A program made the translations under genes and the position numbers. The notes below the pieces were generated by a model. It was not told the origin of the DNA and made no database searches. It saw only the letters and a program-made list of their open reading frames with translations. A stretch of 64,000 bases of DNA from Halorhabdus rudnickae. GTDB lineage: Archaea > Halobacteriota > Halobacteria > Halobacteriales > Haloarculaceae. Below, one piece after another: positions 1 through 64,000 of the stretch. The stretch lies in contig NZ_CAAHFB010000001.1 of NCBI RefSeq assembly GCF_900880625.1, positions 248,001-312,000 of the forward strand, read 5' to 3'. Numbering within the stretch: the first letter of the stretch is position 1; each line of letters opens with the position of its first letter.

Positions 1-529
1 AGATGTACCCGGTATCGTAAGGGACCGCCCTGCCGCGCGGATCGGCCTGGAGTTCCGGTTTGATGGATCCAGCGCGCTTGAGGTCGGGCGCGGCGAACAG
101 CGACCCCTCGAGTTCCTGATCGGCCCTGACGAGTTCGCTCGTGTTCAACCCGACGTAAGCGTCTACGTCAAGCGGGGCTCCCTGCTGGCGCCGGAGGATG
201 TACTGGTTGAGCCCGCTCTCCGGGGTGACGAACTCGACTGTCACGCCGTCGTGAGCCGACTCGAAGGCCGATTTCAGCCAGTTCCCGGCGGTGTCCTCCC
301 CGGTGAACGACGAGTACGTCGCTATCCGGAGTGTCTGCTCGGTGGGCGTGGATCCGGTGGTCGTCCCCGTTTGGGTTGTGGTGTCCGTTTCGGTCGCCGT
401 CTCCGTCTCGGTATCGGATTCCGGTGACGACCCCGCGTCGGTCTGTTCTGCATCCGTACAGCCGGCCAGCGCCGTCGCACCGACGGCACCGACTCCGGCC
501 GCTCGAAGGAACGTGCGTCGTTTCACCAC
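1..529 (-). CDS. Thiamine-type ABC transporter substrate-binding lipoprotein (N-terminal part; runs off the window)
   Basis: The reverse strand reads from a GTG pair (529 or 526) into VKRRTFLRAAGVGAVG and then a lipobox ending LAGC, so this is a twin-arginine-type lipoprotein anchored outside the cytoplasmic membrane. A Ser/Thr/Glu-rich linker follows, then a solute-binding fold with LRIATYSSFTGEDTAGNW, FESAHDGVTVEFV and LDVDAYVGLNTSELVRAD. The last motif fits the TbpA/ThiB branch of iron/thiamine-binding proteins, so thiamine or a phosphate ester is the likely ligand; an iron-type ligand is less likely. No ATG is in frame near the signal, so a GTG start is inferred. The protein continues beyond base 1, where the permease and ATPase genes would be expected. 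Confidence 0.8.
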   Translation of the reverse strand, partial: MVKRRTFLRAAGVGAVGATALAGCTDAEQTDAGSSPESDTETETATETDTTTQTGTTTGSTPTEQTLRIATYSSFTGEDTAGNWLKSAFESAHDGVTVEFVTPESGLNQYILRRQQGAPLDVDAYVGLNTSELVRADQELEGSLFAAPDLKRAGSIKPELQADPRGRAVPYDTGYI

Positions 530-675
530 CAGGTGGTTTGACTCGGTGGTGATGTCCCTTGCGGTTTCGGCCGGGAACACCGCTGTTCGATCGTCGAGAA
601 CCCGACTCGGCTGCGCCACTGGGGACAAGCGACGCACGGAGCAAACACGCGGTCACATCGTCTGTCGGCTACAAA

Positions 676-2325
676 TCAGAGTCGCTTGCTCACGTACGGC
701 CCGTCCTGGCGATAGCCCAGTTGTTCGCGGTAGTATTCCCGCGCACCGATCCCGCTGAGGACGGCGATCTTCCCGTAGCCAGCGTCAACGGCCAGTTCCT
801 CGGCTCGCTCGATCAACTGCTGGCCGTAGCCCTGGTGTTGCCAGTCGTCGCCTGCTTCCCCGATGGGAATCTCGCTACCGTAGACGTGCAACTCCCGAAC
901 GACGGCGGCGTCCTCAAGTTCGGGACGGACGACCTGCCCGGGGAAGCGCAGCCGCGAGAAGCCGACCAGCAGGTCCCGGTCGCGGTCCTCGAAGCTGATG
1001 AAGTGCTCTGTGCCGCCCGCAACGTCGTATCGTTCGACGTCCAGGGTCACGTCTTCGGGCTCCTCGTCGCTGTGACCGACTTCCCGACAGCGGATGCACG
1101 AACATGACTCGCCGCGAGATTCCATGCGCTGTCGAGCGAGTTGCCGCAGGTTTGACTTCTGCACCCCGGCCTCGATCAGGGGGGCCGGAATGTCACGCTG
1201 GACGCGCTGGAGACGAGTGTATTCGGGAATATCCGGTTTGACGTCGGCGACGAGTTCGGCAGCTTCCTCGCTGGTCAGGGGTTCGAATTCCTCCCGACGG
1301 TGCATGTCGTAGGTGACAGTCCCGCCGACGACGAGCGTGGGATAGATCTTCAGGTAGTCCGGCCGCCATTCGGGGCGCTCGAACAGTCGCCGGAAGTCTT
1401 CTCGGACCATTTCTGCGGACATTCCGGGCTGGCCGGGCATCATGTGGAAGCCGACCTTGAAGCCCGCATCGCGCAGGCGACGGTTGGCCTCGATGCTGGC
1501 GTCGACGCCGTGGCCCCGATGCATCTCGCGGTTGATCGACTCGAAGGTGGTCTGGACGCCGACCTCGACTTTCGTCCCGCCGAGCCGGAGCATGCGGTCG
1601 ACCTGCTCGGGCCCACACCAGTCGGGTTTGGTCTCGAAGGTCGTCGCGACGTTACGGATCGATCCGGTCTCGTTCTCGGCGATGACGTCCTCCAGGTAGC
1701 GAAAGTCGTACTCTGTGGGATCCTGCGCGAAGCTCTCGGTTTCAGAGGGATGGGGATCACAGTCGGGATCGTATTCGTTCATCGCCTGGATGGCCCGCTT
1801 GACGAACCACTCCTGGTAGTCGTGGCTCCGGGCGGTCATCGTCCCACCCATCAGGATGAGTTCGACTTTCCCGATCGGGTGACCGATCTGCCTGAGTTGG
1901 TGGAGCCGGAGGGTGACTTGCCCGTAGGGGTCGTAGTCGTTCTGGACGCCCCTGGCGGCTGCGGGTTCTTGGCCAGTGTAACTCTGTGAACTCTCGAACT
2001 CCGAGTCGGGACCCCCCGGACAGTACAGACACTTCCCGTGTGGACAGTTCTCGGGGGAAGTCATGATCGCGACCGGCGAGACACCCGATGCCGTCCGCAT
2101 CGGTTTCCGTCGGACGACGGCCGCCAGCTCTTCACGGCGACCGTCGGGCGCACGGTCGAGCAGATCAGAATTCTTCGGAACTTTTGGCGCACCGTACTCC
2201 GAACAGACTTCGCGCTTTGCGGCCTCCAGACCGTCCCGGTCGAGGTCGCCCTCGAGGATGCGCTCGATCAACTCGGCGCAGGCTCGTTCGAAGGCGTCGG
2301 TCGCATCCGTGGCGTCAACACTCAT
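676..2325 (-). CDS. elp3: Elp3-type tRNA uridine(34) acetyltransferase / radical SAM protein
   Basis: The product (549 aa) has the full Elp3 architecture. An N-terminal helical part precedes a radical SAM domain with the cluster motif CPHGKCLYCPGG near residue 97, then conserved EVGVQTTFESINREMHRGH and GFKVGFHMMPGQPGMS segments. A Cys-rich insert (CSCIRCREVG) and a C-terminal GNAT acetyltransferase domain (HQGYGQQLIERAEELA) follow. Elp3 attaches a carboxymethyl-type group to uridine at wobble position 34 using acetyl-CoA and SAM; archaea have it without the other Elongator subunits. It starts at ATG 2325, which leaves 83 bases to the next gene upstream on the same strand. Confidence 0.95.
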   Translation of the reverse strand: MSVDATDATDAFERACAELIERILEGDLDRDGLEAAKREVCSEYGAPKVPKNSDLLDRAPDGRREELAAVVRRKPMRTASGVSPVAIMTSPENCPHGKCLYCPGGPDSEFESSQSYTGQEPAAARGVQNDYDPYGQVTLRLHQLRQIGHPIGKVELILMGGTMTARSHDYQEWFVKRAIQAMNEYDPDCDPHPSETESFAQDPTEYDFRYLEDVIAENETGSIRNVATTFETKPDWCGPEQVDRMLRLGGTKVEVGVQTTFESINREMHRGHGVDASIEANRRLRDAGFKVGFHMMPGQPGMSAEMVREDFRRLFERPEWRPDYLKIYPTLVVGGTVTYDMHRREEFEPLTSEEAAELVADVKPDIPEYTRLQRVQRDIPAPLIEAGVQKSNLRQLARQRMESRGESCSCIRCREVGHSDEEPEDVTLDVERYDVAGGTEHFISFEDRDRDLLVGFSRLRFPGQVVRPELEDAAVVRELHVYGSEIPIGEAGDDWQHQGYGQQLIERAEELAVDAGYGKIAVLSGIGAREYYREQLGYRQDGPYVSKRL

Positions 2326-2408
2326 CAGGTTGTTCCAAATCGCCGTCTCGGGCGAATAAGCGTGTCGTTCGGGGCAGCGTGGGCCAATACGGGGCTCCGC
2401 GTCAGACC

Positions 2409-4583
2409 TTACAGCGACGCGGCGAGTGCGTCGAGGACGGCCTCGCGGACGCTCTCGCGCTGTCCGGCGAGGAACTCGATGCGGTGGCTACGCGTGCTCA
2501 GCGCTTCGAGGTCTGCACCTTCGACCGCCTGGTCGGCTGACGACGCCAACTCACGGACGTCCACACTGTGCTCGCTCCGGACGTGGAGTTCGTCGGCGCC
2601 GAGTCCGACGATCGCGTCCAGTTCCTCGCCCAGTCGGCGATAGAGTTCGTCGAGCAACAGTGTCGCCGGCGGGAAGTCATAGCCGTGAGTGAATTGCTCG
2701 AGATCGAGGACGCCGATGGTCGTGCCGTCGACAGTACGGCGCTCGAGGTTCGCCTCGGCGGTCGCAACCGCCACGTCGACGTTCTCGCGGAACTGCTCGC
2801 TGACGTGGCTGGCCAGTCCACGGACGTCCTCGGCTGTCGCATCCTGTTCGCCGAACAGCAGATCCGTGACGAGTTCGCGCTTGTCCTCGTAGGACTGATA
2901 GTACGCCCCGAGGGCGATCGCCTCGCGGATCTCGTCGATGGCCGTCTCGTCGAATCCGGCGTCTGCGGCCGCTTCAGCGTATGCATCTGGGATCGTCCCC
3001 CAGTAGCTCACCGCAGGAAGGTGGACGAGATCGTCACGGACGTCCGTAGCGACGTGGGCGGCGACTGTCGCCGCCAGTGCTGTCGCCGTCGGACCGCGTG
3101 TCGTCCCGTCGGCAGTGGCGATCGTCGTCGCCTCGGCGGTCGGCGCGAGTGCCGTCTCGACGACGTCGGCGATCGCTGGCTCGACGACCGTGTCGATCAC
3201 GATCCGCGGGACGTCATAGACGTCCAGCAGTTCGAACCCATCGGCGGATTCTTCGGTCCCACCGGCGGCGGCGAACACGAGAAGTGGGAGCTTCTCGTCG
3301 TGGCGCTCACGATCGGAGAGCATCCGCGTGACATCGGTGGTCGCGTCGTCGAGGCCGTAGACGTCGCCCTCGATCGGCCGACGGTCGATGTAATGATACT
3401 CGGCGTCGTCGCGGTCGTGGCGCTCGCGAACCAGCGGGAGGACAGCCCGCTCGATCGCCGCGCCGCCGACGTAGCCGTCGGCCGTGGCGCTGTGGCGGAC
3501 GATCACCGGGCGATCCTCCATGACGGCCCGGCGGATCTCTTCGACGACGTCTGCGATCGTCTCGCTCTCGGCTGCAACTGCCTCGTCAGCGACCAGCGGC
3601 TCGATCTCCTCGGGGCGAGCCCGGCTCCGGATCGCCGCTTCGATCCCTTCGAGAACGCGTCCGCGTTCGTCGTCTTCCAACAACGTCAGCTCCTCGGTCT
3701 CGACCTGGAGGTCGCCGCGTCGTTCCCGGACCTCGCCGTCGATCTCGACGACTGCATCCTCGCCGACGCTCGGATACGCGCGGACGCCGGCCTCGACGAA
3801 CGCCGCACAGTCGACCGTCCCGGTGCCGTCCCGGAGCTCGAAGACCGTCGGGCCGCTGGTCTGACGGGCGACGACGATCTCCCCCGTCACGCGGACGGTC
3901 TCGCCGATCCAGTCGTCGAGATCGTCGACGTCGACTGTCGGCGGCTCCGGCTCCCGATCGGCCCTGGTCTCGTCAACGGGGCCATCAGTTCCGGCAGCTT
4001 CCGTTTCTGGGGTCGACTCCGTATCGCCGACAGAGCCGACCGTCGCACCCGAGTCCGAGCCCGTGCGGACCGACCCGGTTGTCTGTCGATCGGCTGTCTC
4101 GGTCGTCGTCTCGTCGGTTTCGTCACTCCCGGACGCTTCAGCTGCCTCGTCGTCGGCTGAGGTCGACTCGTCCGCGGTTTCGGTGCTCTCGTCGGTCTCC
4201 TCGGGGAGTAACTCGTGGTCTTCGTCCGGGTCGTCGATCAATACGCCGCGGAACTCCTCGTCGGCCTGGCGGATCGACCAGCTGAGGTCGACGTTGCCGT
4301 TGTCCCGGACGTTCGTGACGCGGACGTAGACCGTATCGCCCGGTTGCCAATCGAGACTTTCGAGGCGGCTATCCAGTTCACTCTGGTGGAGCAATCCAGT
4401 CACTTCGTCACCGATGTCGACGAACACGCCGAACTCCGCGAACCCGTCCACCGAACCGCGGTAGTACCGCCCCGGTGTGAGTTGTTCGGGGGAGTCCCCG
4501 CGGAACTCGAAGACTGCGTCTTCTTCGTGGACGTCGCAGATGTGCCCGTCGACAGACGTACCGCAAATGATACACGAACCCAT
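2409..4583 (-). CDS. DHH-family RecJ-like phosphoesterase with zinc-finger, S1 and OB domains
   Basis: The start at ATG 4583 is chosen because the product then opens with a small zinc-binding motif (MGSCIICGTSVDGHICDVH) and a TATA element lies about 26 bases upstream; an open extension to 4760 would remove both. The 724-residue protein has an S1 domain (residues about 35-105, YYRGSVDGFAEFGVFVDIGD), a low-complexity Ser/Thr/Asp/Glu linker (about 115-215), an OB fold (about 230-305, VRVTGEIVVARQTSGPTVF) and a DHH-like domain whose first motif reads HSATADGYVGGAAIERAV. This matches the archaeal RecJ-like COG1107 group, expected to act on single-stranded DNA or RNA. The exact substrate is not known. 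It overlaps nothing and is separated from the Yip1 gene by 73 bases. Confidence 0.88.
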   Translation of the reverse strand: MGSCIICGTSVDGHICDVHEEDAVFEFRGDSPEQLTPGRYYRGSVDGFAEFGVFVDIGDEVTGLLHQSELDSRLESLDWQPGDTVYVRVTNVRDNGNVDLSWSIRQADEEFRGVLIDDPDEDHELLPEETDESTETADESTSADDEAAEASGSDETDETTTETADRQTTGSVRTGSDSGATVGSVGDTESTPETEAAGTDGPVDETRADREPEPPTVDVDDLDDWIGETVRVTGEIVVARQTSGPTVFELRDGTGTVDCAAFVEAGVRAYPSVGEDAVVEIDGEVRERRGDLQVETEELTLLEDDERGRVLEGIEAAIRSRARPEEIEPLVADEAVAAESETIADVVEEIRRAVMEDRPVIVRHSATADGYVGGAAIERAVLPLVRERHDRDDAEYHYIDRRPIEGDVYGLDDATTDVTRMLSDRERHDEKLPLLVFAAAGGTEESADGFELLDVYDVPRIVIDTVVEPAIADVVETALAPTAEATTIATADGTTRGPTATALAATVAAHVATDVRDDLVHLPAVSYWGTIPDAYAEAAADAGFDETAIDEIREAIALGAYYQSYEDKRELVTDLLFGEQDATAEDVRGLASHVSEQFRENVDVAVATAEANLERRTVDGTTIGVLDLEQFTHGYDFPPATLLLDELYRRLGEELDAIVGLGADELHVRSEHSVDVRELASSADQAVEGADLEALSTRSHRIEFLAGQRESVREAVLDALAASL

Positions 4584-4606
4584 TAAGTCAAGCAAACGGG
4601 TCCCGC

Positions 4607-4613
4607 CTAAAAC
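4607..4613 (-). promoter_or_regulatory. TATA element of the DHH gene
   Basis: On the minus strand CGTTTTAGGC lies about 26 bases before ATG 4583, the spacing for a leaderless haloarchaeal transcript that starts at or next to the A of the start codon. It supports the shorter start chosen for the gene. Confidence 0.5.
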
Positions 4614-4656
4614 GGTTGTCGAATCGTCGCTGCCAGAGTTTGGCCGCCCCGGCGAC

Positions 4657-5241
4657 TCACAGGAGCATGCCAGCGGCCTCGAACCCGCGGAACGCGACGC
4701 CGTATAGCAGTGTCGCTGGAATCGCCCCGGTGATCGCCCCTCGGGGGTAGTCAATCTCATGCACCGCCGAGATGCCGATCATCAGCAACGCCGACGCGTA
4801 GATCGCACAGATCACCCTGATAGCGGGAACGGGGACTCCGGCGAACACGCACGGCGCGGTCGCGTACGCGAGCACCTGTACGGTCTCACTCACGCCGGCT
4901 CGCTCCTCTGTGACCGGCCACAGGAGCACTGTCTGAAGGGCAGCGAGCAAGTGTAAGCCAACGGGCGCGACTAGCACGACCGTCGCCAGTAGAACGAACG
5001 CGGCTGTCGCCGTCGGCTGGCCGCCGAGTACGGGTGTTGCACCTGGGACGAGGGCGTACCGACTCGCCTCTTCGAGGCCGACAACGAGAGTCAGAAAGAC
5101 TAGTCCTGGTGCCTGATCTCCGGGTGCCACGGCCGAACGGAAGAACTGACGAGGGGCAACCAGGACCGATAGCCACGCACGGGCGAGTCCTACCGGACCG
5201 CGTGTCCGTCCGCTGCCGGCGGGCTCGACCCATTGAGTCAC
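4657..5241 (-). CDS. Yip1-domain integral membrane protein
   Basis: This 194-residue protein begins TQWVEPAGSGRTRGPVGLARAW and then LVAPRQFFRSAVAPGDQAPG, a lead-in typical of haloarchaeal Yip1-family membrane proteins, followed by four or five hydrophobic segments. The GTG at 5241 is preferred to the ATG at 5328 because the extra 29 residues are polar and the family signature begins right at the GTG. The role is unknown; Yip1 homologues in eukaryotes work in membrane traffic, but nothing here supports that job. It lies upstream of the DHH gene on the same strand and could be co-transcribed. Confidence 0.75.
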   Translation of the reverse strand: MTQWVEPAGSGRTRGPVGLARAWLSVLVAPRQFFRSAVAPGDQAPGLVFLTLVVGLEEASRYALVPGATPVLGGQPTATAAFVLLATVVLVAPVGLHLLAALQTVLLWPVTEERAGVSETVQVLAYATAPCVFAGVPVPAIRVICAIYASALLMIGISAVHEIDYPRGAITGAIPATLLYGVAFRGFEAAGMLL

Positions 5242-5314
5242 GCTCGGCAGTTTGCGTGCCGACGGTTTGTCGGTTTGGATAGCGGCCACCCATGTTGAAA
5301 CAGCGGGAGAAATC

Positions 5315-5893
5315 TCAGTCGTCGGCACCGACGTTTTCGCCGCTCTCGAAGGACGTGGGATCCGGTTCGATGTGGGCGTACTGGACGGCTTCGCTGCCGA
5401 GGACTTCGATCATCTCACGGAGGTCGTTGTCGACGAGTTTTCCGTCCTCGTAGGCGCTCGAGGCACGCGGGATCGCCACCTGGTGGGGGATGACCCAGGC
5501 GTCGAGCGAGCGCCCGACCGTCCGGAGTTGTTCGAGGGCACTAATCGGGAAGCGCCCGCCTGCAACCGCGAGCAGCCCGATCGTCGTGTGCTCGAACTCG
5601 TCGAACCCACAGTAGTCCAGGGCGTTTTTCAGCGGTGCGCTGAACGAGCCGTGATAGATTGGTGTCCCGAGGAGGACAGCATCGGCTGCGCGAACGCGTT
5701 CGCGAATCGCGTCCGCGTCGCCCGCGTCGTCTTCGTCAGCATGGTACATCGGCAACTCCCAGTCCCGGAGGTCCAGCAGTTCGGTGCTCGCACCAGTGTC
5801 GGCGGCAGCGTCCAGTGCAATATGGAGTGATTTGCGCGTGTAGCTGTCGTTTCCCAGACTGCCACAGATCGCAACGACATGGGTCTCGGACAT
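5315..5893 (-). CDS. NADPH-dependent FMN reductase family flavoprotein
   Basis: The 192-residue product opens with VVAICGSLGNDSYTRKSL, the phosphate-binding loop of flavodoxin-like FMN reductases, and has LLGTPIYHGSFSAPLKNALD in the middle, the segment that packs on the flavin ring. It probably reduces free or bound FMN, or acts as a quinone or azo reductase, in the cytoplasm. ATG 5893 is used because the flavodoxin strand starts four residues later; an open extension to 6127 runs into the response regulator gene and has no family match. Confidence 0.88.
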   Translation of the reverse strand: MSETHVVAICGSLGNDSYTRKSLHIALDAAADTGASTELLDLRDWELPMYHADEDDAGDADAIRERVRAADAVLLGTPIYHGSFSAPLKNALDYCGFDEFEHTTIGLLAVAGGRFPISALEQLRTVGRSLDAWVIPHQVAIPRASSAYEDGKLVDNDLREMIEVLGSEAVQYAHIEPDPTSFESGENVGADD

Positions 5894-5930
5894 ACCGTGT
5901 CCACACTGGCGCGTGCGTGAAAGGGTTGTC

Positions 5931-6506
5931 TCACCTGCTCGCGCGCTCGATACCGTCGAAGGCGTCGAGGAGATCCGTCGCCTCTCCGAGTAGTCTACGC
6001 GCACGTCCTTCCAGCCGGCGCGACCGTTCCTGCCTGCGTTGATAGGCTTCGTGGGACTCCCGCTGTTCGGCCGGGAGTTCGGCCGCGATAATCTGGCGTT
6101 TGGCTTCGACGCTGAAGTACTCTCCAAGGGTCGCGTACCCGAGGATGGTGCACTGCTGGGTCACTACCGTCTGGACGTCCTCGCGGTCGACCGGCTTGCA
6201 GAGGTAGTCGTCGAACGGCATGTCGAGAATGTCGAAGTCCGGATCGATCGCCGTTACCATGATGACCCGCCCGGCGAAGTCCATCTCCGCGAGTTCCGCA
6301 AGGACGTCGTCACCGGACATGCCGGGCATATGACGATCGAGTAGCACGATGTCGATATCGCGACTTCGGGCCGCCTCCAGGGCCGCTTGGCCGTCGTATG
6401 CGGTCTCGACCTCACAGAGTCCGCGCAGGCGGAGCGCGTAGGCGTCCGCAACCTCCCGCTCGTCGTCCACGACCAGCGCCTGCGGGAGGTCTTCAGTGTT
6501 TCCCAT
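5931..6506 (-). CDS. Response regulator with HalX output domain
   Basis: The 191-residue protein has a receiver domain with the acidic pair DDE near the start (ALVVDDEREVADAY), the phosphoacceptor Asp in DIVLLDRHMPGMSGDD (about residue 56), a Thr in IMVTAID and a Lys in DYLCKPVDRE. A C-terminal HalX helical domain (about 130-190, EAYQRRQERSRRLEGRARRL) is found almost only in haloarchaea. There is no DNA-binding domain, so output is probably by protein contact. No kinase is in the same operon. Histidine kinase genes start about 0.8 kb away in the opposite direction, and one of them could be the partner. Confidence 0.92.
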   Translation of the reverse strand: MGNTEDLPQALVVDDEREVADAYALRLRGLCEVETAYDGQAALEAARSRDIDIVLLDRHMPGMSGDDVLAELAEMDFAGRVIMVTAIDPDFDILDMPFDDYLCKPVDREDVQTVVTQQCTILGYATLGEYFSVEAKRQIIAAELPAEQRESHEAYQRRQERSRRLEGRARRLLGEATDLLDAFDGIERASR

Positions 6507-6712
6507 CGATCATTCGTTTTCGGTGGCCGTCCATAAAATACCGGTCCTTCAGGCAGTCCGGACGGCATTTCCACCGACAGCGACACCGAAACCCAACGAT
6601 CCACAACCGGTGTCGATCAGCGGAGTCTGCATAACTAGAGTCTCTCGTCCGTCTCCCCCTCGATAGCTAGCTGTCATCGATACCACTCGGGAACCTCTTT
6701 CTCGATGTACGG

Positions 6713-7144
6713 ATGTCGAGCGAACCAGTCCGGCCCCGAGTTGGCCCCGACCCACCAGCAGCGACGCCGACAGTGGCGCATGGAGACGATAAATGGCACC
6801 ACGAGGATCCGACGACGCTACTCGAAGCGCTCGGCGACGAATACACAAGGGCTGCCTTCAAGGCCGTGCTTGACCGAGCCCGGAGCGGTCGAGAGGTCGC
6901 GGCAGTGACCGATATGTCTCCGCCGACGGCATTCCGACGGCTCAACGTACTCGTCGATCTCGGCCTGCTTGAGACTGAACTCCGTATCGATGCTGACGGC
7001 GGCCACCATCACAAAGTTTACCGTGCCGTCGTCGGCTCGTTTTCCGTGAGTATCGAGGAGGGTGAGGTCGATGTCGTCATCGAGCCCGATCTCCCAGTCG
7101 GACCTCGATTCGAACAGCCGGCCGCCGCCCCGGCGGACGACTGA
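6713..7144 (+). CDS. Winged-helix transcriptional regulator
   Basis: The 143-residue protein has a disordered N-terminus and an ArsR-like winged helix at about 33-105 (LLEALGDEYTRAAFKAVLD, then MSPPTAFRRLNVLVDLGLLE as the recognition-helix segment). It has a wing with GGHHHKVYR and a C-terminal beta strand pair. It is a clear paralogue of the protein at 18,195-18,674. The signal it senses is unknown; GGHHH could be a metal site but DGHHRK in the paralogue keeps only part of it. It lies just before the kinase pair and may form a unit with it, separated by 165 bases. Confidence 0.82.
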   Translation: MSSEPVRPRVGPDPPAATPTVAHGDDKWHHEDPTTLLEALGDEYTRAAFKAVLDRARSGREVAAVTDMSPPTAFRRLNVLVDLGLLETELRIDADGGHHHKVYRAVVGSFSVSIEEGEVDVVIEPDLPVGPRFEQPAAAPADD

Positions 7145-7309
7145 GGGTTCGCTTCGCATAGCCCCACGAACCCCCGTATCTAAGTGCCATGGCTGTCCAG
7201 GGAGACACAAAGTCAGGCCATCGCAGGCGATGACGGATGTCGCCCAATCCGTAGCCCTCTTGACGCCGACACCGCCGGACCGACGCACCGCTTCATTCGA
7301 GCACGAACC

Positions 7310-8968
7310 ATGGTCTCTCATACCACACTTCGCCTCGGGATAACCGCGTTTGCGGGCATCGTAGCCGTCGCGCTCGTGGCGATCCTTCTTCGACACCGCG
7401 AGCGAGCCAGTGCCCGGTCACTGCTGGGCGTCGGGGTGGTCACAGCGGTTGGATCTTTCCTGCACCTGTTGGTCGCCGATCTTACGCCGCCGAACGCGGC
7501 GCTTGCGGTGACCGGCTGGGACCTCGAGACGACGGCCTGGGTTATGGTCGGGACGACCGTCGTAGTGATCGCTGACGGACTGTGGGTACTGTTTGCTTTT
7601 CGTTACGCCGGTCGCTCCCGGTGCGTCATTCAGGCGACTGCCGCGACCGTGGCGACGATCTCACTCGGTGCCGTCTCGATCACAGCGGTCGCACTCGGGG
7701 GGCCGACGACGCTTGCCTTGCAGCTGTTGACGGTGGCGTTCCTCCTGGTGGGATTTCTGGTGACCATCGGTGTGTTCTTGCTCGTGTGGACGTCGATCGG
7801 TCAGGGGGCAGCCCCGCTCCAGGGGCCACTGGTGTTGTCTGCTGGCGCGATTGTATTGCTGTCCGGAAGTTTCGTCGCGCAGCTCTTCGAGCGGCCGGTA
7901 CTCCTCCCGGCGTTCTCGTCGCTCGCGAGTGGACTCTTCCTCGTTGCCGTCGTCCGCTATCCGGTCTTCGAGATGCCGGCGGCCGCACGAGTTCTGGGCC
8001 GAGATCGAGTCGTCGACGAACTGGCCGATGGCATCCTGATCGCCGACCGACGCGGACAGTTGCGGGACCTCAATCCCGCTGCAGAACAGTTGTTCGACAT
8101 CTCCCGGGCGTCGGTTCTGGGCCAGCCGATTGGATCGCTCTTTCCCACCACCGTCGACCCCAGTGTGCTAACGGGGCAAGCAGAACCGCTCCGGGTCGAG
8201 TTGGCTGACGGGACGGCGCTATCTGTGACCGCCGACCACGTCACCGATGGTCGGAACCGGATTGTTGGCTCGCTCGTGCGTTGTACTGACGTGACCGACC
8301 GGCAGCGGCGGGAGGAACAGCTGACGCTGCTCAGTCGATTCGTCGTTGAAGTGATCCGCGGGCGCATGGCTGGAGTGGCCGATGAGGCCGAGACATACAC
8401 GGCCGACTCGGTGTCGGGTGAGCCTGCCGAAGTTGCGGATCACCTCTGGAAGCGGACGACCAACCTGACCGCCCTCGTCGCCCAGACGCGGTCGATCGAA
8501 CAGGCCATCGCCGAGAACGGGATCCGCTCAGAGCAGCGACTCGATGCCGGGTCTGTCCTTCGAGAGCTCCGCGATGCTATCGCAACTGGATCAGGACGAC
8601 AGATCGAGATCGACGATCCCGGCACCCCCATCGAGACGACGATCAGCCCGGAACTGCTGGACGCATTGCTCGAACCAGTGCTCGAAGACGCCTGTGCCCA
8701 CGCCGAGGCACGCGTCGAAATAGCCGTCGACCGCGACAGACCGACGATCCGGATCGCCGACGATCGGGCAACTCTCGACGACTGTAGGGACCATGGACGC
8801 GACGCCGATCTTCCGCTGGCCGTCACGCGTCTGGCGCTCGAACAACTCGATGGCTCTCTCTCCGTCGAGTGGCCCCCAGAGGGACGACGCACGGTCATCG
8901 TTCGACTCCCGACGCGTGTCACGCCCGAACCGGGACGGGCACTGATTGAGAGAGGTGACGAACAGTGA
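7310..8968 (+). CDS. Membrane sensor with PAS domain and degenerate histidine-kinase region (pseudokinase)
   Basis: ATG 7310 starts a 552-residue protein. It has seven or eight hydrophobic segments (about 1-225), a PAS domain (about 240-350, LADGILIADRRGQLRDLNPAAEQLF) and a region collinear with a kinase core. At the H-box, where family members read LNRVIRHNLRND, this protein has LLSRFVVEVIRGRMAG without the His. The N-box has LEDACAHA with Asp for Asn, and the glycine-rich ATP loops are absent (RIADDRATLDD, ADLPLAVTRLALEQLDG). It should neither autophosphorylate nor bind ATP normally. Its stop overlaps the next start (GTGA), so it is translationally coupled to an intact kinase of the same design and is best read as its sensor or regulatory partner. 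Confidence 0.85.
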   Translation: MVSHTTLRLGITAFAGIVAVALVAILLRHRERASARSLLGVGVVTAVGSFLHLLVADLTPPNAALAVTGWDLETTAWVMVGTTVVVIADGLWVLFAFRYAGRSRCVIQATAATVATISLGAVSITAVALGGPTTLALQLLTVAFLLVGFLVTIGVFLLVWTSIGQGAAPLQGPLVLSAGAIVLLSGSFVAQLFERPVLLPAFSSLASGLFLVAVVRYPVFEMPAAARVLGRDRVVDELADGILIADRRGQLRDLNPAAEQLFDISRASVLGQPIGSLFPTTVDPSVLTGQAEPLRVELADGTALSVTADHVTDGRNRIVGSLVRCTDVTDRQRREEQLTLLSRFVVEVIRGRMAGVADEAETYTADSVSGEPAEVADHLWKRTTNLTALVAQTRSIEQAIAENGIRSEQRLDAGSVLRELRDAIATGSGRQIEIDDPGTPIETTISPELLDALLEPVLEDACAHAEARVEIAVDRDRPTIRIADDRATLDDCRDHGRDADLPLAVTRLALEQLDGSLSVEWPPEGRRTVIVRLPTRVTPEPGRALIERGDEQ

Positions 8969-10644
8969 TCCGGCTCGCCTGGGCCACTTTCGGCGTCGTC
9001 GTGCTCGGGACCGGCGCCCTGATCGCGGGGCGAGTCGCCCGTCGGCACGACCAGCCAGGGATCGTCCCCTATGCGCTACTGGCTGTTCTGCTCGCCGGAT
9101 TGAGCGCGACGATTGCGTCAAGTCGATCCGGCGTGATACCGATCGAACTCGACGCGGTCAGCGACTTGCTCCTCATCGGGGGGTATGCGTTCGCCTCGTT
9201 GCTGTGGATCGCGTTTGTCTTCGAGTATACTGGCCGTGGGCCGTCGATAACGCCACGGCGCTGGGTCGGTCTGGCCCTTCTCGGCGGGCTGACAGTCGCG
9301 AGTACGGCGATCACCTGGGCCCAGCAGACAGACCGGATTCACGCGGGCCTGCTCGGGTCGATCTCGTATCTTATCACGTTCGTTTTGCAGGTGGCCGTGT
9401 TCTCGTTGGGCCTGCTCGGCGTGGTGTTGCTCGTGCGCTCGGCGGTAACCTACGACGATCTGCCGCTGGGCTCGGCGGCGGCGTTCGTGCTCGCGGGTGT
9501 TGGCATCACGTTTCTCCCGATCACGATCGGCTACGGTGGCCTGCTCGCTGGTGAGTTAATCTATCGCGTCGTCTTCGTTCAGCTTGCAGTCGTGGTCGGC
9601 CTCTTCGCCTGGCTCACGTTCGGAACCGGTGCCTTCGAACGGGGCGTTGCGGCGGGACATCTCGCCCGAGAGACGGCTCTCGACGCGATGTCCGATCCCG
9701 TAGTCGTCGTCGACCGGAGGAACCGGCTCATCGATATCAACAAGGCCGCAGCCGAGACCTTCGGCGTCGGAGCGATTCGACACCGAGACCAGTCTCTCGC
9801 CGACGTGGCGGATGTCCCCGAGGACCTTTCGGAAGCCCGATCGATCACGCTCCAGACCACTCTCGGGCAACGGGAGTTCGTCGTCGATCGGACCGGGATC
9901 GACGACACGGACGGCGATGTACTTGGACATGCCTACCGATTCCGGGATGTAACCGACCGCGAGACCCGCGAACAGCGCATACAGGTGCTCAACCGAGTAA
10001 TTCGACACAATCTTCGGAACGATCTCGATGCGATCCGGGGTTTCGCAGAACCGATCCGCGATGGGGGACTCCCGGTCGAAGAGTCCGGACAGTACTTCGA
10101 ACGGATCGGCTCGCTGGCGACCGGGGTGGTCGATCTCGCCGACACTGTCAAGCGATCTGAGCGTGTGCTGACGGATGCACGTCTCGAACGGAACCCTTGT
10201 GACCTCGTCGCGATTGCGCGGACAGTCGCCGAGACTACGACGGACGCCGAGGTCACGATCGATGCCCCGGACGCCGTTGCGATCCGGTCCGATCGCAACG
10301 CGATCGAACTGGTACTCGAGGAATTACTCGAGAACGCCGTGACCCATACCGACCGGGAGACGCCGTCGGTTACGATCCGCGTCCACTCGACGGGAGATGG
10401 TGGGCAGATCGAAGTGCAAGACGAAGGGCCAGGAATTCCGCCCGAAGAGCGGGCCGTCCTCCTCGAAGGGGCGGAGACGCCAGTCAGACACGGCAGCGGG
10501 GTCGGCCTCTGGCTGGTCTCTTGGACCGTGACGCGATTGGGCGGGAGCCTATCGTTCGAACAACCGGAACCGAACGGGAGCGTCGTGATCGTGGATATCC
10601 CTGATTTGGACGCACCGAACCGACCTGGGACGACTGACGACTGA
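8965..10644 (+). CDS. Membrane-bound PAS sensor histidine kinase
   Basis: Beginning at GTG 8965 inside the stop region of the previous gene, the 559-residue protein has an N-terminal block of seven or so membrane helices (about 1-225) and a PAS domain (about 235-340, LDAMSDPVVVVDRRNRLID). A full kinase core follows: H-box NRVIRHNLRNDLDAIRGFAE, N-box LEELLENAVTHT, G1 DEGPGIPPEE and G2 HGSGVGLWLV. It therefore phosphorylates a partner response regulator, none of which is adjacent in the operon. The membrane block resembles the 7TM sensor of haloarchaeal kinases. The overlap with the pseudokinase suggests a heteromeric sensor. Confidence 0.93.
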   Translation: MIRLAWATFGVVVLGTGALIAGRVARRHDQPGIVPYALLAVLLAGLSATIASSRSGVIPIELDAVSDLLLIGGYAFASLLWIAFVFEYTGRGPSITPRRWVGLALLGGLTVASTAITWAQQTDRIHAGLLGSISYLITFVLQVAVFSLGLLGVVLLVRSAVTYDDLPLGSAAAFVLAGVGITFLPITIGYGGLLAGELIYRVVFVQLAVVVGLFAWLTFGTGAFERGVAAGHLARETALDAMSDPVVVVDRRNRLIDINKAAAETFGVGAIRHRDQSLADVADVPEDLSEARSITLQTTLGQREFVVDRTGIDDTDGDVLGHAYRFRDVTDRETREQRIQVLNRVIRHNLRNDLDAIRGFAEPIRDGGLPVEESGQYFERIGSLATGVVDLADTVKRSERVLTDARLERNPCDLVAIARTVAETTTDAEVTIDAPDAVAIRSDRNAIELVLEELLENAVTHTDRETPSVTIRVHSTGDGGQIEVQDEGPGIPPEERAVLLEGAETPVRHGSGVGLWLVSWTVTRLGGSLSFEQPEPNGSVVIVDIPDLDAPNRPGTTDD

Positions 10645-10729
10645 CGCGTGTGATGACATCGTTTAAATCGCTTCTTGCCGAAGGTCCCGGTCAACATAAT
10701 CGATCACCCGATCGGTCCCCGCACTACCC

Positions 10730-12079
10730 ATGACATCCCTCCAACGACGTCGATTCCTTGAACTTGGCGCGGCAGCGACAGCCGTTTCACTCAGTGGTTG
10801 TCTCGGCTCCGGCACTGAATTCCCGTCCTTCGCAGAGTGGATCCCGGCGACGGACGGCGGCGTCCCCGTCGGTTACCTGGACTTCAGCATCGCCACGGAC
10901 GCACAGGAAGGCGAGCAACTGTTGCCGTTGATCCTCCCTGGAGGCGTGACCGGCGGTCCCGACGAGGTTCTGACTGAGGTTTCCGGCCTGGATAGCGTGG
11001 ACGATCCGTTGCTCGCCTGGCCCCTGGAAGTCGGCGGTCAATTGATCGGCGGGGCGGCGCTTGGCATCGCCGTGTCCGGGCTCAACTATCTCATCGATCC
11101 CGAGCGGCCGGATAGCGGGGTCGAGGAGTTGTTCATGGCGGACACCGTCGCAGTCGGCCGGGGAGACATTGACCTCGCCGAGGCCGACGAGCGATTGCGC
11201 GCCGGATCTGACGGTCCGATCGGTGACGTACCCTTCGAGGAGACTGGCTCGATCGAGGAGTTTACGCTATACGAACCGATCGACGACGAGATACTGGACG
11301 GCGTCACCGCGATCAGCGAGAGCACCGTTCTCGTCGCTGACACCAGCAAGGAAATCCGACGCGTCGTCGAGACCACGCAAGGCGACCGCGCCGGGGAAAT
11401 CGCAGAGACCGAGACCTTCGAGTGGCTGGTTGAAACGGCCGGGAGTGGACACGTCGTGGGTGGCTGGCTCGGTCCAATCGACCTCGAAGACGTGTATTTT
11501 GGCGACCCGACTGCTCGCCCCGTCAATGGTCTCCTCGGCGCCGCGGACGACGTCCTTGCGTCGGTGGCGTTCGACGCCGGCAGCGGCGATGTCATGGCCG
11601 ACTTCGCGGTCCAGCGCCCCCTCGATGACGCGACGGCCAGCCAGTTCGAATCGCGGTTCGGTTCAGCGAGCGAGGACCACTCGGTGACCGTCAAAAACGA
11701 GCGGGTGACCGCCAGCGGGACTTACAACGAAGATGTCCTCGACATCGAGTACACCCAGCCGGACCGGACGACGACAGCGGTCCCCGACGCGAGCGAGCCT
11801 GTCGATCCGCCCGAAACGGTCGCGGCGGCCGTCCCCGACGATCCGTTTGCATTCACCTACGAGGCCGAACAGGATCGCGTGAAGGTCACGATTACTGACG
11901 ATCTCGATGTGGACGAAGTGACGTTCGAGACCGTCGAATCCGACTACGAAGCCTCGACGACGACGCCACGAGCGGACATGTACCTGTACGTTTACGTCCA
12001 TCCGGACGGCGACACAGTGGTCGTGACTGTGACCGTCGACGGGACGTCCGGCGTCGTCGCCAGAAAGGAGTTCCCCTGA
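10730..12079 (+). CDS. Tat-type lipoprotein of unknown function
   Basis: The 449-residue protein opens with SLQRRRFLELGAAATAVSLSGC, a twin-arginine signal followed by a lipobox, so it is exported folded and anchored through Cys24 on the outside of the membrane. The mature part is acidic and has no motif I recognise; a C-terminal region (about 360-447) has alternating strands such as VTITDDLDVDEVTFETVES. It is not in an operon with the kinases as far as spacing shows (85 bases), and it runs toward the RDD gene. Confidence 0.7.
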   Translation: MTSLQRRRFLELGAAATAVSLSGCLGSGTEFPSFAEWIPATDGGVPVGYLDFSIATDAQEGEQLLPLILPGGVTGGPDEVLTEVSGLDSVDDPLLAWPLEVGGQLIGGAALGIAVSGLNYLIDPERPDSGVEELFMADTVAVGRGDIDLAEADERLRAGSDGPIGDVPFEETGSIEEFTLYEPIDDEILDGVTAISESTVLVADTSKEIRRVVETTQGDRAGEIAETETFEWLVETAGSGHVVGGWLGPIDLEDVYFGDPTARPVNGLLGAADDVLASVAFDAGSGDVMADFAVQRPLDDATASQFESRFGSASEDHSVTVKNERVTASGTYNEDVLDIEYTQPDRTTTAVPDASEPVDPPETVAAAVPDDPFAFTYEAEQDRVKVTITDDLDVDEVTFETVESDYEASTTTPRADMYLYVYVHPDGDTVVVTVTVDGTSGVVARKEFP

Positions 12080-12103
12080 CGGCGTCGAGAGTCCAGCCGC
12101 CGC

Positions 12104-12559
12104 TCAGGGCCGCACGACGACTGTGTTCCCCACCCGGTCGCCGAGCCGTCTATCCGTCTTCGAGACGGCGACCGTCACAATCCCCACCAGATAGAAGACG
12201 GGTAGCCAGTCAATCAGTCGGAGGACGTTCCGGAGAAGCGACCCGAGAAACGATGGCGACGAACCGTCCGGGCGGGTCACCTGGATGCTGACGAGGTACT
12301 TCCCGAGAGTCTTGCCCCACCGCCACTCCAGCAGCGTATGATACAGAATCGAGACAGCGAGCCAAAGCGCCAGTCCCGCGGCGGCCGGCCCGCCTTCGAG
12401 GTTCGTCTCGATCCCCTCGCTCGTGGTCTGTAACTCGCCGGTTGCCAGACCGACGGCGGAAACGGCGATCATGAACAGCGCGATCCAGACGATCGAGTCG
12501 ATCGCCATCGCGACGCCGCGAATGCCGACGCCACACCTGTCGTGTGTGTTTGAAGTCAC
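12104..12559 (-). CDS. RDD family membrane protein
   Basis: Starting at GTG 12559 the product has 151 residues and begins RCGVGIRGVAMAIDSIVW, the Arg-x-x-x-Asp pattern in helix 1 that names the RDD family. Later it has LEWRWGKTLGKYLVSIQVTR, the second signature, and three hydrophobic segments. RDD proteins are small integral membrane proteins of uncertain function; some have been linked to Na+/H+ exchange. The longer open frame to 12688 adds a polar stretch that does not belong to the family. Confidence 0.83.
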   Translation of the reverse strand: MTSNTHDRCGVGIRGVAMAIDSIVWIALFMIAVSAVGLATGELQTTSEGIETNLEGGPAAAGLALWLAVSILYHTLLEWRWGKTLGKYLVSIQVTRPDGSSPSFLGSLLRNVLRLIDWLPVFYLVGIVTVAVSKTDRRLGDRVGNTVVVRP

Positions 12560-12714
12560 AGCTACCCGGGATTTGAGCAACCCGACGTAAAGTTCGGCCC
12601 TGTGTGTTTCCACTAGTGAAACACACCGCCCGGGTTTTGTCCTCTGGCCGCGTTCGAACCGCCATGGGACCGATCGCATCGACCGCACGAGACGTCGAAA
12701 CGGATACCGATACT

Positions 12715-13356
12715 ATGTCGACCCCTTCCTTCGATCGGTCGCTCGACTGGGCGATCGGCGGACTTCTGAGTGTTCTGGGTCTCCTGGCTGCCCTCGGCGG
12801 CGCGGCACTGTATTTCGCCGTCGACCGCCCGGAAATCGCGACGATCATTCGGGAAGGGGAGTTCCAGTCCGAGCTACTCACTGAGACAGAGGCGATCGAC
12901 GCGCTAGTTGCGCTCGGGACGTGGGGCGGTCTCGGTCTCGTCGCTGCCGGTGGTTCGATCGTGCTGCTCGGTGTCGCCGTCATTGTGGTCCACGGTCGGG
13001 CTCGACGCGACGGCCAGGGGACGCCACGGTGGATCCTTGGCGTGGTCGGCGCGATTGTTAACACCGTAGTAAGCTTCATCCCACTTTCGCCGCTCCTCGG
13101 TGGGGCGGCCGCGAGCTATCTTTCGACCGACCCCGAGGACAGCGGCGTCGCGGCCGGCACGTTCGCCGGCCTGTTCACGATCCTCCCGATCCTCATCACC
13201 CTCCTATTCGTGGGTGTTGGGCTATTCACCGGACTTCCGGACGCGACTGCGGGGGCCGCCGTCGTGGTGCTCGTCGTCAGTGTCATCCTCACTATCGCCT
13301 ATGTTGTCGGGTTGAGTGCTCTCGGCGGCTACATCGGGCGTCGTATCCGGGCGTAA
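12715..13356 (+). CDS. Haloarchaeal multi-pass membrane protein (DUF5518-like)
   Basis: ATG 12715 gives 213 residues with about six hydrophobic segments. The segment NTVVSFIPLSPLLGGAAASY with the following Gly-rich helices resembles DUF5518, a membrane family of unknown role common in haloarchaea. Upstream in-frame ATGs at 12604 and 12664 would add polar residues and overlap the RDD promoter region. It is divergent from the RDD gene. No function can be assigned. Confidence 0.65.
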   Translation: MSTPSFDRSLDWAIGGLLSVLGLLAALGGAALYFAVDRPEIATIIREGEFQSELLTETEAIDALVALGTWGGLGLVAAGGSIVLLGVAVIVVHGRARRDGQGTPRWILGVVGAIVNTVVSFIPLSPLLGGAAASYLSTDPEDSGVAAGTFAGLFTILPILITLLFVGVGLFTGLPDATAGAAVVVLVVSVILTIAYVVGLSALGGYIGRRIRA

Positions 13357-13623
13357 TAGTCGGATCGTATCGAAGGAATCCTCACCGGGGCTACGTGGCA
13401 ATGAGGGATAGATTACCCATCCCGTTGGCTTGAGCAGTGTACAACGTCTCATCCCAGCGCTCTGGAACCTCCTGGCGACAGGTTACTGACGAGATTGCTG
13501 TGGACGTGACCGTTGGACTTGGCTTATCACCTGCCGTCGTGGTTTCTTTCCCCGCCAGCAGCGTTGCTGCCACTGAAAGACGCTTTCAGGTTTATAAACG
13601 GTCTCATCTTTCCGTTGTATCAA

Positions 13624-14595
13624 ATGCAGTTCACCGTCCGTGAGACCCAGATCACGGTTACCCCGCTGATCCTGCTTGCGATCGCTCTCGGAGGTGGCGT
13701 GGCAGGCTACGCCGGATACGATTATATCCAGCAATCGAACGCTGTTGACGATGCCATTGCCGTCGAAACGACCGTTACCGACACAGAAATCAGTAAGTCC
13801 GCTGGCCAGGGAATCTCCTATCGCGTCAGTGTCAGGCACACCTACCAATATCGAGGTGCCGAGTATACGAGCGAACAGGTGTTCCCGGGATCGATCAGCC
13901 CGATGTACTTCGCTCGGAGTGACGCCGAACGCGTCATCGAACCATACGAAGCCAATGAAACGACGACTGCTTACGTCGATCCCAGCTCCCCGAGTGTTGC
14001 TTTTCTCGAGCGGGAGACGACGCTCGCTCCGTTCACGTTCGTGGGCTTCGGTGGTCTCGTGGTCGTTTTGACAATGCTTCATGCCGCCGGTGCGCCCAAT
14101 CCCGGCCAGAACACGGAGTTGCGCCCGGAACGCGAATTCGAGCCGACGCGGGACGAGACGCTATTCGGGATCAACCGTGACACCGTCAACCGACTCAGCA
14201 AGCGCTTCATGATTATTGCACCGGTGGTGCTCATTCTTTCGCTGATCGCGATGGTAGCGTTCCTCTACACAGCGGAGTCGTCGTCGATGCAAGCTAGTTT
14301 GACGGACCCGATCGTGCTCACGGTGCTGACGGCATTCGTCGCTGGGATCGCGTTGGTCGGTGCACTCGTGCTTTATGGATTCTGGTCGTTCACCGAGTAC
14401 CGTCGACTCCGTGAGCGGATCCCGGAGCCGCGGCCGCCGAGTCCGCTCCGACATCCGTCACGACTCGTCACGATCCTCTACACTAACGACGAACTGGACA
14501 CCTACGGTCGACGGGTGAAACTGACTGGCTTCGCGTTTACCGTGGCCGTATTCCTTCTCGGGGTGTTCGTCTCTATCTTCGTCACAGCAGCATGA
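13624..14595 (+). CDS. DUF3592 domain membrane protein
   Basis: The 323-residue protein starts at ATG 13624. It has a membrane helix (about 12-32), an extracytoplasmic beta domain (ISYRVSVRHTYQYRGAEYTS, then DPSSPSVAFLE), then three further helices. The beta domain between helices, with a YRGAEYTSEQVF strand and a Cys-free PxxP-like loop, is the DUF3592 pattern. Function unknown. TTTATAAACG at about 13590-13599 is a plausible TATA element, about 30 bases before the start. Confidence 0.7.
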   Translation: MQFTVRETQITVTPLILLAIALGGGVAGYAGYDYIQQSNAVDDAIAVETTVTDTEISKSAGQGISYRVSVRHTYQYRGAEYTSEQVFPGSISPMYFARSDAERVIEPYEANETTTAYVDPSSPSVAFLERETTLAPFTFVGFGGLVVVLTMLHAAGAPNPGQNTELRPEREFEPTRDETLFGINRDTVNRLSKRFMIIAPVVLILSLIAMVAFLYTAESSSMQASLTDPIVLTVLTAFVAGIALVGALVLYGFWSFTEYRRLRERIPEPRPPSPLRHPSRLVTILYTNDELDTYGRRVKLTGFAFTVAVFLLGVFVSIFVTAA

Positions 14596-14710
14596 TATTT
14601 ACTGCGGCGAACGGTGGGGTAGCTATCGATACCCCAAAACGAACCGTTCTCGTTCGAGGACTCGAAGACAGGAACACCCTTAACAGGCCGCCACTCGGTG
14701 ATTCAAAACG

Positions 14711-16285
14711 ATGGACGACGGGTTCGAGCACGCACCGATCGGCATTCTCGAAGTGACTCCGGAAGGGGTTGTTCTCGGCGGTAACGCCGCCGCTGGGAGC
14801 GTTCTCGGGATGGATCCTGACGCCATCGCTGGCGAGCCGATCGACGCCTTCTTTCCAATATCTGTCGAGAGTCGCGTTCCCCGGGCGTTCGAGACTCCAC
14901 CGGACGCGGAGCTGTCTTTCGAGGAGTACTATCCCGACCTGGAACGGTGGCTCGCGGTCGATATTGTCCCCTCTGACGGGACTGTTTACGTCTACCTTCG
15001 GGACGAAACCGACGACCACCAGCGCGACCAGCAACTGGAATCGCTTCGATCTGACCTCCGCCGGCTGACGATCGGAAACGAACTCATCGCGGACGTACTC
15101 GGCGACCTCGTTGAGGCTTCAACGCGGGAGGAAATCGCGGAAACCATTTGCCGACAACTGGGCGAAACCGACATCTACGAGTTCGCCTGGGTCGGCGAGC
15201 GCGCGGTGGGGTCCGAAGAGATCACTCTTCGGGCCGCCGCCGGGACGACCGGGCGGACGCTCGACCGGATCGAAGACGCGCTCGACAGCGACGTGGCCCT
15301 GCCCGAACTGCGTGCGATCGAGCGTGGCGAGCCGACGATTGTGCAGTCACTCAGTGAGGAAGAATCCGTCCCCGAAGCAATCCGTCGGGCGGCCTTCGCC
15401 GACGGACTGGGGTCGTTGCTTGCCGTCCCGCTGACCTACGGGTCGAGTGTCTACGGCGTCGTCGGCGTCTATGCAGCCGATTGCAAGGCCTTCTCCGAGC
15501 GCGAACGAGAGAGTTTCGGCACCGTCGGGGAGATGGCCGGGTTCGCCATCAACGCGACTCGCAACCGCTCGTTACTGTCTGCCGATCGGGTTGTCGAACT
15601 CACGCTCCGGCTGTCCGATCCCGCCGCGCCGTTCGTCGCGACGGGAGCCGAAACCGACACTCGAATTGACATGAAAGGCGTGATTCCGCAGGGTAAAGAG
15701 CTTCTCTGTTACGTCGACGCTGAAACTGGCGAGCAGTCTCCGGACGAGATTGCAGCCACGCTTGCGGACCACCAGGCGATAGTCGAGACGCGAACGGTTG
15801 CCGAGTACGACGGCGGCGGGTCGATCGAAGTCCGTCAGCGTGCCGAAACGCCACTCGGGCAACTCCTCAGTCAGGGCGGGATAGTTCGATCGGCCACGTT
15901 CGGTCCAGACGAGGATCGGGTCGTCATCGAACTGCCGCCCTCAGAGGACGTCCGCCGGATCGCTGATGCGATCACACGCCAGTACGACGCCGAAGTGCTC
16001 GCGAAGCGCGAACGAAAGCGGGACGAGCGCACGACTGGAGAAGTCCGGGACGAGCTGACCGACCGGCTGACCGACCGACAGCAAGAGGCCCTTCGAACAG
16101 CCTTCTACGCTGATTACTTCGAATCGCCACGAGAGAGTTCTGCAGCGGAGGTCGCCGACGCCCTGGGGATCACCGGCCCAACGCTGCTTCACCACCTCCG
16201 GGCCGGACAGCGAAAGCTCCTGGCAGAACTCTTCGAGGCGACGGTTCGACGGGTCGATCCGGGCCGGTCGTCGGACGGCGCCTGA
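14711..16285 (+). CDS. Bacterio-opsin-activator-type regulator: PAS, GAF and HTH_10
   Basis: The 524-residue protein has a PAS domain (about 5-105, FEHAPIGILEVTPEGVVLGG), a GAF domain (about 130-290, TREEIAETICRQLGE to YGVVGVYAADCKAFSE), a Bat-type beta region and a C-terminal HTH_10 domain (about 455-515, LTDRQQEALRTAFYADYFE, then ALGITGPTLLHHLRAGQRKL). This is the architecture of haloarchaeal Bat-like transcription factors that respond to redox, light or small molecules. The ligand is not deducible. It is flanked by AIM24 on the opposite strand, so its target may lie elsewhere. Confidence 0.88.
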   Translation: MDDGFEHAPIGILEVTPEGVVLGGNAAAGSVLGMDPDAIAGEPIDAFFPISVESRVPRAFETPPDAELSFEEYYPDLERWLAVDIVPSDGTVYVYLRDETDDHQRDQQLESLRSDLRRLTIGNELIADVLGDLVEASTREEIAETICRQLGETDIYEFAWVGERAVGSEEITLRAAAGTTGRTLDRIEDALDSDVALPELRAIERGEPTIVQSLSEEESVPEAIRRAAFADGLGSLLAVPLTYGSSVYGVVGVYAADCKAFSERERESFGTVGEMAGFAINATRNRSLLSADRVVELTLRLSDPAAPFVATGAETDTRIDMKGVIPQGKELLCYVDAETGEQSPDEIAATLADHQAIVETRTVAEYDGGGSIEVRQRAETPLGQLLSQGGIVRSATFGPDEDRVVIELPPSEDVRRIADAITRQYDAEVLAKRERKRDERTTGEVRDELTDRLTDRQQEALRTAFYADYFESPRESSAAEVADALGITGPTLLHHLRAGQRKLLAELFEATVRRVDPGRSSDGA

Positions 16286-16310
16286 CTCTCTCAGCGGCCC
16301 CTCACGTGGC

Positions 16311-16967
16311 TCAGGCGTGTTCCTCGTACGGCTGGACGACGACGAAACCGCCGGGATCGGCGAACTCCATTTGGAAGCGCTCGCCGGACTCCTGGCCGAT
16401 CATGTCCGAGACGTTCGTGTTGACCTCGACGTCCGGCGTCGTCGCGCTCCAGGCGACTGTCGCGCCCGGATCGGTCGTGACGGGTGGCTCCATCACGACC
16501 GGATCCCCGTGGGTTGTTAGGGCGACGTGGCCCGGACCTTCGAGCGCCACGTTGGTGAAGCCGCCGGCGAAGGCCCCGGCAAGGCTGTCGATCTCGGTGA
16601 TTTCGTAGGACAACCCCGACTCGAAGGCCAAGACGTCCTCGCCGTTGACAGTGATCGACTCCCCGTCGCCGAGTCGGAGGATCTGGACTTCCTTCTCCTG
16701 GTCGGCGAGATAGAGGTTCCCGGATCCCTCGACGCGCATGATCGGTGTGCCCTCGCCAGTTGCGGCCTCCTTGATGAATCCTGTGATGCCGCCTTCGGGG
16801 CTCGCCTGGCCGGTGAACGAGAGGTCGCCGGTATAGGCGATCATCGACCCGGCTTTCGCCAGCAACGACCCGTCAACTGCGATGTCGAGCGTGTATCTGT
16901 TCTCCAGACCGAACGCGTCGTCGGTCTCCGTCGGTGCGTGTTCGGTGGTGAATTCGTCTACGTTCAT
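16311..16967 (-). CDS. AIM24 family protein
   Basis: The 218-residue product is nearly all beta strand, with LAKAGSMIAYTGDLSFTG, GFIKEAATGEGTPIMRVEG and GPGHVALTTHG, the repeated signatures of the AIM24/TerD-like double beta-helix family. No signal peptide or membrane helix is present. In yeast the namesake is a mitochondrial inner-membrane protein; the archaeal role is unknown. It is convergent with the HTH_10 regulator, 25 bases apart. Confidence 0.88.
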   Translation of the reverse strand: MNVDEFTTEHAPTETDDAFGLENRYTLDIAVDGSLLAKAGSMIAYTGDLSFTGQASPEGGITGFIKEAATGEGTPIMRVEGSGNLYLADQEKEVQILRLGDGESITVNGEDVLAFESGLSYEITEIDSLAGAFAGGFTNVALEGPGHVALTTHGDPVVMEPPVTTDPGATVAWSATTPDVEVNTNVSDMIGQESGERFQMEFADPGGFVVVQPYEEHA

Positions 16968-17071
16968 AGTGTCACGGAGTCACGCAAACAGACTCCGGAA
17001 TCAAATCCGAGCCAAGGACAGAAGAACCGCCAGACAGTGTTTCCAAGCGAGAAATCCGATTGGCGGGGAGA

Positions 17072-18070
17072 TCAACGGGCTTCAATCCCAGTGATCTCGA
17101 AGCGAGCGCCCCCGCTTGCGGTGTCAGTGATTTCCACCGACCAGCCGTGCAGATCGACGATCCGGGCGACGATCGACAGGCCGAGCCCCGTCCCGTGATT
17201 GTCGGTGCTGAATCCGGGATCGAAGACCCGATCTCGCTGTTCCGGCGGAATTCCGCGCCCATCGTCGGCAACGTAGAAGCCCGTTGTTTCCTCGAGCGGA
17301 CCGACAGTGACGGTCACGCCGGACCCACCGTGCTCGACGGCATTCCGGAAGAGATTCTCGAAGAGCCGTCCCAGGCGATCGGGATCACCAACGACAGTGG
17401 GCAGCGATTCCTCGATGACGATGGTGGCGGCGTCGGTCTCGACGACGTTCCACGCCGCCTTCGCGGCAGATCCGAGATCGACTACCTCGTCGGGCTGGAC
17501 CACGTCGGATCCCCTGGCCAGCGTCAGTACGTCCTCGATGATCCGTTCCATCCGATCGTGGGCGTCGGAAACGTGCTCGAAGTGTTCTGCCTCGCCGGTT
17601 TCCCGAGCGGCCCGCAAGCGAGCTTTGGCGACGTCTAGGGGGTTTCGTAGGTCGTGACTGATCACGCTCGCTACGTGATCGAGTCCGACCTCACTGGGCT
17701 CTCGAGCGACCCCGGCCGGAAGGGGATTGAACAGGAGTACCCCACCGACGTCCCCGTCTGACGGGACGACCCGTAGGAGATACTGGTCCCCTGACTTGGC
17801 CTCGGAGCCTACCTTTCCAGTTTCGACGATAAGCCGGTCGTCTTCCGTCCCAATTACAGCCCTATTGTTCGTACCCAACACGATCGACAGATCGACCGCC
17901 TCGAACACTGTTCTCACTGGTTCACCCGGCGTTATGGACCCGAAAGTCGTCTCGAAGGCCCCATTCACCGCTTCAACCACCGGGGTTCCGGTGTCGATCT
18001 CAAAGCAACAGACCGGATCGGGCCACTGATCAATGGGGAACGGCTCCATCGTCGTGTTGTCCTCAGTCAT
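17072..18070 (-). CDS. Soluble PAS histidine kinase
   Basis: The 332-residue protein has no membrane helix. A PAS-like domain occupies about 10-115 (CFEIDTGTPVVEAVNGAFE), followed by a kinase core: H-box VASVISHDLRNPLDVAKARL, N-box LFENLFRNAVEH, G1 DDGRGIPPEQRD and G2 NHGTGLGLSIV. All catalytic motifs are intact. No response regulator is adjacent; the HalX protein at 5.9 kb is the only receiver in the window. A wHTH gene is divergent from it. Confidence 0.92.
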   Translation of the reverse strand: MTEDNTTMEPFPIDQWPDPVCCFEIDTGTPVVEAVNGAFETTFGSITPGEPVRTVFEAVDLSIVLGTNNRAVIGTEDDRLIVETGKVGSEAKSGDQYLLRVVPSDGDVGGVLLFNPLPAGVAREPSEVGLDHVASVISHDLRNPLDVAKARLRAARETGEAEHFEHVSDAHDRMERIIEDVLTLARGSDVVQPDEVVDLGSAAKAAWNVVETDAATIVIEESLPTVVGDPDRLGRLFENLFRNAVEHGGSGVTVTVGPLEETTGFYVADDGRGIPPEQRDRVFDPGFSTDNHGTGLGLSIVARIVDLHGWSVEITDTASGGARFEITGIEAR

Positions 18071-18194
18071 GACTCGTGCACTCCTGGCTTTGGCCCCGTA
18101 GTACTTCGGTCGAACACGGGCTTGCGTCCGTCATCTGGTCCTGATAGTCTCTGTTTGTCTTATCCAACTAAAGTCCTGAAGGCTAGTAATACAG

Positions 18195-18674
18195 ATGCCA
18201 CGGTCGGGAATGAACGCCTCGGTCGAGTCAGGATACCTAGCCCGGACAGTCAGGATCCCAACGCACAACTGTTCATACGTGAAGAAAAGACGATCACGAT
18301 CGACACGGCAGCCCTCGCCACCCGATGGGGCTACCGATCGCAACCGTGGAAACGGATGCGAGCCGGACACAGTCTCGAGCGGGACACTACTCGCGTTGCT
18401 CGGGGACGAGTACGTCCGCGAGCTGCTGACGCTGTTGGTTGAGCGGCCACAAACGGGCCGGGAACTGGCGGCGACGACCGAGATGTCTCGTCCGACGATT
18501 TACCGACGGCTCGAACGGCTCCGCGAGCACGGACTCGTCCGGACGGAGATGCAGATTGATCTTGACGGCCACCACCGAAAGCGCTTCCACCCCACTGTCG
18601 GCAGGCTTGACTTCGAGGTCGGTCCCGACGGGATCGACGCGAGTGCGGAAAACACGGCCGACGATCGATCCTGA
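18195..18674 (+). CDS. Winged-helix transcriptional regulator (start uncertain)
   Basis: The C-terminal 95 residues form a winged helix (LLALLGDEYVRELLTLLVE, then MSRPTIYRRLERLREHGLVR) and a DGHHRKRF wing. They align along their length with the regulator at 6,713-7,144. The N-terminal 60 residues are basic and polar and match nothing. In-frame starts at ATG 18195, ATG 18210 and GTG 18279 are all possible, and the true N-terminus may be shorter. It is divergent from the soluble kinase. Confidence 0.68.
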   Translation: MPRSGMNASVESGYLARTVRIPTHNCSYVKKRRSRSTRQPSPPDGATDRNRGNGCEPDTVSSGTLLALLGDEYVRELLTLLVERPQTGRELAATTEMSRPTIYRRLERLREHGLVRTEMQIDLDGHHRKRFHPTVGRLDFEVGPDGIDASAENTADDRS

Positions 18675-18743
18675 CGATATCTCTGTCGGCGTTCGGTACG
18701 TCACGCTGTCGTCGCGTTCATTGGCAGGTCGAATTCGACACAG

Positions 18744-19661
18744 TCAGCGCTGTAATCTGACCACAGTCTTTTCGTCCTGTTGACTCGTCTCGACGAGTCC
18801 GTCCTCGGACAGATCTTTGAGGAGACTCCGCAGCCACTCGCGGCCGTACTCGCCCGCCGGCGCGTAGTCAACCCGGACTTTCGGCCCGAGATCATCAACA
18901 GCTAGGCGATCGTGTTCTTTGAGCGCGCCGATCACGCGCCCTCGCATCTGTCGGCGACTCCCCTCGAAACTCGGCTGAGTCGGCACGTCGGGTGCCGTGA
19001 AGTCACCGGTCTGGTAGGCGTCACACCACTCGCGCCAGGGGCACCCTGCCTCGTCACACGCGGGCGTCTTCTCGCAGGCCACGCCGCCGAGCTCCATGAT
19101 CGCGTTGTTCCAGACTCTCGACTCTCCGCCGGGCATGAGCGTCGTCGCCGCGTCTTCGAACGCCGCGTCCTCGTCGGGGATCGAAAATGCTCGATACAAC
19201 ACGCGCTTGACGTTGGTGTCCACGACCGCGTCGCCGTTGTTGAACGCGAAACTCGCGACCGCGTTGGCGGTGTAGGGACCGACGCCCATGAGCTCGGACA
19301 GTTCCTCCGACGATTCGGGAAACTCGCCGTCGTACTCCTCGCAGACCTGGTTCGCAGCCTCGTGGAGGTATTTCGCGCGGTTGTTGTACCCGAGGCTGTG
19401 TGCCGACCAGAAGGCGACCACGTCGGCCCGGTCCGCACTCGCCAGGTCGGCGACCGTCGGCCATCGATCGAGGAAGTCCGCCCAGGCGTCGACGACGCGA
19501 TCGAGCTGAGTTTGCTGGCTCATCACTTCCGAGACGAGGATCGCGTAGGGATCGTCGGTCTCCCGCCAGGGATATTCGCGGTGATCGGCTTCGTACCACT
19601 CGATCAGGGCCGCTCTGATCGCGTCGCGATTCTCGGGAAAGTCGACGGCGGGCTCGCTCAT
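18744..19661 (-). CDS. mutY: A/G-specific adenine glycosylase
   Basis: The 305-residue protein carries the HhH-GPD fold: an early catalytic-Glu segment EVMSQQTQLDRVV, the hairpin LMGVGPYTANAVASFA and the catalytic Asp in AVVDTNVKRVLYR. An iron-sulfur loop has four Cys (CEKTPACDEAGCPWREWC). Spacing of the Cys is C-x5-C-x4-C-x5-C, slightly different from the usual C-x6-C-x2-C-x5-C. MutY removes adenine mispaired with 8-oxoguanine. The C-terminal part is a short winged helix, not the NUDIX-like domain of bacterial MutY. Confidence 0.92.
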   Translation of the reverse strand: MSEPAVDFPENRDAIRAALIEWYEADHREYPWRETDDPYAILVSEVMSQQTQLDRVVDAWADFLDRWPTVADLASADRADVVAFWSAHSLGYNNRAKYLHEAANQVCEEYDGEFPESSEELSELMGVGPYTANAVASFAFNNGDAVVDTNVKRVLYRAFSIPDEDAAFEDAATTLMPGGESRVWNNAIMELGGVACEKTPACDEAGCPWREWCDAYQTGDFTAPDVPTQPSFEGSRRQMRGRVIGALKEHDRLAVDDLGPKVRVDYAPAGEYGREWLRSLLKDLSEDGLVETSQQDEKTVVRLQR

Positions 19662-19807
19662 CGTCGCGGCGTAGGCCGGTCGGCAGTTTACCTCTGGCGT
19701 CCCCGGCAGCGATCAACGTGGTTCCCATCGTGGCCGTCGAACGTCCGGACGTTCCACGGTCAGCCCCGAGCCGAAAGGAGTTTGCGCCCCGGTCGTCAGC
19801 TTTCGGT

Positions 19808-20137
19808 ATGGGACTCGACGCACTTTCCGAGGACGTGTCCGAGTCGTACGGTGCACTCGGCGAGGAACTGGCGGTGTCTCTCGACCGGGAGACACGAAAC
19901 GAACTCGCGATGCTTGAGGCGGCACTCGACCCGGAGACAACGGACGAACTCCTCCGGCGCGCGGTCCACATGCTCTTTCAGAGTACGGTCGAAACGGGGT
20001 CGCTCGACTTTCATCTCAGAAACGAGTATGACGTCACCTACGACGAATACCTCTCGGGGATGACGTTCGACGAGATGACCGGTGGCGGATACCAGACCGG
20101 GAGCGGTGATCCCGACGATCGACGCTACCAGTTCTGA
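19808..20137 (+). CDS. Conserved-looking small acidic protein
   Basis: ATG 19808 gives 109 residues. The sequence is helical and acidic (LEAALDPETTDELLRRAVHM), then has a hydrophilic end with a repeated Tyr (YDVTYDEYLSGMTFDEM). The upstream in-frame ATG at 19718 lies inside the mutY promoter region and is less likely. I recognise no family. It lies between mutY (divergent) and padR (convergent, 19 bases). Confidence 0.62.
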   Translation: MGLDALSEDVSESYGALGEELAVSLDRETRNELAMLEAALDPETTDELLRRAVHMLFQSTVETGSLDFHLRNEYDVTYDEYLSGMTFDEMTGGGYQTGSGDPDDRRYQF

Positions 20138-20156
20138 CTGCTCGCAAAAGCCGGTA

Positions 20157-20432
20157 CTAGAGGTCGACGTACTGTTCTTCCCAGTCGCGACGCGCCTCGA
20201 TCTCGCGACGCCCGCGCCGAGTCAGGCTGTAGTAGTTCGTCCGTCGGTCGCGCTGCCCCTTCTCGACCAGTCCCTTGTCGACGAGCGTATCCAGATTCGG
20301 ATAGAGACGGCCGTGATGGATCTCTTTCTCGTAGTAGTTCTCGAGTTCTTCTTTGATCGCGAGGCCGTGCGGTTCCTCCTCGCCGGCGATGACATATAGG
20401 AGGTCTCGCTGAAATCCTGTCAGGTCGTACAT
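20157..20432 (-). CDS. PadR family transcriptional regulator
   Basis: The 91-residue protein matches the PadR winged helix: FQRDLLYVIAGEEEPHGLAI, then HHGRLYPNLDTLVDKGLV with the recognition helix, then the wing RRTNYYSLTRRG. It has the short dimerising tail typical of haloarchaeal PadR proteins. Its targets are unknown. The AT-rich leader at 20,433-20,475 holds candidate TATA elements on the minus strand and may be an autoregulatory site. Confidence 0.88.
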   Translation of the reverse strand: MYDLTGFQRDLLYVIAGEEEPHGLAIKEELENYYEKEIHHGRLYPNLDTLVDKGLVEKGQRDRRTNYYSLTRRGRREIEARRDWEEQYVDL

Positions 20433-20773
20433 CGGTAATGTCCATATAGAGGTTATTATCCAAATATCTTAAACATGTCGACTCGGATCGGTATTGGGCT
20501 GTCGAGTCGTGCGCTGAAACGCGCCAACGAAAGTCCGGAAAGGTAATCGGTTTGAGGATGATCGGTGGGTGTTCGTGAGATGGTACGTCGATTCGTTGAT
20601 GCCCGACCGAGAGTGGTAATTCCCGACTGCGGAGAGTGTTTGCCGACGTATCAGGTTGGGCTTCGGCGGTCGTCGGTCTCACGCGTCAGATCGGACCGGA
20701 CTGACTGTACCGTCACTCCGCCGGCTGTCGGCAATGTGTCTGCAGGTACGTAGTTAGCCATCGAAAGAGTGGA

Positions 20774-20809
20774 AAGCGGCCACGCGGGGAAAAGCCCGCG
20801 TGGGCGCTT
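20774..20809 (+). repeat. Hairpin 1 (15-bp stem)
   Basis: The left arm AAGCGGCCACGCGGG pairs with CCCGCGTGGGCGCTT with one mismatch, around a six-base GAAAAG loop. Confidence 0.85.
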
Positions 20810-20831
20810 GCCGCCCTGAATTGGTCCCCGC

Positions 20832-20861
20832 TGACGCTTCGGCCCTCCAAGCGAAGCGTCA
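20832..20861 (+). repeat. Hairpin 2 (10-bp perfect stem)
   Basis: TGACGCTTCG pairs with CGAAGCGTCA around a ten-base loop GCCCTCCAAG. Confidence 0.85.
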
Positions 20862-20906
20862 TCAGAACATCGAAGGTGGTTTCACTTAAACCTACCGGCC
20901 TCTATC

Positions 20907-20917
20907 CTTTTTTCTGG
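20907..20917 (+). terminator. T-tract terminator after the hairpins
   Basis: The run CTTTTTTCTGG is the longest T run in this gap and follows the hairpin pair by 45 bases, as expected for the U-tract termination used by archaea. Confidence 0.4.
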
Positions 20918-21012
20918 TCTAGAAGTCAATCGGACTAACTGTATCTGCTGGAGCGGTGTGTACACCGGCGTTGATCCCATCGGTTAAGCACGTTCGGCCG
21001 TTCTTTCCATCC

Positions 21013-21738
21013 ATGCGAATACGCGGCGAGCGGGAGTGCAAGGACTGTGGCGCCCGGTGGTCGTACTACGAGACGGGGTCTGTCACGTGTCCAGATTGCG
21101 GGAGCCTCCGGAGCGTCGGCGTCGCGGACCGTCAGCTACACACGGCAAGTCCGGCGGAGCTAGATCTCACGGACGCCAGAGCCGACCTGGATCGGGAACC
21201 GCTCGGGACTGTCGCTGGCCGTGCGGGTGAAACAGCGGCGACGTTCGTCCGTGAACACGGGTTCGTCCACGCCGGCGAATTACAACCGCTCGATGCGACG
21301 TTCGTCGCGGCGACCGAACTCCGTCACGCGGGGGCAGAAATCGCCCGCATGCTCCGGATCGACGACGCGGAGGAGGCCTACCTGCTGGCCTTACTCGACG
21401 GTGCTGAGTCCGGGAAGCGACCGTCACCCGATGACGTCCCGGACTCGATGGTTTCGGTACGCGGCCTCGCTGCGGCCTCGGCGGTCGCGGATTACCGTCG
21501 TGACGTCCGTCGATATCTCGCGGACGATCCTGACGCGGCTGCCCGGAAGATCCTTGGACGCATTGAGGACCATCGCACCCGCATCGAAGCCCTCGACGGA
21601 GCGGTCGCTCCAGAAACTGCCGATGCGCTCGTCGAGGCGACCCGGGATGTCGGGACGTATCTGATCGAAGCCGACGCGACGCTGGCGCCCGCTCGTAAAC
21701 GACTCGAAGAACTAGATCCGTCTGCTTCGGAGCGATAG
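21013..21738 (+). CDS. TFIIB-type zinc-ribbon protein of unknown function (DUF7117-like)
   Basis: The 241-residue protein begins MRIRGERECKDCGARWSYYE and has a second CPDCGS pair, a single zinc ribbon (Cys about 9, 12, 26 and 29). The remainder is helical and acidic, with a repeated TAATFVREHGFVHAGELQ-type helix pattern and no enzymatic motif. It resembles a haloarchaeal zinc-ribbon family of unknown function. ATG 21013 is used because the zinc ribbon begins there; the frame is open to 20,956. Confidence 0.68.
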   Translation: MRIRGERECKDCGARWSYYETGSVTCPDCGSLRSVGVADRQLHTASPAELDLTDARADLDREPLGTVAGRAGETAATFVREHGFVHAGELQPLDATFVAATELRHAGAEIARMLRIDDAEEAYLLALLDGAESGKRPSPDDVPDSMVSVRGLAAASAVADYRRDVRRYLADDPDAAARKILGRIEDHRTRIEALDGAVAPETADALVEATRDVGTYLIEADATLAPARKRLEELDPSASER

Positions 21739-21757
21739 AGCAAGATGTCTCGGCGAT

Positions 21758-22651
21758 TCAGGGGAGAGAGACGTCCACGTCGTGTTTGCCTGCGGCGGCT
21801 TTGACGGTGTTGTACAGCAACATCGCGCGGGTCATCGGACCGACGCCGCCCGGCACCGGCGTGATTGCGCTCGCTTTCTCCCTGGCGCTCTCGAAGTCGA
21901 CGTCGCCGACGAGTTCGTAGCCTTTCTCGGTGTCGGCCTCGACGCGGTTGATCCCCACGTCGATCACGACCACACCCTCGCTCAACATCTCGCCGTCGAT
22001 CATCTCCGGGACGCCCGCGGCCGCGACGACGATGTCCGCCTCGCGGGTCTTGGCCGCCAGGTCCTCGGTGCGGGAGTGACAGACCGTCACGGTCGCGTTG
22101 CCGCCCGCAGCCTTCTGCATGAGGAGGTTCGCCATCGGCTTGCCGACGATGTCCGAGCGCCCGACGATAACCGCGTCCTTCCCTTCGGGGTCGACACCCG
22201 CGTCTTCGAGTAGCTTCTGGATCCCGTGAGGCGTACAGGGCTTGTATCGCGGGTCGCCTGCGACGAGGCGGCCGACGTTCTCGGGGTGGAACCCGTCGAC
22301 GTCCTTCTCGGGGTCGATCCGGCGCAGGACCGACTGTTTGTCGACGTGTTCGGGAACGGGCATCTGGACGAGGATCCCGTCGACCTCGGCGTCTGCGTTC
22401 AGCCGATCGATCTCGTCGAACAGTTCCCGTGCGGGTGCCTCGGGATCGATCTCAACGTCGACCGCCTCGATGCCGACCTCCGCGCAGTCGTCCTGTTTCA
22501 TCGAGACGTAGGTCTCGCTGGCCGGGTCCGTACTCATCAGTACCGTCGCCAGCGTCGGGGTGACGCCCTCGTCTTCGAGCGTCACGATGGCGTCGCCGAG
22601 GTCGTCCCGTATCGCCGCCGCAACCGCGTCACCGTCGATAATCTCGGTCAT
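21758..22651 (-). CDS. folD: Methylenetetrahydrofolate dehydrogenase / cyclohydrolase
   Basis: The 297-residue product has the catalytic Lys region SETYVSMKQDDCAEVGIE, the folate-binding VDGILVQMPVPEHVD and DPEKDVDGFHPENVGRL, and the NADP-binding AVIVGRSDIVGKPMANLLM. It interconverts 5,10-methylene- and 10-formyl-tetrahydrofolate in one-carbon metabolism. ATG 22651 is the usual family start (MTEIIDGDAVA). It stands alone, with a membrane-protein gene upstream. Confidence 0.96.
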   Translation of the reverse strand: MTEIIDGDAVAAAIRDDLGDAIVTLEDEGVTPTLATVLMSTDPASETYVSMKQDDCAEVGIEAVDVEIDPEAPARELFDEIDRLNADAEVDGILVQMPVPEHVDKQSVLRRIDPEKDVDGFHPENVGRLVAGDPRYKPCTPHGIQKLLEDAGVDPEGKDAVIVGRSDIVGKPMANLLMQKAAGGNATVTVCHSRTEDLAAKTREADIVVAAAGVPEMIDGEMLSEGVVVIDVGINRVEADTEKGYELVGDVDFESAREKASAITPVPGGVGPMTRAMLLYNTVKAAAGKHDVDVSLP

Positions 22652-22713
22652 CGGGTGGTTCGACGGGGCCACGTCCCTTCAACGTCCCGGAACGGAGGTC
22701 AAACCGCCCACTC

Positions 22714-23676
22714 TCATGGTCCGGTCGAGACGACGCCCACTGTCGCCTCGAAGTGGGGCAACGCCAGTATAGTCAACTGGAAAAGAGCGACCGTCAGTGT
22801 CGGGATCCAGACCGACTGCGTCCGCTCGCGTCCCCACGCGGCAATCGCGAAGACGATGAACCAGACGGCTGCAGTCAGTAACTCACCCGCAGTCGTCGCC
22901 CCCGACAAGACATCGACGGCGACGGTGAACGAGAGAAAGGCGGCGAAGACGAGCGCGACGGCGTTGGTCGGGGTGAGGGCGTCGCGTACCGACACGGCGT
23001 CGCGCATCCGAGACAGTTCGACGACGGCGAGTGTCGTCCCGACGACGAAGACGAGTGCGATCACCAGCAGCGCGTTCGAGCGGGCGAGTCGCCACATCGG
23101 GTCGACGAACCAGTGATACAGTCCCGCGAGTGCAGTGACTCCGAGCAACGCCTCACGGGACCCGAGCGTCTTACGGAGTCCACCCCAGATTGCGCCATAG
23201 AACAGGATCCCGTATCCGAGAGCGACCAGGGCGCCGGGGACGACGGCGTTCCACCAGAGAAAGCCCGCCGAGAGGTCCGGAATCGCGGCCCAGGACCCGG
23301 CGTCGGCGACCGAAGTCCCGATGGCGTGAACGACGAGGAAATATCCAACGGCCGCAAGTAGTGGTCCGACGACAGCGACACTGACTGCATTGAGATCGTC
23401 GCGGCTCGGAAGGGTAGCGTGGACGGGACGATCGCGGACGGCAGCGTAGACGACGCCGACGACGACCATCTCGACCGCGACCCAGAACCACGAGCGCCAC
23501 AGGAGACGCTCTCCGGGAAGGTCGTTCGGTACCGGACCGCCGACGAGAGCAGCGATCTCCGGTGCTATGAGATCCAGCAACGGGAACATTGCGAGGACGA
23601 CGAACGTCGCGCTGAACTCGATCACGTCGCGGTGACGGTCGACGGTCCTGTGCAGGGCGGATCGGTGGAGGGACAT
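22714..23676 (-). CDS. Multi-pass membrane protein, CPBP-like
   Basis: Starting at ATG 23676 the 320-residue protein has about eight hydrophobic segments. GYGILFYGAIWGGLRKTLG followed by ALAGLYHWFVDP resembles the two active-site motifs of CPBP/CAAX-type membrane proteases, but the EExxxR of motif 1 is reduced to one Arg after GAIWGGL. The enzyme is therefore probably inactive or a different membrane family. The GTG at 23691 in the same frame is an alternative start. Confidence 0.6.
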   Translation of the reverse strand: MSLHRSALHRTVDRHRDVIEFSATFVVLAMFPLLDLIAPEIAALVGGPVPNDLPGERLLWRSWFWVAVEMVVVGVVYAAVRDRPVHATLPSRDDLNAVSVAVVGPLLAAVGYFLVVHAIGTSVADAGSWAAIPDLSAGFLWWNAVVPGALVALGYGILFYGAIWGGLRKTLGSREALLGVTALAGLYHWFVDPMWRLARSNALLVIALVFVVGTTLAVVELSRMRDAVSVRDALTPTNAVALVFAAFLSFTVAVDVLSGATTAGELLTAAVWFIVFAIAAWGRERTQSVWIPTLTVALFQLTILALPHFEATVGVVSTGP

Positions 23677-23736
23677 ATCGGCGCTATCCACGTAGATGGA
23701 AATAATTGCTCGGAACGCGACGAGGCGGTCCCGTTC

Positions 23737-24795
23737 TCAGAGGATGCCGTGTGACTCCTGCACGTCGCGGTAGAGGTCGAGATACGATTCGACGATCTCC
23801 CGGTGGTCGAAGCGAGCGAAGTCCTCGTCGATCGTGCGTCGTTCCAGATCGCCCGATTCGACGATCGCGTCGGCCAGTTCCTGGGGATCGGTGACGCGGA
23901 AACTCCGGCGGTGGTTCTCGATGAGTTCGTGGGCGCTGGACTCGGCCTGATATTCGACGATACCGACACAGCCCGCAGCAAGCGCCTGCAGCAACTCGCG
24001 AGCGAAGTACTCGCGATAGGCCGTCTGGACGAAGGCATGGGCGCCGCGGTAGATGGCGATCCGTTCTTCCTGGCTACACTCCCCGGCGAACGTGATGCGG
24101 TCGTCGATCCGGAGATCGGCGGCCTGGCGTTCGTAGTCGCGCCGGAGCGGCCCGTCACCGACGACTGTCACCGACCAGTTGCGGTCGCGCAACTCCGCCA
24201 GCGCCAGCAAGAGACTATCGAGGTTGGCCGTTTCGTTCAGGGAGTGACCAAAGGCGACCTCGGTCTCTTCGCCAGGTTCGGTGTTTTCGATCAGCGAGAA
24301 GTCGATCCCGTCGGGGATCTCGTGGGATCGCTCGTCCACGACGCCCCGTTCGCGGACTTGCGTCCTGACCATTTCTGAGGGCGTGACCACGGCAGTCGCT
24401 TCTCGGAGGAGGAGTCTGACAGTCCGTGAGTCGGCCAGTCCTTCGTCGCCGTACCACTCGAGGACGACCGGAGCGCGGGCGAGCGTCCCGCCCGAACTGG
24501 CTGTGAAGACGGCCCGCGGCGGCCGGGGTCGGACGTGGATCACGTCCGGCCGATACCGCGCCAGCAGGACTGGGAGTCGCGTTGCGAAGGAAGTTGCTGC
24601 CGGCGAGACGGTCACGCCGTGATAGGTGACGCCGTCGATCGTCCGCTCGTCGCGGTAGTCATCCCACCAGGCCGCACAGAAGACAGTGACGTCGTGGCCC
24701 CGGTCGGCAAGCTGGTGGGCAAGGCGTTCCAATCGTCGGTTTCCCTCAGTGTCCCGATGACGGGTCGTAGTCATCGACACGAAGGCGACCCGCAT
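23737..24795 (-). CDS. Family 4 glycosyltransferase
   Basis: The 352-residue protein starts RVAFVSMTTTRHRDTEGNRR at ATG 24795. It has an N-terminal Rossmann half (LERLAHQLADRGHDVTVF), then WSVTVVGDGPLRRDYERQAADL and FVQTAYREYFARELLQALAAGCVGIVE, the donor-binding half of GT4 (GT-B fold) enzymes. The E-x7-E-like site is FARELLQALAAG. The acceptor is unknown; haloarchaeal GT4 proteins work in S-layer glycan, lipid or exopolysaccharide assembly. It sits 83 bases from the glycerol-1-phosphate dehydrogenase gene, on the same strand and downstream of it. Confidence 0.88.
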   Translation of the reverse strand: MRVAFVSMTTTRHRDTEGNRRLERLAHQLADRGHDVTVFCAAWWDDYRDERTIDGVTYHGVTVSPAATSFATRLPVLLARYRPDVIHVRPRPPRAVFTASSGGTLARAPVVLEWYGDEGLADSRTVRLLLREATAVVTPSEMVRTQVRERGVVDERSHEIPDGIDFSLIENTEPGEETEVAFGHSLNETANLDSLLLALAELRDRNWSVTVVGDGPLRRDYERQAADLRIDDRITFAGECSQEERIAIYRGAHAFVQTAYREYFARELLQALAAGCVGIVEYQAESSAHELIENHRRSFRVTDPQELADAIVESGDLERRTIDEDFARFDHREIVESYLDLYRDVQESHGIL

Positions 24796-24878
24796 ACTCG
24801 CGGTGAATAGGGCCGGTGTCAAAAACCCCCCGTCTTCGGTGGTCCCGGCGATCCGACAGTTCCAACGCGCCGTCGGCT

Positions 24879-25937
24879 TTAGATCACGCCGGTGACCGTG
24901 GCTGCCTCACGAGCGGCCGGTTCGTTCATCCCGTTGCCCAGTATCGTGTAGCGATCACGGATCTCGTGGGCGGTCGTCAGCGCTTCGATCACCGTCGCCT
25001 CGTCGATTCCGAGTTCCGCAGCCGTCGTCGGCGCGCCGATGGCCGCAAGTGCGTCCCGGATATCGCGCCACTCGCCGTTCTCACCGCTGTGGAGGTACTC
25101 GACCATGATTGACCCGACACCGACTTGATGACCGTGCAACGCCTGGCCGGGAACCAATCGGTCGAGCTGGTGGGAAAAGAGGTGTTCGGCGCCGGAGGCC
25201 GGCCGGGAACTCCCGGCGATCGACATAGCGACCCCGGAAGAGACCAGCGCTTTCACGACGATCCAGGCGGACTCTTCGAGACCCTGTTTGATCGATCCCG
25301 CGTGCTCGACGAGGAGTTCCGCCGTCATCTGCGATAGCGCCCCGCCGTACTCGGAGTAGGTAACGTCCTGTAGGCGACGGGCGAGTTCCCAGTCTTTGAC
25401 TGCCGTGTAATTCGAGATGATGTCGGCACAGCCAGCCGTGGTGAGGCGCCAGGGGGCGTCGGCAATAATCCTCGTGTCGGCGACGACCGCGACTGGGGGG
25501 TTGGCAGCGACGCTGTGGCGCGTATCTTCCTCGGGAACCGAGGCACGACCGCTGACGATCCCGTCGTGGCTGGCCGCCGTCGGGACCGAGACGAATCCCA
25601 TCCCGAGTTCGTCGGCAGCCATCTTCGTGATATCGATCGGTTTCCCGCCACCGACACCGATGAGGAAGTTCGCGTCAGCCTCGGTGGCGGCGTCGATCAC
25701 GCGCTGGACAGCTGCAAAACTCGCTTCATCGACGAGCGTCACGGCCGGTTCATGTCCTCGCTCCTCGAACTGTTCGCGGACGGCGTTCCCGGCGACTTCC
25801 CGGGGAATCTCGCCGGTCACGATCAGTGGTCGGCCGGTGAGGTGGAGTTCCTCGACGGCGTCGACAGTTTCCTCGAGGACATCGTGGCCCACCAACACGT
25901 TCCGGGGCAACCGAATCCACGTCGACTTCTCGAACAT
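24879..25937 (-). CDS. egsA: sn-Glycerol-1-phosphate dehydrogenase
   Basis: The 352-residue protein begins MFEKSTWIRLPRNVLVGHDV and has the NAD(P)-binding NFLIGVGGGKPIDITKMA and metal-site segments VPTAASHDGIVSGRAS, ASGAEHLFSHQLD and GQALHGHQVGVGS. It makes the sn-1 glycerol phosphate backbone of archaeal membrane lipids. ATG 25937 follows the family start; the frame is open farther to 26,027. Confidence 0.96.
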   Translation of the reverse strand: MFEKSTWIRLPRNVLVGHDVLEETVDAVEELHLTGRPLIVTGEIPREVAGNAVREQFEERGHEPAVTLVDEASFAAVQRVIDAATEADANFLIGVGGGKPIDITKMAADELGMGFVSVPTAASHDGIVSGRASVPEEDTRHSVAANPPVAVVADTRIIADAPWRLTTAGCADIISNYTAVKDWELARRLQDVTYSEYGGALSQMTAELLVEHAGSIKQGLEESAWIVVKALVSSGVAMSIAGSSRPASGAEHLFSHQLDRLVPGQALHGHQVGVGSIMVEYLHSGENGEWRDIRDALAAIGAPTTAAELGIDEATVIEALTTAHEIRDRYTILGNGMNEPAAREAATVTGVI

Positions 25938-26120
25938 GTCCCGACACTCGCCGCCGGCCTTCATAATCCTTTCCGGCAAGCCGGCTCGGTCTGCGGCTCG
26001 CGGACACTCGCCGAACCGCTTCCGCATATCAGAAAAGAGACCGGGAGCGAGTCGAAACTCGCCGGAATTATCTACTCGTCGCCTGCACTCCCTTCTGCCC
26101 TCAAGTCCGGTGGTCCGTCT

Positions 26121-26540
26121 TCAGACGACCTCGACGGTTGCGCCGGATTCGTCGCCAAGCCGGTCGAGTAGTTTCGGGGACTGGGTCTGACGGCCTGAAC
26201 CGTCGGGATGGCGACAGACGATGCAATCGACATCGTGTGCGTCTGCGCACGACTGGATCACTTTTTCGGGCTTGCCCTCTGTGACTGCCGATTCGAAGTC
26301 GACCCCTCGTTCTGCACAGCGCTCCCGGATTTCCCCCAGCACCGCCTCGCTCTTCTCGGTCTCTATCTCTCGGGCCAGTTCTTCCCACCCGTAGACCGAG
26401 TACTCGCCGAACCGCCAGGCGTCGATCACATAAACCCCGTGCAGCGTCGCGTCCTCTTCGCTTGCTCTCTCGATGGCCCGTTCGACGTGCGGGCTCGTCC
26501 GGTCTCCCTCGGCCAGGAGTAGGGCGATGGTTTCCGTCAT
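26121..26540 (-). CDS. UspA-type universal stress protein
   Basis: The 139-residue protein has the UspA fold: TIALLLAEGDRTSPHVERAI at the start, then a helix HGVYVIDAWRFGEYSV and VDCIVCRHPDGSGRQTQSPK where ATP-binding members have Gly-x2-Gly-x9-Gly-Ser. That loop is only partly kept. The start is ATG 26540 with an AT-rich promoter (CTTTAACTAT, about 20-30 bases upstream). It is divergent from the DUF2249 gene at 26,883. Confidence 0.83.
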   Translation of the reverse strand: MTETIALLLAEGDRTSPHVERAIERASEEDATLHGVYVIDAWRFGEYSVYGWEELAREIETEKSEAVLGEIRERCAERGVDFESAVTEGKPEKVIQSCADAHDVDCIVCRHPDGSGRQTQSPKLLDRLGDESGATVEVV

Positions 26541-26882
26541 ACATCATTATTTATAGTTAAAGATCATAGTTCTTGGGGTGCGATCAGTCTAGTTACACTG
26601 TTTGTCAGTCCGGACTGCGTCGAAGAGTTTCTCTCGGGCGTAGACGAGTAAGAAAACGACGGTCCGGCTGTGGATCACGTCGTTCAGGTTGACACGGATA
26701 CGTCCCGCAGGAACGGGGCACCGGGCTGTCGAAGGAACATCTCTCGTCTGTGGGCTTGTCTGCTCGCGACCCATCCAACCGGGCGTGAATCCGGGTTAGG
26801 TGGTGAACTGGCTCGGGGGACAAACTCAAGAGGCGAACTGGTTCGGGGAAGGGTGATTACGGAACGAGAAACGACGATACCC
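26541..26882. other. 342-base intergenic region, uspA to DUF2249
   Basis: The left part holds the uspA promoter. The right part holds two related sites 30 bases apart: TGAACTGGCTCG at 26,804-26,815 and CGAACTGGTTCG at 26,834-26,845. I see no gene in the middle. Confidence 0.7.
26834..26845 (+). promoter_or_regulatory. NarO-type palindrome before the first DUF2249 gene
   Basis: CGAACTGGTTCG has perfect CGAAC/GTTCG half-sites and ends 37 bases before ATG 26883. A weaker copy lies at 26,804-26,815, 30 bases farther upstream (about three helical turns). It matches the palindrome in the narA/narO intergenic region. Confidence 0.55.
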
Positions 26883-27116
26883 ATGGAGCAACGCACCGAC
26901 GCATACGAATCGACGCTCGACGCCCGAGAGATCGAGGGCGAACCGTTCGATGACATCATGGCAGCCCTCGAAGAACTCCCTGCTGACGGGACGTTACTCC
27001 TGATCAATAGCTTCGAGCCCGAGCCGCTGTACGATGTTCTCGAAACGCGCGGGTTCAGATACGAGACCGAACAGGTCGGCCCCCAGGAGTGGCACGTCGA
27101 GATCCAAGAGGCCTAA
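26883..27116 (+). CDS. DUF2249 domain protein (first copy)
   Basis: The 77-residue protein starts at ATG 26883. It has LDAREIEGEPFDDIMAALEE, then TLLLINSFEPEPLYDVLETR and WHVEIQEA, the whole of the DUF2249 alpha/beta domain (TusA/SirA-like fold). Members often accompany nitrite and nitric oxide metabolism genes in bacteria and haloarchaea; function is not established. The regulatory site upstream links it to the nar genes here. The next gene, MOSC, begins 70 bases downstream. Confidence 0.88.
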   Translation: MEQRTDAYESTLDAREIEGEPFDDIMAALEELPADGTLLLINSFEPEPLYDVLETRGFRYETEQVGPQEWHVEIQEA

Positions 27117-27186
27117 TCGCTCCCAGCACGTCCGGCCGTCCGGTCCGGACGCCAGAGCTTTCCCCGGACGGACCCAGTCGGTAGCC

Positions 27187-27963
27187 ATGGCACAGATCGA
27201 GCGCCTTCGCGTGTATCCACTCAAGGGCCTCGACGGGATCGAGGTCTCGAATGCCTCCGTCCTCGAGGGCGGGACTCTCGAGCACGACCGGGAGTTTGCC
27301 CTCTTCGACGCCGACGGCGATGTCCTCAACGGCAAACGAACCGATCGTGTCCACGCGTTGGAAACCGACTTCGATCCGGCGATCGGTGTACTGAACGTCC
27401 AACCGCCGGATTCGGACCGACTGGAATTCGACCTCGAGTCGGAGGCGGACCGTCGGCGGGCGGAAACGTGGTTCGGCGAGTTCTTCGGCGAAAACCTGAC
27501 GTTGCGCCGCGAGGAGTCCCTCGGATTCGTCGACCGCCGGGAGATGGGCCCATCGGTCGTTAGCACGGCCACCCTCACAGCCGTCGCGTCGTGGTTCGAG
27601 GAGATGACGGTCGATAGTGTGCGGCGTCGCCTTCGAGCCAACGTCGAAGTGTCCGGCGTGCCCGCGTTCTGGGAGGACCGTTTCGTCGGCGATGGCGCGC
27701 CGGCCTTCCAGGCGGCCGGTGTTCGCTTCGAAGGGGTGACGCCCTGTGGGCGGTGCGTCGTCCCTGAGCGCGATCCCGACACCGGCGAGCCGACGCCGGG
27801 CTTCCGCGAGCGGTTCGTCGAGATGCGCGAGCGGACGTTCCCGGAGTGGGCCGACAGCGATGCGTTTGAGCACTACTATACGCTGATGCTCATCGCGTCG
27901 ATCCCCGCTTCGGACAGGGGGTCGACGGTCGCAGTCGGCGATCAGATCGAGATCGTCGAGTGA
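27187..27963 (+). CDS. MOSC domain protein
   Basis: The 258-residue protein begins with a MOSC_N beta barrel (ERLRVYPLKGLDGIEVSNAS, then HDREFALFDADGDVLNGKR). The MOSC domain proper has VSGVPAFWEDRFVGDGAPAF, FEGVTPCGRCVVPERDPDTG and a conserved Cys in CGRCVV, the expected molybdenum-cofactor ligand region. This is the family of mARC and YcbX, which reduce N-hydroxylated compounds or deliver sulfur. No reductase partner is adjacent. It lies between two DUF2249 genes. Confidence 0.9.
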   Translation: MAQIERLRVYPLKGLDGIEVSNASVLEGGTLEHDREFALFDADGDVLNGKRTDRVHALETDFDPAIGVLNVQPPDSDRLEFDLESEADRRRAETWFGEFFGENLTLRREESLGFVDRREMGPSVVSTATLTAVASWFEEMTVDSVRRRLRANVEVSGVPAFWEDRFVGDGAPAFQAAGVRFEGVTPCGRCVVPERDPDTGEPTPGFRERFVEMRERTFPEWADSDAFEHYYTLMLIASIPASDRGSTVAVGDQIEIVE

Positions 27964-27985
27964 CGGGTACAATCCGTGCCAGGTG

Positions 27986-27997
27986 CGAATATATTCG
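27986..27997 (+). promoter_or_regulatory. NarO-type palindrome before the second DUF2249 gene
   Basis: CGAATATATTCG is a perfect palindrome 32 bases before ATG 28030. It is the CGAAYATRTTCG variant of the site at 39,182. Confidence 0.55.
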
Positions 27998-28029
27998 GGA
28001 GAATCTCTTCTCTGCCACAGTCCGGACCA

Positions 28030-28269
28030 ATGTGTATGCCAGCGACGACACTCGATCTCAGAGAAGTCCCGCCTCCGGAACGCCATCCGAAGATCCACGA
28101 CGCGTTCGAGAACTTGGAAAGCGGTGAAGTCCTGGAGATCATCAACGACCATGAACCGAAACCCCTGTTCTACGAGTTCCAGGCCGAAGTCGAGTCGTTC
28201 GACGCCGACAACTACGCCGTGACGTGCAAGGACGAGGGGACGTTCGTCGCGACGCTTCCAAAGAAGTGA
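28030..28269 (+). CDS. DUF2249 domain protein (second copy)
   Basis: The 79-residue protein reads LDLREVPPPERHPKIHDAFE, LEIINDHEPKPLFYEFQAEV and TFVATLPKK, a complete DUF2249 domain that differs in most positions from the first copy. It lies 66 bases after the MOSC gene and has its own palindrome upstream. ATG 28036 is an alternative start two codons in. Confidence 0.88.
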   Translation: MCMPATTLDLREVPPPERHPKIHDAFENLESGEVLEIINDHEPKPLFYEFQAEVESFDADNYAVTCKDEGTFVATLPKK

Positions 28270-28475
28270 GCGTCCACTCGCCGCTATCCAGACTCAACTA
28301 CTGTCCGAGTATCCGGTGATGATGGTTCGAGTCGATTACCAGGGGCGAATTCATACCAAACGACGCGTGCCATTGGCAGCAGCCGGGTCCGCCCCCGTCC
28401 GTTCTGTCGGGACTTTCCATGGCAGAGTCTCGATCGGCGGTCGTATCGGCTGTCCCCAAGCGGTTTGCATCTCGT

Positions 28476-28727
28476 TCAGCAACCCCGATCGTGATCCGAC
28501 GCTCTGAGATCCGTCCGTGCGACGTACAGCGTATCTACTTCGGGAATCGACTCCAGGGCGTGGAAGACGTCGATCATGGCGTCTTCGCTCTCGAACCGGT
28601 CGGGATCGACGACCAGCCAGACCGAGCGTTCCCCGACGAACAACAGTTCGACGGGATCGTCGGCCCTGTTCTCGGCGAGCGCGTCGATCGTTCGCCTGAC
28701 TTCCGTCGAGATGGTGTCGGTGGTCAT
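28476..28727 (-). CDS. Small conserved nar-cluster protein
   Basis: The 83-residue protein reads MTTDTISTEVRRTIDALAEN, VELLFVGERSVWLVVDPDRF and VFHALESIPEVDTLYVARTD, a compact alpha/beta fold with no catalytic motif. I recall similar proteins at the ends of haloarchaeal nar operons. It is the last gene of the operon, 55 bases after the HEAT gene. Function unknown. Confidence 0.7.
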   Translation of the reverse strand: MTTDTISTEVRRTIDALAENRADDPVELLFVGERSVWLVVDPDRFESEDAMIDVFHALESIPEVDTLYVARTDLRASDHDRGC

Positions 28728-28782
28728 GAGTGGAAGTCGGGACGGGGTCGATGGCCGGAGTCCGTCGTCGGAGAGATCATGA

Positions 28783-29577
28783 TCAAAGCCGTGGCGGCCG
28801 GTCACGCGATCCGGTCGGATCGGTTCCATTCGGGGCGGTTCCGCCGGGCGGCCCTGGTGTCGAGTTGACTTCTTCGAGCGCATGCGCGGCAGTCTTCGCG
28901 ACGATGGACTCCTCGTCGTTCCGGAGGTCGGCCAGTGCCCGCTCGGCGTCCGGGTGGTCGATCCGGCCGAGGAGTTCAGCGACCCACTCTCGGACGCGAT
29001 CGGACTCGTCGTCGGCCAGGGCGAGCAGTTCCTCCAGGGCGTCATCACCCTGACTTTTCCACAGCGAGATGACGGCGTTTCGCCGGACTGCATGGTGCTC
29101 GTCTTCCAGGGCGGCCGCGATCCGCTCGGCGTGTCTTTCCTGATCGAGATGATCGAGGGCGACGATCGCCTCCGCGCGAACCCACGGGTCGGAGTCCTCA
29201 AGGGCAGCCAGGACACCTTCCGGCGTCGGTGCCGCGAGGTTGCCCAGCACCTCGACGGCGAACTGCCGGACGAGCGCGTCAGGATCGTCACTCGCGAGGG
29301 CTGACAGTGTCGCGAGTGTGGCCTCGCCCGGATCCTGCTCGGAAAGCGCCAGGACAGCCCGCTGGCGCTCGGTCGCCGTCTCGCTTTCCAGACGGTCGAG
29401 AAGGTCGGTCACACTCTCGTTGACGACGGGGTCGGTGTCTGGGGCTGTGAAGTCGGCTTCCGTCGCCTCGCCCATCTCGACGTCGTCGCGGCTGACAGTC
29501 ACGTCCGGATGGTATCCGTCGTTTTCGGTTGGTTCTGAATCGCTGCCGGTAGGGAACTCGCCGTCGGGATCAGTCAT
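28783..29577 (-). CDS. HEAT-repeat protein of the nar operon
   Basis: The 264-residue protein has an acidic disordered N-terminus (about 1-60). Four or five HEAT repeats follow (for example DPDALVRQFAVEVLGNLAAP, DPWVRAEAIVALDHL, HHAVRRNAVISLWKSQGDD), then a Pro/Gly-rich tail. HEAT repeats make a protein-binding solenoid, so this is probably an assembly or maturation factor rather than an enzyme. The start ATGACTGA overlaps the membrane-protein gene by eight bases. Confidence 0.85.
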   Translation of the reverse strand: MTDPDGEFPTGSDSEPTENDGYHPDVTVSRDDVEMGEATEADFTAPDTDPVVNESVTDLLDRLESETATERQRAVLALSEQDPGEATLATLSALASDDPDALVRQFAVEVLGNLAAPTPEGVLAALEDSDPWVRAEAIVALDHLDQERHAERIAAALEDEHHAVRRNAVISLWKSQGDDALEELLALADDESDRVREWVAELLGRIDHPDAERALADLRNDEESIVAKTAAHALEEVNSTPGPPGGTAPNGTDPTGSRDRPPRL

Positions 29578-30448
29578 CGATTACACCTCCGGGACGCGAT
29601 CCGACCAGTAGGGTCAACGCGAGAACGAGCGCGAGGGCACGGGGAATCGTCGCAGGGATCCCTGCGAACAGCAACAGTCCCGCGCCCAGCACAGCGCCGT
29701 CGTGGCGTCGCCGCAGTGCAGCGCTCGCAGTCGTCGTCAGCCCGCCCACGGCAAGCGCCATCACCGGGACCGACGCCCCGACTATCCCGCCCGCCACGAG
29801 CCCGGTCGCACCGAGCAAGAACGGTGCGATCACGCCCAGGGCGATCAGCAGGCCGGCCCCCAGTGCACCGAACAGCCAGTCCACGTGACCCCGCGAGAGA
29901 AAGATCGGTGTTCCTGCGATCCCCAGTAGCGTCAACTGCGAACCGATCGAGCGGGTCGTGGCCGGTTCGACGCCGAAGGTCCCGATCAGGGACGTCGCCA
30001 GTCCACAGACGAGGACGAAAGCGACGAGCGACGGGCCGATCCGACGATCCACCTCTGCGTTCAGCTGACTACCCGTCGCGAGAGCCGTCCCCGCGATGAT
30101 CGCCACGACCGCGGGCGTATACGCCGGCCGGGCGATCGTTCCGATCACGCCGAAAACGCCGACGAACGCCAGCCCGACCGTCTCGTAGCCCTCACCATCG
30201 AGTACGGCGATTGCGAGCACTGACCCGGCACAGACGAGTGTCGCCAGGGGCACGAGGGCCGTCTGGAGGCCAACCAGATCGAGCGGGGCCGTAACACGGG
30301 CGTTGATTGCGAGTCGGACGCCTAACAGTGCCACTGCGGTCAGCGTAGCCGGTGTTGCGAGCACGTCCCGATCTACGTCCGTGATATTGATCCCACGCAC
30401 TGTCGTGGGAATGCCGATAGAGCCGAGTGGTGCGACGCGTCCGCTCAT
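29570..30448 (-). CDS. Polytopic membrane protein of the nar operon
   Basis: The 292-residue product has about ten hydrophobic stretches and very few charged residues (for example VFGVIGTIARPAYTPAVVAI). No transporter family is recognised, and it is not a NarK nitrate carrier. ATG 30448 overlaps the narJ stop by one base; the GTG at 30451 is an alternative. Position between the chaperone and the HEAT gene suggests a role in membrane anchoring or assembly of the reductase. Confidence 0.72.
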   Translation of the reverse strand: MSGRVAPLGSIGIPTTVRGINITDVDRDVLATPATLTAVALLGVRLAINARVTAPLDLVGLQTALVPLATLVCAGSVLAIAVLDGEGYETVGLAFVGVFGVIGTIARPAYTPAVVAIIAGTALATGSQLNAEVDRRIGPSLVAFVLVCGLATSLIGTFGVEPATTRSIGSQLTLLGIAGTPIFLSRGHVDWLFGALGAGLLIALGVIAPFLLGATGLVAGGIVGASVPVMALAVGGLTTTASAALRRRHDGAVLGAGLLLFAGIPATIPRALALVLALTLLVGSRPGGVIDD

Positions 30449-31182
30449 CACCAGGTCACCTCGCGATGCCCGGCCGAACGATCGTCTTCGAGTCGGTCGG
30501 CCAGAGCCGCGTGATCCGCCGTGACTACTCGATCGAGGAGGATGGCCAGATCGGCGTAGACACCGGCGGCCTCGGTTTCCGCGAGTTCCTCGCGCAACGA
30601 AGCCGCGAAGACGGTCAGGTGTCGATCCAGAAAGTCTCGGCGGGCGGCCGCGGCGTCGTTCTCGCCGAGGGCCTCACGCCGGGCGAGATAGCCCGCAAAC
30701 TCCAGTTGTAACCCGAGGTTGTCGTGGTGATCGCGTTCGTCCTCGTCGACAGAGAGGCCGTAGTACTCGTAGGCTCTCGCCAGATCGACGTTGATCGTCT
30801 CCCAGGTCGCGTCCGCACGATGGCTGGATTCGTACAGTGATACCACCGGCCCGTCCTTCTCGACCGAGCCGTCCGTCCGGTCGGTGACGACAGCGTTTCC
30901 GAGGGCGAACAGTCGGTTGTACCGCGCGCTGAGTCCTTCATAGTCGTCCCCTGGATCGAGATCCGGGACGGACACATCCAGGGGGGTCTGTGCGATGGCG
31001 TCGCTGAGTCCGTTTCTCACACCGCCGTCGACGAGACTGGTGTGGAGGTCCTCGGTCGGATGCTCGAACGCTCGGGCCAGCGATTGATAGAGGACGCCTC
31101 GGGCGGCGGGATCGGCTCGCACTTCGTCGGGGTCGAGCCGATCATCCCCGTTTGGATCCACGCCGGTGTTCGTGTCGCTCAT
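30448..31182 (-). CDS. narJ: NarJ/TorD-type chaperone of the nitrate reductase
   Basis: The 244-residue protein has the TorD/DmsD helical fold: ARGVLYQSLARAFEHPTEDL, YEGLSARYNRLFALGNAVV, GPVVSLYESSHRADATWE and LEFAGYLARREALGENDAA. The E-S-S-H/Y-E-S-loop is the site that such chaperones use for the Tat signal or cofactor-free catalytic subunit. It lies in the operon between the gamma subunit (one-base overlap, TGATG) and the membrane protein. Confidence 0.85.
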   Translation of the reverse strand: MSDTNTGVDPNGDDRLDPDEVRADPAARGVLYQSLARAFEHPTEDLHTSLVDGGVRNGLSDAIAQTPLDVSVPDLDPGDDYEGLSARYNRLFALGNAVVTDRTDGSVEKDGPVVSLYESSHRADATWETINVDLARAYEYYGLSVDEDERDHHDNLGLQLEFAGYLARREALGENDAAAARRDFLDRHLTVFAASLREELAETEAAGVYADLAILLDRVVTADHAALADRLEDDRSAGHREVTW

Positions 31183-32030
31183 CACGATTCGCCCTCCTCT
31201 CGGGCCTGCCGGACGCTGAGGGCGGTGACGGCGATCACCAGCGCGATCGCCGCGCCGGCGACGGCCCAGAGAATCGCCTGGAACGGTGCGCCGCCGTCGT
31301 CGGGCCCGAACGGGAAGTAGTACCATTCGCTGACAGCCTTCTGGCCGGCGCGTTCGCTATTCTCCCCGTTCCAGATCCCGAGGGCGACGCTGAGGTCCGC
31401 GTCGGCGGTCAACATTGTCCGGTTATCGACCGACGCGTCCAGATCGCGCGCGAAGACGACGCTCCAGCCGTCTTCCTCGCCGACGGTGGCTCGGGTCGCT
31501 TCGGTGCTCACCGCGGGTTGCTGGAAGACTGTTGTCGTGCCAGGACCTCCAGCGAGCAGTTCCTGGGTGTTTTCGGTGGCCGACCACTGCCAGACATTGA
31601 CCATATTGCGCTCACTGCCCATCGCGATCGCCGGCTGAGTACTCGCGTTGACGGGGAACTGGAGAGCGGCCATGTCGGCGAACGCACGGGGTGAACTCTC
31701 CAATCGATCGCTGCTGGGATCGACCCAGCGCAGCCGGACGAACAGCTTTTCGTCTGTCTGTGCTGCTTCGACGTCGACCTCGCGGACGGTCGTGTCGTCG
31801 GCATTCGGAACGCCGCTGGGTGCACTCGCCAGCGGAACGGTGGCCGCCGGCACGTCGCTCCATCCGTCAGCTGTCGGATCGGCCAGCGAATCATCGACGT
31901 TCTCGACCGGGATCTCACGAGCCGGACGGGCGTCGGCGATCAGCGGCGCGAGCGCGGCGCTGGCGACCAGCAGGCCCGCGAGCAACCCGGCAACCAGCAG
32001 CGGTCGACCCCCCCGATCGATTTCAGTCAT
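31182..32030 (-). CDS. Haem-binding gamma-like subunit of the nitrate reductase (ethylbenzene-dehydrogenase gamma type)
   Basis: The 282-residue protein has a signal or anchor helix at the start (RPLLVAGLLAGLLVASAALA), then a beta domain related to EB_dh gamma subunits. That domain has EKLFVRLRWVDPSSDRLESS, AALQFPVNASTQPAIAMG and VNVWQWSATENTQELLA with its Met and Lys/Trp haem-site pattern. A C-terminal membrane helix (QAILWAVAGAAIALVIAVTA) follows. Such subunits carry b-type haem outside the membrane and pass electrons to the beta subunit. The start is ATG 32030; GTG 32033 is an alternative. Confidence 0.82.
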   Translation of the reverse strand: MTEIDRGGRPLLVAGLLAGLLVASAALAPLIADARPAREIPVENVDDSLADPTADGWSDVPAATVPLASAPSGVPNADDTTVREVDVEAAQTDEKLFVRLRWVDPSSDRLESSPRAFADMAALQFPVNASTQPAIAMGSERNMVNVWQWSATENTQELLAGGPGTTTVFQQPAVSTEATRATVGEEDGWSVVFARDLDASVDNRTMLTADADLSVALGIWNGENSERAGQKAVSEWYYFPFGPDDGGAPFQAILWAVAGAAIALVIAVTALSVRQAREEGES

Positions 32031-32035
32031 CACAG

Positions 32036-32279
32036 AACACCTCCCGGAACTCCGTTCCGGCGAGCTCCAATTCGCTCACGTTGTTCGCTCACTGGAACAC
32101 CGGGAGACTCACTTCGTTCGTCTCCCGAGCCCGACGACGGTTCGCTTCGCTCACGCATCGTCGAACACCGAGTCGCCCCGCGACTCGAGCTTGAGGATGA
32201 CTTCCTGTCGTCAGTCATCCGAAAACACCGGGAAGCGAAGCTTCCCGAGCTCGATGATTCCTTCCTGTCGTCAGTCATC
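32036..32279 (-). repeat. Hairpin repeat array in the narH to gamma-subunit gap, with duplicated narH 3' end
   Basis: Four hairpin units occur in a row. Each, read on the minus strand, is GCTCG plus an inverted repeat plus GTGTT. On the plus strand they lie at about 32,036-32,067, 32,096-32,131, 32,164-32,191 and 32,224-32,253. The stem sequences differ between units (for example GGGAAGC/GCTTCCC, GAGTCGC/GCGACTC) while the flanks are kept, a sign of compensating change. The last 18 bases before each of the two narH-proximal units, ATGACTGACGACAGGAAG on the minus strand, are also repeated. One copy overlaps the narH stop codon and another lies at about 32,199-32,218. No gene is visible. Confidence 0.75.
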
Positions 32280-33320
32280 ATCGAACGCCTCCAAACGGTA
32301 CTGCTGGGCCGGGTTCTTGTCCTGGAGGATCTCCATGAGTTCGCTGTGGCCGCCGCGTTCGACTTTCGCGCGCTCGCGTTCGATCGTGTCCAAGGCGTCG
32401 TTTACCTGCTCGCCGAACAGTTCTTCGAGGTACGACCGCGGGATGCGCTCGACGTCGACGGTCTCGCCGTCCTCGGAGTGTTGGGGCGGCGCAGTCGGCG
32501 GGATGTAGTAGACGTTCGGCGTCGTCTGGTACTCCGGATGGAGGGGCAGGGCGACCTCGTACTGCTCGACGAGCTTGTAGATCGGGCCATCCTGATCGTC
32601 GAGATAGCCGACCATGCGGAGTTGCGTCGTACACTGATCGGCACAGGCTGGCGGGTGGACCTCGTCGTCGGGTCCTTCGCCCTCGATACGCGGGTAACAG
32701 AAGACGCACTTCTCGGAGCGCTTCGTGACGGCGTTGTAGTAGACTTTCTTGTAGGGACAGCCCTCGACGCAGTAGCGGTAGCCCCGGCAACGGTCCTGGT
32801 CGACCAGAACGACGCCGTCCTCCTCGCGCTTGTACAGCGCCTTCCGGGGGCAGGCCTCCACACAGGAGGGATGGGTGCAGTGGTTGCAGATCCGCGGGAA
32901 GTAGAAGTAGTAGTTGTTGGGATGCTCGCCGGCACCCTGGTCCTCGTCCCAGTTTGGCCCCCACTCGGGATCGCCGCCTTCCGGTTTGAGGGCCTTGTCT
33001 TCGCCCTCTTTGAGGATTCCCTCGTGGTCGAACTCCCAGGCCTCGCCGTAGTCCTCCTGGGATGGGATCTCGCCGACGGAGCGTTCGTTGTGCTCTTCGG
33101 ATTCCCAACCACCGCCCTTCGATTCCCAGTCGCGAGGGTAGCCTTGCCCGGGACGGGTCTCGACGTTGTTCCAGTACATGTACTCGGTGCCCTCCCGCTC
33201 GGTCCAGAGCGTCTTGCAAGCGACCGTGCAGGTCTGACACCCGATGCACTTGTTGAGGTCCATCACCATCGCGACCTGGTGGTCCACCCCGTCAGCGATT
33301 TCGACGTCGTCGTGAGCCAT
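32271..33320 (-). CDS. narH: Nitrate reductase beta subunit
   Basis: The 349-residue protein holds the four Fe-S cluster motifs: MDLNKCIGCQTCTVACKTLW, ICNHCTHPSCVEACPRKALY, DQDRCRGYRYCVEGCPYKKV and KCVFCYPRIEGEGPDDEVHP. It is the electron-transfer subunit between the haem gamma subunit and NarG. The third motif has Tyr in a position where Cys would complete a [4Fe-4S] cluster and where NarH usually has Trp, which marks the [3Fe-4S] site. ATG 33320 overlaps the narG stop by one base; GTG 33323 is an alternative. Confidence 0.96.
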   Translation of the reverse strand: MAHDDVEIADGVDHQVAMVMDLNKCIGCQTCTVACKTLWTEREGTEYMYWNNVETRPGQGYPRDWESKGGGWESEEHNERSVGEIPSQEDYGEAWEFDHEGILKEGEDKALKPEGGDPEWGPNWDEDQGAGEHPNNYYFYFPRICNHCTHPSCVEACPRKALYKREEDGVVLVDQDRCRGYRYCVEGCPYKKVYYNAVTKRSEKCVFCYPRIEGEGPDDEVHPPACADQCTTQLRMVGYLDDQDGPIYKLVEQYEVALPLHPEYQTTPNVYYIPPTAPPQHSEDGETVDVERIPRSYLEELFGEQVNDALDTIERERAKVERGGHSELMEILQDKNPAQQYRLEAFDDD

Positions 33321-36175
33321 CACTCGTCACCTCCTTCTTTCGGCCGAATGTCACAGCGCACGTCGCTGTTGACGCCAGTCGGTCCCCAGAAGTTCGGGAA
33401 GAAGTGCAGATGCTCGCCCGAATCCTCGGGGTACTGGACGAGCTGTGTGGGTTTCATGTACATCGGGATCAGCGAGTTGAAGTTGTTCCGGCTGGGGTAC
33501 TGGTAGCGCTCCCAGGCGAAGTAATGCCGGACGGTCCCGGGTTCGCTGCCGGGGTAGATCTTGGCGTTGGCCTCGATCGTCGCCAGGTCGTTGTAGATCT
33601 CGACCGTGTCGCCGTCCTCGATGCCGCGGTGCTGGGCGTCTTCGGGATTGATGAACACCACGGGCTCGCCCCGGTTGAGCTGGAGCATCTTCTCGCTGTC
33701 GCGCCACGTCGAGTGGATCGACCACCGGCCGTGGGGCGTGTTGTACCGCAGGGGATACTCGCTCTGGTCGTTGGTCTCGACCGGCCGCTTGTGAGTCGGC
33801 AGTTCCTCGCCGAGATCCAGGAACCAGTCGTGATCGATGTAGTACTGCTGGCGACCCGTGAAGGTGGGCCAGGGCTCTTTGTCCTGGACGAAGTCCTTCC
33901 AGGGGGCGTAGGCCGTCCCCTCTTCGAGATCAGACGTCCAGTGGTCGCCCGCCGCCTCGAATCGCTGGGGTTGCTCGACGGTGTCGGCGAAGGTGATCTG
34001 TCCACCGTCCTCGGGATTGCTCTCCGTCGAATGCTCGAGGACGGCCTCACAGGCCGCCCGGTCCTCCTCCAGGGCACCGTCTTCGCCGGTCTCCCAGTCG
34101 CGGACGTAATCGTCGTAGACTGACTGGAGGTCGATCTGGCGATCGAACTTGCGGTCGTCGATCGGATCGATGTCCCGCTCGCGGGCGATTGCCTGAATTT
34201 TCTGGGCGAGTTCTTTGAATATCTGCCAGTCGGACTTGGCCTCGCCGAGGGGTTCGACGGCGGGCGTGAACGGATGCACGTAGGTGTGCATGTCCGTCAT
34301 GTTGAGGTCGTGTTTCTCGTAGTGGCTGGCTGCCGGCAGGACGATGTCGGCGTACAGCGCCGTCGAGTCCAGCCGGAAGTTGATGTCCACGACCAGGTCG
34401 AGTTTATCCCAGAGGACTTCCTCGACGGCAACGTTGCCCTTCGCCTGGTTGAAGAAGTTGCCACGCCAGACGAACATCGTCGACGGATCAGGTCGAGTAC
34501 CGTTCTCGCGTTCCTCGGGATAGACGGGCATCCAGCCCTTCTCGACGGATTCTTCGATCTTCGCACGGGTGTCGGGATCGGTGTTCTCCAGGATACCGGC
34601 GTGGTAGTAGGTCCACAGCGTCGTCGGGACGCCACGGACCGAGCCAGTCGGGAACGAGAGGGACTTCCAGCCGTGGAAGGTCCAGATCTTCTCCTGGCCG
34701 ACGTAGTGATCGACGCCGGTGCCGTTCCGGCCGATGTGGCCCGTCAGCGTGACGAGTAGTTGAATGGCGCGGTTGCCCAGGTCGTTGTGATACCAGTCGT
34801 TGACGCCCTTTCCGTGGATAATCTTCGCGCGGTCGACTTCGGCAAACTCCCGGGCGATCTTCTGATGGGTTTCGGCCCCGACGCCGGTTTCCTCGTGGAC
34901 GTACTCGGGCGTGTAGTTCGCCAACTCTTCCCGGAGGTTGTTCCAGACCGAGGTGACCGAGATCTGCCCGTCGGTCGTCTGGACAGTGGCATCGACGGCG
35001 AGTTGCGGGTCGAAGTCGAGTTCAATCGACAGCGAGTCGTCGTACTTGGCCTCCCGCTCACCTAGCGATCCCGGTGCGGCCCGGAGGGTCCCCTCGCTGT
35101 CCTGCATGACCATGACTTTCTCGGGTTCCTCGGCGTCGACAGAGAGGCCGGGCACTTCGCTTGCCCGGAGGAACTTCCCTGTGTCATCCCGGACGAGCAG
35201 GGGCATGTCGGACTGTTCTTTCAGGTGGGCCTCGTCGTAGCGGTTTTCCTCGACGATAGTGCGAGCCATGCCCAGCGCCAGCGCAGTGTCCGTCCCCGAA
35301 TTCGGTGCGATCCACTCGTCGGTGTGGACGGCCGTCTGGGAGTAATCAGAGAAGATCCCGACGCGTTTGGCACCCTCGTAGCCGGCATCGAGGAAGTACT
35401 TCGCGTCGGGGATGCGCGTGACGTTGATGTTCGATCCCCACGCGATGATATACTCGGCGTTGTGCCAGTCGGCGCTCTCGGCGTTGTCGGTCTGGTGGCC
35501 CCAGGTGATGGGCTGGCCCGGCGGCAGGTCCGAGTACCAGTCATAGAAGGAGTGGGAGACCCCGCCGAGCAGGTTTATCAGCCGCGAGCCCGAGGCGAAG
35601 GAGACGGGACTCATCGCCGGGATCGGCGTGAACCCGGAGATAGCGTCGTATCGGCCGTCCTGGATCTCTTCGATGACGTGCTCGGCGATCTCCGTCAGGG
35701 CTTCGTCCCAGGAGATGCGCTCCCACTCGCCGGCGCCGCGCTCGCCGGTCCGGCGCATGGGATACTGGACACGCTGTTCGGCGTCGACGTAGTCGTTATA
35801 GCAGGCCCCTTTCTGGCAGCCTCGCGGATTGGGGTCGGGGAGGCTCTCGTCGAAGCGGGGGTAGTCGTTGGCCTGTTGTTCGCGCCAGACCTGGCCGTTC
35901 TTGACGTAGACGTCCCACGAACAGGAGCCGGTGCAGTTGACCGAATGGGTCGACCGGGCCACGGAGTCCCAGTCCCACTCCTCGCGATAGAAGTCCTCCC
36001 AGTCGCGGTAGGGGTAGTTACCGATGGGATCGTCGACGGCTTCCAGCCCGTCCAGGGCCCGATCGGCAACGGTCAGGCCGGTCGCGCCGACCACGCCGGC
36101 TGCCCCGGCACCCAGCAGGAAGTCACGGCGCGAGAGGCCGTCTGTACTGTCGTCGGATGGATTTGCGTCGCTCAT
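33320..36175 (-). CDS. narG: Respiratory nitrate reductase catalytic subunit, Tat-exported
   Basis: The 951-residue protein has a Tat signal (GLSRRDFLLGAGAAGVVGAT), so it works on the outer face of the membrane as in other haloarchaea. The Fe-S cluster motif has the His form HSVNCTGSCSWDVYVKNGQV, then NPRGCQKGACYNDYV. The molybdenum-ligand segment is SHSFYDWYSDLPPGQPITWG with the Asp in YSDLP, diagnostic of NarG over DMSO reductases, and HGWKSLSFPTGSVRGVPTT follows. It binds Mo-bisMGD and reduces nitrate to nitrite. It overlaps the small membrane gene by four bases (ATGA). Confidence 0.97.
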   Translation of the reverse strand: MSDANPSDDSTDGLSRRDFLLGAGAAGVVGATGLTVADRALDGLEAVDDPIGNYPYRDWEDFYREEWDWDSVARSTHSVNCTGSCSWDVYVKNGQVWREQQANDYPRFDESLPDPNPRGCQKGACYNDYVDAEQRVQYPMRRTGERGAGEWERISWDEALTEIAEHVIEEIQDGRYDAISGFTPIPAMSPVSFASGSRLINLLGGVSHSFYDWYSDLPPGQPITWGHQTDNAESADWHNAEYIIAWGSNINVTRIPDAKYFLDAGYEGAKRVGIFSDYSQTAVHTDEWIAPNSGTDTALALGMARTIVEENRYDEAHLKEQSDMPLLVRDDTGKFLRASEVPGLSVDAEEPEKVMVMQDSEGTLRAAPGSLGEREAKYDDSLSIELDFDPQLAVDATVQTTDGQISVTSVWNNLREELANYTPEYVHEETGVGAETHQKIAREFAEVDRAKIIHGKGVNDWYHNDLGNRAIQLLVTLTGHIGRNGTGVDHYVGQEKIWTFHGWKSLSFPTGSVRGVPTTLWTYYHAGILENTDPDTRAKIEESVEKGWMPVYPEERENGTRPDPSTMFVWRGNFFNQAKGNVAVEEVLWDKLDLVVDINFRLDSTALYADIVLPAASHYEKHDLNMTDMHTYVHPFTPAVEPLGEAKSDWQIFKELAQKIQAIARERDIDPIDDRKFDRQIDLQSVYDDYVRDWETGEDGALEEDRAACEAVLEHSTESNPEDGGQITFADTVEQPQRFEAAGDHWTSDLEEGTAYAPWKDFVQDKEPWPTFTGRQQYYIDHDWFLDLGEELPTHKRPVETNDQSEYPLRYNTPHGRWSIHSTWRDSEKMLQLNRGEPVVFINPEDAQHRGIEDGDTVEIYNDLATIEANAKIYPGSEPGTVRHYFAWERYQYPSRNNFNSLIPMYMKPTQLVQYPEDSGEHLHFFPNFWGPTGVNSDVRCDIRPKEGGDE

Positions 36176-36357
36176 TGGTTGTCGATGAAGACGGTTGCAG
36201 TCGCGAGTGTCACTCCGATCACGACGAGTGCGAGCCCGGCAGTGCTCGTCGGCCCCACTTCCAGGGCCGCGGCCACTAGCGCCAGCCCGAGGAGTTTACT
36301 CGCCGTATCCACACGTCGATACGTCCGACCGGACAATGCCTGCAAGTGCTCACTCAT
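36172..36357 (-). CDS. Small membrane protein of the nar operon
   Basis: The 61-residue protein has two membrane helices ([20 protein letters not shown] and [18 protein letters not shown]). It is coupled to narC (8-base overlap, ATGAGTGA) and to narG (4-base overlap). A small open frame in this place is part of the haloarchaeal narBC-narGH layout. The role is unknown; a structural or assembly part of the cytochrome complex is possible. Confidence 0.85.
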
Positions 36358-37798
36358 CTTCGGGCACCTCCACTGGGTCTATCGTGTCCTCAGTGTCTGT
36401 TGACGCCACTGGGCCGACATCGTCGTCCGGTTGGGCCGGTGTCTCGGCCGCCTCCCGTTCGCGGTTGATCGTCCAGTGGACGAGTCCGAACGCGACGACG
36501 GGGCCGAGTATCATTGTGAACAACAGCGGCAGATTGACGATGTCCGTCGACACCCCGATCGCTTCCGCGAGCAGGTTGTTCATGCCCGCGATCGAGGCGA
36601 TCATAATGAAGACGACGCCGGCGACGCCGACGGCCGTCTGGACCGGCCGCTCGAAGGGATCGGCCGTGAAGTGAACGCTGTCTCGCCGACGGTCGATAAA
36701 GGGCCAGGCGAACACTGCCAGGAAGACCAGCGACGGGAGGGCGACCCCGCCGAGGAACTCAGCGCTGACCTCGATCGGCCCGAGATGGAAGCCCAGCGAG
36801 GACGGCAGGACTTTCAGGAATCCGTAGAGCCACATGAAGAACCAGTCGGGCATGATCAACGCCGGCGTCCCGGCTGGGTTGTTCGGCCCGTACTCGGCGA
36901 TGTTGTGGACGGGCAGGAACCCGGCGAGCAGCGAGAGTGCCGCAAGCGTGAGGAAGAAGACGACGGCACTGACCGCCGCTTGATTGGGGAACGCCGGCAA
37001 TCCGACGACGACGCTGTCGTCTTCGCTATCGACGGTGTCACGGTCGCGGCCGTCGACGGTCCCGGTGGCCGAAGAACCGACCGGCTCGACGTCACCCTCG
37101 CGCTGTGCTTCGGTGTGTTTCTGTCTGACCAGCAGACCCATGTGGACCGCCAGCCCGACGGCGATCAACACCGGGATGATGAAGACGTGCAAGAAAAACA
37201 ACCGTGGGATCGTCGCACTGGATGGGAAATCCCCGCCGAAGACGATCGCGGCGATCGGATCGCCCAGGATGGGGATCGAGCCGGCGATGTTGAAGCCGAT
37301 CCCGGTCGCCGTCGAGGCGAACTCGTCGAACGGGAGTGCGTAGCCGGTGTAGGCCGCTCCCATCGCCAGGATCGCCAACGTGGTTCCGACGACCCAGTTG
37401 ATCTCCCGCGGCTTGCGATACGCGCCATGGAAGAACACCCGCAGCATGTGCAGGCCGATCGAGGCGACAAAGAGGTGGGCCGCCCAGTGGTGGAACCGCC
37501 GGATGAACATGCCAAAGGGCACGTCGTAGGTGAGCTGAAGGACGCTCCCGAATGCGGCGGGCAGCGAGTCGCCCTGGAACTGCGCGACGCTGCCTTCGTA
37601 GGTCATCTCCGTCGTCGAGGGCTCGTAGAAAAAGCCGAGGAAGATGCCCGTCAATACGAGCATTCCGAAGGAGAACAGCGCGACCTCCCCGAGCAGGAAC
37701 GAGTCCTCGGCGGGGAAGGCCTTCCCGAGGAATGCCTCGGCCTCGTCCAAATCGAGGCGATCGTCGAACCACGCGTAGACGCGCTGGCTTCGGGACAT
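36350..37798 (-). CDS. narC: Cytochrome b of the nitrate reductase complex
   Basis: The 482-residue protein combines a cytochrome b N-terminal half ([59 protein letters not shown]) with a C-terminal half ([19 protein letters not shown], then four more helices). The His pairs bind two b haems. With the Rieske protein it forms a bc1-like quinol oxidase for NarGH, as established for Haloferax-type pNar. ATG 37798 overlaps the Rieske stop by one base; GTG 37801 is an alternative. Confidence 0.93.
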
Positions 37799-38427
37799 CA
37801 CTCACCTCCTGCGCCGACGGGTCCTTCGAAGTCGCCGGTCGCGATCAAATGCCCCTCACTGGCAAGCGTGATTGGGAGTTGTGGCAGTGCTCTGGGTGGT
37901 GGACCGCCCGTGACTGTCGCCCCGTTGGTCGGGTCGAACTTCCCGTAGTGGCATGGACAGACGAGCGTGTCTTCCTCGCGGTCGGAGACCGTACAGCCTG
38001 CGTGCGTGCAGATCTTCGAGTAGGCGGCGTAGCCCTCGACGGTGTAGGCCATGTTCGTCTCCCCGCCGTAGGCCGTCTCCGGAAAGCGGAAGAGCAGCGT
38101 CGGTGCGTCCCCGATCCCAGGTCTGGGCTCGGGGAAGACGGTCAGCTGTTCGCCCTCTGCGAGGCGGTCGGGCGTGATCCGGTTTCCGTCGCCGTCGACC
38201 AGCGGGATGCCGTCGCCGTAGATCGGGCCGGTGTAGGTGCGCTGGAAGACCTGCTGGAGGCCCGCGAGCGGCGCGGCCAGGCTCCCCAGGGCCGTGAGCC
38301 CGCCCGCGGTCGCGAGGAGTTTGGCGATGTCGCGCCGTTCGACCTCGGCCCGGTCGTCCGTGTAGATGCTCGGTCGGACGGGGCCGGAAGTCTCCCCGTC
38401 GTGTTCGCAGGGGCAATCCTCACTCAC
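37798..38427 (-). CDS. narB: Rieske iron-sulfur protein of the nitrate reductase complex
   Basis: The 209-residue protein has a Tat-like anchor near [20 protein letters not shown] and the Rieske motifs [13 protein letters not shown] and [14 protein letters not shown], which hold the [2Fe-2S] cluster with two Cys and two His. It hands quinol electrons from cytochrome b toward NarGH. GTG 38427 is the start ([10 protein letters not shown]); it overlaps the NarA-like gene by eight bases. The Cys-rich start CPCEH is unusual but before the anchor. Confidence 0.93.
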
Positions 38428-38995
38428 CGTGACCCCTCCGTTCGGCGACGGCGACGTGGGGCATGAACCAGGCGTAGTAGGCGACCGTGAGCAAGGCCAG
38501 GGAGGTGAACAATCCGGTCGCGTACAGCCCGAAGTACTGGGTCCGGGCCAGCGTGAGATACTCGCCGGTGAACAGCGCGGCGAAGGCGATGGCGAGCACC
38601 GTCAGCCCGGCCATCGCGACCAACCCCTCGATCGAATCGGGGGCGTCCTCGTAGGCCACGAGCCAGCGATTCTCGGTCTCGAACCAGGGGAGTACCCGAT
38701 CCGGAGTCGACACCGGGTCGTCCGGATCGCTTCGTCTCACCGCCCGGTTCATGAACTGATGCGCTCCGGCCAGGGCCCCGACAAGGGCGAACAGCGCAAT
38801 CCAGACGATCACGCCGACCTGGCTCGGTGACAGTTTGTTCGGCGTATCGATCAGGCCCTCCAGTGGTTGCATGTCGGAAACGCTCTGATCGATCGCGATC
38901 TCTTCGGCGGGTGGTTCGCCGTGTAACGCCACGAACCACATCGGCAGGAGAACGGCGAGTACCACGACCGCGATGACGAGTGTGGACCGTTTCAT
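38420..38995 (-). CDS. NarA-like membrane protein, first gene of the nar operon
   Basis: The 191-residue protein has four or so hydrophobic segments, with MKRSTLVIAVVVLAVLLPMW at the start and WIALFALVGALAGAHQFMNR, FAALFTGEYLTLARTQYFGL further on. No haem or metal motif is clear. It takes the place of narA before narB in haloarchaeal nar operons. ATG 38995 is used; GTG 39004 is in frame upstream. The promoter region faces narO. Confidence 0.75.
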   Translation of the reverse strand: MKRSTLVIAVVVLAVLLPMWFVALHGEPPAEEIAIDQSVSDMQPLEGLIDTPNKLSPSQVGVIVWIALFALVGALAGAHQFMNRAVRRSDPDDPVSTPDRVLPWFETENRWLVAYEDAPDSIEGLVAMAGLTVLAIAFAALFTGEYLTLARTQYFGLYATGLFTSLALLTVAYYAWFMPHVAVAERRGHGE

Positions 38996-39137
38996 GTTGA
39001 TCACTGTGTGCTGATGCGTCCCACCACCAGTGGTTGCGGAAACTGGTAGGGCGGAGACGTCGGTCCCTTAGACAAAGACGGTCTTCCTCCATAGAAAGAC
39101 AACCTCAGCGCTGAGGGCTTTTATGTTAGAAAATTGT

Positions 39138-39149
39138 GAAATATGTTCG
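39138..39149. promoter_or_regulatory. Second, imperfect NarO-type site
   Basis: GAAATATGTTCG matches the CGAAYATRTTCG pattern at 10 of 12 positions. It is on the narA side of a TATA-like TTTATAC at about 39,157-39,163. Confidence 0.4.
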
Positions 39150-39156
39150 GCCGACT

Positions 39157-39163
39157 GTTTATA
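39157..39163. promoter_or_regulatory. TATA-like element shared by the divergent nar and narO genes
   Basis: TTTATAC reads as GTATAAA on the minus strand. It is placed between the two palindromic sites, so it could drive the nar operon with the perfect palindrome just upstream, or narO with the imperfect site upstream. The transcription start is not visible from sequence alone. Confidence 0.4.
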
Positions 39164-39181
39164 CGTGATCCCAAGGTGGGG

Positions 39182-39193
39182 CGAACATGTTCG
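39182..39193. promoter_or_regulatory. Perfect NarO-type palindrome in the narA/narO intergenic region
   Basis: CGAACATGTTCG is fully self-complementary. It lies 19 bases from the TATA-like element on the narO side. NarO of Haloferax volcanii is known to activate nar and nirK promoters; assignment of this box to it is inferred from location and symmetry. Confidence 0.6.
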
Positions 39194-39233
39194 GGCCAAA
39201 CGAAATATGGCTCGTCCGGTTGTACGTAACACA

Positions 39234-39923
39234 ATGGAGGGGGTTCGGGCGGAACTCGTCGTCGAGGACCCACGTCGCTGTGACGTAGCCGCTGCCTCCC
39301 GCGATTGCGGGCCGGTCTCGTCGGTTTCCCGGAGTGTCGTCCCGGACGCCGAGGGGCGCGTCCACGACGAGTTCACGGTTCGGGAAGGCGACCGTCCGGA
39401 TACGCTCGGCGACGCGACGGCGATATTCCGGGACGACAAACGGACTATCTATCGACTCCCGCGAGCGCACGGCCAGGGATGTGTCTGTGAGTGTATCGAA
39501 CGCGAAGGCTGTACCGTCCGTAACGTACAGATCGTGGACGGAACGCTGTTCGTGACTGTGCTTGCCTGTGATCTCGACGGAATCAGAGCGATCGTTTCGA
39601 CGTTGCGGGAGACTCAGGACGGCGTCAAAGTGGGGAAACTCCTCCGGGCGCCGCCGGAGGACGACCCAGGACCGCTGTGGGTCACTGATCCCGACGACCT
39701 GACCGCCCGCCAGCGCGAGGTGCTGGAGACCGCCTACGAGATGGGCTACTTTGAGTATCCACGGAACGCCAGTGCCGCGGTCGTCGCGGACGAACTCGGG
39801 GTCGCCACGCCCACATTCACCGAGCACCTCGCGGCCGCCCAGCGCAAACTCCTCGAAGGATTACTGGAGAACTCTCGATCGGACACAACTGCAAGGCAGC
39901 GCTCTCCCAAAGAGCGACCGTGA
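39234..39923 (+). CDS. narO: NarO-like anaerobic/nitrate respiration activator
   Basis: The 229-residue protein has a Cys-rich N-terminal sensing part. Cys16 and Cys25 come first, then the cluster GCVCECIEREGC (Cys83, 85, 87 and 93), which fits an oxygen-sensitive metal or Fe-S site. It also has a C-terminal HTH_10 domain (TARQREVLETAYEMGYFEYP, then LGVATPTFTEHLAAAQRKLL). Gene order, divergence from the nar operon and the Cys cluster identify it as NarO or a close relative. ATG 39234 is used; ATG 39207 would add nine residues. Confidence 0.82.
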   Translation: MEGVRAELVVEDPRRCDVAAASRDCGPVSSVSRSVVPDAEGRVHDEFTVREGDRPDTLGDATAIFRDDKRTIYRLPRAHGQGCVCECIEREGCTVRNVQIVDGTLFVTVLACDLDGIRAIVSTLRETQDGVKVGKLLRAPPEDDPGPLWVTDPDDLTARQREVLETAYEMGYFEYPRNASAAVVADELGVATPTFTEHLAAAQRKLLEGLLENSRSDTTARQRSPKERP

Positions 39924-39933
39924 GGGGCGACGG

Positions 39934-40263
39934 TCACTGCTCGACTGAGACGGCCGCTTCTCGGGTTTCTTCCTCCGTCACGTCCCTGGGGTCTCCGTGG
40001 CTCTCGACGGCAAAAAGGGTCGCCACTGTGCGAGCGAGTGCCGGGTCGTCCCGCTGGGCGGCCAGGTCGAGAGCCACCATCGGTCCTGTGAGAATCTGGT
40101 CGGCCAGACGGTCACAGAGTCCTTCGAGTTCGCCCCGACAGTCCTCGTCTAGCTTCCGGGTCGCCACAGCGACGTGTCGCTGTTTCGTCCGTTCGGTACG
40201 CTCGCATAACCGGTGTTCGACCGCGTCCGGATCGACGTTTCTCTCCCCGTTCGCTCCCGACAT
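39934..40263 (-). CDS. Stand-alone domain resembling the C-terminal dimerisation region of glutamyl-tRNA reductase
   Basis: ATG 40263 gives 109 residues. They are helical, with VEHRLCERTERTKQRHVAVA, then LEGLCDRLADQILTGPMVAL and LARTVATLFAVE, a pattern close to the HemA dimerisation helices (a helix rich in Glu/Arg, then LA-x-R-hydrophobic-x-LLHPP-like). The catalytic and NADPH domains are missing, so it cannot be a reductase. A NarO-type palindrome lies 38 bases upstream. It is convergent with narO, 10 bases apart. The family match is by eye and needs a profile search. Confidence 0.55.
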   Translation of the reverse strand: MSGANGERNVDPDAVEHRLCERTERTKQRHVAVATRKLDEDCRGELEGLCDRLADQILTGPMVALDLAAQRDDPALARTVATLFAVESHGDPRDVTEEETREAAVSVEQ

Positions 40264-40301
40264 GGTCGGAGCGACGAACCCATCCACGAAAAGGCCTACA
40301 G

Positions 40302-40313
40302 CGAACATATTCG
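40302..40313 (-). promoter_or_regulatory. NarO-type palindrome before the HemA-like gene
   Basis: CGAACATATTCG differs by one base from the perfect site at 39,182. It ends 38 bases before the start codon at 40,263 on the minus strand. Confidence 0.55.
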
Positions 40314-40352
40314 TCTCAGGGAAATCCCAGTCCGGCAGCCTCGGCGCTTCGG

Positions 40353-40976
40353 TCAGTCCTCGAATAGCGTTCGCGCCACTTTCAGGTCCGCTCGCGTGTT
40401 GACGTTTTTCACCGAGCGATCGAGATCGACGCATGCCGGTGATTCCTCGGCCGATACGACCACGGCGGAGAGTCGCTCGACCAGCGCGTGCAGGCTCCGG
40501 CCAGACCGGTCGGTTTCGAGCGCCTCGGCGAGCGCGCCCCGGCGGTACCAGGCATGGAGTGGGTGGAGTCCGTTCGCCGTCCGTGGAACGACTGCGTCGG
40601 CTTCCCCGGCCCGTTTCCCGGCGAGCCACTCGACCGACGCTTCCTCGACCAGCGGCATGTCACAACCGAGGACCAGCGACCATCGGGCATCGGACGCCTC
40701 CACAGCGCCCGACAACCCGGCGAGAGGTCCCTCCCGGTCGGGCACGTCGATCACGAACCGGACTAGCGCGTCCAGTACGTCGGCGTAAGCCTCCCGTTGT
40801 TCGGCCGTCGCGACGGCGACGATCGGCGTCCTGTCGGTGGCTCTTCCGGCGATGTCCACGACGCGCCCGATCAGGGACATCCCGCCGACCGTTGCCAGCG
40901 CCTTCTCACCGCCCTCGAAGCGACGACTCCGCCCACCGGCCAGGACGATCGCCGCCGCGTTCTCAATCGACGGCAT
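40353..40976 (-). CDS. mobA: Molybdenum cofactor guanylyltransferase
   Basis: The 207-residue protein starts AAAIVLAGGRSRRFEGGEKA, the GTP-binding loop of MobA, and has DVPDREGPLAGLSGAVEA, WSLVLGCDMPLVEE (metal-binding Asp) and VKNVNTRADL. It turns Mo-molybdopterin into the bis-MGD form that NarG needs. Its first 14 bases overlap the end of the MoeA fusion gene, so the two are coupled. Confidence 0.93.
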   Translation of the reverse strand: MPSIENAAAIVLAGGRSRRFEGGEKALATVGGMSLIGRVVDIAGRATDRTPIVAVATAEQREAYADVLDALVRFVIDVPDREGPLAGLSGAVEASDARWSLVLGCDMPLVEEASVEWLAGKRAGEADAVVPRTANGLHPLHAWYRRGALAEALETDRSGRSLHALVERLSAVVVSAEESPACVDLDRSVKNVNTRADLKVARTLFED

Positions 40977-42822
40977 ACCCAGTCAGTCCCTCGAATAGCC
41001 TCTCATCGTCGAGCCGGTCGGCGAGACGCCCGACGGCTGGTTTCTCGACGCGATCGGCCGCGGCGAAGACGCTCACCGGCTGGACGCCGAGTCCCTGGAA
41101 GCCGAGGCCGAGGCGGTCGGCGGTCGTCGCAAGCCCGAGCCCTACGTCGGCGCTGCCCCGTTCGATCCGTCTGGCGGCGCTCTCGATGCCGTGAGTCCCG
41201 ATCCCGTACCCGTCGATCTTCTCCCGGATGCCCTCGGGATCGTCCGACCCGTCGATGACGGCCTCGAAGGCCTCTTGCAAGCCCGAGCCGCGACTGCGAT
41301 TGACGAACCGATAGTCTCCGTCTGCGAGGGCAGCGACGCCGTCGACGTCGATCCCGTCGGCAAGCAACAGCCCCCATTCGCGGGTCCAACAGCCGAGCGT
41401 CTCGGCTGTGGATTCGAAGGAATTCTCGCCGGTGACGACGGCCACGTCGGCGATCCCATCAGCCAGCCAGCGCTGGCCACCAGTCGAACCGAGCGTCCGG
41501 TAACGCGTTCGATCGATCCCGTCGATGGCGGCCAGAAAGCCGGGATCGCGCTCGCCGACAGCGAGCAGTTCGGGCGGCCGATCAGATGTCGAAAACAACT
41601 CGACGGTGACCGTCTCGCCAGCGTCGAGCCGTCGCGTGTCGGCGGCCATCTCGACGACGCCGTCCGCGTAGGCCAGGCTCGTCGTCGCACCGCTGCCGCG
41701 ATCGACCGGGTAGACGAGCAGGTCGTCACTCCCGTCCCGGACCAGGCCGACCGGCACGGCGCGATGGCGGCCCTCGTCGTAGCGCTCTGTGCGAGCCAAC
41801 CGGCCGGTCACAGTCGCGGCGTCGCGGTCGGTTCCCGCCCACTCGCGTAGCGTCGGCCCAACCAACAATCGGAAGATCGACAACGCCGAGACTGGATAGC
41901 CGGGCAGTCCCACGAGCGGCGTCCCGTCGTAGCGGCCGACGATCGTCGGTTTTCCCGGTTTGATGCTGACCCCGTGGATCGTCAACTCGCCGTTGGCCTC
42001 GACGAGGCGATAGAGCACGTCGCCGCTGCCCGCGCTGGTCGAGCCGGCCGTCAACAGCAGGTCACATTCGGCGGCCGCCCGGGATAGCGTTTCTCGCATC
42101 TCGCTCTCGTCGTCCGGCAAGATACCGTACCGGAGAGGTTCGCCGCCGGTTTCTCGGACCGCGTTCGCGAGCGTCGTCCCGTTGACGTCGTAGATCTCTC
42201 CTTCCGCTGGGGAAAGTTCGCTACCGGGTGCGACGAGTTCGTCACCTGTCGGAAGGATCCCAACCGTCGGTGCTGTTCTGACAGGAACCGTCTCGCGGCC
42301 GATGGCCGCAAGCAGGCCGATCGTCCGCGGGGCGAGGCGCGTCCCCGCGCTCAGCGCTCGATCGCCGGCCGCCACGTCGCTGCCTGCCGACATCACGTTC
42401 GCGCCAGGCGCGACCGCCCGCTCGACAGCGACGGTCTCACCGCGGGCCTCGCATCGTTCGATCATCACGACGGCATCGGCACCCTCAGGGAGGACAGCAC
42501 CGGTTGCGATCTCGACCGCCGTGCCAGCCTCGACAGCCGTCTCCGGACGTTCCCCCGCCGCGAGGCGATCCACGACCCGGAGTTCGATCGGATCCATCTC
42601 GCCCGCACCAGCCGTCTCTCTCGCACGGACCGCGTACCCGTCCATGCTCGCGCGATCGAACCCGGGGACGTCGATTCCTGCATCGATCGGCTCGGCGAGT
42701 ACGCGTCCGCTCGCGCGTTCGACTCGGACGGTCTCGGTTCCGGCCGGGGCCTCGAAGTTCCCGATCGCTTCGCGGGCGCGGGCGGGTGTCACCAGCTCCC
42801 GCATTTCACGTCGGTCGGTCAT
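40963..42822 (-). CDS. MoeA fused to a periplasmic-binding-like domain
   Basis: Residues about 1-400 form MoeA: PGFDRASMDGYAVRARETAG, VVMIERCEARGETV, GILPTGDELVAPGSELSPAE, TAGSTSAGSGDVLYRLVEAN and LVGLPGYPVSALSIFRL. The last 200 residues are a solute-binding-like domain (LLAVGERDPGFLAAIDGIDR, IADVAVVTGENSFESTAE, VNRSRGSGLQEAFEAV) of the COG1910 type, without a signal peptide. MoeA inserts molybdenum into molybdopterin; the second domain may bind molybdate or tungstate and feed it. A second MoeA follows upstream. Confidence 0.92.
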   Translation of the reverse strand: MTDRREMRELVTPARAREAIGNFEAPAGTETVRVERASGRVLAEPIDAGIDVPGFDRASMDGYAVRARETAGAGEMDPIELRVVDRLAAGERPETAVEAGTAVEIATGAVLPEGADAVVMIERCEARGETVAVERAVAPGANVMSAGSDVAAGDRALSAGTRLAPRTIGLLAAIGRETVPVRTAPTVGILPTGDELVAPGSELSPAEGEIYDVNGTTLANAVRETGGEPLRYGILPDDESEMRETLSRAAAECDLLLTAGSTSAGSGDVLYRLVEANGELTIHGVSIKPGKPTIVGRYDGTPLVGLPGYPVSALSIFRLLVGPTLREWAGTDRDAATVTGRLARTERYDEGRHRAVPVGLVRDGSDDLLVYPVDRGSGATTSLAYADGVVEMAADTRRLDAGETVTVELFSTSDRPPELLAVGERDPGFLAAIDGIDRTRYRTLGSTGGQRWLADGIADVAVVTGENSFESTAETLGCWTREWGLLLADGIDVDGVAALADGDYRFVNRSRGSGLQEAFEAVIDGSDDPEGIREKIDGYGIGTHGIESAARRIERGSADVGLGLATTADRLGLGFQGLGVQPVSVFAAADRVEKPAVGRLADRLDDERLFEGLTGYAVD

Positions 42823-43006
42823 TGACGGCCCTACGGGGGAGTCGCCGAAAAACCCCTCGGCAGGTCCAGGCGCTGTCCGGATCTGCCGTCATCCCGGTCC
42901 CGTTTCACCCTTCGGATAGATGGGGTCGATGCCATCGAAAACGGCTTTGAGACGAATCGTCTGGAGCCGGGAGTGAAACAGTCTGCTGGATCGACGCCGA
43001 ACGGAC

Positions 43007-44215
43007 TCACTCGGTCCAGTTCCACGTCTCGACGGTGACCGTCTCGCCCGCCGCGTATCCCTCGACGGACTCGGGAACGACGACCCACCCCTCGGCGTCG
43101 GTGATACTCGAGAGCACGCTCGCGCCCGCGACCCGGAGCGGCTCGATGTGGCCTTCCTCGGTGTCAGTGACACGTGCGAACGTCCGGATGCCGGGTTCGC
43201 TCGCGATCTTCCCGCCGAGTTGGGCTTCCCGGCTGTGGATCGGCGCCGGGTCGAACCCGCCGGCCCGAGCGATCGCGGGGCGGAGCAACTGGGTCGCCCC
43301 GACGAACGAGGAGACGGGATAGCCAGGTAATACCAGGATCGGCGTCTCCTCGACGTTGCCAAAGCCGACTGGGTGGCCCGGTTTGATCGCCACCCCGTGG
43401 ACGCACAGCTCGCCGATCGACTTCAGAACTTCGGGCAGGAGATCGCGATCACCGACAGAGGAACCGCCGGTCGTCACAACTAGATCGTTAGTCCCGGCCG
43501 CCGTCCGGATCTCCTCGGCCAGCCGATCGAAGTCGTCGGTGACAATCCCCTCCGTGTTCGCCCGGCCACCCCACTGCCCAACGAGTTCCGCGACCATCGT
43601 CCCGTTGGTCTCGACGATCTCGCCGCGAGCGGGGTCATCTTCGACGAGTTCTTCGCCGGTTGGGATCACCCCGACATCCGGTCGATCCCGAACGACGACA
43701 GAATCGACGCCCGTGGCCCGGAGAAGTGCGACGTCCGCCGGGCCGATCCGTCGACCAGGCTCGAACAGTGTCCGGCCCTCGGAGACATCCTCGCCCACTG
43801 GGGAGACATTTTCGCCCGGTGTGAGGGCGCTGGTGACGTCAATTATCCCGTCGCGCTCGGTGACGTCCTCGATCATGACGACGGCGTCGGCCCCCTCCGG
43901 CAACGGTTGCCCGGTGTTGACCGGCACGCCCTCCTCGCTCCCGACCGCGTCGGTTGTCGGATCGAGCTGTCGCGGTGATCGATCCGACGCACCGTGCGTA
44001 TCACTCGATCGGACGGCGAAGCCGTCCATTGCCGCCCGCTCGAAGTGCGGGACGGCCCGTTCAGCGTCGACTGGTTCGGCGAGTACCCGGCCGACTGCAG
44101 TGTCGGGTTCGACCTGTTGGGTACGTCCGTGTGGCTCGACGAGCGACAGCAACTTTTCGCGTGCGTCGGGGAGACGCGTTACCGACCCGAACCCCGCGCC
44201 GTGGCGATCGGCCAT
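43007..44215 (-). CDS. moeA: Molybdopterin molybdenumtransferase MoeA (second copy)
   Basis: The 402-residue protein has HFERAAMDGFAVRSSDTHGA, VVMIEDVTERDGIID, VGVIPTGEELVEDDPARGEI, VVTTGGSSVGDRDLLPEVLK and LVLPGYPVSSFVGATQLL, a complete MoeA without the extra domain. It shares the catalytic set with the fused copy. Haloarchaea commonly keep two MoeA types, maybe for different metals or cofactors. It lies 184 bases from the fused copy on the same strand. Confidence 0.93.
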   Translation of the reverse strand: MADRHGAGFGSVTRLPDAREKLLSLVEPHGRTQQVEPDTAVGRVLAEPVDAERAVPHFERAAMDGFAVRSSDTHGASDRSPRQLDPTTDAVGSEEGVPVNTGQPLPEGADAVVMIEDVTERDGIIDVTSALTPGENVSPVGEDVSEGRTLFEPGRRIGPADVALLRATGVDSVVVRDRPDVGVIPTGEELVEDDPARGEIVETNGTMVAELVGQWGGRANTEGIVTDDFDRLAEEIRTAAGTNDLVVTTGGSSVGDRDLLPEVLKSIGELCVHGVAIKPGHPVGFGNVEETPILVLPGYPVSSFVGATQLLRPAIARAGGFDPAPIHSREAQLGGKIASEPGIRTFARVTDTEEGHIEPLRVAGASVLSSITDAEGWVVVPESVEGYAAGETVTVETWNWTE

Positions 44216-44275
44216 AGAACAGTTCCGGTCCGACGGTAGAAAAACCGGTTGGGACGGTGATCGACGGCGGGCCGA

Positions 44276-44761
44276 CTACGCCGTCTCTTCGCTTCGCTGG
44301 ACTGTTTTCTCGACGATTTGGACATCCCGAATCGCTGTTTCGGGATACGATCCGTCCGCGTCCTTCTCGGCGGCTTTGACCATGTCCCAGACGACGTTCA
44401 ATCCCGTCGTTACCCCTTCCAGTGCCTCCATCTCACAGCCCGTCTGTCCCGTCGTCTCGACCGCGAGGCGCAGGCGTATCACGTCGTCATTCACAGTAAA
44501 CGCCGTATCGATGTTCGTGATCGGAATCTGGTGACACAGCGGAATCGTCTCCCAGGTGTGTTTGACGGCCTGGATCGCGCCGACCCGGGCCGTCGCGAGG
44601 ACGTTTCCTTTCCCGATCTCGTCCTCGCGGATCGCCGCGATCGTTGAGGCTGCGAGGGTGATCTCCCCCTCGGCGACGGCCCGACGCTTCGATGCGGGTT
44701 TGTCGCCGACATCGACCATGTCGGCCGCGCCGTCCTCGACGTGCGTGAACTCCTCGGTCAT
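44276..44761 (-). CDS. moaC: Cyclic pyranopterin monophosphate synthase
   Basis: The 161-residue protein has FTHVEDGAADMVDVGDKPAS, RVGAIQAVKHTWETIPLCHQ, FTVNDDVIRLRLAVETTGQT, GCEMEALEGVTTGLNVVWDM and VKAAEKDADGSYPETAIRDV, the whole MoaC core with the Cys-His and catalytic Lys loop. It acts after MoaA to form cPMP. MoaA is not in the window. It lies 60 bases before moeA on the same strand. Confidence 0.95.
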   Translation of the reverse strand: MTEEFTHVEDGAADMVDVGDKPASKRRAVAEGEITLAASTIAAIREDEIGKGNVLATARVGAIQAVKHTWETIPLCHQIPITNIDTAFTVNDDVIRLRLAVETTGQTGCEMEALEGVTTGLNVVWDMVKAAEKDADGSYPETAIRDVQIVEKTVQRSEETA

Positions 44762-44833
44762 GACTCCTCGGTCGGTCCTCGGGAAGTTGTAGCTTCCGCA
44801 CGGCGCGGGCGTGACTCAGGAAAAGACGGGCCG

Positions 44834-45331
44834 TTATCGCGTCGCCATCGCGACGAGGTGGGCGACTTCCGGGAGAATCAACGCTTCGATGCCCAACCGG
44901 GCGGCGTTCTCGCTGCCGGGCAGACAGAACACCGGGACGCCCGCGAGCACGCCGGCCGTCGCCCGCGTCGCCATCGCCCGCGTGCCGACTTCCGCGAAGG
45001 ACCGACGCCGGAACTCTTCGCCGAATCCCGGGAGGTCGATCTCTAGGACGCGCTCGGCTACGTCGATCGTCACGTCGTCGGGCGTAATCCCCGTCCCACC
45101 GGTGGTCACGACGGCGTCGACTTCGGGGGCGTCGACGAGTTCCAACAGGGCGGCCTCGATCGCGTCGGCGTCGTCGTCGACCAGTCGTCGCTCGACGACG
45201 GTGGAACCCGCGTCCTCAATGGCTACGGCGATCGCGTCGCCGGCCGGATCGTCGTCGAGCGTGCGGGACGTGGAAATCGTCACCAGCGCAATGGTGATGT
45301 CCGCGATGTCGTGATCGTGGTGGTGGCCCAT
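44834..45331 (-). CDS. moaB: MoaB/Mog family molybdopterin adenylyltransferase
   Basis: ATG 45331 gives 165 residues with an early His-rich leader (MGHHHDHDIAD). It then has ITIALVTISTSRTLDDDPAG, VDAVVTTGGTGITPDDVTID, GFGEEFRRRSFAEVGTRAMA and PVFCLPGSENAARLGIEALI, the MoaB fold. It adenylates molybdopterin before MoeA inserts the metal. The His leader could bind metal or be incidental. The frame is open to 45,652 inside the epimerase gene but the family begins at the His leader. Confidence 0.93.
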   Translation of the reverse strand: MGHHHDHDIADITIALVTISTSRTLDDDPAGDAIAVAIEDAGSTVVERRLVDDDADAIEAALLELVDAPEVDAVVTTGGTGITPDDVTIDVAERVLEIDLPGFGEEFRRRSFAEVGTRAMATRATAGVLAGVPVFCLPGSENAARLGIEALILPEVAHLVAMATR

Positions 45332-45369
45332 GCGAGCACGCTCGGGCGCCCGCGTTATATGATCGCCGC

Positions 45370-46350
45370 TCAGATCGTTCCGAGAATTATCTCTGTCTGC
45401 TCCCGATCCGGTCCTTCGTCTTCGCCAGTCCGACCGCTTTCGCGGTGTTCCGCGACTGTCTTTGCGAGTGCCGCCTCGTGTGGCGTCGAGTCCCACCCGA
45501 GCGCGTGGAGTTTCTCCGTCGATAATAGGTGTGGACTGTCGCGGTACAGGGGGAACTCCTCGGGGGCGAGCATGGCTGAAGCGAGTTCGTTGGCGCTCGC
45601 ACCGACGGGGTGGACGGGCCGATCCATCGCGTCCGCGATCAGTTCGACCCACTGTCCGAGCGTCGGTGCGTTGCGGTCGCCGACGTTGTACGCCTCGCCG
45701 GCTTCGCCCCGTTCGGCGACGATCCGCAGCGCGCTTGCAACGTCCTCGACGTAGGCGAACTGCCAGAGACTGAGGCCGTCGCCCGGAACCACGACGCGGT
45801 CGTACGCCCCAACCCGATGCAACCAGTAGTCAAAGCGCTCGGTGTAATCGTATGGGCCGTAGACGACTGTCGGCCTGACAGCCATCGCGTCGACACCTTC
45901 CGCGGCGGCCTCAACGACCGCGCGGTCGCCCTCGGCCTTCCTGTTGCCGTAAGTTTGCGGGGAGTCGTCGACTGCCTGCTCGTCGTTGCAGGGTTCCAGT
46001 GGCGTCTCGCCCTCCCGCTTTGGGACGCGTTCGGCGCCGTAGGACGAGCCACTGGAGACGTAGACGTAGGCTGAAACGTCGGCGAAGATATCGGTCGCGG
46101 CGCGGACGTCACGCGGGTGGTAGGCCACACAATCGACGACCACGTCGGGATCGACCACCTCTTGGGCACGTTCGAGCGCCGCGGTGTCGGTCCGATCGCC
46201 CTGCACGTGCTCGACGCGATCGTCCCCGGCGAAGGGGTTCTCGTGGTTCCCCCGGTTGAAGATCGACACCTCGTAGTCGGCTTCGAGAAATTCCTCGACA
46301 GTATGGCGGCCGATGAACCGCGTGCCGCCGATGACGAGTGCGCTATCCAT
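45370..46350 (-). CDS. NAD-dependent epimerase/dehydratase family protein
   Basis: The 326-residue protein begins DSALVIGGTRFIGRHTVEEF, the Rossmann loop, and has DVVVDCVAYHPRDVRAATDI, YVYVSSGSSYGAERVPKREG, YGNRKAEGDRAVVEAAAEGV with the Y-x3-K pair, and FAYVEDVASALRIVAERGEA. The substrate is not deducible; it is an extended SDR. ATG 46350 is the family start. It may be co-transcribed with moaB (38 bases). Confidence 0.88.
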   Translation of the reverse strand: MDSALVIGGTRFIGRHTVEEFLEADYEVSIFNRGNHENPFAGDDRVEHVQGDRTDTAALERAQEVVDPDVVVDCVAYHPRDVRAATDIFADVSAYVYVSSGSSYGAERVPKREGETPLEPCNDEQAVDDSPQTYGNRKAEGDRAVVEAAAEGVDAMAVRPTVVYGPYDYTERFDYWLHRVGAYDRVVVPGDGLSLWQFAYVEDVASALRIVAERGEAGEAYNVGDRNAPTLGQWVELIADAMDRPVHPVGASANELASAMLAPEEFPLYRDSPHLLSTEKLHALGWDSTPHEAALAKTVAEHRESGRTGEDEGPDREQTEIILGTI

Positions 46351-46419
46351 GGCAGAGCACAGGGATGGGCGGGACAAACGGGTGTCGCTCCGGCACTCGA
46401 TGCCGTCACTGCGGCGCCG

Positions 46420-47901
46420 TCACATCGAGACGAGCGGTTCGTTCGACGTCTCGAGGCTCGGCGGCAGGTCGCTTTCGCCGGTCAGGTACTGATCGACGTG
46501 GCGGGCGACGTCCCGCCCGCTGCCGATGGCCCAGACGATCAGTGACGGCCCCATCTTCGCGTCGCCGGCCGCGAAGACGCCGTCGACGTTCGTCATCATC
46601 GCCTCGTCTGTCTCGAACGTACCGTCGTCGTTGATCTCGGCGCCAAGCGGGTCGAACGGGGTCGATTCCGGGGCCTCGAACCCGATGGCCAGGATCACCA
46701 GATCTGCGGGGATCTCCAGGTTCGATTCGCTCACTTTCTTCTCGGGTGGCCCCTCACCGCCCTCCTCCCAGATGACCCGATCGGCTTCGAGTGTATCGAC
46801 CCGGCCGTCGCCGTCGGTGTCGACGAACGCGTTGGTGTCGACGTTGTACTCTTCGACGGCCCCCTCCTCTTGGGCGTAGGTCTTCTTGTAGGTCTGGGGC
46901 TGTTCCGGCCACGGGTTGCCGGGCGGGCGTTCGACCGGCGGTTTCGGCAGGAGTTCGATCTGGACGACCTGCTCGGCCCCCTGGCGGTGGGCCGTCGCCA
47001 CGCAGTCAGCGCCAGTGTCGCCACCGCCCAGCACGACCACGTTCTTGCCCTCGGCGTCGATATCTGGGCCGGAGACATCTTTGCCGACGTTTCGGCGGTT
47101 CTGCTGGGTCAGGTAATCCATCGCGAAGTGGGTCCCCTCGAGGTCCCGACCGGGCAGGTCGAGGTCGATCGGTTTCTGGGATCCGACGGCGATGACCGAG
47201 GCGTCGAAATCGTCCTCTAAGCGCTCGACTGGGACGTTCCCGCCGACCTCCGCGTTGGTTTCGAAGGCGATGCCCTCCTCACGCAATTGATCGACGCGGC
47301 GCTGTACGCGGTGTTTGGCGAACTTTTGGTCGGGAATGCCGTAGCGCATCAGTCCGCCGACCTCGTCGTTACGCTCGAACACCGTCACGTGGTGGCCAGC
47401 GCGGTTGAGTTGCTGGGCGGCTGCCAGGCCCGCCGGCCCCGATCCCACGACAGCCACTTCGTAGTCGGTGCGCTGTTCGGGTGGTTCGGGCTCGATCCAG
47501 CCCTCCTCCCAGCCTTTGTCGGCGATGGCCCGTTCGATGGACTTGATCGTCACCGGGTCGTCGTTGTACGCCAGCACGCAGGAGTTCTCGCAAGGTGCGG
47601 GGCAGTTGTACCCCGTGAACTCCGGGAAATTGTTGGTCGCGTGCAGGCGTTCGAGCGCCTCCTTCCAGTCGCTGCGGTGGACGAGGTCGTTCCAGTCGGG
47701 GATGATGTTCCCGATCGGACACCCACCCATGCATGTCGGCGTCCCGCAGTCCATGCAGCGTTCGCCCTGCTCTGCGAGCTGCTGCTCGTCCCATTTCTCC
47801 GCCCAGACTTCCTCGAAGTCCCCGGTCCGCTCGTCCGGATCACGCTTGCCGATCGGTTGGCGCCGGTGGCGGCGGTAGCCCCCGGGGTGATGTTCGGCCA
47901 T
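46420..47901 (-). CDS. gltD: Glutamate synthase small subunit
   Basis: The 493-residue protein has an N-terminal two-cluster Fe-S domain (GERCMDCGTPTCMGGCPIGN, YNCPAPCENSCVLAYNDDPV), FAD loop DYEVAVVGSGPAGLAAAQQL, NADPH loop NVVVLGGGDTGADCVATAHR and a final VDGVFAAGDAKMGPSLIVWA. It passes NADPH electrons to GltB. Its ATG overlaps the gltB stop by one base (TGATG), so both are made together. Confidence 0.96.
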   Translation of the reverse strand: MAEHHPGGYRRHRRQPIGKRDPDERTGDFEEVWAEKWDEQQLAEQGERCMDCGTPTCMGGCPIGNIIPDWNDLVHRSDWKEALERLHATNNFPEFTGYNCPAPCENSCVLAYNDDPVTIKSIERAIADKGWEEGWIEPEPPEQRTDYEVAVVGSGPAGLAAAQQLNRAGHHVTVFERNDEVGGLMRYGIPDQKFAKHRVQRRVDQLREEGIAFETNAEVGGNVPVERLEDDFDASVIAVGSQKPIDLDLPGRDLEGTHFAMDYLTQQNRRNVGKDVSGPDIDAEGKNVVVLGGGDTGADCVATAHRQGAEQVVQIELLPKPPVERPPGNPWPEQPQTYKKTYAQEEGAVEEYNVDTNAFVDTDGDGRVDTLEADRVIWEEGGEGPPEKKVSESNLEIPADLVILAIGFEAPESTPFDPLGAEINDDGTFETDEAMMTNVDGVFAAGDAKMGPSLIVWAIGSGRDVARHVDQYLTGESDLPPSLETSNEPLVSM

Positions 47902-50900
47902 CAGTCGTCACCCTCCGTTGGGAACGTCGGCGTACTCGGTTTCGGCGGCGGCGACGACCGGACGTCTTCTCCCTGTTCGAGGCGCTCCTCGACGACTTCG
48001 GCGAAGGCGTCGGGCATCACCTTCACGAACTGGGCGACGTACGATTCCCAGTTGTCGAGGATTTCCTTCGCCCGCTGGCTGTCAGTGTAGCGAGCGTGGT
48101 TCTCGACCATCCGCCTGACCATTTCGCGGTCGCGTTCGTCCAGCGCTTCCAGGTGAACCATGTCCGTGTTGACCCGATCCTCGAAGTCACCGGACTCGTC
48201 GAGGACGTATGCCTCGCCGCCGGACATGCCGGCGCCGAAGTTCTTCCCCGTCTCACCGAGGATCACGGCGACGCCGCCGGTCATGTACTCACAGCCGTGG
48301 TCGCCGACGCCCTCAACGACCGTCTTGACACCGGAGTTGCGGACGGCGAAGCGTTCGCCCGCCTGCCCGTTGAAGTAGGCCTCGCCGTCGGTCGCACCGT
48401 ACAACGCGACGTTGCCGGTGACGATGTTCTCGCTGGCCTCGTACCCAGCCTCGGGCGGGGTCTCGATGATCAGTCTCCCGCCCGAGAGACCCTTGCCGGC
48501 GTAGTCGTTGACGTCGCCGGTCATTTCGATCGTGACACCGGGCGCAAGGAACGCGCCGAAGGACTGGCCGCCGGTCCCCTCGAAATCGAACGTGATCGTG
48601 TCGTCGGGCAATCCGGCTTCGCCGTACGCTTTCGAGACTTCCGAACTCACCATCGCCCCGACGGTACGGTCCTCGTTGGTGACGCGGCCACTGATCTCGG
48701 CGGACTCGCCCCGCTCGATGGCTGGCTCGGCCTCCTCGAGGAGTTCCTGGTCGAGTTTCTCTCCGAGACCGTGGTCCTGCTCCATCGTCTTTCGTGGGTC
48801 GTCGTCGTAATCTGGCCGCCAGAGGAGTTCCGAGAGGTCGACGTGTTTTGCTCGCGGGTGCTCGACCGCCTTCTGTTCGAGGAGGCCAACCTGTCCGATC
48901 AGCTCGTCCATCGTCTCGACGCCGAGTTCGGCCATGATCTCCCGCACCTCGCGGGCGATAAATCGCATGTAGTTGGCGACGAACTCCGGATCGCCGGGGA
49001 ACCGCTCGCGCAACTCCTCGTCCTGGGTGGCGACGCCGACCGAACAGGTGTTGCAGTGACACTTCCGCAGCATGACACAGCCACAGGTGATCAACGGCGC
49101 CGTTCCGAAGCCGTACTCCTCGGCTCCGAGCAGCGCGGCGATCGCGACGTCGCGGCCGGTTTTCAACCCGCCATCAACCCGGACACGGATCCGCGACCGG
49201 AGGTCGTTGTTCAGCAGGATCTGGTTGGCTTCGGCAATGCCCAGCTCCCAGGGCAGACCGGCGTTCTTGATCGAGGTCTTCGGCGATGCCCCGGTCCCGC
49301 CGGACTGCCCGCTGATGAGAACGGCATCGGCTTTCCCCTTCGCGACGCCGGCCGCGATGATGCCCACACCGGCCTCGCTGACCAGTTTGACGTGGACGTC
49401 CGCGTCGGGGTTCGAGCACTTCAGGTCGTGGATCAACTGGGCGAGGTCCTCGATCGAGTAGATGTCGTGGTGTGGCGGGGGCGAGATGAGTGGCACACCG
49501 GGTGTCGTCGAGCGCGTCTCGGCGATCAACTCGCTGACCTTTTCGCCGGGCAGGTGGCCCCCCTCGCCGGGCTTTGACCCCTGTGCCATCTTGATCTCCA
49601 AGTGCTCGGCGTTAGCGAGGTAGTTGCTTGTGACACCGAACCGTCCGGAGGCGACCTGTTTGTCGGCACACTCTCGCTCGGTACCAAAGCGTTCGGTCGG
49701 CTCACCACCCTCGCCAGTAGAGGCGAACCCGCCGACGCGGTTCATCCCCGCAGCGAGCGTCTCGTGGGCCTCCGGAGAGATCGACCCGAACGACATCGAG
49801 GAGCTGAAAAAGCGCTTGGTGATCTCCTCGACGGGTTCGACCGCCTCGAGTGGGATCGACTCCCGCTCGTCGGTGTTGAAGTCCAGCAGTCCCCGGAGGG
49901 TCTGGAGGCGCTCGTTTTGATCGTTGATCATCCCCGCGAACTCCCGGTAGGCGTCGTAGTCGCCGTTGTTGGTGGCGTACTGGAGCTTGCCGATCGTGTT
50001 GGGGTTCCACTGGTGGAACTCCCCGTCACGTCGCCAGTACAGTTCCCCGCCCTGATCGAGTTCGAGGTTGCCCGCGACCGACCCCTCGAAGCCCTGTTCG
50101 TGGCGTTCGAGCACGTCGGCCTCCAGTTGCTCGATCCCGATGCCTTCGGTCCGGTTTTCGGTCCCCTCGAAGTACTCCGCAACGAAATCCGAATCCAGGC
50201 CGACGGCCTCGAAGATCTGGGCGCCCTTGTAGCTCTCCAGAGTCGAGATGCCCATCTTCGCCATGACCTTCTGGATACCGTCCTCGACGGCGTGGCGGTA
50301 CTGATCGAGCGCGGTCTCGCGATCGACCTCGAGGACGCCGTCGAAGGCCAGTTCCTCGATGGACTCGTAGGCCAGGTACGGCGTCACGGCGTCGGCCCCG
50401 TAGCCGACGAGTGTCGCGAAGTGATGGACGGCGTTGGGCTGGCCGCTCTCGACGACGAGGGCCGTGTGGGTCCGGAGCCCCTCTCTGACGAGGTGGTGGT
50501 GGACGCCACCGACCGCAAGCAGACTCGGGATCGGCACGCGCTCCGGGCCGGTTTCGGCGTCCGAGAGAAGCAGGATCTCGGCTCCCTCATCGAGTGCGTC
50601 GACCGCCCGTTCACGCACGTCTTCGACGGCGGCTTCCAGATCAGTCTCCCCCGGATCGTAGGTAATGTCAATCGTCGCCGAGGTGATCCCGTTCTCGTCG
50701 ATATCGGCGATCTTGGCGTGTTCTTTCCGGGAGAGAATCGGCGAGTCCAGTGCCAGTTGCCGACAGTGCTCGGGCGTCTCGGCGAGCAGGTTGTTCTGGC
50801 GACCGACGTGCTGTTTCAGCGAGGTGACGGTCTCCTCGCGGATGTAGTCGATCGGCGGGTTCGACACCTGGGCGAACAGCTGCTTGAAGTACGTAAACAG

Positions 50901-52436
50901 CGTCTTGTTCCGGCTAGAGAGCACCGACAGCGGCGTGTCGTTGCCCATCGCGCCGATGGGGTCCTTTCCGTCCTCGGCCATCGGTTCGATCAGACGCTCG
51001 ACGTGATCGAGAGTGTACCCGAACGCGCGCTGGTACTTCGTGATGTCGTCCTCGACGTACGTCGGTGCCGTGGCCGTGCCTCCCTCGACGTCGGCCAGCG
51101 TTACACGGTTCTCCTCGAGCCACTCGCCGTACTTTTCGTCGGTCAGCCGGTCGAAGATATCGTCGTCGGGAACGATTCCGTCCTCGGCGTCGGCGTAGAA
51201 CATCTGGCCGGGTTCGAGGCGGTCCTTCCGCTTGACTCGCGAGGGATCGACCTCGATCGCGCCGGTCTCGCTGGACATGACGAGTCGGTCTTCGTCCGTG
51301 ACGAGATACCGGCACGGGCGCAGGCCGTTCCGGTCGAGGATCGCGCCGACGCTGAATCCGTCGGTGAAGGCCACCAGTGCGGGGCCGTCCCAGGGTTCGT
51401 TGATCGTCGAGTGGTACTGATAGAAGTTCTTGCGGTCCTGATCCAGATAGTCCGACTCTTCCCAGGCCTCCGGGACGAGCATCCGGAGGGCGTGCGGGAG
51501 CGACCGCCCGCCCTCGACGAGCAGTTCGAGGACGTTGTCGACGACGGCCGTGTCACTCTGTCCCTCCTCGGTGATCGGTTTCAGCTTCTCGATGTCCTCG
51601 CCGAAGACGGGACTGGCGAGATCCGCTTCGCGGGCATGCATCCAGTTGAGATTCCCCCGGAGCGTGTTGATCTCCCCGTTGTGTATGATGTTCCTGTACG
51701 GGTGAGCGAGATCCCACGCACCCAGCGTGTTCGTCGAGAACCGCGAGTGGACGAACACCAGACTCGTCTCGACGCGTTCGTCCGAGAGATCCTCGTAGTA
51801 CGTGCGGACCTGGGCGTTGGTCAACAGTCCCTTGTAGACGAGCTTCCGGCGGTCGAGCGAGCAAACGTAAAAACGTTCGTGACCCGGCGGCTGTTGTTCG
51901 TCGACCCGTGACTCGATGACGTTCCGGAGGACGTACAGTGCCGTATCGAGTTCCGCGGGATCGAGGTCGTCCCGCGGCTCGACGAAGAACTGCGTCACGT
52001 CCGGTTCGCCCTCCAGGGCAGTCGCCCCCAGTCCTTCGTTGTCCGTGGGTACGTCCCGCCAGGTGAGTACGTCGAAACCCTCCTCGTCGGCTACCGATTC
52101 GATGATCTCACGAAGCTTCGCGGCCGACTCTTCTCGCGGAAAGAAGACCTGACCGACGCCGTAGTCGTCGAAATCGTAGCCCGCGAGTGCGTCGACCTCT
52201 TCGCTGAAGAAAGCGTGGGGCTTCTGAATCAAAATCCCTGCCCCGTCGCCCGTATTCTCCTCGGCACCGCGAGCACCGCGGTGGTCGAGGTTCTCGAGCA
52301 GTGAGAGCCCCTCGGAGACGATGCCGTGTTCCTTCTCGCCGTCGAGGTTAAGCAAGACACCGACGCCACAGTTTGACTTCTGGGTTGACCCGTCGGTCAA
52401 TCCTCGCTTACCGTCGGGTACCGTTGGTGTATTCAT
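47901..52436 (-). CDS. gltB: Glutamate synthase large subunit
   Basis: ATG 52436 gives 1511 residues. A 22-residue leader precedes the catalytic Cys23 in SNCGVGVLLN, so the leader is probably cut off to expose Cys as the N-terminal nucleophile. The glutaminase half holds VHSRFSTNTLGAWDLAHPYR and NGEINTLRGNLNWMHAREAD. The FMN and Fe-S half holds SGQSGGTGASPKTSIKNAGL and CGCVMLRKCHCNTCSVG. The C-terminal GXGXG beta-helix region ends the protein. It makes two glutamate from glutamine and 2-oxoglutarate. The full-length fused form is the bacterial type. Confidence 0.96.
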   Translation of the reverse strand: MNTPTVPDGKRGLTDGSTQKSNCGVGVLLNLDGEKEHGIVSEGLSLLENLDHRGARGAEENTGDGAGILIQKPHAFFSEEVDALAGYDFDDYGVGQVFFPREESAAKLREIIESVADEEGFDVLTWRDVPTDNEGLGATALEGEPDVTQFFVEPRDDLDPAELDTALYVLRNVIESRVDEQQPPGHERFYVCSLDRRKLVYKGLLTNAQVRTYYEDLSDERVETSLVFVHSRFSTNTLGAWDLAHPYRNIIHNGEINTLRGNLNWMHAREADLASPVFGEDIEKLKPITEEGQSDTAVVDNVLELLVEGGRSLPHALRMLVPEAWEESDYLDQDRKNFYQYHSTINEPWDGPALVAFTDGFSVGAILDRNGLRPCRYLVTDEDRLVMSSETGAIEVDPSRVKRKDRLEPGQMFYADAEDGIVPDDDIFDRLTDEKYGEWLEENRVTLADVEGGTATAPTYVEDDITKYQRAFGYTLDHVERLIEPMAEDGKDPIGAMGNDTPLSVLSSRNKTLFTYFKQLFAQVSNPPIDYIREETVTSLKQHVGRQNNLLAETPEHCRQLALDSPILSRKEHAKIADIDENGITSATIDITYDPGETDLEAAVEDVRERAVDALDEGAEILLLSDAETGPERVPIPSLLAVGGVHHHLVREGLRTHTALVVESGQPNAVHHFATLVGYGADAVTPYLAYESIEELAFDGVLEVDRETALDQYRHAVEDGIQKVMAKMGISTLESYKGAQIFEAVGLDSDFVAEYFEGTENRTEGIGIEQLEADVLERHEQGFEGSVAGNLELDQGGELYWRRDGEFHQWNPNTIGKLQYATNNGDYDAYREFAGMINDQNERLQTLRGLLDFNTDERESIPLEAVEPVEEITKRFFSSSMSFGSISPEAHETLAAGMNRVGGFASTGEGGEPTERFGTERECADKQVASGRFGVTSNYLANAEHLEIKMAQGSKPGEGGHLPGEKVSELIAETRSTTPGVPLISPPPHHDIYSIEDLAQLIHDLKCSNPDADVHVKLVSEAGVGIIAAGVAKGKADAVLISGQSGGTGASPKTSIKNAGLPWELGIAEANQILLNNDLRSRIRVRVDGGLKTGRDVAIAALLGAEEYGFGTAPLITCGCVMLRKCHCNTCSVGVATQDEELRERFPGDPEFVANYMRFIAREVREIMAELGVETMDELIGQVGLLEQKAVEHPRAKHVDLSELLWRPDYDDDPRKTMEQDHGLGEKLDQELLEEAEPAIERGESAEISGRVTNEDRTVGAMVSSEVSKAYGEAGLPDDTITFDFEGTGGQSFGAFLAPGVTIEMTGDVNDYAGKGLSGGRLIIETPPEAGYEASENIVTGNVALYGATDGEAYFNGQAGERFAVRNSGVKTVVEGVGDHGCEYMTGGVAVILGETGKNFGAGMSGGEAYVLDESGDFEDRVNTDMVHLEALDERDREMVRRMVENHARYTDSQRAKEILDNWESYVAQFVKVMPDAFAEVVEERLEQGEDVRSSPPPKPSTPTFPTEGDD

Positions 52437-52696
52437 CGTGTGTGTACTTATCACAGACCGGCATAAGGGGCGGGGTGCGTGCAGGAATTGCGTCCCCTCC
52501 GCTGGCTCTCGAACGACCGGCCGGTATTCTCTCCACACGTGGCGTGTTCGTCTCTGTTATCCACACAATACCGGACGTTCGGTCACTGTGTGGCCGATGG
52601 ATGAAAAACTATCATGATCGAGGTTGTACGAAATGGCTGGTGTCCATTCTCACTGATGGACTGGACTTTACTTCGGGTGACATTCCGAGCCAGTTG

Positions 52697-53173
52697 TCAG
52701 CGATCGTTACCGCAGTCGGTGTGATTCTTGAGTCTCTTCGCGGGGAGACCATACCAGTCGTCTTCACCGACAACATCGAAGCCTTGTGCCTCGAAGAACC
52801 CAACGGCGACGGTCGGCGCACTCACTCCAAGTTCGTCCAGATTCAGTTTGCAGGCGCGGTCCTCTACCCTGTCTACGAGCGCGCTCCCGAACCCCTCTCG
52901 TTGGTAGTCGGTATTGGTCGCGATCGACAGAATTTCACCCGTGTCCTCGTCGAAGGCGGCGTAGGCGACGGGCGTGATCTCGGTCTCGGCGACGAGGACA
53001 GTCATCGCCTCGCTGTCGATCCAGGTCGTGAGGTCTGTTCGCGGGTCAGCAACGAGGTCCGCGTACTGCTGGCGATCGTAGACGTCGCTGCAGGCGGCCT
53101 CGATCGCCTGTCCCCGAAGGATCCCGAGGCTCGGCACGTCTCCGACAGTCGCCGTCCGGATCGTGACTTTCAT
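52697..53173 (-). CDS. GNAT family N-acetyltransferase
   Basis: The 158-residue protein starts KVTIRTATVGDVPSLGILRG at ATG 53173 and has AYAAFDEDTGEILSIATNTD, then YQREGFGSALVDRVEDRACK, the acetyl-CoA loop (R/Q-x2-G-x-G/A), and FFEAQGFDVVGEDDWYGLPA at the end. The substrate is unknown. A TATA element about 30 bases upstream fits a leaderless transcript. Confidence 0.9.
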   Translation of the reverse strand: MKVTIRTATVGDVPSLGILRGQAIEAACSDVYDRQQYADLVADPRTDLTTWIDSEAMTVLVAETEITPVAYAAFDEDTGEILSIATNTDYQREGFGSALVDRVEDRACKLNLDELGVSAPTVAVGFFEAQGFDVVGEDDWYGLPAKRLKNHTDCGNDR

Positions 53174-53581
53174 CGCTCTCGTCTCGACTATCGCCTCCCG
53201 ACTTATAGCTGCTTGCCGATCGTGGTCGGTCTCTGCACGGTTTCTGGCGAGCGGGAAAGCAAGTCCCGACGCCACTGTGTGTCATCCCATTGCAGTCTGC
53301 CGATCGTCCGACTGAAGTCTGACGGTGATTTATGTGTCTTCCCACGCCAGAATCGCCCGGGGGCACCTGAAACGTCACACGCTCCCCTTCCCTTCTAACG
53401 ACTCTATCGAGACGACCATTACCGTCGATTGTGTGGTTTTCTCCGGTGGGGAGCGATCACCGGTGTTCTGCTGGCAATGGCTGCGTTCATCGAGGCCGAG
53501 CTCACTGTCGAAATTGCCAGACTGGTACACTAGATCTATTTTCGGAGAAAGTGCTCTCAGTTGACGCTGTTCCATTCGCCC
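53174..53581. other. 408-base intergenic region after the GNAT promoter
   Basis: It holds the GNAT TATA element near 53,202. A 66-codon minus-strand frame at 53,375-53,575 ends ESLEGKGSV and has no recognisable motif. The composition is less GC-rich than the neighbours. I see no gene I can support. Confidence 0.6.
53202..53208 (-). promoter_or_regulatory. TATA element of the GNAT gene
   Basis: CTATAAG on the minus strand lies about 30 bases before ATG 53173, the position for a leaderless promoter. Confidence 0.5.
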
Positions 53582-54511
53582 TCACTGCTCGTCGAGGTGG
53601 GTCGCAAGTGCCTCGATAACAGTGTCCGCGTCGATATCCTCGCGGTCGAATCCGACAGGTGGGAGCGACCGACGACGGTGAACAGCGATAGCGTCGTCGC
53701 TGGCAGTAAAGTCAGTGCAATTGTCCCAGTGAATTATATTCCGGGCTCGCTGCTCGTATATTTCCAGACCAGACGCCCGTACTCGATAGTGATTCGACTG
53801 CCGCATCGCCAAAAGTCCGCCCGCAACAGGGATTAGTAGCTGTCCGATCACGTAGAACCCTTCGGACACGAAAAAGAACGTACTGAAGCCAACGATGATG
53901 AAACTCAAAGAAACATAAACGATCCAACGACGGCGAGTCGGCGTCGGCCTCGCTGTCCACTCGCTTTCGACCGTCGTTCCGTCGGTAACTGCCGCCGTAT
54001 ACCGAGTCCGACTCATCAACACGACGAGATAGCCGAACGCGAGACACCCGACAGCCATGATACCGACCGTCAGGAATGGCACCGGATAGACAGTTATCGA
54101 ACCCGACAAGAATGAAGAGAATTCGATCGAACTCTGTGGGACCGACAGACCGACGAACAGCAGACCGACAAATAATATGCTGGGGACGACGACGAGCCCC
54201 CAGCGCCAGGCAGTCGCGCCGAGTTCGACAGCGACCCCACTGATGCGGGTGGTACCGACAGTCACGACTGCGATTGTGACAGCACTCAAAACGAGGATGG
54301 AGAGGGTAACCTGAACGGCGGACCAGTCCAGGACAGACCAGCTAATGGCGGCCAGTAGCGGGACGAGCAGCGCCATGACATACAGGCCGACAACGAAACC
54401 AAAGCGCACATCCGGTCTTTGATCTGGAAGCGGAGAAGGAGGGTCTTGATTGGTTATCTCAATGTTTCCTATCGCGAAAGTCAGCGCAAAAATATTTCGT
54501 GAAGGATTCAT
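53582..54511 (-). CDS. Membrane protein with C-terminal PH-like part
   Basis: Starting at ATG 54511, the 309-residue product has about seven hydrophobic segments and then HYRVRASGLEIYEQRARNII and WDNCTDFTASDDAIAVHRRR, a strand-rich tail like the bacterial PH-domain membrane proteins. The codon use has more A and T than its neighbours. Its start is uncertain: in-frame ATGs occur at 54,541 and 54,631 as well. Unknown function. Confidence 0.6.
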   Translation of the reverse strand: MNPSRNIFALTFAIGNIEITNQDPPSPLPDQRPDVRFGFVVGLYVMALLVPLLAAISWSVLDWSAVQVTLSILVLSAVTIAVVTVGTTRISGVAVELGATAWRWGLVVVPSILFVGLLFVGLSVPQSSIEFSSFLSGSITVYPVPFLTVGIMAVGCLAFGYLVVLMSRTRYTAAVTDGTTVESEWTARPTPTRRRWIVYVSLSFIIVGFSTFFFVSEGFYVIGQLLIPVAGGLLAMRQSNHYRVRASGLEIYEQRARNIIHWDNCTDFTASDDAIAVHRRRSLPPVGFDREDIDADTVIEALATHLDEQ

Positions 54512-54675
54512 GCCACGGTGGCCAGAGTATCGAATCGAAAGCATCACACTATCTTGTGATGAGCGCCTGAGATAGCAGGCACCATTGGTCGATACCAGCC
54601 CGCGTATGTCCAGACAGAGAAAGCATATCAACTATAACGAAACCTGTAATTCGACGGCCGGTCTAAGTTCGTTCA

Positions 54676-55446
54676 ATGCACGACTATCATGTGCACACGA
54701 CCTATTCAGACGGTGATTTGCTTCCGCGAATGGTCGGTGCCGCCGAGGAGGCAGGCTTGGACGGTGTCGGGTTCGCCGATCACTGCAACGTCTTCGGGAC
54801 AGAGGGCGCTCGCGCCTATCGCGACGCGTTCGGGTTCAACCTCGATCTCACCTACGAGCGTCGCCGCCGAGCGATCGAACGGTCGCGAAACCGGACCGAT
54901 CTCCGGATTTACGACGCTGTCGAGATGGACTACCACCCGGATTACGAGGACGAGATCGAGGCATTCCTCTCGGACGCGGGTTTTCAATACGCCATCGGTA
55001 GCGTCCACGCCGTGGATGGCGCGAACGTCCACGACCGAGAACACTTCGGCAGGCTCTCGACGGCCGAACGCGAAGGGGCGGTCGAGACGTACGTCGATCG
55101 GGTGTGTGCGCTCGTCGACTCGGAACTGTTCGATGTGGCCGCCCACGTCGATCTCGTCGAACGGAACCCCGCGTTACGCGGCCTGTTGACCGCGGATCAG
55201 TACCGTCGGATCGCCGATGCCCTGAAAAAATCCCGGACTGTCCCGGAGATCAACGCCGGGCGCGTCCTCGACGACTACGGCGAGTTCCATCCAAGCGATC
55301 CGTTCGTGCAGACGCTGCTCGATGCGGGCGTCGAGTTCACGATCGGGTCGGACGCCCACGAGCCGGGGGCGTTGATCGACAGCGTCGACCGGCTGGCGGA
55401 CACTGTTGCGGAACGGGATCTGCCAGTGATCGAACTGGACGTTTGA
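54676..55446 (+). CDS. PHP domain phosphoesterase
   Basis: The 256-residue protein begins MHDYHVHTTYSDGDLLPRMV with the PHP metal motif H-x-H, and has GVGFADHCNVFG, YDAVEMDYHPDY, AIGSVHAVDG, FDVAAHVDLVERNPAL and FTIGSDAHEPGALIDSVD, the other metal-ligand segments. It could be a histidinol phosphatase or an unspecific phosphoesterase. No his gene is near. The next gene starts 107 bases downstream and has its own promoter. Confidence 0.88.
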   Translation: MHDYHVHTTYSDGDLLPRMVGAAEEAGLDGVGFADHCNVFGTEGARAYRDAFGFNLDLTYERRRRAIERSRNRTDLRIYDAVEMDYHPDYEDEIEAFLSDAGFQYAIGSVHAVDGANVHDREHFGRLSTAEREGAVETYVDRVCALVDSELFDVAAHVDLVERNPALRGLLTADQYRRIADALKKSRTVPEINAGRVLDDYGEFHPSDPFVQTLLDAGVEFTIGSDAHEPGALIDSVDRLADTVAERDLPVIELDV

Positions 55447-55521
55447 ACTGGCCGAAACTCGTTTTCGACGGCGCCCGATCTTGGGAGATTGCCGAGCCCA
55501 GCCTGGAGACGAAACCAGACA

Positions 55522-55530
55522 ACTATATTT
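55522..55530 (+). promoter_or_regulatory. TATA element of the lactate permease gene
   Basis: ACTATATTT lies 24-32 bases before ATG 55554, as expected for a leaderless transcript. Confidence 0.55.
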
Positions 55531-55553
55531 GGGGGTCTATCAGTGGGAAGCAC

Positions 55554-57236
55554 ATGACGAGTGTAGCGATCCTGGCGCTGGCGGCGAGCGTACCGATCGC
55601 GGTCGCGTTCGCCCTGCTCGTGGGATTACGGTGGTCGGCGGCCCGGTCGATGGGCGTCGGCTGGGTGATCGCCACAGTTCTCGGGCTAGCGCTGTGGCAG
55701 ATGGAACCGACCTGGTGGGCCGCCTCGGCATTGACAGGTGCCCTGGAAGCGATGAACATCGTCCTGATCGTCTTCGGTGCGATCCTCCTGATGAACTATC
55801 TGGAGGTCAGCGGCGCGATCAGCACGATCCGGTGGTACTTCCGCGGGATCGCCCGTGATCGGCGCGTCCAGTTGCTGTTGATCGGTCTGGGCTTCGAGAC
55901 GATCATCGAGGGGGCTGCCGGGTTCGGGACACCCGGTGCGCTGGCCGCGCCGCTTTTCATCGGCCTCGGGTTCCCGCCACTCGGGGCTGCCGTCTTCGGT
56001 CTGTTCTTCAACGCTCCGAACCCGCAGTTCGGGGCTGCCGGGACGCCGATCATCGGCGGTGTCGAGAGTGGGATGGGCGAGAGCGTCCTCGTCGGGACTG
56101 ATATCGTCTCGTTCCAGCAACTGATATCGGCCTGGAGTGGCGTCATCACCGGGTTGACGTTTGCCTTCTGGGGACTGCTCGGCGTCTTCTTGCTCATCTA
56201 CTGGTTCGGCGACGAGGCAGAGCGTTCGCTCCGGGGTGCCGCCCGTTCGACGGCGCCGATCGCCCCGTTCGCGCTCGTGTTGGGTGTATTGGCCGGCGCG
56301 ATCCAGTGGGCAGTCGCGTGGTTCATCGGCCCGGCGCTTCCGGACATCGCCGCTGGGTTCGTTGTCCTCGCCGTCGGGATCGTCATGGCCGACCGGGACG
56401 TACTCGTGCCAGAAACGGCCTGGGAGTTCCCCGACCGCGAGACGTGGTCGGCGACCTGGCTCGGCGGACTCACCCTCGATACCCTGGAGACGGAGGAACC
56501 AACCAAGGAGATGCCCGTGTTGCTGGCCTGGACGCCGTATCTCGTGGTGGGGCTGTTCCTGCTGGTGACGCGCTGGCCGACACTGGATCTCGTTGCGACG
56601 TTGCAGGAGTTCACCGTTGGCATCGACGGCGTGTTGGGAACGAGTCAGTCGTGGTCGCTGCGGTATCTCTACCTCCCGGGGACGATGCCGTTTGTCCCGG
56701 TCGCGATCGGGACGGGGTTGCTCTACCGTCTCGATGGCAAGAAGACGATGGACGCCTGGAAAGAGTCGGCCCGCCAGATCGCGCCGGCGGCGCTGACGCT
56801 GCTGGTGGCGGTTTCGCTGACCCGGATCATGATCGAATCGGCGACCAACCCGGCCGAGTTCGTCGGGATGATGGAGGCGTTGTCGATCGTCCTGGCCCAG
56901 GGGGCCGGAGGTGCGCTCCCATTGGTTTCCCCCTGGATCGGCGCGCTGGGGACGTTCGTCACCGGGTCGAACACGACCTCTGACATCCTGTTCAACACGC
57001 TCCAGTATAACGCCGCGGCGGAAGTCGGCATCTCGAAGGGCCTCGTCGTCGCAATCCAGAACGTCGGCGGCGGCGTCGGCAACATGGTCTCGGTGCTCAA
57101 CATCGCGGCGATCTGTGGTGTCGTTGGGATCACCGGCCGCGAGGGTGATATCCTCCGGAAAGTGCTCGTTCCGACCGTTATCTTCGCGACCTTCGCTGGG
57201 ACGGTCGGGATGCTTCTTGTCTACGTTGTCGCGTAA
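55554..57236 (+). CDS. lctP: L-lactate permease family transporter
   Basis: The 560-residue protein has 12 or more membrane helices and the LctP signatures FETIIEGAAGFGTPGALAAP, FNAPNPQFGAAGTPIIGG and WIGALGTFVTGSNTTSDILF, with GGGVGNMVSVLNIAAICGVV at the end. The family takes up lactate or glycolate with protons or sodium. No lactate dehydrogenase is adjacent. ATG 55554 matches the promoter; the frame is open far upstream through the PHP gene. Confidence 0.94.
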   Translation: MTSVAILALAASVPIAVAFALLVGLRWSAARSMGVGWVIATVLGLALWQMEPTWWAASALTGALEAMNIVLIVFGAILLMNYLEVSGAISTIRWYFRGIARDRRVQLLLIGLGFETIIEGAAGFGTPGALAAPLFIGLGFPPLGAAVFGLFFNAPNPQFGAAGTPIIGGVESGMGESVLVGTDIVSFQQLISAWSGVITGLTFAFWGLLGVFLLIYWFGDEAERSLRGAARSTAPIAPFALVLGVLAGAIQWAVAWFIGPALPDIAAGFVVLAVGIVMADRDVLVPETAWEFPDRETWSATWLGGLTLDTLETEEPTKEMPVLLAWTPYLVVGLFLLVTRWPTLDLVATLQEFTVGIDGVLGTSQSWSLRYLYLPGTMPFVPVAIGTGLLYRLDGKKTMDAWKESARQIAPAALTLLVAVSLTRIMIESATNPAEFVGMMEALSIVLAQGAGGALPLVSPWIGALGTFVTGSNTTSDILFNTLQYNAAAEVGISKGLVVAIQNVGGGVGNMVSVLNIAAICGVVGITGREGDILRKVLVPTVIFATFAGTVGMLLVYVVA

Positions 57237-57495
57237 TTTATCACGGACGCTGTGCCAATCTTTCTCTGAGGCGGGATGATGTCAGCGTACGTCGTCGCCC
57301 CCGGTGTCTTCTGAGACGGACTATCGTCACTCTATGGGGTCGGCAACCTGTTTCGCTATCGGTATCGACGATCACAGCGAGACGGAGCAGTAAGTCCGGC
57401 CTCGGCCAACTGTTCTTTCGCTGTCTATCCCCTGGGACCGATTTCAGTATTTGTTCGACGACACCTACAAACCGATCAGGAACTTCCGTCGGCGT

Positions 57496-58323
57496 ATGCA
57501 GGTCATCGGAGTGACCGGCCCCTCGAATGCGGGCAAGACGACGCTCGTCGAGACACTCCTCGAGCGGTTGTGCGAGCGAGGAACGGTGGGAACGGTCAAA
57601 CATATCGATTGTGAGCCGTCGGTCGATACGGAGGGAAAAGACACGGATCGTCACCGACGGGCCGGTGCTGTCAGAACGCACGGGATCGCCGACGAGTCGT
57701 GGTTCGCGACCGGGCAGTCACGCACGCTGTGGGACGCACTTGAGGACCTCTCGGTCGACTGTGAGTACGCCGTCGTAGAGGGGTATGCCGACCTCGACCT
57801 CCCACAGATCGTTCTCGGAACGGAAGCCGACACAGACGCCATGCTCGCGGCACCGAGTGTAGAGGCGGTCTCAATCGAGGAGGCACTCGAGGCGATCGAG
57901 TCCGTCGAGCCCTACGAGTCGCTGTCGTCGCTAGTCGCATCCGTCGAAGCTTCAGCCGACGCCGAGCGGGCGGGCGCGATCGCGACGTTCACCGGGCGTG
58001 TCCGCCGACGGGACAGTCCGGACGACGAGCCGACCGAATACCTCGAGTTCGAGGCCTACGACGCGGTTGCGACCGAGCGAATGGAGACGATCCGGGCGGA
58101 CCTGGAGGCACGGGACGGCGTCTTTGACGTTCAACTCCACCATCGTACCGGGACCGTCCAGGCAGGCGAGGACGTCGTCCACGTGGTCGTGCTCGCTGGC
58201 CATCGCGAGGAAGCATTCCGGGCCGTCGAAGACGGGATCGACCGTCTCAAGGACGAAGTGCCGCTGTTCAAGAAGGAAGTCACCGTCTCAGGGGAATTCT
58301 GGGCCCACGAACAGAGTGGATAG
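57496..58323 (+). CDS. MobB-MoaE fusion protein
   Basis: ATG 57496 gives 275 residues. The first half is MobB with the P-loop GVTGPSNAGKTTLVETLLER, the metal/GTP part VGTVKHIDCEPSVDTEGKDT and DCEYAVVEGYADLDLPQIV. The second half is MoaE, the large subunit of molybdopterin synthase (AGAIATFTGRVRRRDSPDDE, YLEFEAYDAVATERME, VVVLAGHREEAFRAVEDGID, catalytic Lys in PLFKKEVTVSGEFW). MobB is thought to help MobA with GTP; MoaE adds the two sulfurs to cPMP. It stands 12 kb from the rest of the cofactor genes. Confidence 0.93.
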   Translation: MQVIGVTGPSNAGKTTLVETLLERLCERGTVGTVKHIDCEPSVDTEGKDTDRHRRAGAVRTHGIADESWFATGQSRTLWDALEDLSVDCEYAVVEGYADLDLPQIVLGTEADTDAMLAAPSVEAVSIEEALEAIESVEPYESLSSLVASVEASADAERAGAIATFTGRVRRRDSPDDEPTEYLEFEAYDAVATERMETIRADLEARDGVFDVQLHHRTGTVQAGEDVVHVVVLAGHREEAFRAVEDGIDRLKDEVPLFKKEVTVSGEFWAHEQSG

Positions 58324-58547
58324 GGGTGATTGGCCGCTGGCCGGGACACTCCTCGGTCCGTGTCGGCGACTGAACACTCCTGCTGTCGGGACGGGGCGCG
58401 GGCCGATCCCGACCCGACCTACGTTCGGATGGTCGACTGCACCGCTGTAAGTGCTTGTCTCTGGTCACGATCGCAGAGTACGCGGGCGTATTCGAAGACG
58501 CCGTCACTGAAGACAGTGACTGATCGCCGGGAATATCGGCCGCGTGT

Positions 58548-59069
58548 TCAGAGGACCGTCCGCTGGCAGCTCCCACAGAGCGTCTGTTCTTTCACATCGA
58601 CCTCGCGAACGGTCGGCGAGAAGTTCATGACACAGCGCTTGTTGTCGCAGTGTTCCAGGCCGAGGGTGTGACCGATTTCGTGGACGACTTCCTTGCGAAC
58701 GCGTTCGGCGAACACTTCCGAGGCGGACTTGTTCGAGATGCCGCCGTCGGAAGAGGTCTGCAGGCGGTGCGTGGAGATGACGCTGCCGTTACCGTCCAAA
58801 TACGCCAGGCCGAAGACGTAGTTCCGGCGGCGATAGAACAGATCCATGTCGGTGACGGCGACGTTCTTCGTGCCCACGCCCACCCGCTTTGCGAGGTCGA
58901 TGAACTCCTCGGCGCGGTACTGGTCGCGATCGGCATCGTACGCCCCTTCCGGGACCGACTGAGGATCGTGGACGGTCACGTCGCAGTCATAGACAGATCG
59001 CAGGCCGGTCGAGGCTTCACGCTTGACCAGGGCAGGGAGATCGCCGACCGGCACGATGTCGACGTGCAT
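58548..59069 (-). CDS. amzA: Archaemetzincin
   Basis: The 173-residue protein has the zinc site HEIGHTLGLEHC, then CVMNFSPTVREVDVKEQTLC and CGSCQRTVL. The third zinc His and the Cys-4 zinc site with Met-turn are the archaemetzincin layout. It is a cytoplasmic metalloprotease whose substrate is unknown. ATG 59069 is used; there is no signal peptide. Confidence 0.94.
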   Translation of the reverse strand: MHVDIVPVGDLPALVKREASTGLRSVYDCDVTVHDPQSVPEGAYDADRDQYRAEEFIDLAKRVGVGTKNVAVTDMDLFYRRRNYVFGLAYLDGNGSVISTHRLQTSSDGGISNKSASEVFAERVRKEVVHEIGHTLGLEHCDNKRCVMNFSPTVREVDVKEQTLCGSCQRTVL

Positions 59070-59189
59070 GCGACGACGTATGGAGTGGGCGTTGATAAAA
59101 ACCTCGCCCGGGGCATCGTTGTTCGGAACGTGCTGGCGTTGGTCCGAGCCGCAATTGGCTTGACGGGTCGGCCCAATTAACCGATACTC

Positions 59190-60056
59190 ATGGAGATCGA
59201 CGCGGTCGTACTCGACGTCGACGGAGTGGTGGTGGACGTCGCCGATTCTTATCGGCGTGCAGTCGTCGAGACGGTGGCGCGAGTCTACGACGAAACCGTC
59301 TCGAAGGAGGTGCTTCAGCCGTTCAAGAACGCCGGCGGCTTCAACAACGACTGGGATCTGACCGACGCCGTTGCGCTGTATGTCCTTGCCCGCGATGCGG
59401 GATTAGACTCTGGCGTTGAGGTGTTCACCGAACGCGTCGCCAGGTCCGGCGGCGGGTTCAGCGGGGCCCGGTCGGTAGTCGACGATACGCTTCCTGCAGA
59501 CGCCCGCGAACGCGTTCACGCAACGCTCGACCGCGAGTACAACCGCGAGGTGTTCCAGCAGCTCTACCTCGGTAGCGAGCGCTACCGGGAGATCGAAGGG
59601 ACAGAGCCGACGCTCGCCGAACCCGGTTTCATCGAGGACGAACCGATATTGATCGAACCGGCTACTATCGACGCCCTCCGCGCCCGCTTTGACGTCGGTG
59701 TTGTGACCGGACGCCCAGCGGCCGAGGCCGACATCGCCCTCCGGCGTGCCGGGCTGTCTGTTCCCGACGAACACTGTTTCACGATGGACGACTGGGAGGG
59801 TGGCAAACCGGACCCGGACGCGCTGGTGACGCTTGCAGAGCGCTTCGGAGCCAACGCGATCGCGTTCGCCGGCGACACGCTCGACGACGTCCGCACGGCG
59901 GTCAACGCCGAGGAGACCGATCCCGGCCGCACATACCACGGGATCGGTGTCCTCACCGGCGGCCTCACGGGCGAAGACGGCCGCGAGAAGTTCGAACGCG
60001 CTGGCGCCGACGCCGTCGTCGCGTCGGTCAACGATCTTCCCGGGTTGTTCGAATAA
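59190..60056 (+). CDS. HAD family IA hydrolase (TIGR01548 type)
   Basis: The 288-residue protein starts [20 protein letters not shown] with the catalytic Asp pair, and has [13 protein letters not shown]-like [40 protein letters not shown] and [20 protein letters not shown], the other three HAD motifs. It is a haloarchaeal phosphatase group with an unusual insert that includes [20 protein letters not shown]. The substrate is not known. It is divergent from the archaemetzincin gene. Confidence 0.9.
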
Positions 60057-60130
60057 GCGCACAGTCGGCCGACGCGTCCGACTGTTGCCAATACCGTAGG
60101 GGATTAATCCGCGCCGCCCAAGGCAGACAC

Positions 60131-60799
60131 ATGCGAATCGCTATTCTGGGCGGTACGGGTGATGTCGGCGAGGGACTGGCCCTCCGGTGGGCCTTTCACG
60201 CCGACCACGAGATTGTAATCGGATCACGCGAGGCTGAGCGTGCGGTGACGAAAGCCAATGAGTACGAGGTGGAACTTTCGAGCCACGGCGTCGACGAGGA
60301 CATCGACGGGCTTGAGAACGCCGAGGCCGCAGCCACCGCCGACATCGTCGTCGCGGCGGTACCTGCTTATCACCTTGTCGACACTATCGAGTCTGTGGCG
60401 GAGTCACTGACTGCGGGGACGGTGCTGGTAAGTCCAGCGGTCGGAATGCGAGGCGACAAAGCAGGGATGCACTACAATCGACCCGGGGCGGGTAGCGTCA
60501 CCGCCCTGGCCGCCGACGCTGCACCGGAGGACGCCCCCGTGGTCGGTGCGTTCCACAACCTCGCAGCCGGGCGGTTAGCGAACCTCGACGTCGATCTGTC
60601 GATGGACGTCCTTCTGGTCGGTGACGACGAAGACGCCCTGGACACGGTCGCGACACTTACCGAGGCGATCGACGGTCTCCGACCGCTCGAGGCGGGACCG
60701 CTCGATAATGCCCCGGAGGTCGAATCGCTGACGCCGCTTTTAATCAATCTCGCGAAGTACAACGACGGACTCCACGACGTCGGCGTCTGCTTCGAGTGA
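60131..60799 (+). CDS. npdG: F420-dependent NADP reductase
   Basis: The 222-residue protein starts MRIAILGGTGDVGEGLALRW, the NADP loop, and has EIVIGSREAERAVTKANEYE, TADIVVAAVPAYHLVDTIES, LVSPAVGMRGDKAGMHYNRP and VVGAFHNLAAGRLANLDVDL. The family moves hydride between coenzyme F420 and NADP. It follows the HAD gene by 74 bases on the same strand. Confidence 0.9.
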   Translation: MRIAILGGTGDVGEGLALRWAFHADHEIVIGSREAERAVTKANEYEVELSSHGVDEDIDGLENAEAAATADIVVAAVPAYHLVDTIESVAESLTAGTVLVSPAVGMRGDKAGMHYNRPGAGSVTALAADAAPEDAPVVGAFHNLAAGRLANLDVDLSMDVLLVGDDEDALDTVATLTEAIDGLRPLEAGPLDNAPEVESLTPLLINLAKYNDGLHDVGVCFE

Positions 60800-60817
60800 A
60801 GACGTCGAAAAACGAAC

Positions 60818-61084
60818 TCAAGCGGAGGCTTCTTCGAGTGCCGCTTCGATGTCGTCGGCCTGGGTGACGCCGATAAAGCGCTCGACGATTCCCTCGTCGT
60901 TCTCGATGATCAGCGTCGGGAGCGAACGGACCTGATACTCGTTGGCGACGTCCTGGTTCTCGTCGACATCGATCTTCTCGAACTCGACGTCCGGCCAGTC
61001 GGGTTCGAGGTCCTCCAGAATCGGATCTTGCGTCTTGCAGGGACCACACCAGTCGGCCTGGAAATCCTTGAGGGTAACAGTCAT
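60818..61084 (-). CDS. Thioredoxin
   Basis: The 88-residue protein has DFQADWCGPCKTQDPILEDL with the redox pair CGPC, then VDENQDVANEYQVRSLPTLI with the cis-Pro. It is short for a thioredoxin because the first strand is missing or very short. ATG 61084 starts MTVTLKDFQ. Partners are unknown. It is convergent with npdG, 18 bases apart. Confidence 0.94.
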   Translation of the reverse strand: MTVTLKDFQADWCGPCKTQDPILEDLEPDWPDVEFEKIDVDENQDVANEYQVRSLPTLIIENDEGIVERFIGVTQADDIEAALEEASA

Positions 61085-61346
61085 AATGCCTACTGAACTT
61101 TGCCGAGGAGGTGAAATAAGGGTTTTCACTACGGCCCTGTTCTCCGTGAGTGAGGACACGCCCCGCCCACGATTCTCTGTACAGACACGATACGTCTGGC
61201 GGCGATAGAGGCCCAAGAGTGAACTGTTTCACACCGTTCTGACGAACTCCTCGCCACCTGATCTACATCCCGAGCGCTAACCGCTGGTCCGGAACCCGTC
61301 GTCGATATCGGCATCGCTCGAACATCGATCCAGATTGCGATGCACG

Positions 61347-61796
61347 TCATCGAGCTCGGCTGGCTGCAAGGAGATCGACGCTGTCTGGGTCAATCGGAAA
61401 GGGTGTTCCGCTGGTAGCGTCGTCGTTGCTCTCACCTGTCGTCCTGTCTTGGTTTCCGGCACCAGAATGGGTCGGCATGTTTCCGGCCGGTTGTGTCGAA
61501 TCCAGGTCGTCCGCTAGAGCGTAATCTCTAGTGCTCGCGTTCGGTATGTCCGACGTGTCTTCGGTTGTTTGGGATGGCGTGTCTTCGGTTGTTTGGGATG
61601 GCGTGTCTTCGGTTGTTTGGGATGGCGTGTCTTCGGTTGTCGACGCGTTGCCTGCCTGGTTCTCGGTGATGTTTCCGGAGAACGTGATCTCGATTGACTC
61701 CGAATCGGTGAGGAAACCGTACGTGCCCATCCCTGTGAGGGTCGCCAACCCCATCGTGACGGAGAGCGCGAGTACGAGGAGTTTGCGATCAGTCAT
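61347..61796 (-). CDS. SipW-type signal-peptide protein with TEDTPSQT repeats (TasA-like)
   Basis: ATG 61796 overlaps the signal peptidase stop by eight bases (ATGACTGA) and gives 149 residues. The signal reads LLVLALSVTMGLATLTGMGT followed by TYGFLTDSESIEITFSGNIT, the F-x-D-x-E pattern of SipW-dependent or TasA/camelysin signal peptides. Three copies of SQTTEDTP follow at about 55-80, then a hydrophilic tail. It is small compared to TasA and lacks most of the camelysin domain, so it is a fragment or a repeat-bearing minor part. ATG 61805 would add three residues. Confidence 0.72.
   Translation of the reverse strand: MTDRKLLVLALSVTMGLATLTGMGTYGFLTDSESIEITFSGNITENQAGNASTTEDTPSQTTEDTPSQTTEDTPSQTTEDTSDIPNASTRDYALADDLDSTQPAGNMPTHSGAGNQDRTTGESNDDATSGTPFPIDPDSVDLLAASRAR
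61555..61640. repeat. 24-bp tandem repeat, three perfect copies plus 14 bases
   Basis: Copies at 61,555-61,578, 61,579-61,602 and 61,603-61,626 are identical; a fourth is cut after 14 bases at 61,640. The unit begins GTGTCTTCGG on the plus strand and encodes eight residues on the minus strand, so gain or loss of units keeps the frame. Confidence 0.95.
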
Positions 61797-62847
61797 CGTC
61801 TCCATCACCCCGTGATCGATTCGCGTTCGCCGACCGCCCATTCTTTGTCGCCTCGACGGTGGTGCTTTCATCCGGCGAAGACGGCGTTCCAGCAGATGGA
61901 TCAGCCTCTTTCTTACTGTCATCAATACCTACAGATTGTAGGTCTGTCATTTCTTTGGGTTTCTCGACAGTCTGGGCCTCCCCCTGCTCGGGCTGGGGCT
62001 CCTCCATCTCCGACGGGTCCATCATCGCTCCGTCGGTTCCGCCGAAGACGAGCAATCCTGCCCCAAGCAGGAAGGCCGCACCCACGGCACCGACTGCTCC
62101 GAGCGCCCATGTTTCGACAGTCGCGTAGGCGACCCAGATACTGTACGCGAGGAAAGCGAACAGTACTGCGACCCCGACTCTGAGTTCCTCGACGGAGAAC
62201 GCGATCGTGTCGTCTTCGTTGTCCGTCTCTCTGCTGGAAGCTGTCTGTCCTTCCCGCTCGCTCGGTGGATCTCCATCGGATCTCGTCGCGTCAATGACGT
62301 TCCAGAGTTCGTTCACGACGAACAGGCTGAGCGGAACGAGACCGAGAAGGAGGAACCCAGTCTGCGTGCTGGAGAACATGATGACTCGACCGATCTGGGG
62401 GATGATCAGCAGGTAGCCACCGATCGACACTACCTTGCCGACCAGCCGACTCGGCTCGACCAGATCCGGATCAGGATTCTCGTTGTTGTCCCCGGCGGTC
62501 CGGAAGGCGACGCTACCGTCGCGGTCGACGATATCGACGACACGATGCGTGGTTGGTGACGACTCGCCGCCACGTCGGAAAGTGATGACATCCCCGACCT
62601 GCACGTCTGCAGCCGGAACGCTCCCGACGACGATCACGTCTCCCGGTCCGATCGTCGGTGACATGCTTCCCGAGAGGACGACGTAACTCTGGTTGCCGCC
62701 GACCAGTTGCGGGAACGCGTATACAACGAACGGCAGTACGACGACGACAAGGACGACGACCGCGAGGACGCTCGCGATCCGACGCCACGGGATGCGTCGG
62801 TACAGTGGGGTCGCTTCACTGTCCGCCAGTTCCGCGTCCTCGGTCAT
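61789..62847 (-). CDS. Signal peptidase I, archaeal/SipW type
   Basis: ATG 62847 (ATGA overlap with the upstream gene) gives 352 residues. An N-terminal helix (ASVLAVVVLVVVVLPFVVYA) leads to the active site SYVVLSGSMSPTIGPGDVIV with Ser61. The general base is His101 in SPTTHRVVDIVD, so this is an ER/SipW-type Ser-His enzyme rather than the bacterial Ser-Lys type. Three or more C-terminal helices and an acidic, Gln/Ser/Glu-rich tail make it longer than usual. It lies between two SipW-type substrates, so it probably matures them. Confidence 0.9.
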   Translation of the reverse strand: MTEDAELADSEATPLYRRIPWRRIASVLAVVVLVVVVLPFVVYAFPQLVGGNQSYVVLSGSMSPTIGPGDVIVVGSVPAADVQVGDVITFRRGGESSPTTHRVVDIVDRDGSVAFRTAGDNNENPDPDLVEPSRLVGKVVSIGGYLLIIPQIGRVIMFSSTQTGFLLLGLVPLSLFVVNELWNVIDATRSDGDPPSEREGQTASSRETDNEDDTIAFSVEELRVGVAVLFAFLAYSIWVAYATVETWALGAVGAVGAAFLLGAGLLVFGGTDGAMMDPSEMEEPQPEQGEAQTVEKPKEMTDLQSVGIDDSKKEADPSAGTPSSPDESTTVEATKNGRSANANRSRGDGDDD

Positions 62848-63842
62848 GACGAACACCCCTTGTCATCCAACGTCGCCTCTCCGTCCTCGATCTCGTATTT
62901 CAAACCGCAGGTCCCCGGACAGGGCGTCGAGGTCGACCGAGGCGGAGTGGTCCCCGGGAACGTCGATCCGTCATGGGCGTAGGTCCGTCCGCCGGTCGTC
63001 GTCCGAAAGATCGAGCCCGTCGGATCCTCGAAGACACGTAGTTCAGTCCCGTACTTGAGCAGGACCGTTTCGAGTGACGATGGAGCATCGATCAAGTGTA
63101 ATGTATCGCCGTCGACCTCGAAATCGAGCCCATCCGATCGGAGGGTCTCTCCCTCCGCCGCACAGAAAGACACCCAGCTGATATCTCTGCCGGGCCCTTC
63201 CGATTCCCCACAAGAGCCGCCAGTCGAGACGAACGGACTCGATCGTCCGTCGTTGCTCCGACACTGTTGGCCGACGAACTCGAGAGCGAAGCCGGATGCG
63301 ATCTCGCCGCTGAAGGTCTCCGCTAGCGTCCAAGACAGTTCTAGGCAAAGTCGATCGTCTGTACCCAGACAGGACCGTCCAGTCGTTCTCGGATCACCGT
63401 CGATCGCGAGCCCGCCAGCGAGAGCCGCCGCGAACTCATCGAAAGTGTCCCCGGAAGCGACGACGGTCTGTGGCTCTCCACTGTCACAGTCCACGTACGA
63501 CAGCGTCACAGCGAGTGCAGACGCGAGGGCGTCGTCGAGACAGGACGTTGTCCCCCAGACGTATGCGGGATTACTCGTCGCCGGCAGCGAAAGGGAGAGG
63601 CGCTCGCTACCGTTCCGGTCGTCCGCCGAGAGATCGATGTCGATCATTGCCGAGCCCCTCGAGTGCGTCCCGCTTTCCGTCTCGATCTGAAGGTCGAGAA
63701 CCCCCGCAGCAAGAGTGTTCGAGGGGGTCAGTTGGTCGTCATTGAGAAGGGCACTGCTACCGAGACCGAGCGTGACGCCGCTCGCACCAACAGTCCCGAT
63801 ACCGGCTAGTATTTGCCGGCGACTCACTTGACGGTCATCCAT
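62844..63842 (-). CDS. SipW-dependent-type signal-peptide protein, likely surface protein
   Basis: ATG 63842 gives 332 residues. The export signal combines SRRQILAGIGTVGASGVTLG with ALLNDDQLTPSNTLAAGVLD and LDLQIE, the SipW-type mark N-x-L-x-A-G-x-L-D-L. A Cys-containing beta-rich domain follows (eleven or so Cys over about 300 residues, for example CSSs-like GLKYEIEDGEATLDDKGCSS at the end), typical of extracellular proteins. It is the first gene of the three-gene operon. Confidence 0.78.
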   Translation of the reverse strand: MDDRQVSRRQILAGIGTVGASGVTLGLGSSALLNDDQLTPSNTLAAGVLDLQIETESGTHSRGSAMIDIDLSADDRNGSERLSLSLPATSNPAYVWGTTSCLDDALASALAVTLSYVDCDSGEPQTVVASGDTFDEFAAALAGGLAIDGDPRTTGRSCLGTDDRLCLELSWTLAETFSGEIASGFALEFVGQQCRSNDGRSSPFVSTGGSCGESEGPGRDISWVSFCAAEGETLRSDGLDFEVDGDTLHLIDAPSSLETVLLKYGTELRVFEDPTGSIFRTTTGGRTYAHDGSTFPGTTPPRSTSTPCPGTCGLKYEIEDGEATLDDKGCSS

Positions 63843-63919
63843 CCGTCCCACCCCCACAGGTGTGACAGGTCTCCTGCCTGCCCCCCACCTGTTTGGTATT
63901 ATCTACCATGGAAAAGCAG

Positions 63920-63927
63920 GTATATAG
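63920..63927 (-). promoter_or_regulatory. Possible TATA element of the SipW-type operon
   Basis: CTATATAC on the minus strand lies about 80 bases before ATG 63842, so a short leader would be needed. A second AT-rich element, GATAATACC at about 63,893-63,901, lies nearer the start. Confidence 0.3.
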
Positions 63928-64000
63928 TTCTATGATCTCCCTCGATATTTGCTGGGTTTTCGTAGGCATCCGTTCTCCTGTTGACGCTGACAGCCCGGTT

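Follow-up and report, generated by a model that had tools for sequence, protein, structure and literature searches.

A conserved overlapping gene pair encoding a histidine pseudokinase and an intact 7TM-PAS kinase in haloarchaea may specify a two-subunit membrane receptor

The DNA analysed here (the window) is a stretch of 64,000 nucleotides from Halorhabdus rudnickae, in which two overlapping genes encode membrane proteins of the same layout. The first gene (7310-8968, + strand) begins with ATG and encodes protein A, of 552 amino acids; the second (8965-10644, + strand) begins with GTG and encodes protein B, of 559 amino acids. An alternative in-frame GTG at 7184 would extend A to 594 amino acids, but the ATG at 7310 is preferred as the start because homologues support it. 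In A, a 7TM region (7310-7984) is followed by a PAS domain (7997-8293), DHp-like helices (8294-8524) and a degenerate CA domain (8525-8917), all on the + strand. B carries the corresponding parts at 8965-9648, 9658-9963, 9964-10179 and 10180-10608 (+ strand). An earlier note on this DNA proposed that two proteins of the same design, a pseudokinase and an intact kinase, are translationally coupled here, and the analysis supports this.

The surroundings of the pair were compared with those of 34 pair loci, described below, using gene calls for the neighbours that are crude and neighbour families that are single-linkage clusters. A REC-HalX response regulator, the likely output of the pair, is encoded at 5931-6506 on the - strand. 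Between it and A lies a gene for a small HTH protein (6713-7144, + strand), whose cluster is present in 17 of the 34 loci. Two further neighbours recur: a PAS-GAF-BAT-HTH_10 regulator (14711-16285, + strand; 22 of 34 loci) and a soluble histidine kinase (17072-18070, - strand). The latter was counted in 20 of 34 loci, that is, in 19 plus the window's own, a count that rests on motif patterns. This soluble kinase would compete with the pair as a source of input to the response regulator.

Alignment of A with B places a Glu (E347, codon 8348-8350, + strand) of A opposite the phospho-acceptor His (H348, 10006-10008, + strand) of B, and an Asp (D460, 8687-8689, + strand) opposite the N-box Asn (N457, 10333-10335, + strand). 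The G1 loop reads DEGPGIP in B and DDRATLD in A, and the G2 loop of B, GSGVGLW, has no counterpart in A. Pfam searches agree with the alignment. In B, PAS and HATPase_c (67.8 bits) are matched and HisKA and HisKA_7TM score below threshold, whereas in A only PAS is found, and relaxing the threshold to E<=10 brings up neither HisKA nor HATPase_c. The HisKA_7TM model (PF16927) gives B 21.7 bits against a cut-off of 28.6 and has no match in the window's A; at E<=0.01 it matches 25 of 28 A relatives and 24 of 29 B relatives. No match to Response_reg was found in A or B, either in the window or in the relatives. Within the window, alignment and Pfam thus uphold the claim that A lacks the phosphoacceptor His, the N-box Asn and the Gly-rich loops and that B has them all.

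Across the 34 pairs, the phospho-His column of A contains no His (E 13, D 10, G 9, S 1, gap 1), so that the dead phospho-site is acidic in 23 of the 34 proteins. The same column is His in 34/34 B proteins and in 18/18 intact outgroup kinases. The N-box Asn is absent from all 34 A proteins (Asp in 25) and present in 34/34 B proteins and 18/18 outgroup kinases. The outgroup was chosen by motif, so its 18/18 is by choice. Similarly, the relatives were picked by likeness to A, and the finding that every A is dead is partly a consequence of that selection, while B was not selected for. For the ATP site as a whole, the claimed loss extends to the relatives in part: the Asn is gone throughout and the G2 glycines of B occur in no A protein, but the G1 Asp is retained in 8/34, and one A relative (G227) clears the Pfam HATPase_c cut-off, at 34.6 against 26.4 bits. 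The other 27 of 28 A relatives do not match HATPase_c; all 29 B relatives do. An intact H-box or ATP site at a shifted position, which would contradict the earlier note, was looked for in A and rejected: DHp helix 1 of the window's A is free of His. In 6/34 A relatives the helix-1 region has one His, but it is out of register with B and, for the most part, with the others.

In the structural model of A (mean pLDDT 81), seven long N-terminal helices, a PAS domain, two DHp helices and a CA fold are predicted; the arrangement of these domains is unsure because the pTM is 0.47. Seven N-terminal helices are predicted for B as well. Compared with solved CA domains, the CA part of A is most similar to PhoQ (3cgz; Z 15.9, 126 residues, 2.5 A). 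DivL (4q20) and the RetS-GacS complex (7n0e) are also among the fold matches of A, the latter as one of many kinases that match. Matches of the 7TM region to GPCRs and rhodopsins were set aside as generic helical bundles. The model is therefore consistent with a two-helix DHp followed by a CA fold in A.

Relatives of the pair were sought with A in 59 relatives, 146 genomes of the family, 392 of the order and 391 of the class, sets that overlap. Of 31 neighbourhoods fetched, 29 contain an A-B tandem and two (L070 and L071) have intact kinases instead. Five more genomes, from another family and all carrying a pair, came from a profile search of 292 class genomes. In total, 34 A-B pairs were found in 33 haloarchaeal genomes, one of which (G232) carries two; among the carriers with a name are Halorhabdus, Halorientalis, Halovivax and Salinarchaeum. 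A scan of named genomes gave nine matches to A at 31% identity or more, and all nine lack the His and G1 motifs. In eight, a kinase with both His and G1 comes next, at -1, -4 or -7. The ninth, from Halorientalis pallida (L151), is likewise a motif-less A; the next open reading frame starts across its stop codon and holds an H-box. Among 45 weaker matches, 40 have the H-box pattern, four (L163, L174, L191 and L198) have none and one (L202) is doubtful. The pair is thus conserved, as the earlier note would lead one to expect, in these 34 cases and in L151. Profile searches with A and with B rank the same 18 genomes at the top; all 18 had been in the training alignments, and the B-profile ranking is therefore not counted as independent evidence. 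Outside the training set, five A proteins (254-274 bits) outscore the others among the matches listed (<=246), and their B partners rank among other kinases in the B-profile search. The two genes are coupled and stay together down to about 30% identity, so that a dedicated partnership of A and B is likely, judged from these comparisons.

The start codon of B lies over the stop codon of A in a GTGA (8965-8968, + strand). This 4-nt overlap is kept in 31 of the 34 pairs (26/29 and 5/5 in the two sets); the exceptions are a 7-nt overlap, a 1-nt overlap and a locus with a likely frameshift in A. Ahead of B, within the 3' end of A, is a Shine-Dalgarno-like GAGGTGA (8952-8958, + strand). Scored against the haloarchaeal consensus, such a site with at least five matching bases precedes B in 27 of 33 pairs; for control windows the mean fraction is 0.12. 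Overlap and site fit either re-initiation or direct entry at B. That the overlap fixes equal synthesis, as had been suggested, does not follow, since B has a Shine-Dalgarno-like site of its own.

In a tree of 86 whole proteins, the A proteins form one group and the B proteins another (SH-aLRT 100 and 98). Two of 20 outgroup kinases had been removed as duplicates, and the likely frame-shifted A of G142 was left out of alignment A1 (28 of 29 used) and kept in the tree and the column counts. Because degenerate kinase regions might attract each other, a second tree was built from 7TM and PAS alone. It recovers the same clades (A 100/99, B 100/98), and monophyly of A as a by-product of lost catalytic residues is thereby rejected. 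A is not the sister of B in the trees; closest to B in the 7TM-PAS tree are intact kinases of other genomes. Pairwise distances within A and within B correlate at 0.84, a value that none of 2000 permutations reached. Any two linked genes would likewise be expected to show co-inheritance and correlated distances.

Selection was assessed in seven close species. The dN/dS of A is 0.24 for 7TM, 0.22 for PAS, 0.39 for DHp and 0.41 for CA, and reaches 0.80 in its short tail; the corresponding domain values for B are 0.22, 0.26, 0.14 and 0.21. A is therefore being kept, with a kinase-like half that is relaxed yet constrained, and this purifying selection excludes a pseudogene. The best-kept columns in the kinase-like half of A lie in the DHp helices (R394 100%, E397 97%, L341 94%), which is what a dimer contact would predict. 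The earlier note had assigned sensing to the pseudokinase and signalling to its partner. This division is not borne out: both proteins keep 7TM and PAS under similar constraint, so that A, B or both may sense.

A REC-HalX response regulator is encoded within 6 kb of 22 of the 34 pairs (21 and G002). Twelve loci have none within that distance, although three of these lie on contigs 5-7 kb long, and in G008 some 20 kb separate the response regulator from the pair. Five HalX matches occur in the 3.36 Mb of the window's genome. Among the 59 relatives, a response regulator with at least 55% identity is present in 9/9 paired genomes and in 6/50 unpaired ones (Fisher 4e-7, with kinship not corrected and the threshold set after seeing the gap from 55 to 48%). 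Genomes that lack the pair can nevertheless have the same neighbours. Four of them (G019, G039, G188, G053) have the regulator, the soluble kinase and the BAT gene together with one intact 7TM-PAS kinase, and three more (G023, G033, G026) have these three genes and no 7TM-PAS kinase in the stretch seen. Because pair-less loci have the same neighbours with one intact kinase or none in the stretch seen, the comparison suggests that the pair stands in for one homodimeric receptor in a signalling locus that is itself old. Next to its intact kinase, G019 has another, divergent 7TM-PAS protein; by eye, its His is kept, whereas the N-box Asn, the G1 Asp and one G2 Gly are apparently gone.

We consider it probable, with some reservation, that A and B make up a receptor in which B is catalytic, A is an allosteric partner and the signal passes to the response regulator. 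The two proteins would be halves of one dedicated membrane receptor, both descended from 7TM-PAS histidine kinases. B would be the sole catalytic subunit, binding ATP and carrying the phospho-His. A, without the phospho-acceptor and ATP-site residues and with its 7TM, PAS, two DHp helices and predicted CA fold, would most likely associate with B by way of the DHp bundle and the membrane region, and would shift B between kinase and phosphatase states. The gene overlap may favour synthesis in one place, with A:B or A2B2 as the assembled form. Within A:B, the only His that B could phosphorylate would be its own, in cis. The output would most likely be the neighbouring REC-HalX response regulator at 5931-6506. 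Somewhat more tentatively, the pair may represent a dedicated, asymmetric two-subunit sensor kinase that occurs in several haloarchaeal families. A would be wholly dead and, in 23/34 cases, acidic at the phospho-site, perhaps mimicking a permanently phosphorylated half; B would act in cis, giving each receptor one active site. That the acidic residue might mimic charge in this way is speculation.

Other explanations of the pair are less likely. A and B could each form separate homodimers, and the coupling would then serve only to match their levels. In that case A would be a sensor or scaffold without signalling activity, with the response regulator, the soluble kinase or the HTH protein as its binding partner. 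A does retain 7TM and PAS like an independent sensor, and other possible partners are present at the locus. On the other hand, the 4-nt overlap in 31/34 pairs points to B as the partner, and B is there in all 34 loci, even in the 12 without a response regulator nearby, so we regard this arrangement as unlikely. It seems less likely still that A is an inhibitor, in a heteromer resembling RetS-GacS where A shuts off B rather than aiding sensing. The genes for RetS and GacS are not known to be coupled, and nothing in the sequence sets the sign of control. RetS-GacS does operate in this manner (PMC12189002), and its complex 7n0e is among the fold matches of A, though many kinases match.

An unusual activity of A itself, such as residual nucleotide binding or dephosphorylation of the response regulator, would agree with the predicted CA fold, with the HATPase_c match of G227 at 34.6 bits and with the existence of archaeal kinases without phospho-His (MsmS, PMC6944256). 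The N-box Asn is missing from all 34 A proteins, however, the G2 glycines of B are found in none, HATPase_c goes unmatched in 27/28, and A has no His for a His-based phosphatase; such an activity is quite improbable. Least credible is a decaying duplicate of B. The kinase-like half of A is less constrained than that of B and the A of G142 looks frame-shifted, but A forms one old clade of 34 that is not B's sister, with a dN/dS well below 1 in every domain and elevated only in the tail (0.80), and its conservation refutes decay.

Histidine kinases are usually taught as homodimers, and the known heteromeric ones are, to our knowledge, few and all bacterial. DivL of Caulobacter has a Tyr at the phospho-His site, a residue found there in none of the 34 A proteins. 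In the DivL-CckA system an inactive histidine-kinase-like protein is described as controlling a live kinase (PMC12189002, PMC9491836), as proposed for A. DivL, though, is not known as a coupled twin of CckA, whereas A and B share the 7TM-PAS design. The membrane sensor kinases FasB and FasC of group A Streptococcus are reported to be encoded in one operon and to form a heterodimer by two-hybrid, one of them being a proposed pseudokinase (PMC12675982). The two are described as feeding one response regulator. A and B are likewise kinase-like membrane proteins from adjacent genes, with a response regulator within 6 kb in 22/34 of our loci. FasC keeps its phospho-His, H246, as the proposed target of the FasB kinase domain (PMC12675982), whereas A has His in 0/34. 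With neither His nor ATP site left in A, B would be both donor and acceptor, unlike in FasBC. FasBC is also bacterial and is described with six TM helices and without PAS (PMC12675982), in contrast to the archaeal 7TM-PAS proteins A and B.

In the RetS-GacS heterodimer of Pseudomonas, one sensor kinase modulates the other; these are hybrid kinases with receiver domains (PMC12189002, PMC6944256), which A and B lack. The ChrS pseudokinase of Corynebacterium, whose CA domain is dead, pairs with the live paralogue HrrS and shapes its output, a state that arose by frameshift in laboratory evolution (PMC9491836), whereas that of A is old and inherited. Closer in lineage are the archaeal 'HisKA, no HATPase' proteins, which like A are described as non-enzymatic and histidine-kinase-like (PMC5847659). 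They are reported to keep the His and to lack the HATPase, mainly in Archaeoglobi and Methanomicrobia (PMC5847659), while A, a haloarchaeal protein with a kinase as its partner, has no His (34/34) but retains a CA fold, though a dead one. No archaeal or haloarchaeal pseudokinase-kinase pair was found in open-licence PMC papers.

If the proposed receptor exists, it would be a natural histidine kinase receptor with a single active site and the first such coupled pair in archaea, as far as searches of open-licence PMC papers show. Annotation based on HATPase_c, which leaves 27/28 A proteins unmatched, would miss half of it. A co-inherited, half-silenced pair would offer a system for the role of the second protomer in dimer asymmetry, in cis or trans reaction and in allosteric control, and the relatives in which one intact kinase apparently serves this locus would provide a natural comparison.

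The pseudokinase A and the intact kinase B lie within a recurrent haloarchaeal signalling module, which consists of a REC-HalX regulator (window 5931-6506), a small HTH protein (6713-7144), a PAS-GAF-BAT-HTH_10 regulator (14711-16285) and a soluble histidine kinase (17072-18070). This module was also found in loci without the A-B pair. Immediately 3′ of B, a TAT/lipoprotein-like protein is encoded (window 10730-12079), for which a Pfam search returned no confident match. Its cluster is present at 15 of the 34 loci that carry the pair.

The A protein of genome G227 (L101 7789-9480) is the least decayed of the A proteins. Its HATPase_c domain is detected by Pfam above the cut-off (34.6 bits), and both the phospho-His and the N-box Asn are lost. 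In genome G142, the A reading frame (L105 7022-8698) overlaps B far more extensively than at the other loci, which likely reflects a frameshift or an assembly error close to the end of A.

At the response regulator locus of G019, a relative lacking the pair, the intact 7TM-PAS kinase is adjoined by a second, divergently oriented 7TM-PAS protein; the two genes occupy L071 7117-8811 (minus strand) and 8768-10477 (plus strand). On inspection by eye, this second protein has the phospho-His, with seemingly degenerate N-box, G1 and G2 motifs. It is perhaps an independent, half-dead case of the same trend as A.

Follow-up and report, generated by a model that had tools for sequence, protein, structure and literature searches.

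A stand-alone glutamyl-tRNA reductase dimerisation domain under a NarO-type box: a candidate HemA microprotein in haloarchaea

The window analyzed here is a stretch of 64,000 nucleotides from Halorhabdus rudnickae. It contains an open reading frame (ORF) for a small protein that carries a GlutR_dimer domain, the C-terminal dimerisation domain of glutamyl-tRNA reductase (GluTR, HemA), as well as genes for nitrate respiration and molybdenum cofactor synthesis (Table 1). The stand-alone ORF is convergent with the gene for a NarO/DmsR-type regulator, and the 3′ ends of the two genes almost meet. On the minus strand, the ORF is preceded by a run of molybdenum-cofactor genes that ends with a mobA-type gene, and a NarO-type palindrome sits between this gene and the ORF. 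The immediate context of the ORF in the window is formed by molybdenum-cofactor genes, not by haem genes. The nar genes, including narG and the gene for the EB_dh-domain protein, are located on the far side of the regulator. Orthologues of narG in genomes of the same genus have about 93% identity, are found in the same order, and adjoin the same gene. For the DUF2249 gene of the nar region, the true start is probably a downstream ATG (MCMPATTL...), because its NarO-type box lies inside the listed frame. Additionally, the molybdenum-cofactor run includes a MoeA that has a PBP_like (substrate-binding-like) domain fused at its C-terminus (40963-42822).

Table 1. Features in the window around the stand-alone GlutR_dimer ORF.
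Feature	Position	Strand	Details
DUF2249 gene of the nar region	27976..28269	plus	Pfam PF10006, 9.6e-24; has a separate NarO-type box (27986-27997)
EB_dh-domain protein, likely haem b-binding gamma subunit	31182..32033	minus	Pfam PF09459, 1.9e-27
narG, nitrate reductase catalytic subunit	33320..36175	minus	Identified from sequence
NarO/DmsR-type regulator	39123..39923	plus	Pfam DmsR_N 4.4e-41, HTH_10 2.1e-21
Second NarO-type box, CGAACATGTTCG	39182..39193		Between the nar genes and the regulator; motif search
Stand-alone GlutR_dimer protein, 109 aa	39934..40263	minus	Start ATG at 40263, stop at 39934-39936
Possible TATA-like stretch, CCTTTTCG	40287..40294	minus	About 27 bp upstream of the ATG; by eye
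NarO-type palindrome, CGAACATATTCG (minus strand CGAATATGTTCG)	40302..40313		39-50 bp upstream of the ATG; motif search
mobA-type gene	40353..40976	minus	Directly upstream of the ORF, same strand; ORF list

The product of the stand-alone ORF has predicted helices at residues 12-35, 40-70, and 74-83. An earlier note on this DNA had matched it by eye to the dimerisation tail of HemA and had claimed that the catalytic and NADPH domains are lacking; both statements were borne out by the profile searches and the fold comparison. The protein matches the Pfam family GlutR_dimer (PF00745) with an E-value of 1.2e-6 and 29.2 bits, over the gathering cut-off of 22.9, and its residues 18-85 are aligned with positions 28-98 of the 99 positions of the profile. 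Neither the catalytic nor the NADPH domain was found in the product by profile search, so that the C-terminal domain stands alone. As expected from the absence of these domains, the NCBIfam hemA models gave only 12.5-14.8 bits, far under their cut-offs of 209.55 and 429, and the ORF does not fall under the definition of the enzyme glutamyl-tRNA reductase. The ordinary full-length HemA of the same genome is encoded by a separate gene (C1:234526-234816; GlutR_dimer domain, 85.1 bits) at a distance of 53 kb. The window protein and the GlutR_dimer domain of this HemA share 31% identity, and with a sequence so far from the HemA tail the partner of the small protein could have changed.

Searched against PDB with phmmer as a single query, the window protein had no match. 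The profile built from 44 stand-alone relatives gave significant scores for GluTR chains only (4yvq, 1.1e-7; 4n7r, 7.7e-7), the first of them being 4yvq_A, in which the C-terminal region of plant GluTR, separated from the rest of the enzyme, was crystallised together with FLU. The AlphaFold model of the window protein alone has a mean pLDDT of 83.4, with pLDDT of at least 90 at 76 of the 109 residues. Its best structural match by VIA-align was again 4yvq_A (Z 9.0, rmsd 2.0 Å over 76 residues). The top three matches (4yvq_A, 5che, and 5yjl) are all GluTR, with Z of 8.8-9.0, whereas the best unrelated chain in the ranking reached Z 6.4. The top two Foldseek matches are also GluTR, with weak E-values (1.5 and 2.2) that are non-significant alone; therefore, the claim about the fold rests on the agreement of the profile with the structural ranking. 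Since three methods agree, the assignment to GlutR_dimer is secure. A member of the family from Halorussus, folded without an alignment, gave a model of low confidence (mean pLDDT 70.7) and was left out of the evidence.

The palindrome upstream of the ORF fits the pattern CGAA-X4-TTCG, and its minus-strand reading is an exact fit to CGAAYATDKTYG. The former is the palindrome described for Haloferax volcanii in the promoters of ahbD and of denitrification genes, and described there as essential for nirK transcription (PMC5746218), and the latter is the motif of the denitrification promoters of H. mediterranei (PMC11218638). In the window, CGAAYATDKTYG occurs at three places, corresponding to 6 matches over both strands, as compared with 0.18 expected. 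A stricter pattern, CGAAYATRTTCG, has seven sites in the 3.36 Mb genome, including the box of the ORF, and three of the seven fall in the nar region of the window; no match to this pattern was found in the reversed control of the genome. The position of the TATA-like stretch, judged by eye, is consistent with a leaderless transcript. The window genome also has a TIGR04053 (AhbD-type) gene, and a further box, CGAATACGTTCG (G000:C1:1276111-1276122), precedes it at a distance of about 130 bp; therefore, this gene and the stand-alone gene may share a regulator.

Relatives of the ORF were searched in 391 haloarchaeal genomes with a profile built from nine stand-alone copies. At least two profile matches were found in about 132 of these genomes; this number is an upper bound, because some of the second matches are weak or belong to full-length HemA-like paralogues. 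The collected set included 45 stand-alone loci across haloarchaea. L112 and L133, which come from two collections, are one and the same Halorussus place and count once. The second matches at L084, L092, L108, and L113, and likewise those at L134, L135, L138-L141, L144, and L145, proved to be full-length HemA-like paralogues and were left out of the set. Several haloarchaea thus have a second, divergent full-length HemA-like protein beside the ordinary HemA. The matches at L042 and L044, antisense to NUDIX-like genes, were dropped, and the fusions suggested by long open frames around some matches were really HemA paralogues or overlapping frames. All ten relatives tested against PF00745 exceeded the cut-off, with 26.0-59.7 bits. 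In the window ORF and these ten relatives, the match starts at position 14-28 and extends approximately to the profile end, and this agreement of boundaries indicates the same kind of truncation throughout the family. The dN/dS values in 13 pairs were 0.12-0.63, and the stand-alone gene is under purifying selection.

Within the genus of the window, the location of the gene next to the NarO-type regulator is preserved in five genomes. Another genome of this genus (G269, L039:6960-7330) has an internal deletion removing most of the domain, and no CGAA-N4-TTCG was found in the upstream stretch examined at this locus; judged from its sequence, this copy is decaying. No second profile match was found in one more genome of the genus (G079). 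The tree of the domain, which is short, has four label changes and is compatible with one origin or several. A search of genome contigs with a single protein as the query matched three Haloarcula records, and a tblastn search of plasmids with a Haloarcula member and a member from the genus g20 gave no match. More than one stand-alone copy per genome was observed in G198 (L100 and L093) and in G343, with two or three nirK genes alongside; at L100, a nirK gene is located 240 bp downstream.

The NarO-type box claimed in the earlier note is real, and it is also conserved upstream of relatives. At 29 of the 45 loci, CGAA-N4-TTCG was found in the 500 bp that precede the domain. In total, 31 boxes are present in 22.5 kb of upstream sequence against about 5 expected, the rest of the same loci having 119 in about 508 kb. 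The boxes fall into two groups, one close to the gene and the other about 320-490 bp upstream, and most of the distant group are upstream of a DUF2249 gene that is itself followed by the stand-alone gene. A DUF2249 gene is present within 2.5 kb at 31 of the 45 loci, and DUF2249 is the commonest family among the neighbour proteins (31 of 146). In H. mediterranei, genes of this family show strong induction during denitrification (PMC11218638). Membership of the stand-alone gene in the anaerobic (NarO) haem and denitrification regulon is well supported.

At ten loci, the stand-alone gene comes after an AhbD-type radical SAM gene (TIGR04053) on the same strand, at a distance of 60-131 bp. In annotated records of Halarchaeum and Halorussus, it overlaps the radical SAM gene by 4 bp; both copies are annotated as "hypothetical protein". 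The next gene in Halorussus encodes a protoporphyrinogen oxidase (TIGR00562, 158.6 against a cut-off of 97.85), and the genes just upstream include nirK and a norB-like gene of the cbb3 type; a hemG-like gene is also present at L109. Other neighbours among the relatives are nirK, norB-like, halocyanin, cupin, and NarO-like genes, and at L037 and L038 MobA is encoded 113-116 bp upstream of the domain. The Haloferax larsenii gene that adjoins a halocyanin and a norB-like gene belongs to TIGR04053. Under the assumption of synteny with this gene, the ahbD gene of H. volcanii (HVO_2144) would belong to TIGR04053 too. An H. volcanii ahbD mutant is defective in anaerobic growth only and is rescued by protohaem (PMC5746218). 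The link to haem synthesis proposed in the earlier note is thus stronger than had been claimed, with the gene directly following an AhbD-type gene in other genera and preceding, in Halorussus, a protoporphyrinogen oxidase gene; the need for haem in NarC and the gamma subunit, named there as the reason, covers only part of the link, as relatives adjoin nirK, norB-like, and DUF2249 genes. Genes for rSAM-modified RiPPs of the CGCGG family were observed near DUF2249 or norB-like genes on plasmids of Haloprofundus and Halarchaeum (L118:4510-4830 and L132:1814-2113) and may also belong to this anaerobic neighbourhood.

HemA catalyzes the first committed step of tetrapyrrole synthesis and forms a dimer through this same C-terminal domain. 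We propose that the window ORF is a microprotein-like paralogue of GluTR, reduced to the dimerisation domain and induced by a NarO-type regulator, that would adjust the supply of 5-aminolevulinic acid (ALA) by pairing with or docking on HemA; the chance of this being right falls just short of even. The extension of this proposal to a widespread haloarchaeal HemA microprotein, which would be induced anaerobically, pair with HemA, and match the first haem step to AhbD and denitrification, is tentative, and we lean slightly towards doubting it. The NarO-type regulator would switch the stand-alone gene on as cells turn to anaerobic respiration. The small protein may then pair with the corresponding domain of HemA or mask the docking site on it, and this contact would adjust the ALA supply at the first step, acting either as a brake or as protection. 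AhbD, the last anaerobic step, would be induced from the same regulon or even from the same operon, and such co-induction would adapt the supply at the start of the pathway to its last step under anaerobic conditions. Since the working form of HemA is a dimer built through this domain, an inhibitory heterodimer would be the simplest mechanism. Binding of the stand-alone protein to HemA is plausible, and there is a precedent in plants, where FLU represses GluTR by binding exactly the dimerisation domain (PMC4726326). Counting against the proposal are the distance of the sequences from the HemA tail, the distribution in g20 described below, and the position of the window gene among molybdenum-cofactor genes.

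Alternatively, the domain may have changed its partner and now be a small subunit or adaptor of the AhbD-type haem synthase and/or of DUF2249 proteins, without contact with HemA; examples of such a role would be handling of siroheme-derived intermediates or delivery of haem to NorB, NarC, and the gamma subunit. This explanation, the main rival to the HemA proposal, is possible but rather doubtful. The strong divergence of the stand-alone sequences from HemA tails agrees with it, and so do the frequent DUF2249 neighbours, the ten loci close behind an AhbD-type gene, and the position directly 3′ of that gene with a 4-bp overlap; however, many loci, including those of the window and of g20, have no adjoining ahbD. 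Retention of the whole GlutR_dimer fold suggests, moreover, that the dimer surface still matters.

The distribution of the gene in g20 bears on this alternative. Among the 46 genomes of this genus, 19 have the stand-alone gene and 27 do not. TIGR04053 was found, at the threshold used, in none of the 19 carriers and in 2 of the 27 non-carriers, and no dependence of the stand-alone gene on ahbD was found in g20. In contrast, 13 of the 19 carriers have a nirK-type match, as compared with 1 of the 27 non-carriers, where it is partial (Fisher p about 3e-6, with relatedness ignored); at the family cut-off, the numbers are 12 of 19 and 0 of 27 (Fisher p about 1e-6, again with relatedness ignored). 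Thus, in g20 the stand-alone gene follows denitrification, not ahbD of the TIGR04053 type. Because its presence there tracks nirK and not ahbD, the gene cannot depend on this type of ahbD everywhere.

The same association with nirK is what would be expected if the protein served the maturation of denitrification enzymes or the response to nitrite or NO directly, with no role in haem synthesis, and if the haem-gene neighbours were present only because all of these are anaerobic genes. Such a function, to which the nirK, norB-like, halocyanin, cupin, and NarO-like neighbours also point, is nevertheless unlikely: the domain originates from a haem enzyme, and its operon-like coupling is closer to ahbD and hemG than to any denitrification enzyme. 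That the gene is a functionless, decaying remnant of a hemA duplication, as the L039 deletion and the missing second match in G079 could suggest, is very improbable and already largely refuted by conservation, the gene being kept in many genera with the same boundaries, often with a promoter box, and with dN/dS below 1.

The HemA-microprotein proposal would provide a name and a hypothesis for a family labelled "hypothetical protein", and would add a conserved member to the denitrification regulon. Little is known about control of the first step of haem synthesis in archaea, and the protein may have a so far overlooked role in controlling the haem supply of many haloarchaea during nitrate respiration. 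If true, the proposal describes a simple circuit that links the mode of respiration to haem supply through the enzyme's own pairing domain, and tractable haloarchaea, Haloarcula species among them, allow it to be tested. No description of a stand-alone GluTR dimerisation-domain family was found in the mostly open-access literature searched. For HemA, a survey of archaeal gene fusion and fission mentions only the HemA-HemB fusion, and passages of an archaeal haem survey mention ordinary hemA alone.

Plant and animal microProteins are paralogues reduced to a single domain, and they pair with the multi-domain proteins to which they are related, in most known cases transcription factors. Like them, the window protein consists of a dimerisation domain alone and has a full-length relative elsewhere in the genome; unlike most of them, it has an archaeal metabolic enzyme as this relative, and the pairing is here only proposed. 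Stand-alone dimerisation-domain regulators are therefore already a known kind, and the GluTR version would be new in the literature searched. With the dimerisation domain of GluTR itself (PF00745; 4yvq, 5che, and 5yjl), the family shares the profile and the predicted helical fold, but it differs in being a stand-alone protein without the first 13-27 or so profile positions, encoded by its own gene under a NarO-type box. FLU and the GluTR-binding protein of plants are likewise small proteins that control GluTR, FLU acting via the dimerisation domain (PMC4726326). However, FLU is a membrane TPR protein and unrelated in kind, whereas the candidate regulator described here is a copy of the target's own domain. 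With the haloarchaeal NarO regulon, which includes nirK, norB, ahbD, and DUF2249 genes (PMC5746218; PMC11218638), the stand-alone gene shares both the palindrome and the neighbourhood.
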